Assembly (NCBI RefSeq): GCF_000711885.1
Contig: NZ_JONK01000032.1
Location: 1 to 60,447, forward strand
DNA from: Chromobacterium haemolyticum DSM 19808
GTDB taxonomy: Bacteria > Pseudomonadota > Gammaproteobacteria > Burkholderiales > Chromobacteriaceae
Direction of reading: 5' to 3'
DNA: 60,447 nt
Below are positions 1 to 60,447 of the stretch, one piece after another (position 1 is the first letter of the stretch; each line of letters begins with the position of its first letter). A program made the position numbers and the translations under genes. Below the pieces are notes generated by a model. The model did no database searches and was not told the DNA's origin. It saw nothing but the letters and a program-made list of their open reading frames with translations.

Positions 1-298
1 GCCAACCTGATTTTTTTAATGCCAGCTCCAACACGCTTACGCCGTGCAAGTCAGGTTCGGTCCATTTGCGCCAATACGCATAGACGTTCTGCCACTTGGG
101 AAAGTCAGGCGGTAGATAGCGCCACTGACAACCTGTGCGTAGAACATAGAGCACTGCGCAGAACACTTCATACAGATCCAGCTGTACCGGTTTGGTGTTA
201 CGCCGTACGCCACGTAGTAGCGGCTCTATCTGGGCAAACTTTTCTCGACTAATGTCGCTTGGGTAGGATTTTCTCTTCACCAGCCCATTATCGCTCAC
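1..298 (-). CDS. IS5-family transposase, N-terminal part, cut by the window edge
   Basis: The minus-strand reading frame gives an N-terminal IS5/IS4-type transposase domain (DUF4096-like). It contains SREKFAQIEPLL, then a hydrophobic segment VFCAVLYVLRTGCQWRYLP and FPKWQNVYAYWRKW, which match the family pattern of W-R-x-LP, FPxWxxVY and W near the start. The frame runs off the left edge after about 99 residues, so the DDE catalytic residues are not visible and intactness cannot be judged. Two in-frame GTG codons are possible starts, at 298 and at 280; neither has a strong ribosome site. The gene would move the surrounding IS by cut-and-paste. Family assignment is firm at the superfamily level; subgroup is a guess. 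Confidence 0.75.
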   Translation of the reverse strand, partial: MSDNGLVKRKSYPSDISREKFAQIEPLLRGVRRNTKPVQLDLYEVFCAVLYVLRTGCQWRYLPPDFPKWQNVYAYWRKWTEPDLHGVSVLELALKKSGW

Positions 299-319
299 AA
301 AAAGATCGTAAACAGGTTC
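1..319 (-). mobile_element. IS5-family insertion sequence, right-hand part only
   Basis: The stretch holds the 5' part of a transposase gene read leftwards and one IS terminus at about 319. Read inwards from the alaX side, the terminus is AACCTGTTTACGATCTTTTT, preceded by CTAAG. The other end lies outside the window. It sits exactly against the alaX stop codon, whose TAA (complement of 320-322) probably also serves as the T-A rich target. The same CTAAGAACCTGTT start is found at the ends of the small repeats annotated elsewhere in this window. Confidence 0.75.
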
Positions 320-1027
320 TTAGTCGCGCAGCGCCACCACCACCCGCTTGTTGCGCGCGCCTTTGCTTTCAATCTTTTTCACCACGACCGGGCCAATCTC
401 GCCTGTGCTGCGCACATGAGTGCCGCCGCAGGGCTGTAGATCGATGCCGTCGATATTGATCAAGCGGATTTCAGGCAGGTGCAGCGGCGGCGTCACCGAC
501 ATGGTCTTTATCAACTCCGGTTGCCGCTGCAGCGCCTCGCCGCTGCTCATTTCGATGCGCACCGCGCGGTCTTCCGCCACTAGCCGGTTCAACTCGTTTT
601 CGATGTGCTCGCGGTCCAACTCCATGCCCTCGGGCAGGTCGAAATCCAGGCGGCCGGATTCCGCGCTCAGATTGCCGCCGGTGACGCCCGCCTTGATCAC
701 CACGGACAATAAGTGCAGACAGGTGTGAATGCGCATGTGGCGATGGCGGCGCGCCCAGTCGAGTTCCAGGGTGACCGCCGTGCCGGCGGCGAGCCGCGGC
801 GCATCGGGGGGCACCAAGTGGACGATGGCGCGTGTTTCGCGGTCTCGTCGGGTATCGCTTATCGCACAGCCGCCGCCGTCCCAGCTTAGCGTGGCGGTAT
901 CGCCCGGCTGGCCGCCGCCAAGCGGGTAGCAAAGCGTGTCCTCCAGGACCAGACCGGCGTCGTCGTGCCGCGCCACGCGGGTTTCCAGCCGAGTTTGATA
1001 GGGGTCGATGTAAAAGCGTTCTGCCAT
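320..1027 (-). CDS. alaX: AlaX-type alanyl-tRNA editing hydrolase
   Basis: Free-standing editing protein that deacylates mischarged tRNA-Ala (Ser- or Gly-tRNA-Ala) in trans, related to the editing and C-Ala-side domains of alanyl-tRNA synthetase. The 235-residue product carries both zinc-binding signatures of the family: HxxxH (HTCLH, in MRIHTCLHLL) and CxxxH (CGGTH, in LQPCGGTHVRSTGEIG). The ATG at 1027 is preceded by AAGGAA at good spacing and begins MAERFYIDPYQT, typical of the family; longer upstream readings are unlikely. The stop TAA coincides with the end of the adjoining IS. It is divergent from rluA, 195 bp away. Identification is secure; substrate preference cannot be read from the sequence. 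Confidence 0.88.
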   Translation of the reverse strand: MAERFYIDPYQTRLETRVARHDDAGLVLEDTLCYPLGGGQPGDTATLSWDGGGCAISDTRRDRETRAIVHLVPPDAPRLAAGTAVTLELDWARRHRHMRIHTCLHLLSVVIKAGVTGGNLSAESGRLDFDLPEGMELDREHIENELNRLVAEDRAVRIEMSSGEALQRQPELIKTMSVTPPLHLPEIRLINIDGIDLQPCGGTHVRSTGEIGPVVVKKIESKGARNKRVVVALRD

Positions 1028-1222
1028 GCGGCGGTTCCTTTTCAGGCTATGCTGGGAAGACCGGCGGCGCTTGCGGCCGCCGGAGGCGATGATGTTGAGA
1101 ATGCTGCCGCCGGCTGTGTATTTCAAGAGACAGCGCTGGCGAAAAATCATGGCAACAGCTTGTCGCAGCAGCGTTTAGCGCAGATAATCGCCGCCTTTTT
1201 CCGCTTTCCTTTCCATTGCCCC

Positions 1223-1897
1223 ATGACCATTCGCCATAATCTGGAACATTACAATCCGCCGCCGGACACAGGCCTAGACGTGATCTACGCCGACGAGGCG
1301 ATCCTGGTGTTGAACAAGCCTTCCGGCTTGCTGTCGGTGCCGGGCCGCGGCGAGGACAAGGCGGACTGCTTGATCAGCCGCGCTCAGCGGCTTTATCCGG
1401 ACGCGCTGACCGTGCATAGGCTCGATATGGCGACATCGGGCCTGGTGCTGATGGGACGCGGCGCCAACATGCAGCGCGAGTTATCCATCGCCTTCATGGA
1501 TCGCAAGGTGGACAAGCGCTATGTGGCGGTGGTGGACGGCATCGTCGAACAGAACAGCGGCACCGTGGACCTGCCGCTGATCATTGACTGGCCGAACCGC
1601 CCGCGTCAGAAGGTGGATTTCGAGAACGGCAAGCAGGCCGTCACTCATTACCGGGTGGTGTTGCGCGATGGCTTGCGCCAGACCAGCCGAGTGGAGCTAG
1701 AACCCTTGACCGGCCGCGCTCATCAGCTGCGCATGCATATGCTGCATCTGGGCCATCCCATTCTGGGCGACGACATCTACGCGCCGGAGGCGGTGTTGGC
1801 GAAAGCCGAGCGTTTGCTGCTGCACGCGGAGCGGCTGACTTTGCGTCACCCGATCACGCGCGAGGAAATGGAATTTGTCGCCAAGGCGTCTTTTTGA
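1223..1897 (+). CDS. rluA: RluA-type rRNA/tRNA pseudouridine synthase
   Basis: Isomerises uridine to pseudouridine, in E. coli at 23S rRNA U746 and tRNA U32. The 224-residue product matches RluA in length and runs close to it: NYNPPP-like start (HYNPPPDTG), VLNKPSGLLSVPGR, the catalytic HRLD box (VHRLDMATSGL, with the Asp nucleophile), DLPLIIDWPNRPRQKV and the C-terminal GRAHQLRMHML-LGHPILGD segment. It lacks the S4 domain of RluC/RluD, which supports RluA itself. The ATG at 1223 was chosen because it aligns with RluA starts; a much longer upstream reading frame exists but overlaps alaX in antisense and has no homologous content. Confidence 0.92.
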   Translation: MTIRHNLEHYNPPPDTGLDVIYADEAILVLNKPSGLLSVPGRGEDKADCLISRAQRLYPDALTVHRLDMATSGLVLMGRGANMQRELSIAFMDRKVDKRYVAVVDGIVEQNSGTVDLPLIIDWPNRPRQKVDFENGKQAVTHYRVVLRDGLRQTSRVELEPLTGRAHQLRMHMLHLGHPILGDDIYAPEAVLAKAERLLLHAERLTLRHPITREEMEFVAKASF

Positions 1898-2033
1898 GTA
1901 CTCGTTGAAAGCTTCGCCGGGCCAAGCTGCGCGCCGCGTCTTGACCCTGCCGGCTGTGTTCCGGCTGCGAAGCCGCGGATGAATTAGCCTTGTGGTTGGC
2001 CGAGAATACGGATTGTGTGCTGGGCTTGCTTAG

Positions 2034-2111
2034 AGCCTGTTCAAAGTCTCGCGAGCTAGGGCGATACAAGGCGAAACGGCTGAGAAAGTGGAATGTACGC
2101 GTGGTACAGAG
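2034..2111 (+). repeat. IS-related small mobile repeat, copy 1 (3'-truncated)
   Basis: Begins right after TTAG (2030-2033) with AGCCTGTTCAAAGTCT and continues with the shared inner segment GCGATACAAGGCG...GGAATGTACG. The right half and the terminal AGACTTTGAACAGG are missing. It is in the intergenic region downstream of rluA, which otherwise (1898-2370) holds no gene I can support. Confidence 0.7.
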
Positions 2112-2149
2112 CCGCCCCCGCGGACGCCTTCATTTTCCGCAACACTTAC

Positions 2150-2182
2150 CCGGCCCGGTTTCCATGGCGAAAACCGGGCCGG
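2150..2182. terminator. Strong GC hairpin between rluA and ndh
   Basis: A perfect 12-bp inverted repeat, CCGGCCCGGTTT at 2150-2161 and its complement at 2171-2182, with a 9-nt loop. There is only a short T run after it (TTTCG). It may end transcription of rluA, but it lacks a proper U tract. Confidence 0.45.
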
Positions 2183-2308
2183 TTTCGTATTGGGCGGCGG
2201 GCTTCGCCGCTGTCCCCTCCGTCATGCCTTCGGTTTTTTCTGCTGTGTAATCTTGGCTTGTCTTGCCAGCCTGTGCATACTTCTTCCTTGATCTGAAGCA
2301 AGAACTCC

Positions 2309-2344
2309 CTAAACAAGCGTGTTGCCGCCAGAACGTTTGTTTAG
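2309..2344. promoter_or_regulatory. Inverted repeat upstream of ndh, possible operator
   Basis: CTAAACAA at 2309-2316 and TTGTTTAG at 2337-2344 form a perfect 8-bp inverted repeat with 20 bp between, ending 26 bp before the ndh start. The centre-to-centre distance of 28 bp suggests a regulator site rather than an RNA hairpin. A ribosome site AAGGA lies between it and the ATG. Confidence 0.4.
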
Positions 2345-2370
2345 TGATTTCTACCTTGTAAGGATCTGTC

Positions 2371-3687
2371 ATGTTAAGTCGCAATTCCGCATTGCCCAGC
2401 ATTGTCGTCGTTGGCGGCGGCGCCGGCGGCCTGGAGCTCGCCACTCGGCTGGGGCGCACCCTGGGCGCGCAGCACAAGGCCCGCGTCGTGTTGGTCGACG
2501 GCTCGCCCACCCACATCTGGAAGCCGCTGTTGCACGAGGTGGCCACCGGCGCGCTCAACACTGGCGAGGACGAGGTCAATTACTTTGCCCATGGCTATCG
2601 CAACGGCTACGAGTTCGAGTTCGGCTATATGCAGTCGCTGGACACTGAACGGCGCAGCATCCAGCTTGCCGAAGTGCGCGATGCCGGCGGAGCGCAACTG
2701 AGCCCGCCGCGGGAAGTGTCCTACGACTGGCTAGTGCTGGCGGTGGGCGCGGAGGCGAACGACTTCGGCACGCCCGGCGTTGGCGAGCACGCGATGTTCC
2801 TGAACACCCCGGACGATGCGGAGAAGCTGCGCCACCGGGTGCTGGAACTGGCCTTCCGCTGCAGCAGCGGCCTGCAACCGCTGGCCAAGCTGGGGATCGC
2901 CATCGTCGGCGGCGGCGCCACGGGAGTGGAACTGGCGGCGGAACTGAACCACACCTTGTGTGAGCTGCATCATTACGGCGCGCGCCTGCAGCCGGAGCGC
3001 GTGGAAATCAGCGTGATCGAAGGCGCGGACCGCATCCTGGCCGCCGCGCCGCCGTCTTTGTCCGCTTATGCTCAGGAGCAATTGGCCGCGCGCAACATCA
3101 AGGTGCTGACCGGCAGCCGGGTGGCGGCCGTGCACGCCGACGGCGTGGAACTGCAGGGCGGCGACAAGGTGGCGGCCGACATCACGGTTTGGGCCGCCGG
3201 GGTCAAGGCGCCGGGTTGGCTGGCCGGTTTGGGGGGCTTGCAGACCAACCGCATCAACCAATTGCAGGTGGACAAGTGGCTGCGCTGCCAGGGGGCCGCC
3301 TGCGTCTATGCGCTGGGCGATTGCGCCGAAGCGCCGGACGGCGACAGCGGCCGCAATCTGCCGGCCACCGCCCAGGTGGCGCACCAGCAGGCGCGCTGGC
3401 TGGCGGATGAACTGAGCCGGCGCGTGGCCGGCCGCCAGGGCAAGCCCTTCGTCTTCAAACCACAGGGTATGCTGGTGTCGCTGGGCAAGCACAGCGCGGT
3501 GGGCAGCTTGGCGGCGGTGGTCGGCCCCAAGCGCGACTACTATGTGGAGGGCCGCGGCGCCAAGCTGATCTACAGCTCTCTGTACCGCATGCACCAAGCG
3601 GCTGTGCACGGCTGGGTGCTGGCGGGCCTGCTCTATGTCGGAGACAAGTTGCGCCGCGCCGCGAGGCCGTCTTTGAAGCTGCACTGA
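2371..3687 (+). CDS. ndh: Type II NADH dehydrogenase
   Basis: Single-subunit, non-proton-pumping NADH:quinone oxidoreductase of the inner membrane face. The 438-residue product has two Rossmann motifs: VVVGGGAGGLELA near the start for FAD and IAIVGGGATGVELAAEL near residue 177 for NADH. The quinone-site AQxAxQ-like motif is present (TAQVAHQQARW), and the C-terminal ~60 residues are basic and hydrophobic, as in the membrane-binding helices of the family. The ATG at 2371 has AAGGA upstream. It is a single-gene unit, with an inverted repeat before it and a rho-independent terminator just after. Identification is secure. Confidence 0.93.
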   Translation: MLSRNSALPSIVVVGGGAGGLELATRLGRTLGAQHKARVVLVDGSPTHIWKPLLHEVATGALNTGEDEVNYFAHGYRNGYEFEFGYMQSLDTERRSIQLAEVRDAGGAQLSPPREVSYDWLVLAVGAEANDFGTPGVGEHAMFLNTPDDAEKLRHRVLELAFRCSSGLQPLAKLGIAIVGGGATGVELAAELNHTLCELHHYGARLQPERVEISVIEGADRILAAAPPSLSAYAQEQLAARNIKVLTGSRVAAVHADGVELQGGDKVAADITVWAAGVKAPGWLAGLGGLQTNRINQLQVDKWLRCQGAACVYALGDCAEAPDGDSGRNLPATAQVAHQQARWLADELSRRVAGRQGKPFVFKPQGMLVSLGKHSAVGSLAAVVGPKRDYYVEGRGAKLIYSSLYRMHQAAVHGWVLAGLLYVGDKLRRAARPSLKLH

Positions 3688-3706
3688 CCCGCTTCAGACC
3701 GACGAC

Positions 3707-3735
3707 AAGCCCATCCTCAAGATGGGCTTTTTTTT
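3707..3735 (+). terminator. Rho-independent terminator of ndh
   Basis: AAGCCCATC, loop CTCAA, GATGGGCTT followed by a run of T; 20 bp after the ndh stop. Confidence 0.9.
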
Positions 3736-3801
3736 GGCGCGGCTTGACCGGGCGGCGCTTTGCGGACATCTTGTTTGCCGTTGGCATAATGGAGCGCGGA
3801 G

Positions 3802-5124
3802 ATGGCGCAAGCTTCAAGTTTGGAGATCGACACCTGGCTGGATCAGCGGCCGCTGGGCGGGTTTCAGCGTCGGCTGCTGCTGCTTTGCGGCTTGCTGATG
3901 ATTCTGGATGGATTCGATGTTCAGGCCATGGCCTATGTCGCGCCGGCGCTGCTGGCGGATTGGGGCTTGGCCAAACCGTCCTTGGGGCCGGTGTTCAGCG
4001 CCGGCTTGCTTGGTTTGCTACTGGGCGCTTTACTGTTCAGTCCGCTGGCGGACCGCTTCGGCCGCCGTGCCTTGCTGCTGTTGTGCACTTTGTGGTTCGG
4101 CCTGGGCATGCTGGCCACCGCCTTCGCCGCCACACTGGAGCACCTGCTGTGGCTGCGCTTCCTTACCGGCCTGGGGCTGGGCGGCATCATGCCGAACGCG
4201 ATGGCGCTGGCCGGGGAGTACAGCCCGCTCCGGCGCAGGGTCAGCATGATGATGCTGATTTCCTGCGGCTTCACCGTCGGCGCGCTATTGGGCGGCTTGC
4301 TGGCGGCTTGGCTGGTTCCTGCCCACGGTTGGCGCGCGGTGTTTGCGGTTGGCGGGGCCGCGCCGCTGCTGTTGGCGCTGTGGATGTGGCGGCAGTTGCC
4401 GGAGTCGTTGCAGTTTCTGTTGTCGCGGCAACGGCGCGAACAGGCGCTGCTCTGGTTGCGGCGTCTGGACCCGGCGATGAGCGGGACGACGGCGTCTTGC
4501 CTGACGCTGCGGGAGCCCGCCGCCGCCGCGTCGTTGCCGCATTTGTTCCGGGCCGGCCGCGCACGGCTGACGCTGACCCTGTGGACGCTCAGCTTTTTGA
4601 ATCTGCTTCTGCTCTATTTCCTGTCCAACTGGATGCCGGCCCTGGCGCGGGACGCCGGGTTGGACACGCAAAGCGCCATTCTCGCCGGCGCCGCGCTGCA
4701 ACTGGGCGGCGTGGCCGGCACTTTGCTGTTGGGGATCTGGATAGACCGGCTGGGTTTTTTGCGGGTGATGCTGCCAAGCTTCGCGCTGGCGGCGGCGGCC
4801 GTTGCCATGCTGGGGCAATTGGGCGCGCAGCAGGCCGGCTTGTTTGGCCTGTTGTTCGCCGCCGGTTTTTGCGTGGTGGGCGGCCAGCCGGCGATCAACG
4901 CCCTGGCGGCCAACGCCTATCCCACCTCCTTGCGCGCCACCGGCGTGGGCTGGAGCCTGGGCGTCGGCAGGGTGGGGTCGGTGTTGGGGCCATGGCTGGG
5001 CGGCGAGTTGCTGCGTCAGGACTGGAGCCTGGCCAGCCTGTTCATGCTGGCCGCGACGCCGGCCATATTGGCGGCCTGGCTGGTGTGGATGTGTCCGCAG
5101 GCGGAGCGGCCGGTCGCCGGTTGA
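3802..5124 (+). CDS. MFS transporter, aromatic acid:H+ symporter type
   Basis: A 440-residue major facilitator with about 12 predicted membrane segments. TM1 contains the DGFD signature (MILDGFDVQAMAYVAP) that marks the aromatic acid:H+ symporter group (PcaK, MhpT, BenK). The loop 2-3 motif is present as PLADRFGRRALLL, and the glycine-rich GLGLGGIMPNAMAL segment follows. After TM6 comes the usual basic cytoplasmic loop (RQRREQALLWLRRLDP). The start at 3802 has GGAG upstream. No catabolic genes adjoin it, so the substrate cannot be named; an aromatic acid is a family-level inference. It converges on the DUF498 gene, one base apart. Confidence 0.82.
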   Translation: MAQASSLEIDTWLDQRPLGGFQRRLLLLCGLLMILDGFDVQAMAYVAPALLADWGLAKPSLGPVFSAGLLGLLLGALLFSPLADRFGRRALLLLCTLWFGLGMLATAFAATLEHLLWLRFLTGLGLGGIMPNAMALAGEYSPLRRRVSMMMLISCGFTVGALLGGLLAAWLVPAHGWRAVFAVGGAAPLLLALWMWRQLPESLQFLLSRQRREQALLWLRRLDPAMSGTTASCLTLREPAAAASLPHLFRAGRARLTLTLWTLSFLNLLLLYFLSNWMPALARDAGLDTQSAILAGAALQLGGVAGTLLLGIWIDRLGFLRVMLPSFALAAAAVAMLGQLGAQQAGLFGLLFAAGFCVVGGQPAINALAANAYPTSLRATGVGWSLGVGRVGSVLGPWLGGELLRQDWSLASLFMLAATPAILAAWLVWMCPQAERPVAG

Positions 5125-5125
5125 G

Positions 5126-5494
5126 TCAGATCGCCAGCAGCGCGGCGACGACGCGGCGGTCTTCCGCCAGCAGGATGTTGAAGGTGCGGCAGGCGGCCTG
5201 GGTGTCCATGGTTTCCACGCCAATGCCGGCGTTGGCCAGCGCGGCGGACAGGCGCGGGTGGCAAAAGCGCAGGCTTTTGCCGGTGCCGAACAGCACCACT
5301 TCCGGCTGCAGCGCCAGCAGCGCGCTGAAATGGCTTTCTTGCAAATCCTCGAAAGCGGTTACCGGCCAAGGCGCCACGCTGTCCGCGGTCACGATCAGAT
5401 TGCCTTCGTGACGCTGGGCGTTGATCAGAACATGGCCTTCGCCATAGCCGGTGAACAAGTTGCGGCCCTGTCCAAGCGATTGCTGCATTTTCAT
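5126..5494 (-). CDS. DUF498 (Mth938/NDUFAF3-like) protein
   Basis: A 122-residue soluble protein of the Mth938/Xcc1710/NDUFAF3 family. Recognisable parts are the early INAQRHEGNLIVT strand, the central PEVVLFGTGKSLRFCHP motif, and the late GIGVETMDTQAACRTFNILLAEDRRVVAALL segment, which is the family's best conserved stretch. Eukaryotic relatives help assemble respiratory complex I; the bacterial role is not established. Its start at 5494 is followed within 250 bp by the divergent alaA gene. Family membership is confident, function unknown. Confidence 0.85.
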   Translation of the reverse strand: MKMQQSLGQGRNLFTGYGEGHVLINAQRHEGNLIVTADSVAPWPVTAFEDLQESHFSALLALQPEVVLFGTGKSLRFCHPRLSAALANAGIGVETMDTQAACRTFNILLAEDRRVVAALLAI

Positions 5495-5742
5495 GTGAGT
5501 GGATTCCCGATTGCGAGCGCTGCGGCGGACGACCCTTTTCGGGGGCGAAGAACCTGCTGCAGTGCATCAGAGATTGGGATAGGATTATAACTCGACCCCG
5601 CCGCTGATTGCCGCCACAACGTCAACGTGGTCATCGCTTCAGCGGGGACATCCAAAGAGATCAGATGAAAGAACACAAACCGCGCCGCCAGGGCAAGACC
5701 GCCGTCTCCGGCGGGCGGCAAGCCACGGAAAACATTGTCGTC

Positions 5743-6975
5743 ATGCAGCCAGTCCATAAATCGCAAAAACTCGCCAACGTCTGTTACGACATCCGCGGTC
5801 CGGTGCTTGAGCACGCCAAGAAGATGGAAGACGAAGGGCATCGCATCATCAAGCTGAACATCGGCAACCCCGCGCCGTTCGGTTTCTTCGCGCCGGACGA
5901 AATCATCGAGGACGTGATCGTCAACCTGCCGTCCGCCTCCGGCTATTCCGACTCCAAGGGCCTGTTCGCCGCGCGCAAGGCGATCATGCATTACGCCCAG
6001 CAAAAACAGCTGCCTAATGTGGGCATGGACGACATCATCGTCGGCAACGGCGTGTCCGAACTGATTGTTATGGCGATGCAGGCGCTGCTGGACAACGGCG
6101 ACGAAGTGCTGGTGCCGGCGCCGGACTACCCGCTCTGGACCGCAGGCGTCAGCCTGGCAGGCGGCAAGGCGGTGCATTATCTGTGTGACGAAGAGCAGGG
6201 CTGGTTCCCCAGCATCGACGACATCCGCGCCAAGATCACGCCCTCCACCCGCGCCATCGTGGTAATCAATCCCAACAATCCCACCGGCGCGGTTTACCCG
6301 CCGGCGCTGCTCAAGCAGATCGTAGAGGTGGCTCGTCAGCATCAGCTGATCATCTACGCCGATGAAATCTACGACAAGGTGCTGTACGACGAGGTCAAGC
6401 ACACCTCCATCGCGTCCCTGGCGCCGGACCTGTTCGTGGTCACTTTCAATGGTCTGTCCAAAAACTACCGCGCTTGCGGCTACCGCGCGGGCTGGATGAT
6501 TCTGTCCGGGGAAAAGAAACACGCGAAGGACTATATCGAGGGCCTGAACATGTTGGCCTCGATGCGTTTGTGCGCCAACGTGCCGGCGCAGTTCGCAATC
6601 CAGACGGCGCTGGGCGGCTACCAGAGCATAGACGACCTGGTGGCGCCGGGCGGCCGCCTCGCGCGCCAGCGCGATCTGGCGCACAAGCTGCTGACCGACA
6701 TCCCCGGCGTCAGTTGCGTCAAGCCGCAGGGCGCGCTCTACCTGTTCCCCAAGCTGGACCCCAAGGTCTACCCGATAGGCGACGATCAGCAGTTCATCCT
6801 GGAGCTGTTGCAAGAGGAGAAGGTGTTGCTGGTTCAGGGCTCAGGGTTTAACTGGATTGCGCCCGATCACTTCCGCGTGGTATTCCTTCCCAACTCGGAC
6901 GATTTGGTCGAGGCCATCGGCCGCATTGCGCGTTTCCTGGAAAACTATCGCAAGCGCCACGGCGGCGAAGCCTGA
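5743..6975 (+). CDS. alaA: Glutamate-pyruvate aminotransferase, AlaA type
   Basis: PLP-dependent class I aminotransferase making alanine from pyruvate and glutamate. From the ATG at 5743 the product is 410 residues, near the 405 of E. coli AlaA, and shares its opening (SQKLANVCYDIRGPVL), LNIGNPAPFGF, GNGVSELIVMAMQALL, PNNPTGAVY, the DEIYDK box and the PLP-lysine region FNGLSKNYRACGYRAGW. An in-frame ATG at 5665 has a better ribosome site (AAAGAGA) and would add 26 basic residues; I prefer 5743 because it matches the family start. It lies upstream of hom, separated by a strong palindrome at 7040, so a separate transcript is likely. Confidence 0.9.
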   Translation: MQPVHKSQKLANVCYDIRGPVLEHAKKMEDEGHRIIKLNIGNPAPFGFFAPDEIIEDVIVNLPSASGYSDSKGLFAARKAIMHYAQQKQLPNVGMDDIIVGNGVSELIVMAMQALLDNGDEVLVPAPDYPLWTAGVSLAGGKAVHYLCDEEQGWFPSIDDIRAKITPSTRAIVVINPNNPTGAVYPPALLKQIVEVARQHQLIIYADEIYDKVLYDEVKHTSIASLAPDLFVVTFNGLSKNYRACGYRAGWMILSGEKKHAKDYIEGLNMLASMRLCANVPAQFAIQTALGGYQSIDDLVAPGGRLARQRDLAHKLLTDIPGVSCVKPQGALYLFPKLDPKVYPIGDDQQFILELLQEEKVLLVQGSGFNWIAPDHFRVVFLPNSDDLVEAIGRIARFLENYRKRHGGEA

Positions 6976-7039
6976 AACCGCGGTTGCTTGAGGCTTGAGC
7001 GGAGGGACGGGGGCTGCGGCTCCCGTCTTGCCATCAGGC

Positions 7040-7076
7040 TTTCCTTGTCAGCGGATACGGTCCGCTGACAAGGAAA
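7040..7076. repeat. 16-bp perfect inverted repeat between alaA and hom
   Basis: Arms TTTCCTTGTCAGCGGA (7040-7055) and its exact complement (7061-7076) with a 5-nt centre TACGG. No T run follows on either strand, so it is not a standard terminator. It could be a terminator relying on other factors, a regulator site or a processed mRNA stem. Confidence 0.85.
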
Positions 7077-7182
7077 ACTTGGGACACGCGCCCGCTGCGC
7101 CGGCAATGGCTTGGCGGCACGGCTCTTGATCAGGGCTGGCCGTCGCGGGCAGGGACAAAATACTAGAGACAGGGAGCAGATA

Positions 7183-8493
7183 ATGAAACCGATCAATATC
7201 GGCCTATTGGGCGTGGGGACTGTAGGTGGCGGTACCGCCACCGTTCTCAAACGCAACGCCGAGGAAATCAGCCGCCGCGCTGGCCGTCAGATCCGCCTGC
7301 TGCAAGCGGCCAACCGCAACCAGGCCCGCGCGCAATCCTTGCTGGGTCCGGACGTGGACGTGGTGGCCGACGCGATGCAGGTGGTGAACAACCCCGACGT
7401 CGACATCGTGGTGGAATTGATCGGCGGCGACACCGTGGCCAAGGAGCTGGTGCTCAAGGCCATCGCCAACGGCAAGCACGTGGTCACCGCCAACAAGAAG
7501 CTGCTGGCGCTGCACGGCACCGAGATTTTCGCCCGCGCGCAGGAACAGGGCGTGATGGTGGCCTTCGAGGCCGCGGTGGCCGGTGGCATTCCCATCATCA
7601 AGGCGTTGCGCGAAGGCTTGTCCGCCAACCGCATCGAGTGGATTGCCGGCATCATCAACGGCACTTCCAACTTTATCCTGACCGAGATGCGCGAGAAGGG
7701 GGCGAGCTTCGCCGAAGTGCTGGCCGAGGCGCAGCAGCTGGGCTACGCGGAAGCCGACCCCACCTTCGACATTGAAGGCCATGACGCCGGCCACAAGCTC
7801 ACCATCATGGCGGCACTGGCCTTCGGCATTCCGATGCAGTTCGACCGCTGTTATCTGGAAGGCATCAGCAAGCTGGAAGGGCGCGACATCAAATACGCCG
7901 AGGAACTGGGCTACCGCGTCAAGCTGTTGGGCCTGACCCGCCGCACCCCCGCCGGCGTGGAATTGCGCGTGCACCCGACGCTGATTCCTGCGCGCCAGTT
8001 GATCGCCAACGTCAACGGCGTGATGAACGCCGTGCTGGCCAAGGGCGACGCGGTGGGGCCCACCTTGTACTACGGCGCCGGCGCCGGCGCGCTGCCCACC
8101 GCCTCCGCGGTGGTGGCCGACATCGTCGACGTGACTCGCTTGCTGACGGCGGACCCGGAGCACCGCGTGCCGCATCTGGCCTTCCAGCCGGACCAGTTGC
8201 AGGACCTGCCCATCCTGCCGATTTCCGACGTGGTCAGCTCCTACTATCTGCGCATCGGCGCCGCTGACCGCGCCGGGGTGCTGGCCAACATCACCCGTCT
8301 GCTGGCGGAGAACGGCATCTCGATAGAGGCGGTCATCCAGAAAGGTTCGGTGTCCGACGGCACCGCCGAAGTGGTGATCCTGACCCATCGCGTGCAGGAA
8401 CAGGCGATTGACCGCGCCATCTCCGGCATCGAGGCGCTGGAAAGCATCACCGGCAAAGTGGTGCGCCTGCGCATGGAAGAACTGAATGATTAA
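7183..8493 (+). CDS. hom: Homoserine dehydrogenase
   Basis: NAD(P)H-dependent reduction of aspartate semialdehyde to homoserine, the branch to threonine and methionine. The 436-residue product has the Rossmann motif GLLGVGTVGGGTA at the start, the NGKHVVTANKKLLA catalytic-region segment, the family signature around residues 180-220 (AGIINGTSNFILTEM, YAEADPTFDIEGHDAGHKL) and a C-terminal ACT domain from about residue 350 (LRIGAADRAGVLANITRLL), implying allosteric control, usually by threonine. AGGGAG precedes the ATG. It is the first gene of an operon with a small exported protein and thrC; the next gene starts 8 bases before its stop. Confidence 0.94.
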   Translation: MKPINIGLLGVGTVGGGTATVLKRNAEEISRRAGRQIRLLQAANRNQARAQSLLGPDVDVVADAMQVVNNPDVDIVVELIGGDTVAKELVLKAIANGKHVVTANKKLLALHGTEIFARAQEQGVMVAFEAAVAGGIPIIKALREGLSANRIEWIAGIINGTSNFILTEMREKGASFAEVLAEAQQLGYAEADPTFDIEGHDAGHKLTIMAALAFGIPMQFDRCYLEGISKLEGRDIKYAEELGYRVKLLGLTRRTPAGVELRVHPTLIPARQLIANVNGVMNAVLAKGDAVGPTLYYGAGAGALPTASAVVADIVDVTRLLTADPEHRVPHLAFQPDQLQDLPILPISDVVSSYYLRIGAADRAGVLANITRLLAENGISIEAVIQKGSVSDGTAEVVILTHRVQEQAIDRAISGIEALESITGKVVRLRMEELND

Positions 8494-8818
8494 ACGCTGG
8501 CTGACCGGCCTCGGCGCCGGTCTGATCCTGGCAAGCGCCGGGGCGACGCCCTTGTCCCCCGGCCAGCACAGCCTGTTGCAGGGCTTTTTGATGCGTGGCT
8601 GCGTCAAACGCACTCCGGCCTCGGATGGCGTTGGCCAGCACTCGTCAGAACAAGTGCAAAAATATTGCCAGTGCGCCAGCCAGCATCTGGCCGGCCGCTT
8701 TTCCTCGGAAGAGGTGATGGGCGTGCTGACCGGCCAGATCAAGAAAGACGACCCGCGCGGTAAACAGCGGATGAAGGACGCCTCCGCCGCCTGCGCCCAA
8801 TATCTGGAAACTCCCTGA
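8486..8818 (+). CDS. Small exported cysteine-containing protein, function unknown
   Basis: A 110-residue protein with a clear signal peptide (MIKRWLTGLGAGLILASAGATP) and an all-helical-looking mature part of about 90 residues with four cysteines: one in MRGCVKR, two in YCQCASQH and one in AACAQY. I do not recognise a named family. Position is telling: it overlaps the end of hom by 8 bases and its TGA shares a base with the thrC ATG, so it is translationally coupled between two threonine enzymes although it should act in the periplasm. Cysteine spacing could support disulfides or a metal site. A link with threonine synthesis is not implied by the sequence. Confidence 0.75.
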   Translation: MIKRWLTGLGAGLILASAGATPLSPGQHSLLQGFLMRGCVKRTPASDGVGQHSSEQVQKYCQCASQHLAGRFSSEEVMGVLTGQIKKDDPRGKQRMKDASAACAQYLETP

Positions 8819-10227
8819 TGCGTTATATCAGCACCCGCGGGGGCATGGCCCCGCAATCGTTCAGCGACATCCTGCTGATGGGCCTGGCGCCCGACGGCGG
8901 CCTGGTGTTGCCGGAGAGCTATCCGCGGATTGATCGCGAGCGGCTGGACGCCTGGCGCGGCCTGTCCTATGCCGAATTGGCCTTTGAAGTCATCCGTCTG
9001 TTCGCCACCGATATCCCGGAAGACGATCTCAAATCCATTGTCGAGCGTACCTATACCCGCGCGGCCTTCGGCAGCGAGGCGATCACGCCGCTCAAGCGGC
9101 TGCACGACGGCCTGGCCATCCTGGAACTGTCCAACGGCCCGACGCTGGCCTTCAAGGACATGGCGATGCAGTTGCTGGGCAATCTGTTCGAATACGTGCT
9201 GGCCAGGAAGGGCGAGCGTCTGAACATCCTGGGCGCCACCTCGGGCGACACCGGCAGCGCCGCCGAGTACGCGATGCGGGGCAAGGCCGGCATCCAAGTA
9301 TTCATGTTGAGCCCGGACGGACTGATGAGCCCGTTCCAGCGCGCGCAAATGTATAGCCTGCACGACGCCAATATCCACAATATTGCGATCCAGGGCATGT
9401 TCGACGACTGCCAGGACATCGTGAAGGCGGTGCAGAACGACCATGCCTTCAAAGCGCGTCACAAGATAGGCACCGTCAATTCGATCAACTGGGCGCGAGT
9501 GGTGGCCCAGGTGGTGTATTACTTCAAGGGCTATTTCAACGCCACGACGAGTAATGAGGAAAAGGTCAGCTTCTGCGTGCCGTCCGGCAACTTCGGCAAT
9601 GTCTGTGCCGGCCATATCGCGCGTCAGATGGGCTTGCCGGTCGAACGGCTGCTGGTGGCCACCAACGAGAACGACGTGCTGGACGAGTTCTTTCGCACCG
9701 GCGCCTACCGCCCGCGCGGCACGGCCAACACCTACGTTACCTCCAGTCCGTCGATGGATATTTCCAAGGCCTCCAACTTCGAGCGCTTCGTGTTCGATCT
9801 GCTGGGACGGGACCCGGAAGCGCTGAAAGCGCTGTGGCGCCAGGTGGACGCCGGAATCGGCTTCACCTTGTCCGAGGAACAGACCACCGCCGCCGCAGAG
9901 GTCTTCGGCTTCGTTTCCGGCAAGAGCAGCCATGCCGACCGCCTGGCCACTATCCGCCAGCTGGACCGCGAAGACGGCGTGGTGGTGGATACCCATACCG
10001 CCGACGGGATCAAGGTGGCGCGCGAGTTGCGCCGCCCCGGCGAAACCGTGGTTTGCCTGGAAACCGCTTTGCCCGCCAAGTTCGCCGCCACCATCCGCGA
10101 AGCGCTGGACCGCGATCCGCCGCGGCCGGACGGTTTCGACGGCCTGGAGGATCTGCCGCAGAAAGTGTCGGTGTTTCCGGCGGACGCCGAGGAGGTCAAA
10201 GCCTTCATCGAACGCAGTTTGAGCTGA
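8818..10227 (+). CDS. thrC: Threonine synthase
   Basis: PLP enzyme that turns O-phosphohomoserine into threonine. The 469-residue product is of the long (E. coli/yeast-like) class: opening MRYISTRGGMAPQSFSDILLMGLAPDGGL, the PLP-lysine motif SNGPTLAFKDMAMQ near residue 113, ATSGDTGSAAEYAMRGK, and the PSGNFGNVCAGHIARQMGLP loop. It is the last gene of hom / small exported protein / thrC and is followed by a clear terminator. thrB (homoserine kinase) is not in the operon. Confidence 0.94.
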   Translation: MRYISTRGGMAPQSFSDILLMGLAPDGGLVLPESYPRIDRERLDAWRGLSYAELAFEVIRLFATDIPEDDLKSIVERTYTRAAFGSEAITPLKRLHDGLAILELSNGPTLAFKDMAMQLLGNLFEYVLARKGERLNILGATSGDTGSAAEYAMRGKAGIQVFMLSPDGLMSPFQRAQMYSLHDANIHNIAIQGMFDDCQDIVKAVQNDHAFKARHKIGTVNSINWARVVAQVVYYFKGYFNATTSNEEKVSFCVPSGNFGNVCAGHIARQMGLPVERLLVATNENDVLDEFFRTGAYRPRGTANTYVTSSPSMDISKASNFERFVFDLLGRDPEALKALWRQVDAGIGFTLSEEQTTAAAEVFGFVSGKSSHADRLATIRQLDREDGVVVDTHTADGIKVARELRRPGETVVCLETALPAKFAATIREALDRDPPRPDGFDGLEDLPQKVSVFPADAEEVKAFIERSLS

Positions 10228-10243
10228 AGCGCTTCGGACGCGA

Positions 10244-10270
10244 AAACGGCCCCATGGGGGCCGTTTTTTT
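10244..10270 (+). terminator. Rho-independent terminator of the hom-thrC operon
   Basis: AACGGCCCC and GGGGCCGTT with a 3- to 4-nt loop, followed by seven T. Confidence 0.92.
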
Positions 10271-10289
10271 GCGTCTGCCGCGGCGTTAG

Positions 10290-10336
10290 GGCTTATTCAA
10301 AGTCTTGCTCTAGCTTGCGAGACTTTGAACAGGCTC
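10290..10336. repeat. Mini version of the small mobile repeat, flanked by TTAG
   Basis: A 47-bp segment between TTAG (10286-10289) and TTAG (10337-10340). It consists almost only of the two repeat ends, TTCAAAGTCT and AGACTTTGAACAGGCTC, brought together, as expected of an internally deleted copy. It is directly followed by the full copy, sharing the TTAG. Confidence 0.75.
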
Positions 10337-10340
10337 TTAG

Positions 10341-10479
10341 AACCTGTTCAAAGTCTGCTGCGCTTCAGCGATACGGCGTTGAAAACGAGCTCAAAATGCT
10401 CATGTACCACTCGTACATTCCGCTTTTTCGCTCGTTTTCGCCTTGTCTCGCCCTTGCTCGCGAGACTTTGAACAGGCTC
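10341..10479 (-). mobile_element. IS-related small mobile repeat, copy 2 (complete)
   Basis: A 139-bp element with terminal inverted repeats AACCTGTTCAAAGTCT and AGACTTTGAACAGGCTC, flanked on both sides by TTAG (10337-10340 and 10480-10483), which fits a 3-4 bp T-A target duplication. The inside has no gene and contains the AGGCGAAAACGAGC...GGAATGTACGAG segment common to all copies. The right-hand TTAG supplies the TAA stop of the adjoining esterase gene. Confidence 0.85.
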
Positions 10480-12513
10480 TTAGAACGTCAGCGCCACGCC
10501 GACATTGCCGGCGGTCTGGCTGCTGCCGCTGCGACCGCTGGCGGCGCTGAGCTGGCCGAACATCGACACGCTCTTGCTCAACTGGGCGCTGAGGCCGGCG
10601 GTCCATTCCAGCCAATCCGCCTTGGGCTTGCCCAACTTGACGCTGTAATCGCCCAGCGTGGTGGCCAGGCCGGCGGTGACTATGCGGTCGTCGCGCTTGA
10701 ACTCGTGCGCGTAGCTGAGTTTGGCGTAAGGGCTGAAACGGCCGATGTCGGCTTCCAACTGCCAGCCGACGCGCGCCACCAGTGAGGTGCCGTTTTGCGC
10801 GTTGAAGGCCATGCTGCTGCTGTTGCCGCCTTGCTCTGTGAAGCCGTTCACCTTGACGTGGGCGTAGTCCAGGCCAGCGATGGGGCCGGTGCGGTAAGCG
10901 CCCAGCGGGATAAGGTAACCGCCGCCGACGCGCAAGCCGTATTGACTCTGGCGAGCCGTGCCGTTCAGCGCGATTTGGGCGGCGCCCAGCGATACTTGGC
11001 GGCGGGTGTCGATATCGCCGGCGCCGATGTGGGCGTCGCCGTCCAGCCAGAACCGTTCCTGCTTGTAGCTGAACAACGCGCTCATCAAGGTGCTGCGGTC
11101 ATCTACGCTGCCTGGCGTGGCAATGCCGTTGATGTCGGTTTTGCCGTTCTGGCGCGACATCGCCAGCCCCAGGCTAAGCGCTGGGCTGGCCTGGAAGTCC
11201 AGGCCCACGGTGTACAGACGGCCTTGCGGCTTGGCGGACAGGCTGTCATAGCCGATCTTGTCGTCGTTGAAGGCGCCGCTGACGAAGGCGCTGACCGCGC
11301 CAACCTCGCGTTTCTGCGCGCGGATGGCCTGATAGCGGCTGTCCAGCGTTCCGCCCAGTTGGCGGGCGTTGTTCAGCGCGGATTCCGGCAGCGCCCCAGC
11401 GAAATAGGGCGCTTGCAACAGGCCGTAGATGTAGTCGCCTATCAATTGATAGGCTGCCGGTGTGGGATGCAAGGCATCGGTGAACAGATAGTTTTGCCCC
11501 GGAATAACGGAGGCCAGGCAGTATAGGGCGGACTGCGAGCAAGCCGCGCCGGAGGTATTGCTGAAACCATAGGCTCGCGGATTGGCCAGAAGCTCAGAAA
11601 ACAGGCCCGATATATTGGCTCTGACGACGCCATGCTGCAGATTGCCTGCGCTAAGCGCCATATCCACCAGCTGGTTGTAACCGCTAGCGCCTTTTTGAAG
11701 GTTGGGTTGTACCGCGGCGTAAGCGCTGGTCAGCGTGCCTTCGCTCAGGCCGGCGGTGGTTTCAGCCTTGCTTAGCGCCTGGTTGATGAGGGCCGGCGAA
11801 TTGCTGGTCTGGCCGGCGCTCAGCACCTCCCAGGCGGCGCCCCAGGCGGTAAGGACCTTGCCGGCATTGCCAGCGCCGGGCAGCGCTGTCTGAATGGCGG
11901 CGAGTACGGATAGCGGCGCCGCGGAGATGTCGGGCAGATTGGGCAGGATGATGGTGTTTGCCCCGGCAGCCTTGAGCGCTGCCACCGCCTGCGCGGTGTA
12001 GCCTGCGGAGGCGCCTAGATAGGCGGTTGGGTTGCTCTGGCTGCCGGCGGCGATGACGTCGTTGCCGCCGATCCAGATGGCGTAGGCGGCGTTGGGGTCG
12101 GCCTTTTGGCCTTTCTGGCCCAGATAAGCGTTGATCTGGCCCGGCAAGTCGGTGACCGGGATCGCGTCGGCGGCAGGGCTCTGGCTGGGCGTCTCTGGAT
12201 TGGTGTTGGGCGGGCTGGCGGGCTGCGCGCGAGCGTCGCCCTGAGCATAATTATTGCCTGCGGTATTGGCAATGTGGGTGTTTAGGCCGTTGTTGGGCGA
12301 TACGCTTTGGCCGTAGTGATTGGCCAAGACTTCGGCCCAACCCGTTCCGTAGCCCAGAGTCCAGCGGGCGGTTGACGGCAGGCCGCCCAGCCCGCCGAAA
12401 GCGCCGGTGTCGGTCAGACTGTCGCCGAAGAAATAAAAATGACTATAGGCGTTGGCGGCGGCGGGCAGGGCCAGCAGAGTGGCCACGGCCAGCGTGTTCA
12501 GGCGCTTGCGCAT
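10480..12513 (-). CDS. Autotransporter with GDSL esterase passenger
   Basis: A 677-residue type Va autotransporter like EstA/ApeE. It has a signal peptide (MRKRLNTLAVATLLALPAAANA). The passenger of about 370 residues is a GDSL lipase/esterase: block I FFGDSLTDTGAF with the serine nucleophile, block III-like GGNDVIAAG, and block V DALHPTPAAYQLIGDY with the catalytic Asp and His. The C-terminal ~280 residues form alternating amphipathic strands of an outer-membrane beta-barrel ending in a terminal phenylalanine (VGVALTF). It would be displayed on the cell surface and hydrolyse esters. Its TAA stop abuts the mobile repeat. Identification is firm, substrate unknown. Confidence 0.9.
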   Translation of the reverse strand: MRKRLNTLAVATLLALPAAANAYSHFYFFGDSLTDTGAFGGLGGLPSTARWTLGYGTGWAEVLANHYGQSVSPNNGLNTHIANTAGNNYAQGDARAQPASPPNTNPETPSQSPAADAIPVTDLPGQINAYLGQKGQKADPNAAYAIWIGGNDVIAAGSQSNPTAYLGASAGYTAQAVAALKAAGANTIILPNLPDISAAPLSVLAAIQTALPGAGNAGKVLTAWGAAWEVLSAGQTSNSPALINQALSKAETTAGLSEGTLTSAYAAVQPNLQKGASGYNQLVDMALSAGNLQHGVVRANISGLFSELLANPRAYGFSNTSGAACSQSALYCLASVIPGQNYLFTDALHPTPAAYQLIGDYIYGLLQAPYFAGALPESALNNARQLGGTLDSRYQAIRAQKREVGAVSAFVSGAFNDDKIGYDSLSAKPQGRLYTVGLDFQASPALSLGLAMSRQNGKTDINGIATPGSVDDRSTLMSALFSYKQERFWLDGDAHIGAGDIDTRRQVSLGAAQIALNGTARQSQYGLRVGGGYLIPLGAYRTGPIAGLDYAHVKVNGFTEQGGNSSSMAFNAQNGTSLVARVGWQLEADIGRFSPYAKLSYAHEFKRDDRIVTAGLATTLGDYSVKLGKPKADWLEWTAGLSAQLSKSVSMFGQLSAASGRSGSSQTAGNVGVALTF

Positions 12514-12667
12514 TTGGAATGTCCCCTTCCGGATAAATTTTTGGTTTTATTTGATTTAGGTTTAAGAGTCTAAGCTCTATTCGAACGATTATTTTAATTT
12601 CTCCATGGCATTGTCAATAGGAGGGCGCAGGCTGCAGCCCTGGCCTTGCTTGCGCTAGAATGTGGGT

Positions 12668-13345
12668 ATGCGACGTTTACTACTTTGGATGATGTGCTGC
12701 GTCTGGGCCGTGGCGGCATCGGCCGCGGGCATGCAGGACCTGGGACGCTTGGAGGCTTTGGCCGGAGACTTCCTCAAGCACGAATTGTCGATGCGTCCCG
12801 CCACTTGGACCTTGGGGCAGTTGGACCGTAAGCTGGCGGTGCCGGCCTGCGCGCAGCCCAAGGCGGATTGGGCGACGCCAGGCGTGACCATCGGCGCCAC
12901 CTTCGTCGCGGTGTCGTGCCCGGAGCTGGGTTGGGCGCTGCGGATTCCCGTGCGGATCAATGAAAAGAAAATGGGCGTGGCCCTGAGCCGGGCCGTGGCG
13001 GCCGGCGAGGTGCTGAGCGCCGCCGACGTGCGCTTAGTCGACGTGGCCAATCCCAGCCTAGCGCGGAATGTGTTGGACGACCTGCAGCAAGCCATAGGCA
13101 AGACCATGCGCTCCGGTGCGCCGGCCGGCGCCTGGTTGCGCAGCTTCATGGTGCGTGCGCCCTATCTGGTGAACAGCAACCAGCGGGTGAAGGTGGTGGC
13201 GTCGGGGGAAGGTTTCGCCGCGGCGGCCGACGGGCTGGCGATAGGCAATGCCGCCGAAGGCGAGCAAGTGTCGGTGCGCATGGCTTCCGGCCGGGTGATA
13301 CGCGGGCAAGTGCAGGCGGACGGCAGCGTGATGGTGATATATTGA
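12668..13345 (+). CDS. flgA: Flagellar P-ring assembly chaperone FlgA
   Basis: Periplasmic protein needed to assemble the flagellar P-ring around the rod. The 225-residue product has a signal peptide (MRRLLLWMMCCVWAVAASAAG), an N-terminal wing domain (ALAGDFLKHEL) and a C-terminal SAF domain (LSRAVAAGEVLSAADVRLVDV, then QRVKVVASGEGFAAAADGLAIGNAAEGE and a VSVRMASGRVIRGQV end) as in FlgA. A GTG two codons upstream (12662) is an alternative start; neither has a strong ribosome site. It begins the usual flgA-flgM-flgN order; flgB onward is not here. Confidence 0.9.
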   Translation: MRRLLLWMMCCVWAVAASAAGMQDLGRLEALAGDFLKHELSMRPATWTLGQLDRKLAVPACAQPKADWATPGVTIGATFVAVSCPELGWALRIPVRINEKKMGVALSRAVAAGEVLSAADVRLVDVANPSLARNVLDDLQQAIGKTMRSGAPAGAWLRSFMVRAPYLVNSNQRVKVVASGEGFAAAADGLAIGNAAEGEQVSVRMASGRVIRGQVQADGSVMVIY

Positions 13346-13411
13346 GACGGCTCGCCGGCAAGCCGATGTGGCGGCCGCGGCGCGCGGGGACGGATAATTA
13401 GGAGAAAGTCT

Positions 13412-13438
13412 TCAAGATATTGTTTTTCCGTCCGATAA
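13412..13438 (+). promoter_or_regulatory. Flagellar sigma-28 type promoter of flgMN
   Basis: TCAAGATA, 11 bp, TCCGATAA. The -10 element differs from the sigma-28 consensus GCCGATAA by one base and the -35 element matches TAAAGTTT at five of eight. It lies 38 bp before flgM, the gene typically transcribed both with early flagellar genes and from FliA. Confidence 0.65.
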
Positions 13439-13475
13439 TAGAGGTAATCCAGGTTCCCTTTGGGAAGGCCATGCC

Positions 13476-13772
13476 ATGAAAGTAGATAACTCGGGTAAGC
13501 TGTCAGCAAGCTACAGCACCCAGAACAAGGCCGCGCCGCGAGATGCGGCCGCCAACGCCAACCCTGCCGCCAGTGGATCCGACAGCGTGACGATTAATCC
13601 TTTGGCCAGCCGTCTGAGCGCGGTGGAAAGCAAGGTCAGCGGCGACTCTGGCTTTGATGCCGGTAAGGTGGCCGCGATCAAGTCGGCCATTGCCGCGGGC
13701 ACATTCAGCGTCAATCCGGAGAAGATCGCCGATGGCTTGATCGCCTCCACCAAGGAATTGTTGGCGCGTTAA
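13476..13772 (+). CDS. flgM: Anti-sigma-28 factor FlgM
   Basis: Holds FliA (sigma-28) inactive until the hook is complete, when it is exported through the flagellar secretion channel. The 98-residue product has the short basic start (MKVDNSGKLSASYSTQ), a disordered polar N-terminal half, then the FliA-binding C-terminal helices with the family pattern FDAGKVAAIKSAIAAGTFSVNPEKIADGLIAS. It lies between flgA and flgN and behind a sigma-28 type promoter. Confidence 0.93.
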   Translation: MKVDNSGKLSASYSTQNKAAPRDAAANANPAASGSDSVTINPLASRLSAVESKVSGDSGFDAGKVAAIKSAIAAGTFSVNPEKIADGLIASTKELLAR

Positions 13773-13795
13773 GCGCGCGCAGTTGAGAGTCAGGC

Positions 13796-14260
13796 ATGAA
13801 CGTTGTTGAAGAATTCTGTCAGCTGTGCCGGGCCGAGAGCGATCTCGTTGCCCGGCTGATTGCGTTGCTGGAGCAGGAACAAAAGGTATTGGTGCAGGGT
13901 TTTGACGTTCAGCTGGACGCTCTGGCCGAGGGCAAGAGCGCAGTGCTGGACCAACTGGCCGTCAGCGCCGCTCAGCGCGGCGAACTGATGCGTCGGATCG
14001 GCGTGCAGGACAGCGAGACGGTTTACATCTGGCTGGCGGACAAGCCGGAAGCCAGTCTGGCCTGGACCGGGCTGGAAGAGGCGATTCAGCGGGCGCAGAG
14101 CATCAATCAGCTCAACGGCAGCTTCATCGACCAGCGCTTGTCGTTGGTGGAGGGCGCGCTGAACACCTTGCGCGACGCCGCAGCCTCCACCATGGGCTAC
14201 GACAAGGCCGGGCAGCTGCCGGAACTGGCGACCGGGCGGCGCTTTCTCGGCTCCGCCTGA
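13796..14260 (+). CDS. flgN: Flagellar export chaperone FlgN
   Basis: Chaperone for the hook-filament junction proteins FlgK and FlgL. The 154-residue product is helical with the family features: an N-terminal FCQLCRAESDLVARLIALLEQEQKVL helix and a central long helix with INQLNGSFIDQRLSLVEGALNTL. It follows flgM by 23 bp. Six bases past its TGA is GTTCAAAGTC (14266-14275), which looks like a relic end of the small mobile repeat, and a terminator follows further on. Confidence 0.88.
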   Translation: MNVVEEFCQLCRAESDLVARLIALLEQEQKVLVQGFDVQLDALAEGKSAVLDQLAVSAAQRGELMRRIGVQDSETVYIWLADKPEASLAWTGLEEAIQRAQSINQLNGSFIDQRLSLVEGALNTLRDAAASTMGYDKAGQLPELATGRRFLGSA

Positions 14261-14343
14261 GGTTTGTTCAAAGTCCGCCGCGCGTGGGCGGGATGGCTGG
14301 AAAAGGGGAGTGAAAACGCCCCCGGCAAGCTCAATATACGAAG

Positions 14344-14373
14344 AGAGCGCCTTTGCGGCGCTCTTGGCTTTTT
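14344..14373 (+). terminator. Rho-independent terminator after flgMN
   Basis: AGAGCGCC, loop TTTGC, GGCGCTCT, followed after TGGC by five T. Confidence 0.75.
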
Positions 14374-14481
14374 CACCGCGTCGCGGCCGGTTTTAGAGTC
14401 TATTCTCAAGGAGCAGTGGGAATGCCCTGGCCTTTATGGTATCTTCCTCTCCGGGCCTGAGAAAACCACTATCCGGAACCA

Positions 14482-15402
14482 ATGACCCTGATTTCCTTGA
14501 TTATCGCTCTGGCACTGGAGCAGTTGCGGCCGTTAGGCAATCGCAATCGCGTCTGGCTGCTGTTCACTCGCTACGCCAATCATTTGGAACGCAATCTGAA
14601 TGCCGGCTCCAACCGTCATGGCGTGTTGGCGTGGTCCTTGGCGATCGTGCCGGCGGTCTTGCTCAGCTTGCTGATCTACTACGCGCTGCACGCCTTGAGC
14701 CCGATCCTGGCGATGTTGTGGAATGTCCTGATCTTGTATCTGACCATGGGTTTCCGCCATTTCTCCAGTGCGTTCTCCGAAATCTCCCAGGCCTTGGCCG
14801 AAGGGCGGGATCTGGACGCGCGCACCGCGCTGGCGAATTGGACTGGCCAGGGCACCGCTGAATTGTCTGTCGAGGAAATTTCCCGGCTGGCGATTGAGCA
14901 GGGGGTGGTGGACAGCTACCGCCATGTGTTCGGCACCATGTTCTGGTTTGTGTTGTTGCCGGGCCCGGCCGGCGCGCTGTTGTACCGACTCTGTTCTATG
15001 CTGAATCAGAAGTGGGGCAACCGCGACGCGGACGAAGACCCGTTCGGTCGTTTCTCGGCTAGCGCCGCTGCCTGGCTGGACTGGATTCCGGTGCGTTTGA
15101 CCGCCGCCAGCTTCGCCATTATGGGCGATTTCGAAGATGCGGTGTATTGCTGGCGCTCCCAGGCCAAAACATGGGGGAACTACGCTAATGGCATTCTTCT
15201 GGCTTCGGCCGCGGGTGCGATCGGCGTGAAATTGGGCGATCCGCTCAGACAGGATTACTCCATACGCTTCCGGCCCGAACTGGGCTTGGGCGACGAAGCC
15301 GATCCCAACTACCTGAAAAGCGCGGTTGGTCTGGTCTGGCGTTCCGCCTTGCTATGGTTGGCCGTAATCCTGCTGCTCAGCGTCGCAAGCCACATGGGCT
15401 GA
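14482..15402 (+). CDS. CobD/CbiB-like integral membrane protein
   Basis: A 306-residue membrane protein with four or five hydrophobic segments (LSLLIYYALHAL, MLWNVLILYLTMGF, MFWFVLLPGPAGALLYRLC, LLWLAVILLLSV). The combination LYLTMGFRHF, then an acidic stretch with ALANWTGQ, EEISRLAIEQGVVDSYRHVFGTMFWFVLLPGPAGALLYRL, matches the CobD/CbiB (adenosylcobinamide-phosphate synthase) family. No other cobalamin gene is nearby, and relatives of this length in the Neisseriales are usually annotated only at the family level, so a role in cobalamin synthesis is not established. Confidence 0.72.
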   Translation: MTLISLIIALALEQLRPLGNRNRVWLLFTRYANHLERNLNAGSNRHGVLAWSLAIVPAVLLSLLIYYALHALSPILAMLWNVLILYLTMGFRHFSSAFSEISQALAEGRDLDARTALANWTGQGTAELSVEEISRLAIEQGVVDSYRHVFGTMFWFVLLPGPAGALLYRLCSMLNQKWGNRDADEDPFGRFSASAAAWLDWIPVRLTAASFAIMGDFEDAVYCWRSQAKTWGNYANGILLASAAGAIGVKLGDPLRQDYSIRFRPELGLGDEADPNYLKSAVGLVWRSALLWLAVILLLSVASHMG

Positions 15403-15408
15403 CGACCC

Positions 15409-15431
15409 AACGCCGCCGTTAGGGCGGCGTT
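15409..15431. terminator. GC hairpin after the CobD-like gene
   Basis: AACGCCGCC (15409-15417) and GGCGGCGTT (15423-15431) with a 5-nt loop; the following bases (GTCTTG) give only a weak U tract. Confidence 0.5.
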
Positions 15432-15517
15432 GTCTTGTCCGTTTGTGTCATTTGAATACGGGGGCATGTTGGCGCGTGCGCGCAACAGGCCCCGCGAGTT
15501 TTGCAGGAGTTTTGTCC

Positions 15518-16855
15518 ATGCTGTTTTCCGAACTCGGGCTGTCGCCCGAGATTCTGCGCGCCATTGAAGAACAGGGCTATTCCCAGCCCACCCCGATTCA
15601 GGAAAAGGCGATTCCTCTGGTTTTGTCCAGCCGCGATTTGCTGGCCGCCGCCCAAACCGGCACCGGCAAGACCGCGGCCTTCATGCTGCCCATTCTGGAG
15701 CGCCTGAAGAAATACGCCAATACCAGCGTGTCCCCGGCGATGCATCCGCTGCGCGCCCTGGTGTTGTCTCCTACCCGCGAATTGGCGGATCAGATCGGCG
15801 TCAACGTCAAGAGCTACACCAAATACCTGCCTCTGCGCTCCACCACGGTGTTCGGCGGCGTCAATATGGACCCGCAAACTCAGGAACTGCGCCGCGGCGT
15901 GGAAATCCTGATCGCCACGCCGGGACGCCTGCTAGACCACATCCAGCAAAAAACCGTTCAATTGAACAAGGTGGAAGTGCTGGTGCTGGATGAAGGCGAC
16001 CGCATGCTGGATATGGGTTTCATTCAGGACATCCGCAAGATCATGGGCATGCTGCCCAAAGAGCGTCAGACTCTATTGTTCTCCGCCACTTTTGCGCCGG
16101 AGATCAAACGGCTGGCCGCTGATTTCATGAAGTCGCCGCAAACGGTGGAGGTCGCGCGTCAAAACGCCACCAACGACCAGGTCGAGCAGATTGTTTACTC
16201 GGTGGACGCCTTCAAAAAGCGCCATCTGTTGACGCATCTGATCAAATCTCGCGAGATGAGCCAGGTCATCGTGTTTTGCAAGACCAAGCTCAGCGCCGAC
16301 CGTCTGGCGCGTGAACTGCAGCGCGATGGCCTGCAAGCCGAAGCCATTCACGGCGATAAGGCTCAGGGCGCGCGTCTGGAAACGCTGGCGGGGTTCAAGG
16401 AAGGCAAACTGCGCATATTGGTGGCCACCGATGTCGCCGCTCGCGGCCTGGATGTGACGGAGTTGCCCTATGTGGTCAACTTCGAGCTGCCGAACGCCCC
16501 GGAAGATTATGTGCACCGGATTGGCCGTACCGGCCGCGCCGGCGCCAAGGGCGTGGCGATTTCGTTAATGTCCCCGGAAGAAACCCGTCAGCACGAGTCT
16601 ATCGAGAAGCTGACCAAGCAGACGTTGACGCCGCAGATCGTCGATGGTTTCCGCCCTTCCTGGCTGACGCGTCCCAGTGAGCGCGAACGGGAGCGTGAGC
16701 GCTTGCCGGCGCCGCCCAAGCCGGAAGCTTCGGTTCTGGCCGGTTTGACCGAGGGCGTGAAGAGACCTTTGAGCGGCCGTCGCAGCCGGAAGGCAAAGCG
16801 CGAGGTGCCGGCTCTGCTGCTGCCGCCGCGCTATAAGGTGGAAATCATTCGCTGA
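15518..16855 (+). CDS. rhlE: RhlE-type ATP-dependent RNA helicase with DEGD box
   Basis: A 445-residue superfamily 2 RNA helicase of the DEAD-box group. Motifs in order: Q motif (GYSQPTPIQEKAIP), I (AQTGTGKTAAF), Ia (SPTRELADQI), Ib (TPGRLLDH), II as DEGD (VLVLDEGDRMLDMGF), III (SAT, in LLFSATFAPEI), IV (VIVFCKTK), V (ATDVAARGLDV) and VI (HRIGRTGRAG). The C-terminal tail after about residue 385 is basic and low-complexity (SERERERERLP), as in RhlE. Box II has Gly in place of the usual Ala. The ATG at 15518 has AGGAG before it; an upstream extension lacks homologous content. A terminator follows. Confidence 0.9.
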   Translation: MLFSELGLSPEILRAIEEQGYSQPTPIQEKAIPLVLSSRDLLAAAQTGTGKTAAFMLPILERLKKYANTSVSPAMHPLRALVLSPTRELADQIGVNVKSYTKYLPLRSTTVFGGVNMDPQTQELRRGVEILIATPGRLLDHIQQKTVQLNKVEVLVLDEGDRMLDMGFIQDIRKIMGMLPKERQTLLFSATFAPEIKRLAADFMKSPQTVEVARQNATNDQVEQIVYSVDAFKKRHLLTHLIKSREMSQVIVFCKTKLSADRLARELQRDGLQAEAIHGDKAQGARLETLAGFKEGKLRILVATDVAARGLDVTELPYVVNFELPNAPEDYVHRIGRTGRAGAKGVAISLMSPEETRQHESIEKLTKQTLTPQIVDGFRPSWLTRPSERERERERLPAPPKPEASVLAGLTEGVKRPLSGRRSRKAKREVPALLLPPRYKVEIIR

Positions 16856-16873
16856 TTGGGCGAATAGACAAGA

Positions 16874-16899
16874 AACGGCCCTGATGGGGCCGTTTTTTT
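16874..16899 (+). terminator. Rho-independent terminator of the helicase gene
   Basis: AACGGCCC, loop, GGGCCGTT followed by seven T. Confidence 0.92.
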
Positions 16900-16975
16900 A
16901 TGCGCATCGTCGGCACTTCCTATCAGCGATAGAGTCGGACATCTGTGCGAACCGTTCTGGGATAGGGAGAGGGCG

Positions 16976-17272
16976 ATGGGGGTGAAGTGGCTGCATATCG
17001 GCGCGGGTGGAGTGATGTTGGGCGCAGGCGCGGCAGCGGGAGCGGCGGCGACAACGACGCTTCCATCCGCTTTGGGGAAGACCGAGGCCAAGCCCGTGGC
17101 GGCATCTGTGATGCTGGCGGAGGCGCAGCGGCTGGAACGCCTGCGCGCGCTGGTGAAACAGCATGCGATCCAATGCCATTGCCCGCTATGCCTGGGGCGG
17201 GATGTTGGCGGAGCGAACGGCGGAAGAGAACAGGAGTCGAACCTGCCCGGGACCGCTGGCGGCCCCATCTGA
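16976..17272 (+). CDS. Small hypothetical protein overlapping selC in antisense
   Basis: A 98-codon frame with a good ribosome site (AGGGAGAGGG). The product starts [25 protein letters not shown], a short hydrophobic Gly/Ala segment that could be a membrane anchor, then a charged helix ([14 protein letters not shown]) and a CHCPLC cysteine cluster. Its last 17 or so codons are the antisense of the tRNA-Sec gene, so that part cannot be under normal protein selection. I do not recognise a family. It may be real with a tail captured from selC, or a chance frame. Confidence 0.35.
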
Positions 17273-17312
17273 TTTTGAAGACCAGCCGCCCCACCGGGGA
17301 CGAGTCTCTTCC
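17221..17312 (-). tRNA. selC: Selenocysteine tRNA, anticodon UCA
   Basis: The complement reads GGAAGAGA at the 5' end and TCTCTTCC plus discriminator G at the 3' end, an 8-bp acceptor stem typical of tRNA-Sec. The anticodon loop CTTCAAA carries TCA (17276-17278), pairing with UGA. A long extra arm (GGGGCCGCCAGCGGTCCC) and the T arm GGCAGGTTCGACTCCTG closely match E. coli selC. Length is 92 nt without CCA; the genome encodes CCG after the discriminator, so CCA must be completed by nucleotidyltransferase. It serves SelA (Ser-to-Sec conversion) and SelB (delivery), both encoded within 8 kb. Confidence 0.96.
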
Positions 17313-17363
17313 TGCGTGCGAACGGACTGTTGGCCCGCTGGCGTCAAGCCGACGCCAGCGGGC

Positions 17364-17391
17364 ATTATATCGCGGAATCGCGATAAGCCAA
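17364..17391 (-). promoter_or_regulatory. selC promoter overlapped by palindromes
   Basis: On the minus strand TTGGCT (17386-17391) and TATAAT (17364-17369) are spaced by 16 bp, 52 bp before the tRNA. The spacer is itself a palindrome, TATCGCG-GAAT-CGCGATA (17368-17385). A second, 12-bp perfect inverted repeat (CCCGCTGGCGTC at 17334-17345, complement at 17351-17362) lies from -10 into the transcribed leader. These fit operator sites or a leader hairpin. Confidence 0.7.
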
Positions 17392-17516
17392 TTTTATGCC
17401 TTATAAATAAAATGAATTTCTAGACAGAGCCTCATGCCATTAGAATAGATGGCCCGCTGCAATGCGCCGCAAGAGCGCGCGGGTCATTCCGTCTACTGAG
17501 AATAAAGGAAATCAGC

Positions 17517-17591
17517 ATGAAGCACCTTCTGTCTTTGTTTACCCAGCTTTGCCATGTCGCGGGACGTCCGGGGCTGCGCCGCGGCAAATGA
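17517..17591 (+). CDS. Possible 24-residue peptide ORF followed by a strong hairpin
   Basis: ATG at 17517 is preceded by AAAGGAAATCAGC, a good ribosome site, and reads 24 codons (MKHLLSLFTQLCHVAG, then GRPGLRRGK-like basic end) to a TGA. It is a hydrophobic start with a basic tail. A perfect 13-bp hairpin follows at 17632-17663. Otherwise 17392-17879 holds nothing I recognise. It may be a small membrane peptide, or the transcript may act as a small RNA. Confidence 0.35.
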   Translation: MKHLLSLFTQLCHVAGRPGLRRGK

Positions 17592-17631
17592 GCCTATCGC
17601 CGGCGAGGCCGGCGGAGCGAAGCGAAAGCGG

Positions 17632-17663
17632 CCCTTTTCAGGGCCGCTTTCGCATTGAGCGCC
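17632..17663. terminator. Perfect 13-bp hairpin
   Basis: GCGAAAGCGGCCC (17632-17644), loop TTTTCA, GGGCCGCTTTCGC (17651-17663). No T run on the plus strand (ATTGAGC follows). Confidence 0.55.
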
Positions 17664-17879
17664 GCGAGCGACGGCTACTGTCCCATGGTACTGGTCCGGA
17701 TAGGGGCGGATGGTTTTTTGTCGGGCAGCTTGATATATTGGCCAGAAATATTTTAATGGCATTTTTGTTCTAATTAGATTTAATTGTTTTGCTTGTGAAA
17801 TCAAAGTTCAAATGTCATGAGCCCGGCGCCGGAAGACGTCGGACGACGGGCACGGGATGAGCAGGGTTGGGAGCGTGGC

Positions 17880-18380
17880 ATGGGGAAGAGCTGGAAGGCG
17901 GTCTTGGGCGGAATGGCGCTGGCGTGTTGCATGGCCGCGCTGCATGCCGAACCGGGGCCAGTGGTGTTGACGGTGTCGGGCAAGATCAGCCAGTTCACTA
18001 ATAAAGAAAAGAATGTGTACGAGTTCCGCGAGCAGGATTTGCAGAACTTCAAGCAGCATTCGGTGGTGACCAAGACCAGCTGGACGCCGCAATCGGTGTT
18101 CAGCGGACCGCTGATGCGGGACATCCTGGCCAAGGTGGGCGCCAGCGGCCAGAAAGTGAAACTGCGCGCGCTGAACGACTACGTGTACTGGATAGACCGC
18201 CGCGAATTCTACGACTTCGACGTCGTGCTGGCGCGCTCGGTCAACAACAAGCCTTTGGACATCACCAACCGCGGGCCGCTTTGGCTGATGTATCCACTGG
18301 ACCAAATGCCGGAGGATAAGAAAGGGCCGGTGATGGACGCCAAACTGGTATGGCAGATCAATCGCCTGGTGGTGTTTTGA
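17880..18380 (+). CDS. Periplasmic molybdopterin-fold (sulfite oxidase-like) protein without the Mo cysteine
   Basis: A 166-residue protein with a signal peptide ending LHA near residue 22. The mature part resembles the oxidoreductase molybdopterin-binding fold: LTVSGKISQF, a T-x-TSW-TPQSVFSGPLMRDILAKVG stretch in place of the usual cofactor loop, then VKLRALNDYVYWIDRREFYDFDVVLA and NRGPLWLMYPLDQMP. The mature chain has no cysteine, so the molybdenum ligand of true enzymes is absent and catalysis is unlikely. The ATG at 17880 follows GGGAG. Its stop overlaps the ATG of a hybrid histidine kinase (TGATG), so I infer it is a periplasmic sensing partner. Confidence 0.75.
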   Translation: MGKSWKAVLGGMALACCMAALHAEPGPVVLTVSGKISQFTNKEKNVYEFREQDLQNFKQHSVVTKTSWTPQSVFSGPLMRDILAKVGASGQKVKLRALNDYVYWIDRREFYDFDVVLARSVNNKPLDITNRGPLWLMYPLDQMPEDKKGPVMDAKLVWQINRLVVF

Positions 18381-20167
18381 TGCCGGCCGGTCAGGAGGGC
18401 TCGGGACGAGCGATGAACAAATCGATGCTGTCCGGCTGGAAGGGGATTCCGGCGCTGGCCTTGCTTGGCTTTTTGTTGCTCGCCATCGGCGTTTACATGG
18501 CGATCGAGCGTTATGTGCCGGCGCGCAGCTTTGAGGGGCGCAGCGAAGATTTGTACTGGTCGGTGGCGCAGATGCAGCTTGAGCTTGAGAAAGCCCGCGC
18601 GGACCTGTTGAGGTTGAAGGCGGGGGAAGTCTCTGAGTCGCAAGTGCAATTTCGCTTGGCGGTGGCCAACAGCCGTTTCCTCGATTTCGTCACTCCATCC
18701 AAGATGCAGGAGATGCTGAGCCGCGTGGACGGCTTCAAGGGCACCGCCAGCCTGCTGCAGGATTTCTTCGAAGACGAGAATATTCTGCATCCCAGCCTAA
18801 GGACCGCGCAGCAGAATATAGACCGCATCGACAGCATCAGGCCTTCGCTGGCGGAGTTCGCGGTTCAGGCGCGCGTGGCCGAGGTGTCGTCCCGCGACGC
18901 GCGCAATAAGGATTTGCGGCACAACCAGCAGTTGGTCGCTTCGCTGTGGTTCGCGCTGGGCGGCATTTGCATGGTGATTTTCGTGCTCTTGTACCGCTAT
19001 CAGGGCGCGCGCCGCGACGCCGCCGCCCGTCAGCAACTATTGGAACAAGAGCGTGAGGCGCATAAGGCCACGGTGAACGCGGAACTGGACCGCACCACCT
19101 TCCTCGCCACGCTGAGCCACGAGATCCGCTCGCCGCTGCAGACCATGCAGGTATGCGTGGAGCTGATCGAGCCCGACATTGATCCGGCAGGAAAGGCGGC
19201 CAAGGCGGTGGGGCGCTTGAAAACCTGCATGACGCATCTGATGACCCAGGTGCGGGACATCATGGACATCTCCGCGATCAAAAACATGCAGTTCCGCTTG
19301 CATATCAGCGATGTGGATGTGGCGGCGGCGTTGAACGAGGTGATCGACGTGCATCGCGCTCAGCTGGATGGCAAGGGTCTGGGCCTGTATGTGCGGCTGG
19401 GCGAGTTGCCGCCGAAGGTAAGGTTGGACGGAGACCGTTTGCGGCAGATAGTCGGGAATCTGCTGACCAACGCCATTCGTTACACGGATCACGGGACGGT
19501 TACTGTTGAGGCCGGTGTGGACGCCGCCGATGGCCGCAATATTTTGGATATCCGGGTGATAGATACCGGCATCGGCGTGCCTGAGGAGTTTCAATCTCGC
19601 ATTTTCCAGCCGTTTTTCCAGGGGCATGCGCGTCGAGTGGGCAGCAGCGGGCTGGGTTTGGCGGTGGTCAAGGAGCTGGTGTCGCTGCTGGGCGGCGAGC
19701 TGGAGCTGAAGAGCGTGGTAGGCGTCGGCTCCGAATTCATCGTCCGTTTGCCGATTGTGGTGCCCGACCAACTGCCGGGGCCGGAGCGCTCGGTGTTGGT
19801 GGTGGACGACGACAAGAATATCCGAGAACCATTTTCAGATTGTCTGCAGATGAACGGTTACGCGGTGTCCACCGCCAGCTCGGTGGCGGAAGCTTGTCAA
19901 AAGCTGCAGCAGGCGAGCTTCAACGTGGTGTTGTTGGACATGCAGCTGGGTAATGAGAGCGGTTATTCAGTGGCGGAAGCGCTGAAGCGCAGCGTGCGCC
20001 ACCGTGGCGTGAAAATCATCGCGATGACGGCGTATCCGGAAGAGTACGCCGACCCGCGCGCCGCTTGGTTCGCCGCGCGTCTGGAGAAGCCGTTTGACAT
20101 CAGCCGGCTGCGCGCGGTGCTGGGCCGGGCCTTGGAGTCGCCGCCAGGCCCCGGGCATGCCGGCTAG
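18380..20167 (+). CDS. Hybrid sensor histidine kinase
   Basis: A 595-residue inner-membrane protein. Domains: TM1 (ALALLGFLLLAIGVYMAI), a helical periplasmic region of about 160 residues, TM2 (LWFALGGICMVIFVLLYRY), a linker helix, HisKA with the phospho-acceptor in LSHEIRSPLQT, HATPase_c (GNLLTNAIRYTDHGTVTVE, DTGIGVPEEF, SSGLGLAVVKELV) and a C-terminal receiver (LVVDDDKNIRE, acceptor Asp in VVLLDMQLGNESG, Thr in IIAMTAYPEE). ATG at 18380 overlaps the preceding stop; ATG at 18413 is a possible alternative. No output regulator adjoins it. Its TAG stop overlaps that of the convergent selB (shared CTAG, 20164-20167). Confidence 0.88.
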   Translation: MPAGQEGSGRAMNKSMLSGWKGIPALALLGFLLLAIGVYMAIERYVPARSFEGRSEDLYWSVAQMQLELEKARADLLRLKAGEVSESQVQFRLAVANSRFLDFVTPSKMQEMLSRVDGFKGTASLLQDFFEDENILHPSLRTAQQNIDRIDSIRPSLAEFAVQARVAEVSSRDARNKDLRHNQQLVASLWFALGGICMVIFVLLYRYQGARRDAAARQQLLEQEREAHKATVNAELDRTTFLATLSHEIRSPLQTMQVCVELIEPDIDPAGKAAKAVGRLKTCMTHLMTQVRDIMDISAIKNMQFRLHISDVDVAAALNEVIDVHRAQLDGKGLGLYVRLGELPPKVRLDGDRLRQIVGNLLTNAIRYTDHGTVTVEAGVDAADGRNILDIRVIDTGIGVPEEFQSRIFQPFFQGHARRVGSSGLGLAVVKELVSLLGGELELKSVVGVGSEFIVRLPIVVPDQLPGPERSVLVVDDDKNIREPFSDCLQMNGYAVSTASSVAEACQKLQQASFNVVLLDMQLGNESGYSVAEALKRSVRHRGVKIIAMTAYPEEYADPRAAWFAARLEKPFDISRLRAVLGRALESPPGPGHAG

Positions 20168-22047
20168 TCGAACAGCCGGGCTTCGCGCAGAAGGTGTTTG
20201 TCGCCCAAGCGACGGGTAAAACCGCAGCGGTCGAAGTATTCCAGGATCTGAATCGCCAGTTTGCGGCCGCAGCCCAACTGATCGCGGAAGTTGGCGGCGT
20301 CGGCGTAGCCGACGTCTTGGTTCAGGTTTCGAACGATGGCCGCCATGCCGCGTATGGTCGCGCTGGAGCAATAGCGGTCCCGCACCACGGCGTGGACATG
20401 GCCTAGTCGTGCGGCTTTGCGCAGCAAGGCGCGCGCCTGTTCTTCTTCCAAGCCGGCAGCCGTTGCCAGATCCCGTACCCAGTGCGCTTGGTTCTCCTCA
20501 GCGAAAGCCGGTTCCAATCGCCGCCACTGCGCGGTCTCTTCTGCGTTGAAAGCCAGCACGTGCTCGGGCAGGTGCAGCCAGCCGCGGGTGTTGGCCAGCC
20601 TCCCTTCCGCCAGTAACTGATCAATCATCAAGTTGACGGCCGCCTCGCTTTCCTGCGGCAGCGCCAGCCGGCGCGCGCGGCCGCGGCTGGCGCCCAGTTG
20701 ATCCGGTTGCTGAAGATGCAGCGCCGCCAGCCGTTGCAGCAGTTGTTCTAGCAAACTTGCCCAGTGTTCCGGCGCATAAGCATGTTGGCCGGCGATGTGT
20801 AGCGGCGCGGCGCGCAGCAGTTCCGCCAGGCCGGTTTCGTTTAATTGCCGGTCCCAGGCCAGATCGGGCAGGGAAACCGCTTGCCGGCTGAGGCGGAGCC
20901 GCAGATTCTCGACATCCTCCATTCCCGCCGCGGCCAGGGCGCGCAGATAGGCCAGCCGTTCGTCGTGTCGCTTGCCGCGGGTGGGCGGTTGCCGCTCCAA
21001 CACCGTGGCGCAGGCCAGCGTGTGCTGCGCGCCGGCGTCTCGCAGGATTATCCGGTCGCCGTCGGCCAGGTGGAGCGGACGGTCCAGGCTCAGTTCCGCC
21101 AACCCCTCGTCGCCGGAATGGAGCTGCGAGCGTTCCAGTAGCGCCACCCGGCCGGTGCAGTGGCTGGCCGCGTGATGGATATGTACGGCCTGCCAATGGC
21201 GCAGCGCGGCGTGAAGCCCCGGAGCCAGGCGCAAGCGGACGCTGACGCGGGTGCTCGGTGCCGGGGCCGCTTGCGCCAGCAGCCAGTCGCCGCGCTGAAT
21301 CTGTTGTTTTTCGATGTCGCCTGCCAGGTTGAGCGCGATGCGCTGCCCCGCCTGGCCTTGCCGCGCCGGCTGGTTTTGCACGTGCAGGCCGCGTACGCGG
21401 ACCGGAACGTCCTTGCCGCTCAGCCATAGCGTGTCGCCTATGCTGACGCGGCCGCCCCAAGCCGTGCCGGTTACCACAAGGCCGGCGCCGCCTATGGTGA
21501 AGGCGCGGTCTATCGCCAGACGGAAGCGCCGTTCCGTTCCCGTCGCGTCGCCGCGCTGTTGCAGCAGTTGCCGCCGTAAATCATCGACGCCGACGCCGGT
21601 GCGCGCGGAAACCGGGAGCAGCGCTGTCGCTTGCAGGCCGTGCTCCGTCAGCGTCTGTCGCGCTTCGCTCATGACGCGTTCCAGTGCTTCCGGGCCGACC
21701 AGATCGCTTTTGCTGACTGCCACGGTCAGGCTGTCCAGCTGCAGCAATTGCAGAATGGCAAGGTGCTCGCGGGTTTGCGGCATCACGCCGTCGTCGGCGG
21801 CGATGACCAGCAGCGCGTGGCGCACGCCGCCTACGCCGGCCAGCATGTTGCCGAGGAAGCGTTCATGGCCGGGCACGTCGATGAAACCGATCGCGCCGCC
21901 GTCCGGCGTGGGCAAATAGGCATAGCCCAGATCTATGGTCATGCCGCGTTTTTTTTCTTCCGGCAGACGGTCGGCGTCGGTGCCGGTCAGGGCGTGCAGC
22001 AGGGCGGTTTTGCCGTGGTCTACGTGTCCGGCGGTGGCGATAATCAT
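20164..22047 (-). CDS. selB: Selenocysteine-specific elongation factor SelB
   Basis: GTPase that brings Sec-tRNA-Sec to the ribosome at UGA codons marked by a SECIS hairpin. The 628-residue product (E. coli 614) begins [22 protein letters not shown], with G1 (GHVDHGKT), [14 protein letters not shown] (switch I), DVPGHERF (G3) and VSKSDLV (G4), followed by EF-Tu-like domains II and III and a C-terminal part with repeated winged-helix segments (e.g. [53 protein letters not shown]) that bind SECIS RNA. The start at 22047 matches the family; a 20-residue upstream extension is less likely. Confidence 0.94.
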
Positions 22048-22117
22048 GGCGGGCGAAGCTGAAGGGGTAAAAGGCCAAGTATCGCCAGAAACGGCGGGCT
22101 TGGCCATGGGGCCGCAC

Positions 22118-23047
22118 TCAGCTAGTGGGCGCGGCGTCCGGAAGGTAGTGCTCGACGGGATCGATATGGATCAGCACGTCCAGCACCGGGTGCCGTTCCA
22201 GCACATGGTGGCGCGCGGCTTCTGAGATGGCGTGGGCCTGCTCCACGCTGATTGAGCCGTCTACTTCCAGATGCACATCCACTTGGATCAGATCGCCCAT
22301 CTTGCGAGTGCGCAGGTCATGAACGCCGTGGATGCCGGGGGTGGCCAGCAGGGTTTGGCGGATGGCGGCGACGGCCTCGTCGTCGGCGGCGCGGTCCATC
22401 AGGTCATGCATCGCATCCCAGCCGAAGCGCCAGCCCATGCGGGCGACCAGCAGCCCCACCAGCAGCGCGGCCACCGGGTCCAGCAGCGGGTAGCCCATCA
22501 GGTTGCCGATAATGCCCAGCGCCACCACGAGCGAGGAGGCCGCGTCGGAGCGCGCGTGCCAGGCATTGGCCACCAGCATGCTGGAGCGCACGCGTTTAGC
22601 CACCGCCAGCATGTAGCGGAATAGCGCCTCTTTGACCACCAGGGCCAGCAGCGCCACCCACAAGGCGACGACATGGACGGTGGGGATGGAGGCGGGGTCG
22701 TGGAATTTAGCGGCGGCGCTGTACAGCATGCCCAGGCCGACGCCCAGCAACAGCAGGCCCAGAACCAGCGAGGCGGCGTTCTCGTAGCGGTGGTGGCCGT
22801 AGTGGTGATCGTTGTCCGGCGCTTTGTGGCTGTGTTTGCCGGCCAGCAAGACGACGAAGTCGGCGATCAGGTCGGACAGCGAGTGCAGGCCGTCGGCGAT
22901 CAAGGCGGAGGAGTGCGCCAGGGCGCCCACCACGATCTGGGTGGTGGAGAGAATCAGGTTGACCGCGACGCTGACGAGCGTGCTGATGCGGCCGGCGCGG
23001 CGTTTTTCTACGCTGTCGCCGTCGATGGCGTGATGAGTGTGGGCCAT
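22118..23047 (-). CDS. Cation diffusion facilitator metal exporter
   Basis: A 309-residue CDF protein with six predicted membrane segments and a C-terminal cytoplasmic domain ([27 protein letters not shown]). Metal-site residues in TM2 and TM5 read H-x3-D (ADGLHSLSD) and H-x3-D (AWHARSD), and a His-rich loop follows TM2 ([13 protein letters not shown]). In FieF the TM2 pair is D-D, so the site here is altered; zinc is the usual substrate of HD-HD proteins, iron or others remain possible. ATG at 23047 gives [10 protein letters not shown]; the longer upstream reading is AT-rich and unlikely. A Fur-like stretch lies upstream. Confidence 0.88.
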
Positions 23048-23127
23048 GGCAGTGCAGTCCGGCAGTGGGTGGGATATCGCTATTATCGCATATTGGCTAT
23101 TAATTTTAAAAAATTGATTGTTTTTAT

Positions 23128-23146
23128 TAATGAGAATGAGAACAAG
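23128..23146. promoter_or_regulatory. Fur-like hexamer array between the CDF gene and glpM
   Basis: TAATGAGAATGAGAACAAG contains tandem GAGAAT/GAGAAC hexamers that resemble degenerate Fur half-sites (GATAAT). The region is AT-rich compared with its neighbours. The match is weak and another regulator is possible. Confidence 0.25.
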
Positions 23147-23213
23147 AATGAACCTCAGCCGTTGGCTGGACGGCTTGTGACACAATCGTGGTTTTCCGCG
23201 GGCGGGTAAGGAA

Positions 23214-23546
23214 ATGGCTTTATTGTTGAAAAGCGCCTTGGGCGCGCTGGCGGTCTTGTTGATCAGCGTGTTGGCCAGGTCCAGAAATTACTATATCGCC
23301 GGCCTGGTGCCGCTGTTTCCCACCTTCGCGCTGATCGCGCATTATATTGTGGGCAGCGAGCGCGGCGTGGCCGAGCTGAAAACCACCTTGCTGTTCGGCA
23401 TGGCTTCGCTGCTGCCTTATTTTATTTATTTGTTGGCTTTGTATTGGCTGATCGACCGTTGGCGCTTGGGCGCGGCCTTGCTGGGCGCGGCGGCATGCTG
23501 GACCATGGCCGCCGGCGTTTTGGTGTGGCTATGGACGCGCCAATGA
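23214..23546 (+). CDS. glpM: GlpM-family membrane protein
   Basis: A 110-residue, four-helix membrane protein. Its start ([43 protein letters not shown]) with the [18 protein letters not shown] stretch is typical of the GlpM family, first described in Pseudomonas as affecting alginate production. The role is not well defined. AAGGAA precedes the ATG. It is divergent from the CDF gene and converges on selA, overlapping its 3' end by 18 bp. Confidence 0.82.
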
Positions 23547-24935
23547 GCCCAGGTTGTCGATAAAGCCGGTTTCATCCTCCAAGCAGCGCAGGTCCAGCCA
23601 TAACCGGCCGTCGGCCAAGCGGCCGATTACCGGCCGCGGCAGCGCGCGCAGCGCTTCGGCCAGCCGTTCCAGCGTACCGCCTCGGCCGTCGGCGGGCGAA
23701 ACCGCCAGCGCCCAGCTGGGCAAGCGGTCCACCGGCAGCGAGCCGCTGCCGATCTGGGACAGGCAGGCGGCGTCCTCTACCAGATAGTCCGTTCCCAGCG
23801 CGGCGGCCAGCGGGGCGCGCAGGCGCTCGGCGCTGGCGCGCATCGTTGTTTGCGGGCGGGTCAGCAGGCGCAGCGTCGGCAGGGTTTCGGGCAGCCGGTC
23901 CGGTTCCAGATATAGCCGCAGCGTGGCTTCCAACGCCGCGAGGGTCATTTTGTCGCAGCGCAGCGCGCGTTTGAGCGGGTGTTGCTGAATCTTGTCTATC
24001 CATTCGCGCTTGCCGATGATCAGGCCGGCCTGCGGCCCGCCCAGCAGCTTGTCGCCGGAGAAGCTGACCAAGTCTACGCCGGCGGCGATCATCTGCTGTG
24101 GCATCGGCTCGTGAGGCAGGCCGTGGGCGGCCAGGTCGATCAGCGCGCCGGAGCCCAGGTCGGTGGCCACCGGCAGGCCGCGTTCGCGCGCCAGTTCGGC
24201 CAGTTCCGCCTCCGCCACGCTGCTGGCGAAGCCCTGAATCGCGTAATTGCTGGTGTGGACCTTGAGCAGGAGGCCGGTTTCCGCCGTGATCGCGTTGCGA
24301 TAGTCCTTCAGGTGAGTGCGGTTGGTAGCGCCCACTTCCACCAGCCGGCAGCCGGCCTGGCGCATCACGTCCGGCATGCGGAAGGCGCCGCCGATCTCCA
24401 CCATCTCGCCGCGGGACAGAATGACCTCGCGGCCGGCGGCCACGGTGGACAGCATGATGAGCACCGCCGCCGCGTTATTGTTGACCACGCAGGCGGCTTC
24501 AGCGCCGGTGAGTTCGCGCAATAGTTCGCTGACCGCCTGGTCGCGGTGGCCGCGGCCGGCGCCTTTCAGGTCGAATTCCAGCGTGGCGGCTTCGCGCATC
24601 GCCGCGGTCACCGCGTCCACCGCGGCCTCGGCCATCGGCGCGCGGCCCAGATTGGTGTGCAAGACGGTGCCGGACAGGTTGAACACCGGGCGCATCCGCA
24701 TGCGCTGGCGCTCGGCGACTCGGTCGCCTACCGCGGCGGCCAGGCTGTCGTCGCTGGCGGCCCAGGGCGGCAGCGCGTGCTGTTCGCGTATGGTCCGGCG
24801 CGCCTGCTCCAGCGTCTGGCGCACGGCTTCGGCCAGCGCGGCGTTGCCGTGGCGGCCCAGCAGGCGGGACAGACGGTCGTGGCTCAGCAGGCGGTCTACG
24901 GAGGGCAGGCGGGTATACAGGTTTTTCAGATCCAT
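23529..24935 (-). CDS. selA: L-seryl-tRNA(Sec) selenium transferase
   Basis: PLP enzyme, decameric in E. coli, converting Ser-tRNA-Sec to Sec-tRNA-Sec using selenophosphate. From the ATG at 24935 the product has 468 residues (E. coli 463) and the family landmarks: [12 protein letters not shown] start, [60 protein letters not shown] and the PLP-lysine motif [14 protein letters not shown]; it ends [19 protein letters not shown] lies 5 bases upstream of this ATG; an ATG at 24968 would add 11 residues. selB is 1.5 kb further, separated by glpM and the CDF gene. selD is not in the window. Confidence 0.95.
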
Positions 24936-25014
24936 GGGGGCTTCCGGCGCGGCGTCAGATTCCTTCATTTTACCCGCTTACGCTCGAGAGCTGCCGGCTG
25001 CGTATAATGCCTGG

Positions 25015-26004
25015 ATGCAGACACATCAAACGCCACCCTTCGCCGGTCTCACGCCGGACGCCATTCTCGACGCAGTGGACAGCCTGGGCCTTTTCAGCTC
25101 CGGCAGCCTGCTGGCGCTGAACAGCTATGAGAACCGGGTTTATCAGATCGGCATCGACGACGCCGCGCCGCTGGTGGCCAAGTTTTACCGGCCGGAGCGC
25201 TGGAGCGACGAGCAGATACTGGAGGAGCACGCGTTTTCGCTGGAGCTGGCGGAACGCGAGATCCCGGTGGTGCCGCCGTTGGCTTTCAACGGCGCGACGC
25301 TGCACCATCACGGCGGTTTCCGCTTCGCCTTGTTTCCTCGCCGCGGAGGCCGGGTGCCTGAGCTGGGAGACGCGCGAACCTTGGAGTGGATCGGCCGTTT
25401 CCTTGGGCGCATTCACGCCTTGGGCCGAGTGGAGGGCTACGCGAGGCGGCCGGCGCTGGACCCGGACAGTTTTGGCCGCGAGCCGGCCGAATACCTGCTG
25501 CGGCACGCGGACTTGCCGCCGGAATTGCGCGAGGTGTTTCGCGGCGTGCTGGAGCAAGCCTTGGCCGGCGTCGAGCGCGCTTACCAGCGAGCAGGCGCGG
25601 TAAGCACGCTGCGGCTGCACGGCGATTGCCATGTCGGGAATATGCTGTGGACCGACGACGGCCCGCATTTCGTCGACTTTGACGACAGCCGCATGGGGCC
25701 GGCGGTACAGGATTTGTGGATGTTGCTGTCCGGCAGCCGCGAGGAGCAATCGGCGCAGTTGGCCGAGGTGCTGGCCGGCTACGAGGACTTCTGCGAATTC
25801 GACCTGCGCGAACTGCATCTGCTGGAGGCCTTGCGCACCCTGCGTCTGATCCATTACAGCGCCTGGCTGGCTCGGCGTTGGCACGATCCGGCCTTTCCGG
25901 CCGCCTTCCCCTGGTTCAACAGCCAGCGTTATTGGGAGGAGCAGATTCTGACCTTGCGCGAGCAGATTGCGCTGTTGGACGAGCCGCCGTTGTGGTCGGT
26001 GTAA
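25015..26004 (+). CDS. srkA: Stress response kinase A (YihE-type Ser/Thr kinase)
   Basis: Aminoglycoside-phosphotransferase-fold protein kinase that in E. coli protects against stress-induced death by countering MazF. The 329-residue product (E. coli 328) shows LNSYENRVYQIG, the ATP-binding KFYRPERWSDEQILEEHAF segment, the catalytic loop LHGDCHVGNMLW and the metal-binding DFDDSRMGPAVQDLWMLLSG. It is divergent from selA with only 79 bp between the chosen starts. Its TAA stop is at the boundary of a mobile repeat. Identification is firm. Confidence 0.92.
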   Translation: MQTHQTPPFAGLTPDAILDAVDSLGLFSSGSLLALNSYENRVYQIGIDDAAPLVAKFYRPERWSDEQILEEHAFSLELAEREIPVVPPLAFNGATLHHHGGFRFALFPRRGGRVPELGDARTLEWIGRFLGRIHALGRVEGYARRPALDPDSFGREPAEYLLRHADLPPELREVFRGVLEQALAGVERAYQRAGAVSTLRLHGDCHVGNMLWTDDGPHFVDFDDSRMGPAVQDLWMLLSGSREEQSAQLAEVLAGYEDFCEFDLRELHLLEALRTLRLIHYSAWLARRWHDPAFPAAFPWFNSQRYWEEQILTLREQIALLDEPPLWSV

Positions 26005-26005
26005 G

Positions 26006-26147
26006 CGCGATTTTACGATCTTGCGAACCAGAGCGAGACAAGGCGAAAACGAGCGAAAAAGCGGAGTGTACGAGGGGTACATGAGCATTTTGAGTTTGTA
26101 CTCGCCGTGCAAGGCTCCACGAAGCGCGGCAGACTTTGAACAGGCTT
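26006..26147 (+). mobile_element. IS-related small mobile repeat, copy 3 (hybrid left end)
   Basis: About 142 bp between TAAG (26002-26005, the srkA stop codon) and TAAG (26148-26151); the flanking identity extends to TAAGCGC. The right end is the standard AGACTTTGAACAGGCTT. The left end is different: TTTACGATCTT, which matches the IS terminus at the left edge of the window (TTTACGATCTTTTTG) instead of TTCAAAGTCT. The inside (GCGAGACAAGGCGAAAACGA, GGGGTACATGAGCATTTTGAG) matches the other copies. A second relic end GTTCAAAGTC follows at 26156-26165. Confidence 0.8.
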
Positions 26148-26171
26148 TAAGCGCCGGTTCAAAGTCCGGGG

Positions 26172-27374
26172 TCAGCCGGTGCTGGCCTCCTTATGCTGCT
26201 GCATTCTTTCCTTGACCCAGCTTTCAAAGTGGGGCGCGTCCATCGGCTTGGCGATGAAATAGCCCTGGCCCATCAAGCAGCCGCGGTTGCCCATGAAGTC
26301 CAGGTCGGTGGTGGTTTCTATGCCCTCGGCCACGGTAGTCAGTTGCATGCGCTGGGCCAGTTCGATCACGCTGTTGAGCACGGCTTCCAGGTGCGGCTTG
26401 GTGGACACCGAGGTGACCAGCGATTGATCGATTTTCAGTTCGGTGAACGGGAAACGGGTCAGTTGCTGCAAGGTGGCGAAGCCGGTGCCGAAGTCGTCGA
26501 TGGACAGGCCCAGGCCGCCCAGCCGCAGCCGGGCGGCGATGCCGATGGCCTCGGCCAGGTTGTCGGCGATCGCGGTCTCGGTCACTTCGAAGATGATGAA
26601 GCGCGGCGGCACATGGGTGCTAAGCAGCCGCTGCTCGATTTGCTGTGTCAGATCGTCGCCCTTCAGCGACAGCGCCGACAGATTGACCGATAGCGGCAGC
26701 CGCAGCCCGCGACGCGCCCATTCCTGCCATTGCTTCAGGCCTTGGTCCAGCATGCTGAGCGTCAGTTCGGTGGCCCAGCCGCTGGCTTCCACCACCGGGA
26801 TGAAGCGGGCGGGCGAGACGATGCCGAGCTCCGGGTGCTGCCAGCGCGCCAGCATTTCCGCGCCTTTGAGCAAGCCGCCGTTGAGGGTGACCTTGGGCTG
26901 GTAGTAGGGAATGATCTCGCCCTTGTCCAGGGCCTCGCGCACCTCCACCTCGCTGAACAGTTCGGCATGGTGTTCGTCGCTGCCCTTGGGCGTCCAGACC
27001 CGTTTGAGCAGGTCCAGCAGCTCGGGCTGGCGCAGCGGCTTCTTTAAGCCGCCCAGCACCGGCAGCCCAAGCTCCCGCCCCATCAGTTCCACGGTGGAGA
27101 TCAACAGATAGTCTTTGCTGGAAGTGACCACCAGCGGCGCGGTCAGCCCCTCTTTGGCCATGTGTTGCATCACTTGCACGCCGTCCAGTTTGGGCATTTC
27201 CAAATCCAGCAGGATCAGACTGGGCAGTTGCTCGCGCATCCGCTCCAGACCTTCCTCGCCGTTGGCGGCCTGGCGGATCTGCTGCGCGCCCAGGCCTTGG
27301 CAGATCTCGCAGCCGTGCTGGCGCTGCAAGGTGCTGTCGTCAATGATCAGGACGTCCTGGATATCCAGTTGCAT
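26172..27374 (-). CDS. Response regulator with EAL-type c-di-GMP phosphodiesterase domain
   Basis: A 400-residue receiver-EAL protein. The receiver has DD (LIIDDSTLQRQ) and phospho-acceptor Asp in LILLDLEMPKLDG. The EAL domain shows the catalytic set: the EAL motif as EML (KGAEMLARWQHPE), the NLSAL Asn, EVTET Glu, IDDFGTG, LKIDQSLV Lys and Asp, VAEGIET Glu and MGQGYFIAKPM. All metal- and substrate-binding positions seem kept, so activity is plausible despite the A-to-M change. It is the last gene of the chemotaxis operon, 13 bp after cheB, and would couple phosphorylation to c-di-GMP breakdown. Confidence 0.85.
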   Translation of the reverse strand: MQLDIQDVLIIDDSTLQRQHGCEICQGLGAQQIRQAANGEEGLERMREQLPSLILLDLEMPKLDGVQVMQHMAKEGLTAPLVVTSSKDYLLISTVELMGRELGLPVLGGLKKPLRQPELLDLLKRVWTPKGSDEHHAELFSEVEVREALDKGEIIPYYQPKVTLNGGLLKGAEMLARWQHPELGIVSPARFIPVVEASGWATELTLSMLDQGLKQWQEWARRGLRLPLSVNLSALSLKGDDLTQQIEQRLLSTHVPPRFIIFEVTETAIADNLAEAIGIAARLRLGGLGLSIDDFGTGFATLQQLTRFPFTELKIDQSLVTSVSTKPHLEAVLNSVIELAQRMQLTTVAEGIETTTDLDFMGNRGCLMGQGYFIAKPMDAPHFESWVKERMQQHKEASTG

Positions 27375-27387
27375 GGTGTTTCCTCGT

Positions 27388-28491
27388 TCAGCGGCAAATC
27401 GCCTTGGCGATGGTGTCCAGCGACATCACTTCGTCGGCCGCGCCCAGGCGGATCGCTTCCTTGGGCATGCCGAACACGACACAGCTTTCCTCGTCTTGGG
27501 CGATGGTCTTGGCGCCGCAGTCGTGCATTTCCTTCAAGCCCTTGGCGCCGTCGTCTCCCATGCCGGTCATGATGATGCCCAGCGCGTTTTTGCCGGCGAA
27601 CTTGGCGGCGGAGCGGAACAGCACGTCCACCGACGGCTTGTGGCGGCTGACCAGCGGTCCATCCACCACTTCCACCAGATAGAAGGCGCCGCTGCGTTTG
27701 ATCATCATGTGCTTGCCGCCGGGGGCGATCAGCGCGCGGCCCGGCAGGATGCGGTCGCCGTTGCTGGCTTCCTTGACTTCAATCTGGGACAGGCTGTCCA
27801 GCCGCTCGGCGAAAGAGCGGGTGAATTTTTCCGGCATGTGCTGGACGATGGCGAGGCCGGGGCAGGTGCGCGGCAAAGCGGTGAGGACGGTTTCCAAGGC
27901 CTGGGTGCCGCCAGTGGAGGTGCCCACGGCAATGATGCGTTCCGTGGTGGCGAACATATTGCCGCCGGTGGGCGCGGACAGGATGGCGTCGGCGGACAGC
28001 TTGGGCCGGGTTTCCAGCGGGTTGGGTGTTGGCGCCGCGCCGCCAGAGGGCGCTCCACCGCCGGCGGAGGGCATCACCCGCACTCGGTTCATTCGGGCGG
28101 CGGCGGCGCTGCGCACCGCATGTACCAGTTGGCTGGCGCTCTCTTCGAGAAAGCCCTTGACCCCGGCCATGGGTTTGGCGATTACCTCCACCGCGCCGGC
28201 GGCCATCGCCTGCATGCTGATGTCGGTGCCTTTTTGCGTCAGCGATGAGCAGATCACCACCGGCGTCGGCCGGCTAGCCATCAACTGCTTGAGAAAGGTG
28301 ATGCCGTCCATGCGGGGCATCTCGATGTCCAGCACGATGACGTCCGGCCATTGCTGTTTCATTTTTTCCATCGCGGCGATGGGGTCGGTGGCCACATCCA
28401 TCACCGTCATGCCGGTTGCCTGGCTGAAAACCTGGCTCAGCACTTGGCGAACCACTGCAGAGTCGTCCACGATCAGCACTTTGATAGTCAT
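27388..28491 (-). CDS. cheB: Chemotaxis methylesterase/deamidase CheB
   Basis: Removes methyl groups from receptors when phosphorylated by CheA, giving adaptation. The 367-residue product has an N-terminal receiver ([14 protein letters not shown], Asp in [13 protein letters not shown]), a Gly/Pro/Ala linker and a C-terminal methylesterase domain with the catalytic triad in [10 protein letters not shown] (Ser), IVQHMP (His) and [12 protein letters not shown] (Asp). Its ATG overlaps the cheD stop by 4 bases. The operon lacks the partner methyltransferase cheR. Confidence 0.94.
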
Positions 28492-29012
28492 GCCCGAGTC
28501 CTTGCCTTATGGTGTGCGGAAATCTTGTTCATGTCCGCGTCTTGCGTTTGTTTTACCCACACATCGCCCGTGGCCAGATCGAACATCACCAACCGCGGGC
28601 TGTTGCCGCCCAAATCCTCCGCATGCACGGATAGCCCGAGTTGTTTCACCAACTGGTAGGCCATGTCGATATTGCGCGACGGCACGTCGTGCGGTTGATC
28701 GCGTTCGATGCCGGCCAGCACCGCGGCTCCACCCACCAGCTTGGCGTGGAATTCCTGCAAGGGCAGTCCGGAGTTCAGCACCTCGTGCAGCATCAACAGC
28801 ATGGCTTCGTCGCCGTAGCGGCCCGACAATGTCGATGCCCTGCGGTCGGTGCGCCGAGCCAGCAGGTAGTGGCACATCCCTCCGATTTTGGCTTTGGGAT
28901 GCCATAGCGTGATCGAGACGCAGGAACCTAGCAGCGTGCGGACCTTGTGGTGCTTGTCGCCGAAGTACCAATCGCCGGGATGCAGGAAAATATCGACGTC
29001 TTGTTTTGTCAT
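28488..29012 (-). CDS. cheD: Chemoreceptor glutamine deamidase CheD
   Basis: Deamidates glutamines of chemoreceptors at the adaptation sites. The 174-residue product has the catalytic Cys in [11 protein letters not shown], the His in GGMCHYLL, and the later KLVGGAAV and [27 protein letters not shown] segments typical of the family. The ATG at 29012 ([15 protein letters not shown]) is preferred over a TTG at 29042. It overlaps cheB by 4 bases. Confidence 0.93.
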
Positions 29013-29087
29013 TACCAGGGCCTTTGTGCCGAAGGTGGCCAAGCGACCGGTTCATTCGTTTTAATGTAGATCAGTTGCCGCGCCGTT

Positions 29088-30668
29088 TCAGGGTGGATTC
29101 GACGCGCTCTCCGTCTCCGCGCTTGTCTCCTGAATCAGAAAGTAAGCGATTTGCTGTTGCAGACGCGCTGCCTGTTTGTGCACTTCGGCGGCGGTGGCCG
29201 CCAGCGCTTCGCTGTTGGAGGTGTTGCGCTGGGACACCTCGCCCAGGTGCTCCATCGCGTCGCGGACTTGGGATATGCCGCGCGCCTCTTCCCGGCTGGC
29301 GGCGCTGATGCCGCCCACCAGTTCCGCGGTGGCCGCGCTGCGTTCCAGAATGCCGGACAGCGCGCGCGCGGCCTGACGCGCTTCATGGCGGCTGTGCCGG
29401 GCCAGTTCGCTGATTTCCCGGGCGGCGTGATGGCTGCGTTCGGCCAGCTTGCGCACGTCGCCGGCCACCACGGCGAAACCATGGCCGTGCCGGCCGGCGG
29501 TGGCGGCCTCTATGGCGGCGTTGAGCGCCAGCAAATTGGTTTGGTAGGCGATGTCTTCGACGGTTGCGATGCGTTCCGCAATCTGTTCCAGCGCGTTTTC
29601 CGCGGTCTGCACCGCTTGTTTGCCGTCAGCCACCTGGCGCGCGGCGTCGTGCGCGGCGGCGTTGGTCAGTTCGGCCTGAGCCAGGTTGCCTTGGCTGACG
29701 TCGTGCATTTGAGCGCAGGATTGGGCGGTGGCGCTCACGCTGAGCGCGGCGGCCCAGCTGTTTTGCGCCAGCGCCTCGGCGGTGGCTCGGATTTCGCGGG
29801 CGCTGTCGGCCAGTTGGTCGGCGTTGTGACGCACGTCTTGGATGATGTCGCTCAGGTGGCGGCTGCTGTATTCCAAGGTGGAGTGCACGCTGCGGCGCGT
29901 TCCCGCGGGCAGCTTGCCGCCGCGCCATAGCCGGCCGGCGGCCATTTCGCGCATGCGTTCGGCCAGCTCGTCTGGCTCCGCGCCCAAGATGCGCCACAGG
30001 TTGCGGTGAATGGCCCAAGCCAACAGCAGGCCGGCCAGCGCGCTGCCTCCGGCCAGCGTCAGCAACAGCGTTTTCAATTCCCGGCCGCGGCTCTCCGCTT
30101 GCAGGGCGGCTTGTTGCTGCAAGGCGTGGGTTTCGGTCCGCAGCTTCCGCAAGGCGGCCAGGAAATTGGGCGTAGCGTGGCCCAGGACTTTGCGCGCTTC
30201 GTATTTTTGGTTGGCGGCGGCCTGGCGCATCGCCTGGTCCAACTGGATGAAGGCCTCTATGCGGCGATTTTGCAGTTGCCGCAGGGCCTGTTGCAGGCTG
30301 GCCCGGCCCGGCGCTTGTTGCCGGGCGATGCCGTCGGCCAGGCGCTGCTCCAGCTCCAGGTAGCGGTTGCGCGCGCTCAAATAGCGTTCGCGCCAGGTGT
30401 CGATGTCGCGGCGGGAGGAGACGATGATCAGCGAGCGGTAGTCGATGCGCATTTCCTGGATCTGGACCTGCATGCGGTCGCTGAGCCGGGCGTGGCGGCC
30501 ATAGACTTGGGTGATCTCCTCCAATTGAACGTGGAATTGCTCCAGGCCGTACAGCCCAGCGCCGATCAAGGCCAGCAGCAGAAACAGCAGCGCGCCGAAG
30601 CCCAGTTTCAACTGCCGGGAGACGGACAGAAAACTTGGGCCGGGCGCGGAGGCGAAGTGGGCCGGCAT
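29088..30668 (-). CDS. Chemoreceptor-like protein with an altered signalling tip
   Basis: A 526-residue methyl-accepting chemotaxis protein. TM1 ([21 protein letters not shown]), a helical periplasmic domain of about 155 residues, TM2 ([20 protein letters not shown]), a HAMP-like linker and a cytoplasmic coiled coil. The hairpin tip is recognisable ([20 protein letters not shown]), but the next stretch reads [17 protein letters not shown], where the family nearly always has RAGE-x-GRGFAVVA-x-EVR. These changes fall at residues equivalent to Tsr Arg388, Glu391, Arg394 and Glu402. There is no C-terminal pentapeptide for CheR/CheB docking. It sits between cheW and cheD, where cheR is often found. 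Confidence 0.85.
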
Positions 30669-30674
30669 GGCCGC

Positions 30675-31235
30675 TCAGGCCTTTTCCGTTTGGGTTTCCG
30701 CTGCGGTTTCCTGCTGGCCCAGGCTGGAGATCAGGGCCATTTCATCGACCGACAGCACTTTGTTGACATTGAGCAGCACGATGAAGTGGCCGTCCAGCTT
30801 GGCCATGCCGGCAATGAAGTCGACGCGGATCTTGCTGCCGAACTGGGGCGGAGGCTCGATGTCTGCGTCGGGAATGGCCAGCACTTCGTGCACTGCGTCC
30901 ACCAGAATGCCGATCAACTGCAGCTGGTCCTCTCCTTCAACCTCGATGATGACGACGCAGGTGCGGCGATTGATTTCGGTTTCGCCTCGGGCGAAGCGCA
31001 ACGACAGGTCTATTACCGGCACCACCGAGCCGCGCAAATTCATCACGCCGCGAATGAAGGGCGGCATCAGCGGCACATGGGTGGGTTTCAAATATTCCAG
31101 GATTTCACGTATTGCCAGGATGCCGATGGCGAAGACGTCGCCGCCCAGCTGGAAGGTCAGGTATTGACGTGCGTCGGTCTGCCCTTCGGCGGAGACGGCG
31201 TTGTCGTGTTTGCGCTGCAGATGGAGCGGTTTCAT
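30675..31235 (-). CDS. cheW: Chemotaxis coupling protein CheW
   Basis: Links receptors to CheA in signalling arrays. The 186-residue product has the CheW fold: YLTFQLGGDVFAIGILAIREILEYLKPTHVP, then PPFIRGVMNLRGSVVPVIDLSLRF, ending VNKVLSVDEMALI. The N-terminal ~22 residues and C-terminal ~15 are polar extensions. Its neighbours on both sides are receptor genes, with gaps of 6 and 13 bp. Confidence 0.94.
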   Translation of the reverse strand: MKPLHLQRKHDNAVSAEGQTDARQYLTFQLGGDVFAIGILAIREILEYLKPTHVPLMPPFIRGVMNLRGSVVPVIDLSLRFARGETEINRRTCVVIIEVEGEDQLQLIGILVDAVHEVLAIPDADIEPPPQFGSKIRVDFIAGMAKLDGHFIVLLNVNKVLSVDEMALISSLGQQETAAETQTEKA

Positions 31236-31248
31236 GGCGCTAGTCCGG

Positions 31249-32886
31249 TTAGAAACGGATGAAGTCGGACTCTTCCGCCAGCGGCGGGTGCAGCGGTTTG
31301 TGCTGCAGCACGGACTCGCGCCGCGCGCGCGGCGCGGGGTGGAAGGATTCGGCGGCGCCCAGCTTGAAGTAGCCCATCAGTTCGTGAAGATGTTCGGCCT
31401 GGTCGTTCATTTCCTCGGCGGTGGAGGCCAGTTCTTCGCTGGCGGACGCGTTCTGCTGCGTGGTCAGGCTCAGTTGTTGGATGGCGGAGTTGATCTGGCT
31501 GACGCCGCTGGCCTGTTCATTGGAGGCGGCGGCGATTTCCTGCACCAGATCGGCGGTGCGGCTGCTGGAGCGGACAATTTCCTCCAGGAACTGGCCGGCC
31601 TGCTCGGCCAGCTTGACGCTGCTGCCGGCCACGCCGCTGATTTCCTGAGCGGCGATCTGGCTGCGCTCGGCCAGCTTGCGCACTTCGGCGGCCACCACGG
31701 CGAAGCCCTTGCCGTGCTCGCCGGCGCGCGCGGCTTCGATGGCGGCGTTGAGCGCCAGCAGATTGGTTTGGTAGGCGATGTCGTCGACGATGCCGATCTT
31801 ATCTGCGATCTGACGCATCGCCTCTACGGTGCGGCGTACCGCCTCGCCGCCCTCGGCCGCCTCGCGCGAGGCCTTGGTGGCGATGCTCTCGGTGACGCGG
31901 GCGTTGTCGTTGGTCTGGCTGATGGACGAGGACATCTCTTCCACGGAGGCCGATGTCTCCTCAATGCCGGCGGCCTGTTCGCTGGCGGCCTGGGACAGCG
32001 CCTGGGAGGTGGAGTTGATCTGCTGCGCGGCGCTGGACAGCGCCTCGGAGCCGCTCTTGACCTCGGCGATGATGTTGCGCATCCGCTCTATGGTGACGGC
32101 GATGGCGGCGCACAGGCTGCTTTGGTCTCCCTGCCGCAGCCGGATTTCCGCGTCCAGATTGCCGTCGGCCACCTGACGCATCACTTCGGACACGTAGTGC
32201 GGTTCGCCGCCCAGAGTGCGCAGCAGGTTGCGGGTGATCAGCGTGGCGAGGCCGGCGCTGATCAAGGTGGCCAGCAAGGACAGCGCTATCATCACCCAGT
32301 GGGCTTGCTGATAGCTGGCGTCGGCCTGATTGGCCAGTTGGTCGTTGAGTTTGTCTTCCAGGTCCGCCAGCGCGGTCAGTTGCTGGTTGAAGGCGATCAT
32401 TTGCGGAGCGATCTCGTTCTGCATCAATTTCTTGGCCTCATCCTGGCGGCCCTGGTTGGCTAGATCCACCGCCTTGTCCACCAGGGCCAGCGTGGCGGGG
32501 CGCATATTCTGGATGCGGCTCATCTGCTCCAATTCTTGTGGGGTGTTGTTGCTGGCTTGCCGGAATACTTCGGCCAGCTTCTTTTCCCTGTCCGTATAGA
32601 TGATTTTTGCCGCCTGATAGGCTTGCAGCGCGTTGTTGATGTCGGCAGGCCCCTCGGCCAGCATCACGTTGCGGTAGGCAATCCGGATGTCCTGATTGTC
32701 GCTGATCAATTGGCGCGCCAGCCGGCTTTCCGTGTTGTTGACCTGGGTGATGTCGCGCAAGGCGATATTGCTGACTTCCAGCCCGTACAGCGCTGCGCTG
32801 ACGCAGATCAGCATCAGCGCGATGATCAGGCCGAAACCCAGCCCGAGCTTCTGCGCGATGGACATGCCGTGTTTGTATTGGCTCAT
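31249..32886 (-). CDS. Methyl-accepting chemotaxis protein
   Basis: A 545-residue receptor: TM1 ([23 protein letters not shown]), a four-helix-bundle type periplasmic domain with [34 protein letters not shown]2 ([20 protein letters not shown]), HAMP and a full signalling domain with the canonical tip [39 protein letters not shown]-type sequence. Adaptation-type segments ([35 protein letters not shown]) are present. The tail ends SDFIRF, not an NWETF pentapeptide. It overlaps cheA by 4 bases. The ligand cannot be told. Confidence 0.93.
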
Positions 32887-35177
32887 TGGGCGCTCCTATC
32901 CGTTTTCGCCGCGGTGTTTGTTGTGCCAGCGTCCCATTCCCGGGCGGGAAGCAGCGCGTACCGCTCCGCCTCTTTTTGGGTGGCATGGTGGATCAGGGCG
33001 GGCACGTCGAGAATCAAGGCGACTTCGCCGGTGCCCAAGATGGTGGAGCCGCTGATGGCCTTGAGATGGCGGAACAGATTGCCCAGTGGCTTGATCACGG
33101 TCTGGAATTCACCCAGCAGGGCATCCACCACCAGACCAGCCTTGCGATCGCCGTAGTGGACCACCACCACGTTGCGGCGTTTGGCCGCGACCGACGGCAA
33201 ATCCAGGAAGCTGTCCAGGCGCAGCAGCGGCAGCAACTCGCCGCGCAGATTCAGGCAGTCGTGAACGCTGTCTTTGTCCAGGGCTGCGGGTAGTTCTATG
33301 CATTCGATCACCGCTTCCAGCGGCACCACGAAGGTGGCGGCGGCCACTTCCACCAGGAAGCCGTCGATGATGGCCAGCGTCAGCGGCAGCCGGATACGGA
33401 AGGTAGTGCCGAGCCCGAGTTCTGATTCGATGTCTATGGTGCCGCGCAGCTGCTCTATGCTTTTTCTCACCACGTCCATGCCGACGCCTCGGCCGGAGAT
33501 GTTGGTGACTTGGTCCGCGGTGGAGAAGCCTGCCTCGAAGATCAGCCGGAACACGTCCTGCTCCGGCAGCGCGGAGTCGGCGGGAACCAGGCCGCGTTCC
33601 ACCGCCTTGGCCAGGATGCGCTCTTGGTTGAGGCCGCCGCCGTCGTCGGCCACTTCGATCACGATGCTGCCGGACTCATGGTAGGCGTTGAGCCAGACAT
33701 GTCCTTCGGCCGGCTTGCCGCTGGCGAGCCGGCGCTCCGTGGTTTCGATGCCGTGGTCTATGGCGTTGCGCACGATGTGCATCAGCGGGTCGCCCAGTTT
33801 TTCCACCATGGATTTGTCCAGCTCGGTTTCCGCGCCGGAGATGTGCAGCTGGATGTCCTTGCCCAGTTCGCGGGAGACATCGCGCGCCACGCGCGGGAAG
33901 CGGCTGAAGATTTCGCCGATCTGGATCATGCGCATGGACAGCGTGCCGGCGCGGATCTGTTCGATCAGGTTGGCGATGGTTTGAGTGGCTTCCACCAGCG
34001 CGCTTTGCTGAGAACGGCGCGCCACCAGGTTGGCGGCGGCGCCGGCGATCACCAGTTCGCCTATCAGGTTGATCAGGCTGTCCAGCTTGCCAGCCTCCAC
34101 CTTGATGAATTTGCTTTCAGCCTGCTTGCCGCTTTTGGCGTCGCCGGAGGTCTTGACGCCGGCGCGGGCTGCCGGGGCCTCCTGGGCCGCGTCGACGAGC
34201 AGAACAGGATCGAGGTCCGCGGTGGAATGTTCCTCCTGCGCCAATTCCACGACTTCCGCCTGCGGCGTTTCCACCTCCGTCGCGAAGGACTCGTCGGGCG
34301 CGGCTTCCGGCTCGGCGGTCTCGGGTTCCAGGCCAAAGCGCAGCCATACCGCCAGCACCGCCTCGGCCTCCTCCGGCGCGGCGCTGGCCAGCGTCTGCGC
34401 TTGTTGTCGCGAAGTGGGCGGCCACGGCCAGATATGGACCTCGCTGTCTTCGCGGGCGAATTCGAAGACATCCAGCAGCGTCTGCTGTTCTTCCGGGCTG
34501 CGGTACAGCGCCTCCAGGCGCAGATAATTGGTTTCCGGATTGAAGGCGTCGCCGGCCGGCAGTTGGGTGGTGACGGCTTCGATCCGATCGATCTCGCCGA
34601 TGGTGGCGAGATAGCGGATGAAGGAGGACGGATCCATGCCGTTGCGCAACATGTCCGGGCCAAAGCGCAGCGACAGCAGCCACTGCTCCGGCTTTTGCGC
34701 GTCGGGCGCGGCCGGAGGTTCGGATGGGGCCGCTGCGGGCGGCGCTTCCGGGGGCGGGGTTGTTTCCGTCGCATCCTGAGCCGAGGCGCCGCCGGCCGCG
34801 CGGTTGTAGGCGATCAGCTCGTCCAGCAGTTCGGTGTCGGCGAAGCGCTCCAGGCTGTCCTTGGCCGCCAGCACGGTGAGCATCTCCTTGACGTGGTCGT
34901 GGCAGCGCAGCAGCAGGCCGGTCAGCATATCGTCCAGCCGCAGGGCGCCGTCGCGCAGCAGGTCCAGCACGTTTTCCACCTCATGGGTGAAGCCGACGAC
35001 GATGTCCAGACCAAACAGCCCGGCGGAACCCTTGATGGTGTGCATGGAGCGGAACAGGGCGTTCAGCTGTTCCGTGGTGGTGGAGTCGGCCTCCGCGTCC
35101 AGCAGGATGCTTTCCATCTCCCCCAGCAGATCGTTGGACTCTTCGAAGAAGGTTTGCAGCGCCAGTTCAAGATCCAT
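32883..35177 (-). CDS. cheA: Chemotaxis histidine kinase CheA
   Basis: A 764-residue class II histidine kinase. P1 (HPt) has the phospho-acceptor in [16 protein letters not shown] long P2/linker rich in Glu, Pro and Ala follows (about residues 135-350). P3 dimerisation helices ([20 protein letters not shown]) precede P4 with N box ([13 protein letters not shown]), G1 (VADDGGGLN), F box (IFEAGFST) and G2 ([10 protein letters not shown]), and P5 is CheW-like ([12 protein letters not shown]). ATG at 35177 was chosen because [14 protein letters not shown] is the normal CheA start; it overlaps the upstream STAS gene by 11 bp. Confidence 0.95.
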
Positions 35178-35517
35178 GCGCGGCCTCTTCCAATGAGAGC
35201 TCGCCTTGCAGGCCGACGAGTCGTATGAAGTCCTGAGAGGCCGGGCTGGGGGCGATGAAGCGCAACGCGACGCCCTTGCGCAGGCTTTCCCGGCGCAGCC
35301 ACAGCAGCACCTGGGCGATGGCGCAGTCCAGTTCTCCGACACAGGACATATCCAGCTCGATGGCGGCGTGGCCGGCCAGGGCGGCGTGAAGCTGCTGATG
35401 CAGTTCCGCCGCCTGGTAAATGGTTTGTTCTCCGCTGAGCGTCAGTTGGAAAACGTCGGCGGACGGTGTGGCGGGCGCGCCGTCTCGGGCGTCTGATTTT
35501 TTGCGGGTGCGCGGCAT
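35167..35517 (-). CDS. STAS-domain protein of the chemotaxis operon
   Basis: A 116-residue protein with a single STAS (anti-sigma factor antagonist-like) domain: FQLTLSGEQTIYQAAELHQQLHAAL, IELDMSCVGELDCAIAQVLLWLRR, and GVALRFIAPSPASQDFIRLVGL. At the position of the phosphorylatable Ser/Thr of SpoIIAA-like proteins (normally D-S-A/S) the sequence is ELDCAIAQ, so a Cys replaces it. The gene overlaps cheA and follows cheY by 13 bp. Such STAS genes next to cheA are known in Proteobacteria; the role is unclear. Confidence 0.8.
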   Translation of the reverse strand: MPRTRKKSDARDGAPATPSADVFQLTLSGEQTIYQAAELHQQLHAALAGHAAIELDMSCVGELDCAIAQVLLWLRRESLRKGVALRFIAPSPASQDFIRLVGLQGELSLEEAAHGS

Positions 35518-35530
35518 GTCGGGCTCCCGT

Positions 35531-35899
35531 TCAGGGCAGGATCAATTTGGAAACGGCGGTTAACAGCACCGGCGGCTGAAATGGTTTGACCACCCAGGCT
35601 TTGGCGCCGGCGGCCTTGCCCTCCTGCTTCTTTTCCTCGGAGGATTCCGTGGTCAGCATGATGACCGGAGTGAATTTGTAATTGGGATGGACCTTGATAT
35701 TGCGCAGCAAGGCGATGCCGTCCATCAGCGGCATGTTCACGTCGGAGACGATCAGATGGACTTTGCGTCCGTCCAGCACATCCAGCGCCTCCTGGCCGTT
35801 GCCGGCCTCCAGCACCTCATAGCCCGCGCCGGCAAGCGTCATGCGCACCACCTGTCGCAGGCTGGCCGAATCATCGACGATGAGTATGGTTTTGGCCAT
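35531..35899 (-). CDS. cheY: CheY-like response regulator
   Basis: A 122-residue single receiver domain: ILIVDDSASLRQVVRMTL (acidic pair), acceptor Asp in LIVSDVNMPLMDG, Thr/Ser in MLTTESSEEKK and Lys in VVKPFQPP. It is the type found in operons with STAS and CheA. ATG at 35899 (MAKTILIVDDS) preferred over an upstream ATG. It is likely phosphorylated by the CheA encoded next to it. Confidence 0.92.
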   Translation of the reverse strand: MAKTILIVDDSASLRQVVRMTLAGAGYEVLEAGNGQEALDVLDGRKVHLIVSDVNMPLMDGIALLRNIKVHPNYKFTPVIMLTTESSEEKKQEGKAAGAKAWVVKPFQPPVLLTAVSKLILP

Positions 35900-35916
35900 C
35901 GGAAGCGTTCCCCGGA

Positions 35917-36924
35917 TCAAAAAAAGGTAATGTTGTTTTGGTTATTGCCCGATTCAGTCTTGTCGCTGCTGTGCAGGACGCGCTGCTCATGGGTGGTATA
36001 GCTGTTTTTCAAGGCCTCTAGCCAGGCTGCCGTGTCCGGCGGCGTCGGCCGCTGTTTGGTATCGATCAGCGCCTGGCTGAAGACGCTTTCCAGCCTGCGC
36101 ATGTCGTTTTGCACTCCGCTGAGGATTTGATCGACCCTATCCTGGAATTGCAGTTGCACCAGGATGTCTTCCAGCGCCTGCTGCAAGGATTGAGACTGAG
36201 CGGCCTCTTCGTCCAGAACGGCTTCTTTATCTTGCGCGGCCGGGTCGGAGGGGTTTAGCAGCGTGTGCGGCCGCAGCGGCTCGTGCGCCATCTGCGCCAG
36301 GCTGCCCATTGCCTTGTCGATCTGGTTTTGCAAACGGGACAGCTGTTCCAGCGTGTCGCTGCCCAGTTGTTCGATGCTTTGCTCGCCGTCCAACTGGCGG
36401 CCGCTGATCAGGCTGCGCACCAGGTTTTGCAGGGTATTGGCCGATTGGCCCAAAGTGTGCAGATGGATGGCGAGATCGGTTTGTTGTCGGGTGGCGTTTT
36501 GCAAGAGCTGCAGCATGTGCTTGAGCCGGCTTTCCGCCTGCGCCAGCGCCGCTTGGTCGGTGTGCTCGCCGGGTTTGGGCACCGCGCCGCCGACTTGGCG
36601 CAAGATGCCGTCGAAGCGCAGGGTCAGCCGGTTGGCGGCGTCGTCCATTTGTTCCTTGCCCAAGGAGATGTGGCCGGCCCACAGCGGGAGCAAGGCGCAA
36701 ACATGGCTGGCGAAGCCCTGCCAGTAGGCATCCGGGTTGGGCGTCTCTTCCGCGGCGTCGACCGGAGAGGGCCAGCTCAGCGCCAGCGCCAGCGCGACGG
36801 AGCTGAGCGCCAGCCCGGCCCAGAGCAGGGCATGCCCCCAAAACAGCCAGCACAAGGCGCCGCCATTGATGGCCAGGCCCAGCAGCAGGCGGTTTCTTGG
36901 CGTCAGAGGCGGGAGCAGAGCCAT
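35917..36924 (-). CDS. Membrane protein with CheZ-like motif, first gene of the chemotaxis operon
   Basis: A 335-residue protein. Two hydrophobic segments lie at the start (LLLGLAINGGALCWLFWGHALLWAGLALSSVALALALSW), then a long predicted coiled coil with HISLGKEQMDDAANRLTLRFDGILRQV. Near the end is LEDILVQLQFQDRVDQILSGVQNDMRRLE, which resembles the active-site helix of CheZ phosphatase (QDFQDLTGQ) but with QFQDR. It has no receptor hairpin tip, so it is not a true receptor although related proteins are often labelled that way. Function is not established; a phosphatase-like or scaffolding role is an inference. Confidence 0.65.
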   Translation of the reverse strand: MALLPPLTPRNRLLLGLAINGGALCWLFWGHALLWAGLALSSVALALALSWPSPVDAAEETPNPDAYWQGFASHVCALLPLWAGHISLGKEQMDDAANRLTLRFDGILRQVGGAVPKPGEHTDQAALAQAESRLKHMLQLLQNATRQQTDLAIHLHTLGQSANTLQNLVRSLISGRQLDGEQSIEQLGSDTLEQLSRLQNQIDKAMGSLAQMAHEPLRPHTLLNPSDPAAQDKEAVLDEEAAQSQSLQQALEDILVQLQFQDRVDQILSGVQNDMRRLESVFSQALIDTKQRPTPPDTAAWLEALKNSYTTHEQRVLHSSDKTESGNNQNNITFF

Positions 36925-37020
36925 GTCGATTAACCGGAATAGAAAAAAGTCATACCTTTTTTGTAGTTGTTGGTTTTTTCTTATGCAAACGGCCGGCGCG
37001 GCCAAGCCGCTTGCCTAGGC

Positions 37021-37047
37021 AATAAAAAAGCCTCCGTGACGGAGGCT
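37021..37047 (-). terminator. Rho-independent terminator of the fdo operon
   Basis: On the minus strand AGCCTCC, loop GTCAC, GGAGGCT followed by six T; 26 bp after the fdhE stop. Confidence 0.9.
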
Positions 37048-37072
37048 GGCAGGGTGGAAACAGAAGCGCTTC

Positions 37073-37999
37073 TCAGCCGGGGAACAGCAGAGGATTCATC
37101 CCGCTGCGGGCAAAGCCGCGCTGCTCCAGCTGCTGATCCAGCGCCAGCGAGGCCAGGTCATCGGCTGCCGGCTCGGCGTTCAGGTCCTTGTCCAGCGCCA
37201 GGATCTTCAGGTAGCTGCCGCAGTCGCCGCAGCTTTCGCCTCGCACCGCGGCCTGCTGGCTGTCGCCTTGCTCCAGCGACCAGTAGCCGATGTCGCGCGT
37301 GGCTTCGCAATTGCTGCACTTGGCGCGCACCAGATGCCATTCGCTTTCGCACAGACTGCAATGCAGGTAGCGCAGGCCGGACTCGTTGCCCAGACGCACC
37401 ACGCTGGCCACTGGCGGCATTGCGCATACCGGGCACAGGCGGCGGGCGTCGTCGGGTTCGGCCACCGCGGCAACTTGCAATTGCGAGGCCAGCTGGCTGA
37501 AGTAAACCGACAGCGCCGCCCACAGCAAGGGCGCTCGCGCCGAGCCGACGGCGGCGAAGTCCCCGTCCAGCAGCGCGCGCGCGGCGCTTTCCAGCGCGTC
37601 GTCGCTCGCCTGTCCCAGCTCGCGCGCCACTTCGCCGGCGGGGCCGGGCAGGGCGGAGAGTTCCGCGCATAGCGCGCGCAGCAGGCCGCGCCAGACAGGA
37701 TCGCGCGGCCAGGCGGCTGCGCCCAAGGGCGGCAGGCCGTGTTCGGCGCAATGATGGAAGTAATCGCCGCGCTGCGGCAGCGCCACCGGCTGTTCGCGCA
37801 CCAGCCGGTGCTGAGCCGCGGCGATGCGGGCGGCGAACGCCAGATAGGCCGCCATCGGGTGGCCGTCGGCCAGCGCCGTCAGGCGCTGGCTGCGGGCCAG
37901 GTAGCGTTCGGCGGGCTGGGGCAGCAACAACGGCGGGATCTCTCCCGCCGCGGTTTGCAGCCGGCCAGCCTCGTCCAGGGGGACGATGCGTATGCTCAT
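37073..37999 (-). CDS. fdhE: Formate dehydrogenase accessory protein FdhE
   Basis: Rubredoxin-like iron-binding protein needed for activity of respiratory formate dehydrogenases. The 308-residue product has the cysteine pairs of the family in its C-terminal half: CPVCAMPP, CSLCESEWHLVRAKCSNCE and SCGDCGSYLK. It overlaps fdoI by 4 bases and is the last gene of fdoG-fdoH-fdoI-fdhE, ahead of a terminator. Confidence 0.93.
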   Translation of the reverse strand: MSIRIVPLDEAGRLQTAAGEIPPLLLPQPAERYLARSQRLTALADGHPMAAYLAFAARIAAAQHRLVREQPVALPQRGDYFHHCAEHGLPPLGAAAWPRDPVWRGLLRALCAELSALPGPAGEVARELGQASDDALESAARALLDGDFAAVGSARAPLLWAALSVYFSQLASQLQVAAVAEPDDARRLCPVCAMPPVASVVRLGNESGLRYLHCSLCESEWHLVRAKCSNCEATRDIGYWSLEQGDSQQAAVRGESCGDCGSYLKILALDKDLNAEPAADDLASLALDQQLEQRGFARSGMNPLLFPG

Positions 38000-38625
38000 G
38001 GCTTGTTCTTGTCTCCGGTCATTTCACGATACCAACGCGGATGATGCTTCTTGGCCCAGGCGTGGGTGACCACGCCTTCCACCATTGCCCGTATCGTGCC
38101 GCGCACCCAGATGGCGGCGTAGACGTGGACGATGATGCCGGCGATCAGGATCAGCGCGCTCCAGGCGTGCAGGAGCAGCGCCACGCGTATCACCGGGATG
38201 GGGAAGTACATCGCAAAGTACGGCCGCCACATGATGAAGCCGGTGCACACCAGCACCAGCATGCAGCCGGTCATCAGCCAGAACATGCCTTTCTGGCCGC
38301 CGTTGTACTTGCCGATGTCGCCGACCTCATGGCCGGACAGCACTGACTTCACCGCCATCATCCACTTCACGTCTTCCTTATCCAGAAAGTTGTGATGCCA
38401 GTAACGCAGGAACTGGCGCGCGAAGCCGAGGAACATCAGCACCCCGACGAAGGGGTGGATGATGCGCGCCAGCTGCGGGGTGCCGAATACGCCGGTCAGC
38501 CAGAAGAAGGCCGGGTAGAAGAAGGCCAGGCCGGAAATCGCCAACAGCACGAAGCACACCGCCACGATCCAGTGGTTGACGCGTTCCGCCGCGCTGTAGC
38601 GCTTGATCAGCTTTTCCTTGCTCAT
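37996..38625 (-). CDS. fdoI: Formate dehydrogenase cytochrome b556 subunit
   Basis: The 209-residue membrane subunit that binds two b hemes and passes electrons from the iron-sulfur subunit to quinone. Four hydrophobic helices are visible, with [63 protein letters not shown] and [27 protein letters not shown] carrying the heme-ligand histidines. Overlaps fdoH and fdhE by 4 bases each, so it is translationally coupled. Confidence 0.94.
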
Positions 38626-39497
38626 GCCTGTTCCTCCTCTTCCTCTTCCGCCTTATTGGGGCCGACGCCGATGTAGTGGAAGAAGCCGAACAACACCGAA
38701 GCCGCCAGGCCGATGGTGGACAGCGGCTTGAGGATGCCCTTCCACAGGCTGACCACCGGGCTGATCTTGGGATCCTTGGCCAGGCCGGAATACAGCTCCG
38801 GCTTGTCGGCGTGGTGCAGCACGTACATCACGTGAGTGCCGCCCACGCCTTCCGGATCGTACAGCCCGGCGTTGGCGTAGCCGCGGGTTTTCAGTTCTTC
38901 CACCCGCTCGTGGGCGTAGGCCTGCATATCGGACTTGGTGCCGAAGCGGATGGCTCCGGTGGGACAGGTCTTCACGCAGGCCGGCTCCTGACCCACCATC
39001 ACCCGATCGGAGCACAAGGTGCATTTATACGCCTTGTTGTCCTTCTGGTTGATGCGCGGGACGTTGAACGGACAGCCTGAGATGCAATAGCCGCAGCCGA
39101 TGCAGTGCTCGGACTGGAAGTCCACGATGCCGTTGGCGTACTGGATGATGGCCCCCGGCGACGGACAGGCCTTCAGACAGCCCGGGTCGGCGCAGTGCAT
39201 GCAGCCGTCCTTGCGGATCAGCCACTCCAGCTTGCCGCTTTCCTCCACCTCGCTGTAGCGCATCACTGTCCAGCTGTGCGCGGTGAGATCGGCCGGGTTG
39301 TCGTAGACGCCGACGTTGCTGCCCACTTCGTCGCGGATGTCGTTCCACTCCGAGCAGGCCACCTGACAAGCCTTGCAGCCGATGCAGGTGGACACGTCGA
39401 TCAGCTTGGCCACTTCGGCCTTGTAATCGCGCACCACCGGCGGCTGGGTGGGGCTGGCGGAGCGGCGCAGGATATCTTGCGATTGCAGTGATGACAT
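38622..39497 (-). CDS. fdoH: Formate dehydrogenase iron-sulfur subunit
   Basis: A 291-residue electron-transfer subunit with four [4Fe-4S] sites: [55 protein letters not shown] and [27 protein letters not shown] single C-terminal membrane helix ([20 protein letters not shown]) anchors it on the periplasmic side, as in FdnH/FdoH. The tail is a run of acidic residues. Lies 9 bp after fdoG. Confidence 0.95.
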
Positions 39498-39506
39498 GGT
39501 CGCTCC

Positions 39507-42500
39507 TTATACTTTCTCGACGTTGACCAGGAAGGATTTGAATTCCGGGGTCTGGGTGTTGGCGTCGCCGACAAACGGCGTCAGCGTGTTGGCGCTGAAG
39601 CCCTTCTTGGCCACCCCTTCATAACCCCAGTGAATCGGAATCCCGATCTGGTGCACCGTCTTGCCGCCCGCCTGCAGCGCGCGGATGCGCTTGGTCACTA
39701 CCGCCTTGGCCTTGATGTAGCCGCGCTTGGACGACACTTTCACTGTGTCGCCGTGAGCGATGCCTTTCTCCTTGGCCAGCGCCTCGCCGATTTCCACGAA
39801 CTGCTCCGGCTGGGCGATCGCGTTCAGCCGCGCGTGCTTGGTCCAGCCGTGGAAGTGCTCGGTCAGCCGGTAAGTGGTGGCCGCGTACGGGAAGGCGTCG
39901 TGCTTGCCCATCTGTTCGCGGTCCGCGGCGAATACCCGCGCTGCCGGATTGGACACCACCTTGGGATGCAGCGGATTGGTGCCCAGCGGCGTTTCGAACG
40001 GCTCGTAGTGCTCGGGGAAGGGGCCTTCCGCCATCTTGTCGAGCGCGAACAGCCGCCCCAGGCCCTCGGCCTGCATGATGAAGGGGCCCATGGCGCTGCC
40101 GGGCGGCTCGTCGGCCTTGAAGTCAGGCACGTCCACGCCCACCCATTTTTCGCCGTTCCACTTGATCAGCGTCCGCTTTTTGTCCCACGGCGTGCCATCC
40201 GGCTTACAGGAAGCGCGGTTGTACAGCACGCGGCGGTTGGCCGGCCACGCCCAGGCCCAGCCCAGAGTGTTGCCCAGCCCGGACGGGTCGCTATTGTCGC
40301 GGCGCGCCATCTGGTTGCCGGCCTGGGTCCAGCTGCCGGCGAAGATCCAACAGCCGGACGCGGTGCTGCCGTCGGCCTGCATCAGCGCGAAGCCGGACAG
40401 CAGCTCGCCTTTCTTGGCCAGGAATTGTCCAGGGTTCTTTGGATCCGGGATGTCCGCCAGCGCCTTGCCGTTGAGCTCCTTGGCCAGTTCTTCCGGCTTG
40501 GGCTCGTGCGGGTTGCCGTAAGCCCAGGACAGGCTCATGATGGCCTCGGCGTTCTTGCCGCCGTCCTTGGCGTACTGCGCCTTCAGGCGGGTGAAGATGC
40601 CGGCCAGGATTTCCGCGTCGGTGATGGCTTCGCCCGGCGCGTCCGCGCCTTTCCAGTGCCATTGCAGCCAGCGGCCGGAGTTGACCACCGCGCCGTCTTC
40701 CTCGGCGAAACAGGTGGTGGGCAGGCGGAACACCTCGGTCTGGATCTCCGCGGTCTTCACATCGTTCTGCTCGCCGTGGTTTTTCCAGAAGGTGGAGGTG
40801 TCGGTGGCCAGCGGGTCCATGATCACCAAGTACTTCAGTTTGGAGAGCGAAGACACCACCTTGTTCTTGTCCGGGAAAGCCAGTACCGGGTTGAAGCCCT
40901 GACAGAAGTAGCCGTTGATCTTGCCCTGGTGCATCAGCTCGAAGTACTGCAGCACGTCGTAGCTCTTGTCCCACTTGGGCAGCCAGTCATAGCCCCACTG
41001 GTTGTCGGCGGTGGCCTTGTCGCCCCACATCGCCTTCATCAGCGAGATGAAGAACTTGGGATAGTTCTGCCAGTAGTTCATCTGCCCGTCGGCCAGCGGC
41101 TTGCTGGTGTACTTGGCCAGATAGGCCTCCAGCGTGGGCTCTTTCTCCGAGGGCATGTTCAGATAGCCCGGCAAGCTGGTGGACAGCAGGCCGATATCGG
41201 TCAGACCCTGGATGTTGGAGTGGCCGCGCAAGGCGTTGACCCCGCCGCCGGCCATGCCCATATTGCCCAGCAGCAGCTGGATCATCGCCATGGTGCGGAT
41301 GTTCTGCGAACCGATGGAGTGCTGCGTCCAGCCCAGCGCGTACAGGAAGGACGTGGTCTTGTCGTGGGCGCCGGTTTCCGCCAGGTATTCGCATACCTTG
41401 AGGAAAGCTTCCTTGGGCGTGCCGCAGAGGGTTTCCACCATTTCCGGCGTATAGCGGGCCACGTGGTCGCGCATCAGATTGATTACGCAGCGCGGGTCGG
41501 ACAGGGTGTCGTCGCGCTTGGCCATGCCCTTGTCGTCCAGCTGGTAAGTCCAGGTGGATTTATCGTAGCTACGCTTCTCCGCGTTGTAGCCGGAGAACAG
41601 GCCGTCGTCGAACTTGAAGTCCGGGTTCACCAAGAGCGCGGCATTGGTGTAGGCCAGCGTGTATTCCTTATTGTACTTGCCGGTTTGCAGCAGGTAGCGG
41701 ATCACGCCGGACAGGAACGCAATGTCCGTGCCGGTGCGGATGGGGGCGTAATAATCCGCCACCGAGGCCGTGCGGGTGAAGCGCGGATCAATGACGATCA
41801 GCTTCGCCTTGTTGCGGGTCTTGGCTTCAATCGCCCAGCGGAAACCCACCGGGTGCGCCTCGGCCGCATTGCCGCCCATGACGACAATGAGGTTGGCGTT
41901 CTTGATGTCGACCCAATGGTTTGTCATGGCACCGCGACCAAATGTTGGGGCAAGACTTGCCACCGTTGGTCCGTGTCATACACGCGCCTGGTTGTCGACC
42001 GCCAGCAGCCCCAGGCTGCGGGTGAATTTGTGGGTGAGCCAGCCGGCCTCGTTGCTGGACGCGGATGCGGCCAGGAAGCCTGTGGTCAGCCAACGGTTGA
42101 CGGTGACGCCATCGGCGTTTTTCTCGACAAAGTTGGCGTCGCGGTCGCGCTTCATGTGGGCGGCGATGCGCTCGAAGGCTTCGTCCCAACTGATGCGTTT
42201 GAATTCGTTGGAGCCCGCTTCGCGCACTTCGGGGTAGCGCAGGCGGTTGGGGCTGTGGATGAAGTCGATCAGGCCGGCGCCCTTGGGACAGAGCGCGCCG
42301 CGATTGACCGGGTGGTCCGGATCGCCTTCAATGTGGAAAATATCGGCTTTGGCGTTTTTGGCGCCGTCGCCCAGGCTGTACATCAAGATGCCACAGCCCA
42401 CCGAACAGTATGGACAGGTATTCCGGGTTTCCGTCGCGCGCATCAATTTATAGCTGCGCGTGTCGGCCAGCGCGGTTTCGGGCATGAAGCCCAGGGTCGC

Positions 42501-42563
42501 GATGGTGGTGCCTGCCATGCCGCCGGCGCAGAGCTTGAAAAACTGCCGTCTGCTGACTTGCAT
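39507..42563 (-). CDS. fdoG: Formate dehydrogenase catalytic subunit, a selenoprotein
   Basis: Periplasmic molybdopterin enzyme oxidising formate to CO2. The frame is 1018 residues with one in-frame TGA (41976-41978) at codon 196, read as selenocysteine: ARV-Sec-HGPT, the exact context and number of E. coli FdnG. The start has a Tat signal ([12 protein letters not shown]...MPETALA) and a ribosome site AAGGAG. Then come the [4Fe-4S] cysteines ([16 protein letters not shown]), the molybdopterin regions ([16 protein letters not shown]) and the C-terminal cofactor domain. E. coli homologues have 1015-1016 residues, so it is full length. With fdoH, fdoI and fdhE it forms an operon; without Sec insertion only the first 195 residues would be made. 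Confidence 0.96.
41936..41978 (-). promoter_or_regulatory. SECIS element of fdoG with its UGA codon
   Basis: Directly after TGA (41978-41976) the minus strand folds as GACCAA (41971-41966) pairing with TTGGTC (41941-41936), and an upper stem GGCA/TGCC with apical loop AGTCT (41957-41953). The apical G-U-C-U loop is what SelB recognises in E. coli fdnG and fdhF. Confidence 0.92.
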
Positions 42564-42697
42564 GGGTTTGTCTCCTTGGTATGAACCTGGCGCCCTTGAC
42601 CCACCAAGGGCGCATTGCTCACTCACAGCGGAAAATCTATTATCGCCCTAGGTATCAATTAGTACAAACTATTGCAGCGGATGGCGGGCCAAATTCT

Positions 42698-43507
42698 ATG
42701 AAAAAAAATGAAGCGCTGGAGCATGCGGCGCTTGAGCTGGGCATTCTAGATTGCCGCGATGGCGGCGCTCAGGCCAGGCAAGACTGGGTGGCGGTGGAAA
42801 CCCCGGTGGCGCTGGTGTACAACGGCCTGTCCCACGTGGTGATGATGGCCAGCCCGATGGCGCTGGAAGACTTCGCGCTCGGCTTTAGCCTGGCGGAAGG
42901 CATCATCGCCCATTCGGGTGAAATCTACGGTATCGACATCCTTCCGGGCGAGCGCGGGGTGGAGGTCCATATCGAGCTGGCTTCGGCCCGGTTCATGGCC
43001 CTGAAAGAACGCCGCCGCCAACTGGCCGGGCGCACCGGCTGCGGCCTGTGCGGCGTGGAGCAGTTGGCCGAAATCCATAGGCCGCTGCCGCCGCTGCCGG
43101 TTACTCAAAGCTTTAGCCTGGACGCGCTGGCGCGCGCCTTGCCGGCCTTGCAGCAGGCGCAAAGCCTATCTCAAGCCACCGCCTGTGCCCACGCCGCCGG
43201 CTGGGTGACGCCTCAGGGCGAACTCCTGCATCTTAGCGAGGACGTGGGCCGTCATGTGGCGCTGGACAAGCTGATCGGCGCGCGCGCGCGCCAAGGCTGG
43301 CGCGATGGCGCAGCCGTCGTCACCAGCCGCGCCAGTTATGAAATGGCGCAGAAGGCCGCCGCCGCCGGCATCGAAATCCTGATAGCGATGTCCGCGCCCA
43401 CTTCGCTGGCGGTGGAGATGGCCGCGCGCTACGGCCTGACCTTGATCGGCTTCGCCGGCCGCGGCCGCGCCAATCTCTATAGTTGTCCCGAACGTTTGCG
43501 CATGTAA
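42698..43507 (+). CDS. fdhD: Formate dehydrogenase sulfurtransferase FdhD
   Basis: Passes sulfur from IscS to the molybdenum cofactor, which formate dehydrogenase needs. The 269-residue product has the functional CxxC loop as [11 protein letters not shown] near residue 112, and family segments [50 protein letters not shown] and [32 protein letters not shown]. The start at 42698 was chosen because an upstream ATG leads at once to a stop. Divergent from fdoG, 134 bp apart. Confidence 0.94.
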
Positions 43508-43724
43508 TCCAACAGAAATAATCTGCCAGTAAACGGCATGGCTGCCGTGGATTGATGCCGGCAAGCACGGCAGCGCCGGCAGCTTGCGCCGCGATGCTCC
43601 GGCAGGGGCCGGCAGCTGGTTTTGCAATGCAATATCGGTGGTGAATTCCGTCTTGCAATTCTTGGCAAGTTAGGGTCAGAATCGAAGCTCGACATTTCAA
43701 CCCTTTCGAATATAAGAAACAAGA

Positions 43725-44951
43725 ATGGCACTCATCGTACAAAAGTACGGCGGCACTTCGGTTGGAACCACCGAACGGATCAAGAACGTTGCCCGCCGTG
43801 TCGCCAAGTGGAAGTCGCAGGGACATGATGTCGTGGTGGTGGTGTCCGCCATGAGCGGCGAAACCAACCGCCTCATCGCCCTGGCAAAGGAGATTCAGGA
43901 CTATCCGGACCCGCGCGAGCTGGATGTGGTGGTATCCACCGGCGAGCAAGTCACCATCGGCCTGCTGGCCATGGCGCTGAAGGAAATCGGCGTGCCGGCC
44001 AAGAGCTACTGCGGCTGGCAAGTGAAACTGGTCACCGATAACGCCCACACCAAGGCCCGCATTCAGGATATCGACGACGCCGCGATGCGCTCCGACCTCA
44101 ATGAAGGCCGCGTCGTCATCGTCGCCGGCTTCCAGGGCGTGAACGAAGACGGCGATATCACCACGCTGGGCCGCGGTGGTTCGGACACCTCCGCCGTGGC
44201 GTTGGCCGCCGCGTTGAAGGCCGACGAATGCCAGATCTACACCGACGTGGACGGCGTATACACCACCGATCCGCGCGTGGTGCCGGAAGCGCGCCGCCTG
44301 AAGACCGTCACTTTCGAGGAAATGATCGAAATGGCGTCCTTGGGCTCCAAGGTGCTGCAGATCCGCTCGGTGGAGTTCGCCGGCAAGTACAAGGTTCGTT
44401 TGCGCGTGCTCTCCAGCTTCGAAGACGAAGGCGAAGGCACCCTGATTACGTATGAGGAAGATGAAAGCATGGAAAAGGCCGTTGTCGCAGGCATCGCATT
44501 TGACCGTAACGAAGCGCGCATCAACGTCAAGGGCGTGCCGGACAAGCCTGGCATCGCCTACCAGATTCTGGGGCCGATCGCTGATGCCAATATCGAAGTG
44601 GACATGATCATCCAGAACGTGGGCGAAAACGGCGCGACCGATTTCTCCTTCACCGTGCCGCGCGGCGAATTCCAGCGCGCGCTGACCATCCTGCGCGAGG
44701 TGCAGACCCATATCGGCGCCGCCAAGATCGACGCCGACGACAAGGTGGCCAAAATTTCCATTGTGGGCGTGGGCATGCGTTCGCACTGCGGCATCGCCTC
44801 CACCATGTTCCGCACCCTGGCGGAAGAGGGCATCAACATCCAGATGATCTCCACCTCGGAAATCAAGGTATCGGTGCTGCTGGACGAGAAGTATCTGGAG
44901 CTGGCGGTTCGCGTTTTGCATAAAGTTTTTGGGCTGGACCAGCCGGCGTAA
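43725..44951 (+). CDS. lysC: Aspartate kinase
   Basis: First enzyme of the aspartate family pathway, making aspartyl phosphate. The 408-residue product has the kinase opening VQKYGGTSVGTTERI, LGRGGSDTSAVALAAAL, the YTDVDGVYTTDPR motif, and two C-terminal ACT domains (VAGIAFDRNEARINVKGVPDKPG and KISIVGVGMRSHCGIASTMFRTLAEEGINIQMISTSEIKVSVLL), meaning feedback control by lysine and/or threonine. In related alpha2beta2 enzymes an internal start makes a separate regulatory subunit; a Met before EKAVVAGIAFD could do so here. It supplies the same pathway as hom and thrC. Confidence 0.95.
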   Translation: MALIVQKYGGTSVGTTERIKNVARRVAKWKSQGHDVVVVVSAMSGETNRLIALAKEIQDYPDPRELDVVVSTGEQVTIGLLAMALKEIGVPAKSYCGWQVKLVTDNAHTKARIQDIDDAAMRSDLNEGRVVIVAGFQGVNEDGDITTLGRGGSDTSAVALAAALKADECQIYTDVDGVYTTDPRVVPEARRLKTVTFEEMIEMASLGSKVLQIRSVEFAGKYKVRLRVLSSFEDEGEGTLITYEEDESMEKAVVAGIAFDRNEARINVKGVPDKPGIAYQILGPIADANIEVDMIIQNVGENGATDFSFTVPRGEFQRALTILREVQTHIGAAKIDADDKVAKISIVGVGMRSHCGIASTMFRTLAEEGINIQMISTSEIKVSVLLDEKYLELAVRVLHKVFGLDQPA

Positions 44952-44969
44952 ATAATTTCGGATACACGC

Positions 44970-44998
44970 TTGACAGAGGGCGCAGCGCTAATTAATAT
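44970..44998 (+). promoter_or_regulatory. Sigma-70 promoter of the tRNA operon
   Basis: TTGACA (44970-44975), 17 bp, TAATAT (44993-44998), 14 bp before tRNA-Ser. A GC-rich discriminator (GGCGC) follows the -10, typical of stringently controlled stable RNA promoters. Confidence 0.9.
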
Positions 44999-45012
44999 GG
45001 CGCTCTCTGAAC

Positions 45013-45106
45013 GGAGAAATGGCCGAGTGGTCGAAGGCACTTCCCTGCTAAGGAAGCATACGGGCTTAAACCTGTATCGAGGGTTCGAATCCCTCTTTCT
45101 CCGCCA
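45013..45106 (+). tRNA. tRNA-Ser (GCU)
   Basis: Acceptor stem GGAGAAA/TTTCTCC, long variable arm (ATACGGGCTTAAACCTGTAT) and T arm GAGGGTTCGAATCCCTC. The anticodon loop CTGCTAA gives GCT, reading AGC/AGU. CCA is encoded. First of three tRNA genes in one transcript. Confidence 0.96.
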
Positions 45107-45112
45107 GTCAGC

Positions 45113-45189
45113 GCACCCGTAGCTCAGTTGGATAGAGTATCTGGCTACGAACCAGAGGGTCGGGCGTTCGAATCGCTCCGGGTGCGCCA
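45113..45189 (+). tRNA. tRNA-Arg (ACG)
   Basis: Acceptor stem GCACCCG/CGGGTGC, D arm GTAGCTCAGTTGGATAGAG, anticodon loop CTACGAA giving ACG (wobble inosine expected), T arm with GGCGTTCGAATCGCTC and encoded CCA. Six bases after tRNA-Ser. Confidence 0.96.
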
Positions 45190-45197
45190 CAATTTAA

Positions 45198-45272
45198 GTC
45201 CCTATAGTTTAGCGGTTAGAACACCGCCCTTTCACGGCGGTAGCCGGGGTTCGATTCCCCGTGGGGACGCCA
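45198..45272 (+). tRNA. tRNA-Glu (UUC)
   Basis: Starts GTCCCTATAGTTTAGCGG and ends with encoded GCCA; anticodon stem CCGCC/GGCGG with loop CTTTCAC giving TTC; T arm CGGGGTTCGATTCCCCG. Last gene of the tRNA operon, before a terminator. Confidence 0.96.
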
Positions 45273-45281
45273 GATTCAGAA

Positions 45282-45310
45282 AAGCCCATCGCGTAAGCGA
45301 TAGGCTTTTT
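45282..45310 (+). terminator. Terminator of the tRNA operon
   Basis: AAGCCCATCGC, loop GTAA, GCGATAGGCTT with one mismatch, followed by T. Confidence 0.85.
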
Positions 45311-45379
45311 GCATTGCGCCGTTGCTTTGAGCGCAGGCGGCGGCAGGCCGCCCGCGCGGATCGGCGCAGGCCGTTTGGC

Positions 45380-48058
45380 TCAGAACTTGTGGTTCAACTC
45401 AACCCACCACTGGCGGCCATAGGGCAGATAACTGCCCACCGGGTAGTAAGGCCAGCCGCTGGTGTCGTCGCGCTTGATGGTGTCCAGCACATTGTTGACG
45501 ATAAGCCCCACCGACGTCCGCTTGTTCCACTGGTACTGAGTGCTGAAATTGGCCAAGACCGTGGGCGTGAGATTGCCGTTGCCGCTGGCCTTGGGAATCT
45601 TGCCGTAGCGGGTCAGCAGCACGGTGGACGACCACGGGCCAATGTCCCAGGTCAGGCTGGTATCCAGCTTGTCCGGCCAATCGGTGTTTTCCGGATCGTT
45701 CAACATATTCTTTTCCGCATCGCCGGCAAACTGCTGGTAAGTGTGCTTCAACACCTTGGTGTAATTGGCTTTCAGCAGGAAGCCGCCCCAGTTGGCGGTT
45801 TTCCAGCGCAGCTTGCCTGCGATGTCGAAACCGCTGGTGCGCTCGCTGGCCGCGTTGATAGGGTTGACGACGATCTGCTTGATCGCGCCCGGATTGATCA
45901 AGGCATTGGCTGGATTGCGCTGCACCCGGCGCAATGTGTCCTGGCACAGCTGGGATGACGCGTCCAGCATGCCGGCGCGGCACAGCGCCTCGTCGCGCAG
46001 CAGTTTGTCGCCGCTCAGGTCGGTGACCAGATCGTTGATGGCGATATCCCAGTAATCCACCGAAATATCCGCGCTGCTGCTGGGCGACCACACAAAGCCG
46101 AAACCGTAGGACTTGCCGTTTTCCGGCTTCAACGTCGCGTTGCCGTTCTTCACGTAATCCGCGCCGGGCGACATGCTTTTGTAGTCGCAGCTGGCCAGCG
46201 GTTGGCCGGCCTGGGCGCAGCGCCAGTAATCGGTGCTGGACGAGTAATAACCGCGGCTCTGGGTCAGGAACAGGTAATTCATGTCCGGCGCGCGGAAGCT
46301 GGTGGCGTAACTGCCGCGCAGCAGCAGCGTGTTCAGGGGCCGGAATTCCAGGCCGGCGCCGTAAGTGAACTTGCCCGCGCTGCTGTCCGGCAGTTGGTAG
46401 CGGTCGTAGCGGCCGGACAGGGTCAGGTTCAACTGCTTGAACACCGGGATGTACAGTTCGCTGCCCGCCGCCTGACGCGAGCGGGTGCCGCCGGCGTGCA
46501 CGGCCGGCGAGGTGTTGTAGAAGGCGCCCTGGTTGATCAATGGGTCCGGATCGTTGCTGAAGCCCTGGCTGCCCCATTCCAGCGTGCCGGCCAGCTTCAC
46601 CGCGCCGGCTGGCAGCTTGAACAACTCGCCGCTGCCGCTCAGGCTCAGCGCCTGCAGCCAGGACTTGTTCTGGCTCACCGAGCGCCCGGCGATGCTGTCG
46701 AACTCCGCCTGCGTCAGCCGGCGGTTGAACGGCCCGGCCGACGGCGCGTAAATCGGCACGCCCTTGGCGTCCACGCCCTGCTGCTGGCCCAGGAAGAAGC
46801 TGTCCGCATTGGCCAGCAGCCGCGGCGCGATGTTCTGACTGGTGTAGATCGACGCGTTGTAAGCGGCTTCATAACTCCAGCTGCTGTCCGGCACCGCGCC
46901 GCGCAGGCCGAACGTCAGGTTGGCCGCCACATCGTCCCACTTGCGGTTGTAACGGCTGGCGCCGCCCATCTCCTCCGGCGACAGCAGCCGGGTCCAGGCC
47001 TCGTAGCGGCCGTTGTTCTGGTTCAGGAAATAGCCGCCGTTGCCGCCGGCGGAGGTCCAACTGGGGCCGCGGGTGTTGTTCTCGCTGTGATTGAAGGCCA
47101 GCAGCGCGTCGCCAAAGAGTTCAAGGTGATCGTTGAGCGCGTAGTTCAGGCTCAGATAACCGTTTTGGCTTTGGTTGGCGGTCTGCACCGTCCAGTACGA
47201 GGCCTTGGCCAGCGGGCTGGCGCAGACATTGGTCTTGCTGGTGCGGTAAGCGCGCACGCTGCCGGCGTACAGGCCGCCCAGGTCGCCGCAAGTCGAGCCG
47301 GGATCGATGAATTTGCCGGTCTTCACATCTTTCTGAGACCACACCGTGGTGGGGGCCGCGCCGTTGACGGTATTGTCCGCCATGAAGCCGCGCTGGCGCG
47401 ACCAGATCGGGTTGCGCTGGCTTAACTCCAGCGCGTAGACCAGGTTCAGCTTGTCCCAGCTCTTGCCGCCGCTCAGCTGCAGGCGCAGGTTTTCGCCGCC
47501 GTGATGCTCGCTGCCGCCGGCCTTGACGTTGACCGTGGTGCCGTCGGCCTTCTTCTTCAGGATCACATTGACCACGCCGGCAATGGCGTCGGAGCCGTAA
47601 ATCGCCGACGCGCCGCCATTGAGCACCTCGATGCGCTCAATCATCGCCGCCGGGATATTGGCCAGATTGACGAAGTTGACCGAACCCTCGTAAGCCACCG
47701 GGTAATCGGCGATGCGGCGGCCGTTGAGCAAGGTCAGCGTATGGTTGGGGCCCAGTCCGCGCAGGCTGATGGCGTTGGCGGCCGGGGTGAAGGTATTCCC
47801 GAAATCCGCGCCCTGGGTGAAGCCGGTGTTCTGCGCCAGATTGTTCAGCGCGTCGTAAACATTGGTATAACCCTGTTTTTCGATATCGGCCCCGGTCAAC
47901 ACCGTGACCCCGGTGGCGCCTTCCTTGCCGGCGCGCGCAATGCGCGAACCGGTGATAGTGACGCTGTCCAGCGTGTTGCCGTCGCTGGCCAGCACCGGCA
48001 AGGCTTGCCCTGCCAAGGCCAGCGCCAGCGCGGAGAGAGTGAAATGTGGATATGCCAT
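45380..48058 (-). CDS. TonB-dependent outer-membrane receptor
   Basis: An 892-residue receptor. Signal peptide MAYPHFTLSALALALAGQALPVLA, then a TonB-box-like LDSVTITGSRI. The plug domain follows (VTVLTGADIEKQGYTNVYDALNNLAQ, ISLRGLGPNHTLTLLNGRRIADYP, IERIEVLNGGASAIYGSDAIAGVVNVILKK), then the 22-strand barrel, ending in an aromatic residue (WWVELNHKF). The GSRI/NGRR style is that of the large family found in Xanthomonas-like receptors for diverse ligands, not clearly FepA/FhuA. A siderophore role is possible given the NRPS nearby, but cannot be shown here. Confidence 0.88.
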   Translation of the reverse strand: MAYPHFTLSALALALAGQALPVLASDGNTLDSVTITGSRIARAGKEGATGVTVLTGADIEKQGYTNVYDALNNLAQNTGFTQGADFGNTFTPAANAISLRGLGPNHTLTLLNGRRIADYPVAYEGSVNFVNLANIPAAMIERIEVLNGGASAIYGSDAIAGVVNVILKKKADGTTVNVKAGGSEHHGGENLRLQLSGGKSWDKLNLVYALELSQRNPIWSRQRGFMADNTVNGAAPTTVWSQKDVKTGKFIDPGSTCGDLGGLYAGSVRAYRTSKTNVCASPLAKASYWTVQTANQSQNGYLSLNYALNDHLELFGDALLAFNHSENNTRGPSWTSAGGNGGYFLNQNNGRYEAWTRLLSPEEMGGASRYNRKWDDVAANLTFGLRGAVPDSSWSYEAAYNASIYTSQNIAPRLLANADSFFLGQQQGVDAKGVPIYAPSAGPFNRRLTQAEFDSIAGRSVSQNKSWLQALSLSGSGELFKLPAGAVKLAGTLEWGSQGFSNDPDPLINQGAFYNTSPAVHAGGTRSRQAAGSELYIPVFKQLNLTLSGRYDRYQLPDSSAGKFTYGAGLEFRPLNTLLLRGSYATSFRAPDMNYLFLTQSRGYYSSSTDYWRCAQAGQPLASCDYKSMSPGADYVKNGNATLKPENGKSYGFGFVWSPSSSADISVDYWDIAINDLVTDLSGDKLLRDEALCRAGMLDASSQLCQDTLRRVQRNPANALINPGAIKQIVVNPINAASERTSGFDIAGKLRWKTANWGGFLLKANYTKVLKHTYQQFAGDAEKNMLNDPENTDWPDKLDTSLTWDIGPWSSTVLLTRYGKIPKASGNGNLTPTVLANFSTQYQWNKRTSVGLIVNNVLDTIKRDDTSGWPYYPVGSYLPYGRQWWVELNHKF

Positions 48059-48151
48059 CGTGGAACGCCGGCTGGGCCGGCCCTTTCTTGATTTTGGAAA
48101 ACAAAATCTAGCACAATTGCATATATGTTAAAAATCTGGAAAATTAGATTG

Positions 48152-48170
48152 TTATTCAAATTGAGAATAA
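48152..48170. promoter_or_regulatory. Palindrome upstream of the TonB receptor
   Basis: TTATTC-AAATTGA-GAATAA, a perfect 6-bp inverted repeat with 7-bp centre, about 95 bp before the start codon in an AT-rich region. It overlaps GAGAATAAT, a possible Fur half-site, but does not match the 19-bp Fur consensus well. Confidence 0.4.
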
Positions 48171-48207
48171 TGTGATTGGAAGGATTGCGGGGAGGGATTG
48201 GGGAGCC

Positions 48208-49498
48208 TTTCTAGGCTGCCTGTCCGGCAGAGAACAGTCCACGCCATAGCCTGTTGTGCCCCAATACTTTCTAAGCTGCCTATCCGGCAGAGAACATGGA
48301 CGACTACCATTGCATCCGCGTCGCCCATTTCTAAGCTGCCTATCCGGCAGAGAACGCAAGGGCCACGGTAGGGCTTTCACTCAGCAATTTCTAAGCTGCC
48401 TATCCGGCAGAGAACCCATAGAAGCGCACAGACCCAGTGGCTGGTTCTTTCTAAGCTACCTATCCGGCAGAGAACGGCGGGCACAAAACGCCCGCATGGG
48501 GCCCCTATTTCTAAGCTGCCTATCCGGCAGAGAACGGCGGGCGTTTCGCAACAGCCGCAGATTCTAATTTCTAAGCTGCCTGTCCGGCAGAGAACACCGC
48601 ACCCACGCACAAGGCGGCTCGCGTGATTTTCTAAGCTGCCTGTCCGGCAGAGAACCTGTTGATACCGGAGCCGTTAGGATTGTTGTTTTTCTAAGCTGCC
48701 TGTCCGGCAGAGAACTGCTTGGCCATCACGCGAGCCGCCTTGTGCGTTTTCTAAGCTGCCTGTCCGGCAGAGAACTACAACATCGAGCAGGCATTGCGCG
48801 CGCCATCTTTCTAAGCTGCCTGTCCGGCAGAGAACCTAGTGGCGGATGGCTCGCTCGTGGGGCGGCGTTTCTAAGCTGCCTGTCCGGCAGAGAACACGGA
48901 TCACTACAACGGACACTTTGAACTTTTTTTTCTAAGCTGCCTGTCCGGCAGAGAACCGCTAGCGGGACTTGCGGAGCGCCCTCCTCTTTTTCTAAGCTGC
49001 CTGTCCGGCAGAGAACACGGGTAGGGGGCGTCAGCCTGTGTGGGTCAATTTCTAAGCTGCCTGTCCGGCAGAGAACCGTATCGTTCTATTAATCGAAAGA
49101 TGCACCATTTTCTAAGCTGCCTGTCCGGCAGAGAACAGATGTGATCACCGTCCTTTTCATGCGTTTGATTTCTAAGCTGCCTGTCCGGCAGAGAACCTCA
49201 ACGTCCAGCCGGCTCAGGCTCCCCAGTCTTTCTAAGCTGCCTGTCCGGCAGAGAACGTTGGGTAATAAATACGATATCAACGCCTTTGTTTTCTAAGCTG
49301 CCTGTCCGGCAGAGAACTCCGCATGAGTGTTCATTGACCTGGACGGGCATTTCTAAGCTGCCTGTCCGGCAGAGAACATCGATTACATCTCGATCTCGCA
49401 GCTGCATCCGTTTCTAAGCTGCCTGTCCGGCAGAGAACGCTGGCGACAGTAGAAACTTGAAGCGGCCACTTTTCTAAGCTGCCTGTCCGGCAGAGAAC
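48208..49498 (-). CRISPR. Type I-F CRISPR array 1 (22 repeats, 21 spacers)
   Basis: 28-nt repeats at 60-61 bp period; spacers are 32 nt, three of them 33. In crRNA sense (minus strand) repeats start GTTCT and end CTTAGAAA with the Csy4 hairpin CTGCC-GGACA-GGCAG. Transcription leftwards is supported by csy4 upstream on the same strand and by the degenerate first repeat at 48208-48235 (TAGG for TAAG). Repeats 2-6 (48268-48535) have loop GGATA; repeat 5 (48448-48475) also has a base change in the stem region; repeats 7-22 and repeat 1 have GGACA. The leader-proximal end is at 49498. Spacers at 48596-48627 and 48716-48747 are reverse complements over 23 nt. Confidence 0.98.
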
Positions 49499-49627
49499 TA
49501 GACCCTTTCTCCCGCAAACCCGCGCCAGCCGGGGAAAGCATCGCTTTCCCCAATAAAAACCCTTTTATCCCGCCCCGCGCCAAGCCATTGATTTAAAAGG
49601 CTTGGCGGTGGGGCTGGAAAAAAAGGG
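49499..49627 (-). promoter_or_regulatory. Leader of CRISPR array 1 with an IHF site
   Basis: The 129 bp between csy4 and the array. On the minus strand it holds AATCAATGGCTTG (49581-49593), a perfect match to the IHF consensus WATCAANNNNTTR, 83 bp from the first repeat. Two hairpins overlap it or follow: CGCCAAGCC/GGCTTGGCG (49578-49607) and GGGGAAAGC/GCTTTCCCC (49533-49553). IHF is known to be required for I-F spacer integration in studied systems. Confidence 0.7.
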
Positions 49628-50185
49628 TTAGAACCACGGCACGGTGGCGTCGGGGCTGAGGCCGAAGGTGTTGAAGCGGCCGCTGTGGGTGGCTGGGGCC
49701 GGGCGTTGTTCGATGTGCAACTGATAGCGCTGGCCGGTGCTGGCGCTGTTGAGGGTGAGGAAGGGCAGGGTTAGCCGGCGGGCGGCGCTGTCCGGGAAGC
49801 GCTGCGCGGCTTCTTCCGCGCTGATGCCCAGCCGCCGCACCAGCCGGCGGCGTTCCTTGTCCGGATTGGTCTTGGCCTGTTTGCGCCGCACCTGCCAGGC
49901 TTCCGCCTGAGGCGGCACCGGCTGGATGGCGGCCAGCGCGATGTGGTCGCGCATGCCGCTGAGCCAGTCGCCGGCCATCAGCCGCTGCAAGGCGGCGTGG
50001 CCGCCGTGCAGGCGCAGGGTGTCGCCCAGCGCGGCGGCCGGGGCCGCGCGCGGGAAACTGACGCCGATGTCGTCGCGGTCTTGCTCGCTCAGCGCGCGGT
50101 GCAGCTTGGCGAACAGCGCGTTCATCAGCAGCGTGGGCGCAAACTCCGGGTCCGGGCGCAGCCGGATGTCCAGGTAATGATCCAT
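49628..50185 (-). CDS. csy4: Type I-F CRISPR endoribonuclease Csy4 (Cas6f)
   Basis: Cuts the pre-crRNA at the base of each repeat hairpin and stays on the 3' end of the crRNA. The 185-residue product closely follows the P. aeruginosa protein (187): MDHYLDIRLRPDPEF start, catalytic His29 (AKLHRAL), the active-site serine region NSASTGQ (Ser147/Ser149), and the arginine-rich helix that reads the stem (QAKTNPDKERRRLVRR). Catalysis should be intact. Last of csy1-csy2-csy3-csy4, 3 bp after csy3 and next to array 1. Confidence 0.96.
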   Translation of the reverse strand: MDHYLDIRLRPDPEFAPTLLMNALFAKLHRALSEQDRDDIGVSFPRAAPAAALGDTLRLHGGHAALQRLMAGDWLSGMRDHIALAAIQPVPPQAEAWQVRRKQAKTNPDKERRRLVRRLGISAEEAAQRFPDSAARRLTLPFLTLNSASTGQRYQLHIEQRPAPATHSGRFNTFGLSPDATVPWF

Positions 50186-50188
50186 GGC

Positions 50189-51226
50189 TTACTCCGCCGC
50201 GCCGAACACGCCGCCGCGGATCAGCGTGGCCAGCACAAAGTGCTGGTCATGCTGCGACGGAGCCTGGTCTTTCAGTACCCAGTTGTCCAGCAGGGTGTAG
50301 AAGTCGGACTTGGCCTTGGGCTGGCGGCAGGCCTTGCCCAGCGTGGTGACCGAGCCGTAGGGCTCCACCGCGATGGGGCCGAGTTGCTCGGCTTCCGGGT
50401 GCCAGTCGTCTATGGTGCGGATGGCGTTGCCCAGTTTCTGCGAGTGGATGGCGGCAATCTTCAGCGCCCCTTGCTCAATGGCGTACAGGGTCTTGCTCTT
50501 GTCGCCGCGGCCGCGCTCCAGTACCAGTTCCTGCGAGGGGAACACTTCCTGGCCGGCGCCCAGCCGCGCAAAGGCGGTGATTTGCAACAGCAGATGGCGC
50601 TGACCGGCCAGGCCGGCGGCGATGGCGGCGGCCAGCTGTTCCAGCGCGGCGGCCTGGCTGCCGGGGTCGAAGTGGCGCAGGGACAGCGCCAGCGCGTCGA
50701 ATTGCCATTGCTGCGCCGGCTGGCCTTGCTCCAGCAGCGCCACCCGCACCTCCACCTGCTCCGCGCCCACGCGGTTGCGCCACAGGAAGCGGCCGTTGGC
50801 CAGGTTGCAGGCATAGCGGCGCGCCAGCTCGGCAAAGCCGTGGGCTTGCACATAGCCGGCCACGGTGGCGCGCAGCTTGGCCTGGTAGGCGCTGTCGTTG
50901 CAGGCGGACGGCGCGCCGACATTGCCCAATACCCGCAGCGTGAAGCTGACTTTCAAGGTGTCCGCATGGTGCGGCAGCGCGGCCACGTCCACGGTTTGCA
51001 GATTGGGGTTTTCAATCTGCGCGTCCAGCTTGGCCGGGTCCTGATCCTTGGTTTTCAGGCGGTTGGAAATGGTGCCGCGCACGGATTTTTCGATGACCCT
51101 GACCGGCTCCCAGCCGGCGTGCTGCTCGCGCTGTTGCCAGTCGCCGGCGTGGAACAAGGCGTCGGACGGGTCCAGCTTGCGTTCAAAGGCCAATACGGTA
51201 GCGGTTTTCAGCGGTGCGGTGCTCAT
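50189..51226 (-). CDS. csy3: Type I-F Cascade backbone Csy3 (Cas7f)
   Basis: Six copies of this protein form the helical backbone along the crRNA spacer. The 345-residue product matches Csy3 (about 340 in P. aeruginosa), with [19 protein letters not shown] at the start, [35 protein letters not shown] and later [18 protein letters not shown]. It lies 12 bp after csy2 and is in one operon with it. Confidence 0.95.
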
Positions 51227-51238
51227 GAGGCTTCCTTT

Positions 51239-52237
51239 CTAGTCTTCTATTTCCAAGGTGGCGGCGTAATCATTGCGGCAGCGGTACAAGCCGCTGGCGG
51301 TGTCGTCGTCGGCGTACCACAGCAACTGGGCGACATCGTGCAGCCGGTGCGGGCTGACCCATTCGCCCAGCGAATACAGGCTTTCCACAAAGCGGAACGG
51401 CGTATGCGCGTCGCGGGCGTTGGCCACGCTGCCGGCCGGGTAGAGCGGGGACAGCGCGCCGTAGCCCACTGGCATCGGCACCGTCCAGCCCTGGCTGTGG
51501 CCGCGTTGGCTGCGCCATTCCAGCGTGCGGCGCGGCTCGCCGCCGGCCGGGTCGGCTTGTTCCTGCCAGTGCGGCGCGTGGTTGATGCGGGACAAGTCCA
51601 GCCAGGCGTCGAAGAGGTCTGTCTGCGGCTGGCTGGCGCGCAGGGCGGCCAGGTGGCTTTGCAGCAGGTCGTCGCGGGATACCAGCGCAAAGCCGGGCAG
51701 CAGGCTGCGTCGCAATTGGCGGAATTGTTCGCGTCGTTCCGTCTCGTTCTCGCTCAAGGTCATCAACTGCGGCGCGGGACGGCGGCGGCCGGGCAGCGGC
51801 GGTGTCACGCTGCCGCCGGCAATGCGCATGCCGTGCAGGGTGTCCGCCACCTGCCGCGCCAGTTCCGGCAGCTGTTCCTTGGGCGCGGCCAGCGCTTCGC
51901 CGGTGAGACCGAACAGCAGGCTGATGTCCAGATGAATGCGGCCTTCCTCCACGATGGCGGCGGTGGCGCCGTCCTTGTCCACCGGGTTGCGGCTGAGGTG
52001 GAAACCCTGGGTGTACGCGCCGCTGGTCTGCGGCTGGTAATGGTGGCAGACCACGCCCACCGCCTCGAACTGCAAATCCAGGCTGCCGGCCAGCTTGCGC
52101 TCCAGCGCCTGGGCCAGGCCGGTGAAGGCGGTAATGGCCGGAAAGCCCCAAGTGAAGGGGCTGGAGATGGCGTTGGCGTTTTGCACCCGCAGCCGGGGCA
52201 CGCTCAGCAGGCCGGTGATCACGGGCAGGGTGCTCAT
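51239..52237 (-). CDS. csy2: Type I-F Cascade subunit Csy2 (Cas5f)
   Basis: Binds the crRNA 5' handle together with Csy1. The 332-residue product begins MSTLPVITGLLSVPRLRVQNANAISSPFTWGFPAITAFTGLAQAL, the well conserved Csy2 opening. The ATG at 52237 overlaps the csy1 stop (ATGA); the frame extends further upstream but that part is csy1 read in another frame. Csy1 and Csy2 are separate proteins, unlike the fused Cas8f-Cas5f of transposon-borne I-F3 systems. Confidence 0.95.
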   Translation of the reverse strand: MSTLPVITGLLSVPRLRVQNANAISSPFTWGFPAITAFTGLAQALERKLAGSLDLQFEAVGVVCHHYQPQTSGAYTQGFHLSRNPVDKDGATAAIVEEGRIHLDISLLFGLTGEALAAPKEQLPELARQVADTLHGMRIAGGSVTPPLPGRRRPAPQLMTLSENETERREQFRQLRRSLLPGFALVSRDDLLQSHLAALRASQPQTDLFDAWLDLSRINHAPHWQEQADPAGGEPRRTLEWRSQRGHSQGWTVPMPVGYGALSPLYPAGSVANARDAHTPFRFVESLYSLGEWVSPHRLHDVAQLLWYADDDTASGLYRCRNDYAATLEIED

Positions 52238-53577
52238 GCTTGCTCCTTGGCCATGGCCGCCAGCTGGCGGCGGGTTTGATCGTGCTGGGCCTGCCAGCCC
52301 AGGTCTCCGGCCAACTCGCGCGCCCAGTGGCGGAATTCCGCGTCGCCCATCTCCAGCGGGCTGGCGTCGAATTGCTGGTTCAGCCAGCGACCGAAGCGCT
52401 TGGCCACTTCCAGCGGCCAGTCCTCGCCGTGCCAGCGCGCGGCAAAGTCCGCGTCGGCATCGGCGCGCCAAGGGTCCAGCCACAGCTGTTGGCATTCCGG
52501 CAGCCGGCAACGCGTGTCCGCGCTCCAGCCGGGCGGCAGGCCTTCGTGCATTTCCTTGCCGAACAGCAGCAGTTCCTCCAGCAGCGCGTCGCTTAGCTCG
52601 TCGCGGCGGTCGCGGGTGTCCATGATCTTGCGCGGTTGGCTTTCCAGGAAGGCGCGCAGTTGGCGGACCAGCCGGCGCACATCGTTGCGGCGGCCAAAGC
52701 GCAGCAGCGCGTCCTCGCTATTGAGCGGCGGTTTCAGGCCCAGGCTCCGCCACTGCGGCGGCAAGGAAGCCAGTAGATAGTTATTGCCCTTGCGTTCGCT
52801 ATTGAGCTGGGAAATATTCTGCGGCTTGGTGCCGCCCAGCTTCTGCACCGCCAGCTGCGGATAATCGCAATAGCCGTGCGGGTGATCGCGCTGTTCGCGG
52901 CGGGCCTGGCGCGCGGCCTTGGCGGCTTCTCCGAAGCGGTGCTCCTGGATGGTTTGGTACAGCCGTTGCGCCAGCGCGCTGGGGTAAAGCGGAGCCAGCA
53001 GGTGGTAGTGCTCGTCCTTGGCCGGCTCGTAACCCACCAGCCAATACACTTGCTTGGCGCGGCTGTGGCTGGCGGCCGCCGCGCCGGCGTCGGTTAGCGC
53101 GGCGAAGGCGGCGATCCAGGCTTGCGCCTGCTCGGGGTTGTCGCTGAGCGCGGCGGCCAAGTCGGCGTCCTGAGCCAAGGCCAGCGCCAGCAGGCTTTGG
53201 CCGTCGTGCTGTTGCTTCAGAAACTTGTACACATCCAGCGCGGCGGCGTTGCCCACCACGTCGTCGGCAAAATCCGCGCCCAGGCAGTGGCTGCCCACTT
53301 CGCGGCGCGGCGGCAGGGTGGAGGGCGGCGCGTACAGATTGCTGCCGCGGGCGTCTGGGTGGATGGCTTTAAGGGTATGGGTGGCGGCTTGCAGTTGGCC
53401 GGCGCGGCGGGCCGCGTCCGCCAGCCAGGCGGCGGGCTGGTGTTGGGCCAGCAGCGCTTCGCGCTTGGCGTCGTCGTCGGGTGCAAGCTTGTCCAGCTTG
53501 TCGTCGCGCCGTTGCCGGATGAAGTCGGCCATCAAGGCGCGTAGTGCGGTGGCGCGGGGCGTGAGGGTAGGGGGCAT
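52234..53577 (-). CDS. csy1: Type I-F Cascade large subunit Csy1 (Cas8f)
   Basis: The large subunit that recognises the CC PAM and recruits the Cas2-3 nuclease. The 447-residue product (about 434 in P. aeruginosa) has the acidic-basic N-terminal region, GSHCLGADFADDVVGNAAALDVYKFL, VYWLVGYEPAKDEHYHLLAPLYPSALAQRLYQ, GGTKPQNISQLNSERKGNNYLLASLPPQW and the C-terminal HWARELAGDLGWQAQHD, all typical. AAGGA lies 5 bp before the ATG. In canonical loci cas1 and cas2-3 come immediately before csy1; here they are absent and a short leader is found. Confidence 0.95.
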   Translation of the reverse strand: MPPTLTPRATALRALMADFIRQRRDDKLDKLAPDDDAKREALLAQHQPAAWLADAARRAGQLQAATHTLKAIHPDARGSNLYAPPSTLPPRREVGSHCLGADFADDVVGNAAALDVYKFLKQQHDGQSLLALALAQDADLAAALSDNPEQAQAWIAAFAALTDAGAAAASHSRAKQVYWLVGYEPAKDEHYHLLAPLYPSALAQRLYQTIQEHRFGEAAKAARQARREQRDHPHGYCDYPQLAVQKLGGTKPQNISQLNSERKGNNYLLASLPPQWRSLGLKPPLNSEDALLRFGRRNDVRRLVRQLRAFLESQPRKIMDTRDRRDELSDALLEELLLFGKEMHEGLPPGWSADTRCRLPECQQLWLDPWRADADADFAARWHGEDWPLEVAKRFGRWLNQQFDASPLEMGDAEFRHWARELAGDLGWQAQHDQTRRQLAAMAKEQA

Positions 53578-53598
53578 GGCTGTCCTTGGATCACAAAG

Positions 53599-53681
53599 TC
53601 AGAAACAAACAGCTACGCGGCCCCGGCGCGATTGGGCTGCCGGGGCCTTGGCTTGGTGTTTCATTGCATACTCATCCTCCT
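53599..53681 (-). promoter_or_regulatory. csy operon leader with tiny ORFs and a GC hairpin
   Basis: On the minus strand a perfect AGGAGG (53676-53681) is followed by ATGAGTATGCAATGAAA, which contains three ATGs: two reading MSMQ-stop and MQ-stop (ending at 53661), and a third at 53664 overlapping their TGA that opens a 21-codon frame (MKHQAKAP...VAVCF) to 53599. Inside it is a perfect 9-bp hairpin GGCCCCGGC/GCCGGGGCC (53619-53647). csy1 starts 21 bp later. The layout resembles a translated leader; function is not proven. Confidence 0.4.
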
Positions 53682-53937
53682 GTTATGCAAGGGATTGGGA
53701 TGGGGGCGTTTTTTAGGCCCATTCGATTGGTATGACGTCTACTAGTGTGCCTGCGGCGAGATCGTATTGGAATGGACTGTGGTCTTGATTTACTTGATTT
53801 GCATCATGCGGTGGAGGGGCTCAGTTTAGAAGGAGGCATGCCGTTGGGGAGACGGCGTGGGCTGTGTGGCGGCTTGACGCAGACAGCCACGCAAGGTTTG
53901 ATTCCGCCCCTTGCCCATGGAATGAAACGAACCGTAG
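53682..53937. other. Gene-poor stretch upstream of csy1 with a possible coding remnant
   Basis: No intact gene is supported. On the minus strand a frame of 35 codons ends at 53713 (tail ...LVDVIPIEWA) and looks protein-like in composition, but it is closed by a TGA at 53821-53823 and has no start. It could be the 3' remnant of a deleted gene, perhaps one that once stood before csy1. AT content is somewhat higher than in the flanking genes. Confidence 0.3.
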
Positions 53938-54384
53938 ATGAATGCCATCCTAGTAGAGCACTCCCCCGGCGAACTGGCGCTGGCTTGCGCGCCGGCCGCC
54001 ACCTTGCTGTTGAACCAAGGTTTCCAAGCGGTGGATTTGCCCTGGTCCTCGGCTGCGGCGGTATTGGCGGTGGCCAGCCTGGGGCTGGGCGTGGCGCGTG
54101 CGCGCAAGCAGGCGGCGCTGGCCTGGGTGGAGAATGGCGAGCTATACGTGCCGCGGCGCTTTGGCGCGGCCAGGCATTGCGCCTTGGGCCAGGTGCGTTC
54201 GGCGCGGCTGTATTACCACCACAGCGCGCGGCCCACCGCGTTGGCGTTTGAAACCGAGCAGGGACTCTGGCTGAGCGTGCGTCTGTCCGGTCTGAGCGTG
54301 GGCGATGCGGCGCGGAAGCGTTTGGGGCCGGCGCTTCGCGCGTTCTGCGCCTGCCACGGCATCGCCTTTGTAGAGAAGGCTTGA
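53938..54384 (+). CDS. Small hypothetical protein with PH-like tail
   Basis: A 148-residue protein. A hydrophobic stretch (residues about 36-54, SSAAAVLAVASLGLGVARA) could be a membrane segment. The following half has the rhythm of bacterial PH-like domains (ALAWVENGELYVPRR, ALGQVRSARLYYHHSARPTALAFETEQGLWLSVRLSGLSVGDAARKRLGPALRAFCACHGI). I do not recognise a named family. The ribosome site is weak. It lies between the divergent csy operon and the Fur-boxed NRPS, on the NRPS strand. Confidence 0.55.
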   Translation: MNAILVEHSPGELALACAPAATLLLNQGFQAVDLPWSSAAAVLAVASLGLGVARARKQAALAWVENGELYVPRRFGAARHCALGQVRSARLYYHHSARPTALAFETEQGLWLSVRLSGLSVGDAARKRLGPALRAFCACHGIAFVEKA

Positions 54385-54403
54385 ACAGACGGGTCATCAA
54401 GTC

Positions 54404-54422
54404 AATATTGATAATCATTCCC
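54404..54422 (+). promoter_or_regulatory. Fur box upstream of the NRPS gene
   Basis: AATATTGATAATCATTCCC matches 15 of 19 positions of the Fur consensus, including an unbroken GATAATCATT. It lies 82 bp before the NRPS start, where it would give iron-repressed expression. Confidence 0.8.
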
Positions 54423-54504
54423 ATTTATGGTGTAAGATTGCGGCTCTCATTGATCTGCCCGCACTGCATAGCGCAGGCATGGAACCGCAACGGCACGCCT
54501 TTTT

Positions 54505-57500
54505 ATGACTTTGACCGCTTCTCGCCTCCCCGTCAGCGCCGCACAGCACGGCATCTGGATGGGGCAGCAGCTTTCCCCTGACAACCCGAGCTACCTCACC
54601 GCCGAAGCCACCGAACTGCGCGGCGCGCTAGATCTGGACGCCTTGCGCGATAGCGCCGCCGAGGTGCTGGCCAATTGCGCGGCGCTTAACATGCGCTTCG
54701 AGTTTGACGGCAGCCAGCTGTGGCAGCAGCCGGTGGCCGCGCAGGCGGAGATACCCTGCCTGGACTTCAGCGCGGAAGCGGAACCGGAAGCGGCGGCGCG
54801 GGCCTGGGTGGTCCAGTCATTGGCGCGGCCGTGCGATCCGTCGCGGGACGCGCTCTATCTTGGCGCGGTGTTGAAGCTGGGACCGGAGCGGCACTGGTGG
54901 TATCTGCAGACCCACCATATCGCGCTGGACGGCTTCGCCTACGGCCTGCTGAGCCAAGCGCTGGCGGCGCGCTACAGCGCCCGCGTCAAGCAGCAGGCCC
55001 TGCCGCCGCTGGCGGATTGGTCGCTGGACAAGATCATCGCCGCCGATCACGCCTACCAGGCCAGCGAGGCCTGCGCGCAAGACCGCGCCTTCTGGCTGCA
55101 ACGCCAAGGCCGGCAGCCGGCGGCCAGCACGCTGGCGCCCGCCGCCTTGCTGGCGGACGGGGTGAACAAGGCCGAGCAATGGCTGAGCCCGGCGCAGATC
55201 GCCGCCTGGCAGACCTCCGCCAAACAACACGGCGTGGACTGGGGCGCTTGGCTGCTGGCGGCGGTGGGTGCCTGGCTGACCAAGCACAGCGGCCGCCGAG
55301 CGCTGACCCTGGGCCTGCCGGTGATGAATCGCCTGGGCACGCCGGCGCTGGCGGTGCCGTGCATGGCGATGAATATCGCGCCGCTAAGCCTGCGGCTGGA
55401 TGAAGACCTGAGCGCGGCGGACTTGAGCCGCCAACTGGCGGACAGCCTGCGCGATATCCGGCCGCATCAGCGCTATCGCTACGAGCAACTGCGCGGCGAT
55501 TTGGCGCGCGTGGGCGGCCAGCAGCGCTTGTTCGGCGCGGTGGTGAACCTGATGCCTTTCGACCGCCGCGCGCCGTTTGCCGGCCTGGACAGCCGGGTGC
55601 TGCCGCTGGGCTCCGGCCCGGTGGAAGATGTGTCGATCAATTTCAGCCTGCTGAACACCGAATGGCGGCTGTGCCTGGAAGCCAACCCCAACGCCTACCC
55701 GCAGGCGGAGCTGGACGGCTTGCGCGATGATTTGCTGGCCTGGCTGGACGCCTGGGCCGGCCGTGCGCCGGACGTCGTTCTGAGAGAGCTGTTGCCGGAG
55801 CTCCCGCCGCTGAGCGTGCTGGACGGCGCGACGCTGGAACGCGAGCCGCGGGAGGTGCTGAGCCTGATCCGCGCCGCCGCCGCCGCGCGGCCGGATGCGA
55901 TCGCCCTGGAGCAAGACGGCGAGCGCCTGTCCTACCGCGCGCTGTTGCAGCGCGTGCTGCAACTGGCCGGCCGCTTGCAAGCCGCCGGCCTGCAGGCGGA
56001 AGAACGGGTGGCCATCGTGCTGCCGCGCAGCCCGGAAGCCATCGTCGCCATCCTGGCCACGCTGTGGGCCGGCGGCTGCTATGTGCCGCTGGACCCGCAC
56101 GGCCCGCCCACACGGCTGGCCATGGTGCTGGACGACGCGCAGCCTCGGCTGGCCGTCACCCTGAGCGCCTGGCGTCCGCTACTGGGCGAAGTGCCGGCGC
56201 TGTGCCTGGACCTGCCGCCGCAACAGGACGCGCTGGCCGCCGCGGACCCGGCGCCGGCAGCCGAGCAAGCCGCCTATCTGCTCTACACCTCCGGCTCCAC
56301 CGGCAAGCCCAACGGCGTGCTGGTCAGCCACGGTGCGCTGGCCCAGTTCGTCAGCAGCGCCGGCCAGCTGTATCGCATCGGCGCCGACGAACGCATCCTG
56401 CAATTCGCGCCGCTGCATTTTGACGCCAGCATCGAAGAAATCTTCCTGGCGCTGTGCCATGGCGGCACCCTGGTGCTGCGCACCGACGCGATGCTGGAAT
56501 CCATGCCGGCCTTCGCCGCCGCGGTGGCGTGCCAGCGCATCAGCGTGCTGGACCTGCCCACCGCCTTCTGGCACGAACTGGCCTTTGCCTTGCAGCCGGA
56601 ACTGGCCGCGCAGCTGGCCAGCGTGCGGCTGACCATCATCGGCGGCGAAGCCGCGCTGCTGGAACGCGCCGGCCGCTGGCAAGCGCTATTGCCGGACAGC
56701 GTGCTGCTCAACAGCTACGGCCCCACCGAAACCTCCATCATCGCCACCAGCGCCATCCTGTCCGGCCCCGGCGCGGTGTGGGACGGCAGCGACAGCGTGC
56801 CCATCGGCCTGCCGCGCCCCGGCGTGCGCGCCGTCATCGTGGACGATCGCCTGCAGCCTGTGGCGCAGGGCGAGGACGGCGAACTGTGCCTGCTGGGCGA
56901 GGCGCTGGCCATCGGCTACCTGGGCCGCGAAGAACTCACCGCGCGCCGTTTCGTCACCATGGACGCCCTGCCCGGCGCGCCGCGCGCCTACCGCACCGGC
57001 GACCGCGCGTGCCTGAGCGACGGCCAACTGCGCTTCCTGGGCCGGCTGGATCATGAAATGAAAATCAGCGGTCTGCGCATCGACCCCGCCGAAATCGAAA
57101 ACGCGCTGCTGGCCTGCCCGGACGTGCGCGAGGCCGCGGTGGTGGGCCTGCCGCTGGCCGGCGGCGGCTATACCCTGGCCGCCTTCCTCAGCGGCGGCGA
57201 TACCGATCCGGCGACGATGCGCTCGCGCCTGGCCGATGTGCTGCCGGCGGCGGCCATCCCGGACCACTGGCGCTGGCTGGACAGCCTGCCGCGCAACGTC
57301 AACGGCAAGATAGACCGCAAGCAGCTGGCCGCCGGCATGGAAGCGCAAGCGCCGGCCGCGGCGGAGGACGCCAGCCCGCTGGAGCGCCAGGTGATGGAGG
57401 TGTGGCAGCAAGTGTTGGGCGTCACCCCGCCCAGCCGGCACGCCAACTTCTTCGAACTCGGCGGCAAATCGCTGCAAGCCATCCAGGTGGCCAACCGGCT

Positions 57501-58389
57501 GGCGCAGCGCCTGAACCGCGAAGTGGCGGTGTCCGCGCTATTCAGCCACAGCACGGTGGCGGCGCTGGCGCAGGCGCTGAGCGCGCCCGCCGCGCACCGG
57601 CCCCCGTCCGCCAGCGAAGGCCAGGAATTCGCGCCGCTGCTGACCATCCAGCCCGGTGCGCTGCCGGCGCTGTTCTGTCTGCACCCGGCGGAAGGCCTGT
57701 CCTGGTGCTACCTGGGCCTGGCCAAACACCTGCCCGGCGTCGCAATTTACGGCCTGCAGGCCACCGGCATCACCGGCGAGAAGCCGGCCAGCTTCGACGC
57801 GATGGTGGCGGACTACGTGGCCCGCGTGCGCGAAGTCCAGCCGCAAGGGCCGTACCGGCTGCTGGGCTGGTCCCTGGGCGGCGGGCTGGTGCAGGCGATG
57901 GCGGCGCAGCTGCGCGCCGCCGGCGAAACCGTGGAACTGGCGGCGCTGATGGACAGCTATCCAACCGCCAGCTGGCAAGGCCGGCCGCAACCGACACTGC
58001 ACGACGCGCTGGTGACAGTGCTTAGCGTCAACGGCGAAGTGGACGCCGACGAAAACGGCCAGCCGCTGGACAACGAGGCGATCTACCAACGCCTGCTGCG
58101 CCCCGGCAGCCCGCTGGCGCCGTTGGGCCGCGCCGCGCTGGAGCGGCTGGGCGAGGCCTCGCTGTACGGCATGCAATTGTTTCGCGACAGCCAAACCCCG
58201 CGCTACGACGGCGACGTGCTGCTGTTCCGCGCCGGCGTCCACCCGGAAGACGCGCCCAAGCCGGAAGACTGGCAGCCCTTCCTCGGCGGCAAGCTGGAGT
58301 GCGTGGAACTGGACTGCGATCACTTCGGCATGAGCGACCCGGAGCCGATGCGGCGGATAGGCGAGGAGTTGGCCCGGCGCTTGGCTTGA
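54505..58389 (+). CDS. Single-module nonribosomal peptide synthetase (C-A-PCP-TE), EntF-like siderophore type
   Basis: A 1294-residue, EntF-sized synthetase. Condensation domain from about residue 8 with HHIALDG (H137, H138, D142). Adenylation domain from about 460 with YTSGSTGKPNG (593-603), FDAS (D640), SYGPTE and the catalytic Lys935 in NGKIDRKQL. Carrier domain with LGGKSL (Ser989). Thioesterase with GWSLGG (Ser1123) and DHFGM (His1273). The Fur box points to a catecholate siderophore. Residues lining the amino-acid pocket, read by eye, are roughly D-A-E-A-I-G-S-I-I-K, closer to lysine-type codes than to the serine code of EntF. No dihydroxybenzoate genes are present in the window. Confidence 0.88.
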   Translation: MTLTASRLPVSAAQHGIWMGQQLSPDNPSYLTAEATELRGALDLDALRDSAAEVLANCAALNMRFEFDGSQLWQQPVAAQAEIPCLDFSAEAEPEAAARAWVVQSLARPCDPSRDALYLGAVLKLGPERHWWYLQTHHIALDGFAYGLLSQALAARYSARVKQQALPPLADWSLDKIIAADHAYQASEACAQDRAFWLQRQGRQPAASTLAPAALLADGVNKAEQWLSPAQIAAWQTSAKQHGVDWGAWLLAAVGAWLTKHSGRRALTLGLPVMNRLGTPALAVPCMAMNIAPLSLRLDEDLSAADLSRQLADSLRDIRPHQRYRYEQLRGDLARVGGQQRLFGAVVNLMPFDRRAPFAGLDSRVLPLGSGPVEDVSINFSLLNTEWRLCLEANPNAYPQAELDGLRDDLLAWLDAWAGRAPDVVLRELLPELPPLSVLDGATLEREPREVLSLIRAAAAARPDAIALEQDGERLSYRALLQRVLQLAGRLQAAGLQAEERVAIVLPRSPEAIVAILATLWAGGCYVPLDPHGPPTRLAMVLDDAQPRLAVTLSAWRPLLGEVPALCLDLPPQQDALAAADPAPAAEQAAYLLYTSGSTGKPNGVLVSHGALAQFVSSAGQLYRIGADERILQFAPLHFDASIEEIFLALCHGGTLVLRTDAMLESMPAFAAAVACQRISVLDLPTAFWHELAFALQPELAAQLASVRLTIIGGEAALLERAGRWQALLPDSVLLNSYGPTETSIIATSAILSGPGAVWDGSDSVPIGLPRPGVRAVIVDDRLQPVAQGEDGELCLLGEALAIGYLGREELTARRFVTMDALPGAPRAYRTGDRACLSDGQLRFLGRLDHEMKISGLRIDPAEIENALLACPDVREAAVVGLPLAGGGYTLAAFLSGGDTDPATMRSRLADVLPAAAIPDHWRWLDSLPRNVNGKIDRKQLAAGMEAQAPAAAEDASPLERQVMEVWQQVLGVTPPSRHANFFELGGKSLQAIQVANRLAQRLNREVAVSALFSHSTVAALAQALSAPAAHRPPSASEGQEFAPLLTIQPGALPALFCLHPAEGLSWCYLGLAKHLPGVAIYGLQATGITGEKPASFDAMVADYVARVREVQPQGPYRLLGWSLGGGLVQAMAAQLRAAGETVELAALMDSYPTASWQGRPQPTLHDALVTVLSVNGEVDADENGQPLDNEAIYQRLLRPGSPLAPLGRAALERLGEASLYGMQLFRDSQTPRYDGDVLLFRAGVHPEDAPKPEDWQPFLGGKLECVELDCDHFGMSDPEPMRRIGEELARRLA

Positions 58390-58406
58390 GCCGCGCCGGT
58401 TTGATG

Positions 58407-58441
58407 AAAAACGCCGCTCACCTTGGGTGAGCGGCGTTTTT
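58407..58441 (+). terminator. Rho-independent terminator of the NRPS gene
   Basis: AAAACGCCGCTCACC, loop TTG, GGTGAGCGGCGTTTT then more T. Confidence 0.92.
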
Positions 58442-58469
58442 GCTTTTTGAGCGCGGATTGTTCCGTAAG

Positions 58470-58611
58470 AGGCTGTTCAAAGTCTCGGGAGCAAGGGCGA
58501 GACAAGGCGAAAATGAGTGAAAAAGCAGAATGGTCGAGGGCTACATCAGCATTTTGAGTTTGTACACACCGTGTAACGCTTCACGAAGCGCAGCAGGCCT
58601 TGAACAGGTTT
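58470..58611 (+). mobile_element. IS-related small mobile repeat, copy 4 (complete)
   Basis: 142 bp between TAAG (58466-58469) and TAAG (58612-58615). Ends GGCTGTTCAAAGTCTC and the complement-like CCTTGAACAGGTTT; inner segment GGGCGAGACAAGGCGAAAAT shared with the other copies. It is diverged more than copy 2, suggesting an older insertion. It lies downstream of the NRPS terminator. Confidence 0.82.
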
Positions 58612-58659
58612 TAAGGGCTGATTTTCAGATGGCCGATCACGCATAGCATGGGTTCTATT

Positions 58660-59139
58660 TCATTCGCTCCGGTTCAGTCGCAGCGCATAGCAACCATGGG
58701 CGGGGAAACGCAGCATAGCGAAAGCGATCTCTGGCCTTGTCTCCCAGTGCGCCAGTATCGCCTCCACCTCATGTGTTGGCAGCAATGTGGCTTCCAACAT
58801 GGTCTGTTCTTTGCCGTAAGCGCGCAGCGCCACGCTGTCGCCAAGGTAGGCATTCCCACCGACGCGGAGCAGTAGCGACGACAGCTCGGGCAGAGGTTCT
58901 GGCTGTGATTCAGCCGCCAGGAAAACCGGACCATACTCGCGGTATGGCCCGGCTTGGTGGAATGGGCTGTAGCTCGCCAGAATCAGCCCCTCTCCCGGAG
59001 TGGCGCGGCGCAGCGCGTCGCGGAAGGGTTCGCCGCCAGCGGCCGTCATCCGTTGGATGGTTTGGCCGAGCGCATCAATTCCTTTGTGTCGTGCCCGCTC
59101 GACGAAAGCCGGGTCCAGGGTTTCCAGTTGGCAAGCCAT
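58660..59139 (-). CDS. DUF1203 family protein
   Basis: A 159-residue protein of the DUF1203 family: F-VERARHKGIDAL, then the conserved GEPFRDALRRATPGEGLILASYSPFHQAGPYREYGPVFLAAES core, and a C-terminal AYGKEQTMLEATLLPTHEVEAILAHWE segment. No catalytic role is known to me. It lies between the mobile repeat and CRISPR array 2, on the same strand as the array. Confidence 0.8.
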   Translation of the reverse strand: MACQLETLDPAFVERARHKGIDALGQTIQRMTAAGGEPFRDALRRATPGEGLILASYSPFHQAGPYREYGPVFLAAESQPEPLPELSSLLLRVGGNAYLGDSVALRAYGKEQTMLEATLLPTHEVEAILAHWETRPEIAFAMLRFPAHGCYALRLNRSE

Positions 59140-59259
59140 GCCGCTCTCCTTCGTATCATTGAAATGCTCGAAGTCTATGGCGGCGCGCCCTTGTGGACGA
59201 CCCGATTCTTGCTGTGCTCGTCTTCAAATACATAGCAGCTTGAATGACCCCGCCTCGGT

Positions 59260-60447
59260 TTTCTAAGCGGCTTATTCGGCCGTGAGCCATGCCCGACAAT
59301 ACGGCTAGCTTGCTGTCTTTTCTAAGCTGCCTATCCGGCAGTGAACGACGAGTGCGCAACCCTTGCCGAGTTTTTGCATTTCTAAGCTGCCTATCCGGCA
59401 GTGAACCGGAGAACAGACTTGAGCACCAAGCTTTTCTGTTTCTAAGCTGCCTATCCGGCAGTGAACCATTTCGTCCGCCGCGTTCTGCTCGACGCTCATT
59501 TCTAAGCTGCCTGTCCGGCAGTGAACCCACAGTTCGACCCCCATCCCTGTAACACGGGTTTCTAAGCTGCCTATCCGGCAGTGAACCGGTAGACGCCTCT
59601 CGCGGTCTCGTCTGCGATTTTCTAAGCTGCCTATCCGGCAGTGAACCCAGGACATGGGCGGCAGATAACGAACGGAGTTTTCTAAGCTGCCTATCCGGCA
59701 GTGAACTTGTCACGGCTGCGCCTGATTTCGTTCGCGAGTTTCTAAGCTGCCTATCCGGCAGTGAACGAATGACGGCATTCTCCCGTCTTTCCCGATCTTT
59801 TCTAAGCTGCCTATCCGGCAGTGAACCCCCCGCTCCGTACTGGTCTTTGCATTGCCCGTTTTCTAAGCTGCCTATCCGGCAGTGAACCGAGCGCGCGTCG
59901 CGGCGGACTCTGCGCTGACTTTCTAAGCTGCCTATCCGGCAGTGAACGGCGGGCGCTTCGATCATCTGTGGCGGGAGGATTTCTAAGCTGCCTATCCGGC
60001 AGTGAACGCTGGCGGCCTAGTCCCCCTACCCCCTTCTGTTTTCTAAGCTGCCTATCCGGCAGTGAACGAACTCACCATCGTTGACGCTCACTTTTTCCAT
60101 TTCTAAGCTGCCTATCCGGCAGTGAACCCGTTGCAGGATACGTGATAGCGGACGTACTATTTCTAAGCTGCCTATCCGGCAGTGAACGGACGATGGGACT
60201 TATTGCATGTTGCCGGAATTTTCTAAGCTGCCTATCCGGCAGTGAACATTATGCAAATCATGCTTTTCGCTTACTTTACTTTCTAAGCTGCCTATCCGGC
60301 AGTGAACGGCTCGCGCGCCACGCCGGCGCAGGCTGCTGATTTCTAAGCTGCCTATCCGGCAGTGAACGTTGGGGCCGCGCACGCACGGCTTTCCCTCGTT
60401 TTCTAAGCTGCCTATCCGGCAGTGAACGCCAGATGACGACGATGACG
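59260..60447 (-). CRISPR. Type I-F CRISPR array 2 (20 repeats visible, continues beyond the window)
   Basis: 28-nt repeats, mostly 60 bp period. In crRNA sense repeats start GTTCA and end CTTAGAAA, hairpin CTGCC-GGATA-GGCAG; they differ from array 1 at the base before the stem (A in place of T) and usually in the loop. Repeat 5 (59499-59526) has the GGACA loop. The leftmost repeat (59260-59287) has five changes and marks the leader-distal end, so the leader, and possibly cas1 and cas2-3, should lie to the right outside the window. Nineteen full spacers (31-33 nt) and a partial one are seen. Confidence 0.98.

Follow-up and report, generated by a model that had tools for sequence, protein, structure and literature searches.

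Results

The window analyzed here is one whole contig (C29, 60,447 bases) from a genome of 5.03 Mb assembled into 63 contigs. It carries a CRISPR array, A1 (positions 48208 to 49498, minus strand; 22 repeats, 21 spacers), and, on the same strand, the genes csy4/cas6f, encoding the crRNA-processing endoribonuclease (49628 to 50185), csy3/cas7f (50189 to 51226), csy2/cas5f (51239 to 52510, longest open frame), and csy1/cas8f (52234 to 53577, longest open frame), all identified with NCBIfam and PADLOC. All four scored above the NCBIfam cut-offs, and the best PADLOC models for these genes were of type I-F. The family match spans residues 44 to 427 of 447 in the csy1 frame and residues 104 to 412 of 423 in the csy2 frame, so the true start of csy2 is probably internal. 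The 129 nt between A1 and csy4 (49499 to 49627, minus strand) are, by their position, the presumed leader. Two further genes lie on another contig, C8, above cut-off, without stops, and again with type I-F models as the best in PADLOC: a subtype I-F cas1 (C8:777-1694) and a fused cas2-3 (C8:1715-5050). A1 thus belongs to a complete type I-F CRISPR-Cas system, which bears out the type assigned in a preliminary description of this DNA. Among 19 genomes of the genus, 6 carry csy1 and 8 carry cas1 above cut-off; in the five other csy1 genomes, the two genes share a contig, with 3.7 to 14.5 kb between them.

The same system has two more arrays. A2, whose repeat is GTTCACTGCCGGATAGGCAGCTTAGAAA, has 20 repeats and 19 spacers (59260 to 60427, minus strand) and is cut off by the end of the contig; A3 lies on C8, its first repeat preceded by the first 153 to 157 bases of that contig (G000:C8:1-157, locus L011). 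Near-identical copies of those bases occur at 13 further places in the genome, which makes it probable that an insertion sequence has landed in a repeat. This insertion has probably divided a single array into A2 and A3, as suggested by their common repeats and by the single array found there in a sister genome (G001, locus L139), which has the same two repeat types, with an array next to csy4 and another next to cas1. The window also encodes, between the csy operon and A2, a 1,294-aa siderophore-type peptide synthetase (MxcG/EntF-like; 54505 to 58389).

In the crRNA sense (minus strand), the A1 repeat reads GTTCTCTGCCGGACAGGCAGCTTAGAAA and is predicted to fold into a CTGCC/GGCAG stem. Spacers are 32 nt (18 of 21) or 33 nt (3 of 21) long; the 28-nt repeat with its short hairpin and the predominance of 32-nt spacers are as in type I-F arrays. 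The csy operon (53577 down to 49628) lies on the A1 crRNA strand, its end 129 nt away from the array, and a deviant end repeat stands at the low-coordinate end (48208); from repeat sense, operon placement, and the deviant repeat, the leader side of A1 is at high coordinates. Five older repeats (48268 to 48535) read GGATAG, whereas the end repeat (48208) and those from 48568 on read GGACAG. This switch falls immediately to the older side of the spacer pair described below.

Two A1 spacers, both 32 nt and read from the minus strand, overlap in opposite sense: spacer no. 15 from the leader (48596 to 48627) and spacer no. 13 (48716 to 48747), with no. 14 (48656 to 48687) between them. The common 23-mer occupies 48605 to 48627 on the plus strand and 48725 to 48747 on the minus strand, so that, in the crRNA sense, no. 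13 and no. 15 begin with 23 nt that are reverse complements of each other. The preliminary description had proposed this overlap and a joined 41-bp target, and direct comparison found both to be exact. Since no. 13 is nearer the leader, it was taken up later, on the usual premise that arrays grow from the leader side; the polarity of A1 supports the order previously suggested, and the two are called here the older (48596) and the younger (48716) spacer.

Joining the two spacers gives a 41-nt contig in which each supplies the flank of the other. Read in the crRNA direction (minus strand), the contig letters upstream are TGCTTGGCC for the older spacer and ACCGCACCC for the younger, as previously described (...TTGGCC and ...GCACCC), with CC directly before both protospacers. 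The two protospacers point towards each other, one on each strand, with 23 bp between their CC motifs.

Apart from this pair, the longest stretch common to any two of the 46 spacers (A1, A2, and A3 together) measures 10 nt. Shuffling the spacers 60 times gave a maximum of 9 nt in 20 sets, 10 nt in 30, 11 nt in 8, and 13 nt in 2. That spacers from unrelated targets overlap by chance is therefore excluded for all practical purposes: the pair shares 23 identical bases, the shuffled sets never exceeded 13, and no point speaks in favor of chance. The focal spacers were copied from opposite strands of one short shared target stretch. A second opposite-sense pair, 48476/48536, shares 10 nt, which is inside the shuffle range, and was rejected.

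The younger spacer could also be one fragment, or the existing spacer, inserted again in flipped orientation. Flipping does occur in type I-F systems, but seldom (less than 0.5% of spacers; PMC5059440), and here the overlap covers only 23 of 32 nt and each spacer has its own CC, so neither spacer is a flipped copy of the other; we consider such an origin extremely unlikely.

The CC motif was examined on independent spacers. A1 spacers, and then A2 and A3 spacers, were searched against the same 61 genomes of the family, and the matching regions were fetched, loci being picked for their spacer matches and not for their flanks (one target, that of A2#14, lies in the window's own genome). In the fetched loci, 20 of 46 spacers had an ungapped target outside arrays at no more than 5 mismatches; spacer no. 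14 of A1, between the focal spacers, had none in these loci at that threshold. CC stood directly before the best target in 10/13 cases at up to 2 mismatches, 12/16 at up to 3, and 13/20 at up to 5; the seven exceptions were A1#1 (TC), A1#8 (TT), A2#12 (GC), A2#14 (CG), A2#16 (CT), A2#6 (CA), and A3#4 (GC). The dinucleotide CC has a frequency of 8.6% in the window and of 5.9 to 6.2% in three phage-bearing regions; against the former background, the binomial probability of at least 10/13 is 5e-9. This enrichment before independent targets means that the motif suggested by the pair is the motif of these arrays, and the earlier identification of CC as the type I-F PAM agrees with the 10/13 of other spacers' targets that carry it at up to 2 mismatches.

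Many recognizable targets of these arrays are filamentous phages, as judged from the genes around them. Three target regions, G001:C21, G005:C26, and G012:C1, encode Zot/pI-like assembly proteins, and two of them, G005:C26 and G012:C1, also encode G2P-type replication proteins; the frames of a fourth, G004:C118, were assessed by reading. Eleven spacers match in or beside filamentous-phage genes (A1#1, #6, #7, #8, #9, and #17; A2#4, #7, #12, and #15; A3#4), and the targets of A1#2 and A2#5 are no more than about 5 kb away from the filamentous-phage genes of G012. Single elements are matched by several spacers: five in G001:C21, four in G004:C118, and three in G005:C26. Other targets also lie close together on opposite strands, 23 bp apart for A1#9/A2#15 and 25 bp apart for A1#1/A2#12. 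A search of A1 against a phage collection returned 12 weak records (E values of 1 to 5), which were rejected. Spacer A1#17 (48476 to 48507) contains a hairpin, GCGGGC/GCCCGC, and matches G005:C26:43784-43815 perfectly, between two frames of a filamentous phage.

The homologous phages of G001:C21 and G004:C118 bear on whether one element or two supplied the focal pair, since both carry targets of A1#9, A2#15, and A3#4 (G004:C118 also carries that of A2#4). Two different but related elements with a common 41-bp stretch may likewise have given one spacer each, but the 23 common bases are identical and a second element is not needed, which leaves this a rather unlikely origin.

Two neighboring A2 spacers (59587 to 59618 and 59647 to 59678) imperfectly match a prophage of the same genome with portal, terminase, and RusA genes (G000:C3:332056-332085, minus strand, and G000:C3:335767-335801, plus strand; locus L136). 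One target has CC and a 3-nt insertion, and the other has a CG flank and 3 mismatches; from these sequences, the resident prophage looks to have escaped its host's A2 spacers.

The source of the 41-nt contig was sought widely. IMG/VR held no match to the exact 23-mer, to an exact 18-mer core, or to reverse-translated THKAARVMAK or the opposite frame; a looser KAARVMAK pattern hit four contigs, all with S at the R position and 15 to 23 of 41 bases different, which were rejected. At 13 IMG/VR loci with relatives of an inovirus replication protein, no spacer matched at up to 9 mismatches, nor the contig at up to 14. GTDB genomes (84,980 species) had neither the exact 20-mer nor reverse-translated HKAARVMAK, and the best blastn hits in phages and plasmids (E values of 2 and 6) were rejected as chance. 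At up to 3 mismatches, the 23-mer occurred in 1 of 19 genomes of the genus, as the array itself, and in the window's own genome it was nowhere outside the pair.

In a sample of the order, 11 of 300 genomes matched the 23-mer: the window's own genome and 10 others with 3 mismatches each. A reversed control pattern was absent among the matches listed, so some of these 3-mismatch hits go beyond mere chance; all ten differ from the contig at 14 to 19 of 41 bases and were rejected as sources. In five of them (G337, G323, G272, G330, and G338), a long open frame contains ..TFTNKAAREM.. or ..TFTRKAAREM.., which we take to be a conserved helicase motif. Family BLAST similarities in G018 and G016 had 14 and 16 mismatches in 41 and were rejected as chance; that in G018 is inside a 781-aa open frame reading AARKMAKQL. 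The source was thus not found in IMG/VR, GTDB, phages, plasmids, the genus, or the family, and records near the window's genome are possibly absent from them.

Discussion

The pair probably records a shared target with facing CC protospacers, from which the younger spacer was gained by primed or interference-driven acquisition, a step that we infer from the array. The older crRNA (48596) would have met its invader again, and Cas1 with Cas2-3, starting at the older protospacer, would have captured the neighboring protospacer as the younger spacer (48716). That the older spacer primed the younger is likely, given the 23-nt identity, CC on both sides, the complete cas set, and several spacers per element. 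Against this account, the flanks are seen in joined spacers and not in a real source, 7 of 20 other targets lack CC, and another spacer stands between the two. Array order places the older spacer first; whether uptake of the younger one required it is a separate matter.

In several respects the locus resembles the type I-F system of Pectobacterium atrosepticum. There, according to PMC4117759, priming draws spacers from either strand in the vicinity of the first protospacer, GG after the protospacer corresponds to CC in the crRNA sense, spacers are mostly 32 nt, and one system has several arrays; both the invader and the spacer that did the priming were known in that work, whereas here priming is deduced from the array. 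In a study of interference-driven acquisition in the same species (PMC5059440), the motif and the clustering of new spacers are alike, but neither slipping nor flipping, both treated in that study, applies to the focal pair. The younger protospacer is on the older one's non-target strand and reaches 9 nt 5' of it. In P. atrosepticum, about 43% of new spacers came from the non-target strand 5' of the first protospacer and fewer than 8% from the same strand 3' of it (PMC4117759). Facing protospacers, however, give the same geometry whichever came first, so placement on the favored side says little about priming.

Two independent, naive uptakes from the same kind of invader would leave a similar pair if two CC sites happened to be near each other in a genome that is small or frequently sampled. 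We simulated this on three inovirus-bearing stretches (7.1, 8.5, and 11 kb), where random CC protospacers overlapped by at least 10 nt in opposite sense at 0.0022 to 0.0033 per pair. With 25 to 36 same-element pairs, a number estimated from clusters, about 0.1 overlaps are expected, which is not rare enough to dismiss naive uptake; for a larger invader, fewer would be expected. The sister genome G001 also has one opposite-strand overlap, of 19 nt, among the 36 spacers of the fetched stretch; that pair belongs to two arrays, and its overlap is at the 3' end of the spacer as read, so that, unlike the focal pair, it reveals no motif. The longest such overlap was 11 nt in G004 (65 spacers, part of its arrays) and 8 nt in G012 (17 spacers). 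Several spacers per element in these arrays, and the fact that type I-F priming yields just such a pattern (PMC4117759), argue against independent naive uptake, which we regard as unlikely though by no means negligible.

The first 23 nt of the two focal crRNAs are complementary to each other. In the predicted fold of a 208-nt precursor, both spacers enter one 23-bp stem and the flanking repeats pair with each other instead of forming local hairpins (z, -4.6; 0 of 200 shuffles as stable). Any inverted repeat makes such a stem, so the predicted stem is no evidence of function. Pairing of these crRNAs, in the precursor or as free guides, could lower the supply of both guides, an effect that we think very improbable; if it were real, overlapping uptake from opposite strands would carry a cost to immunity.

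Primed or interference-driven acquisition from a shared target, our preferred account, is a well-described process, and the focal pair is an ordinary trace of repeated immunization that changes no view of type I-F adaptation. The targets recognized show that this system samples small filamentous phages repeatedly. The array by itself, without a sequenced invader, gives the recognition motif of its system, and the other spacers bear that motif out.
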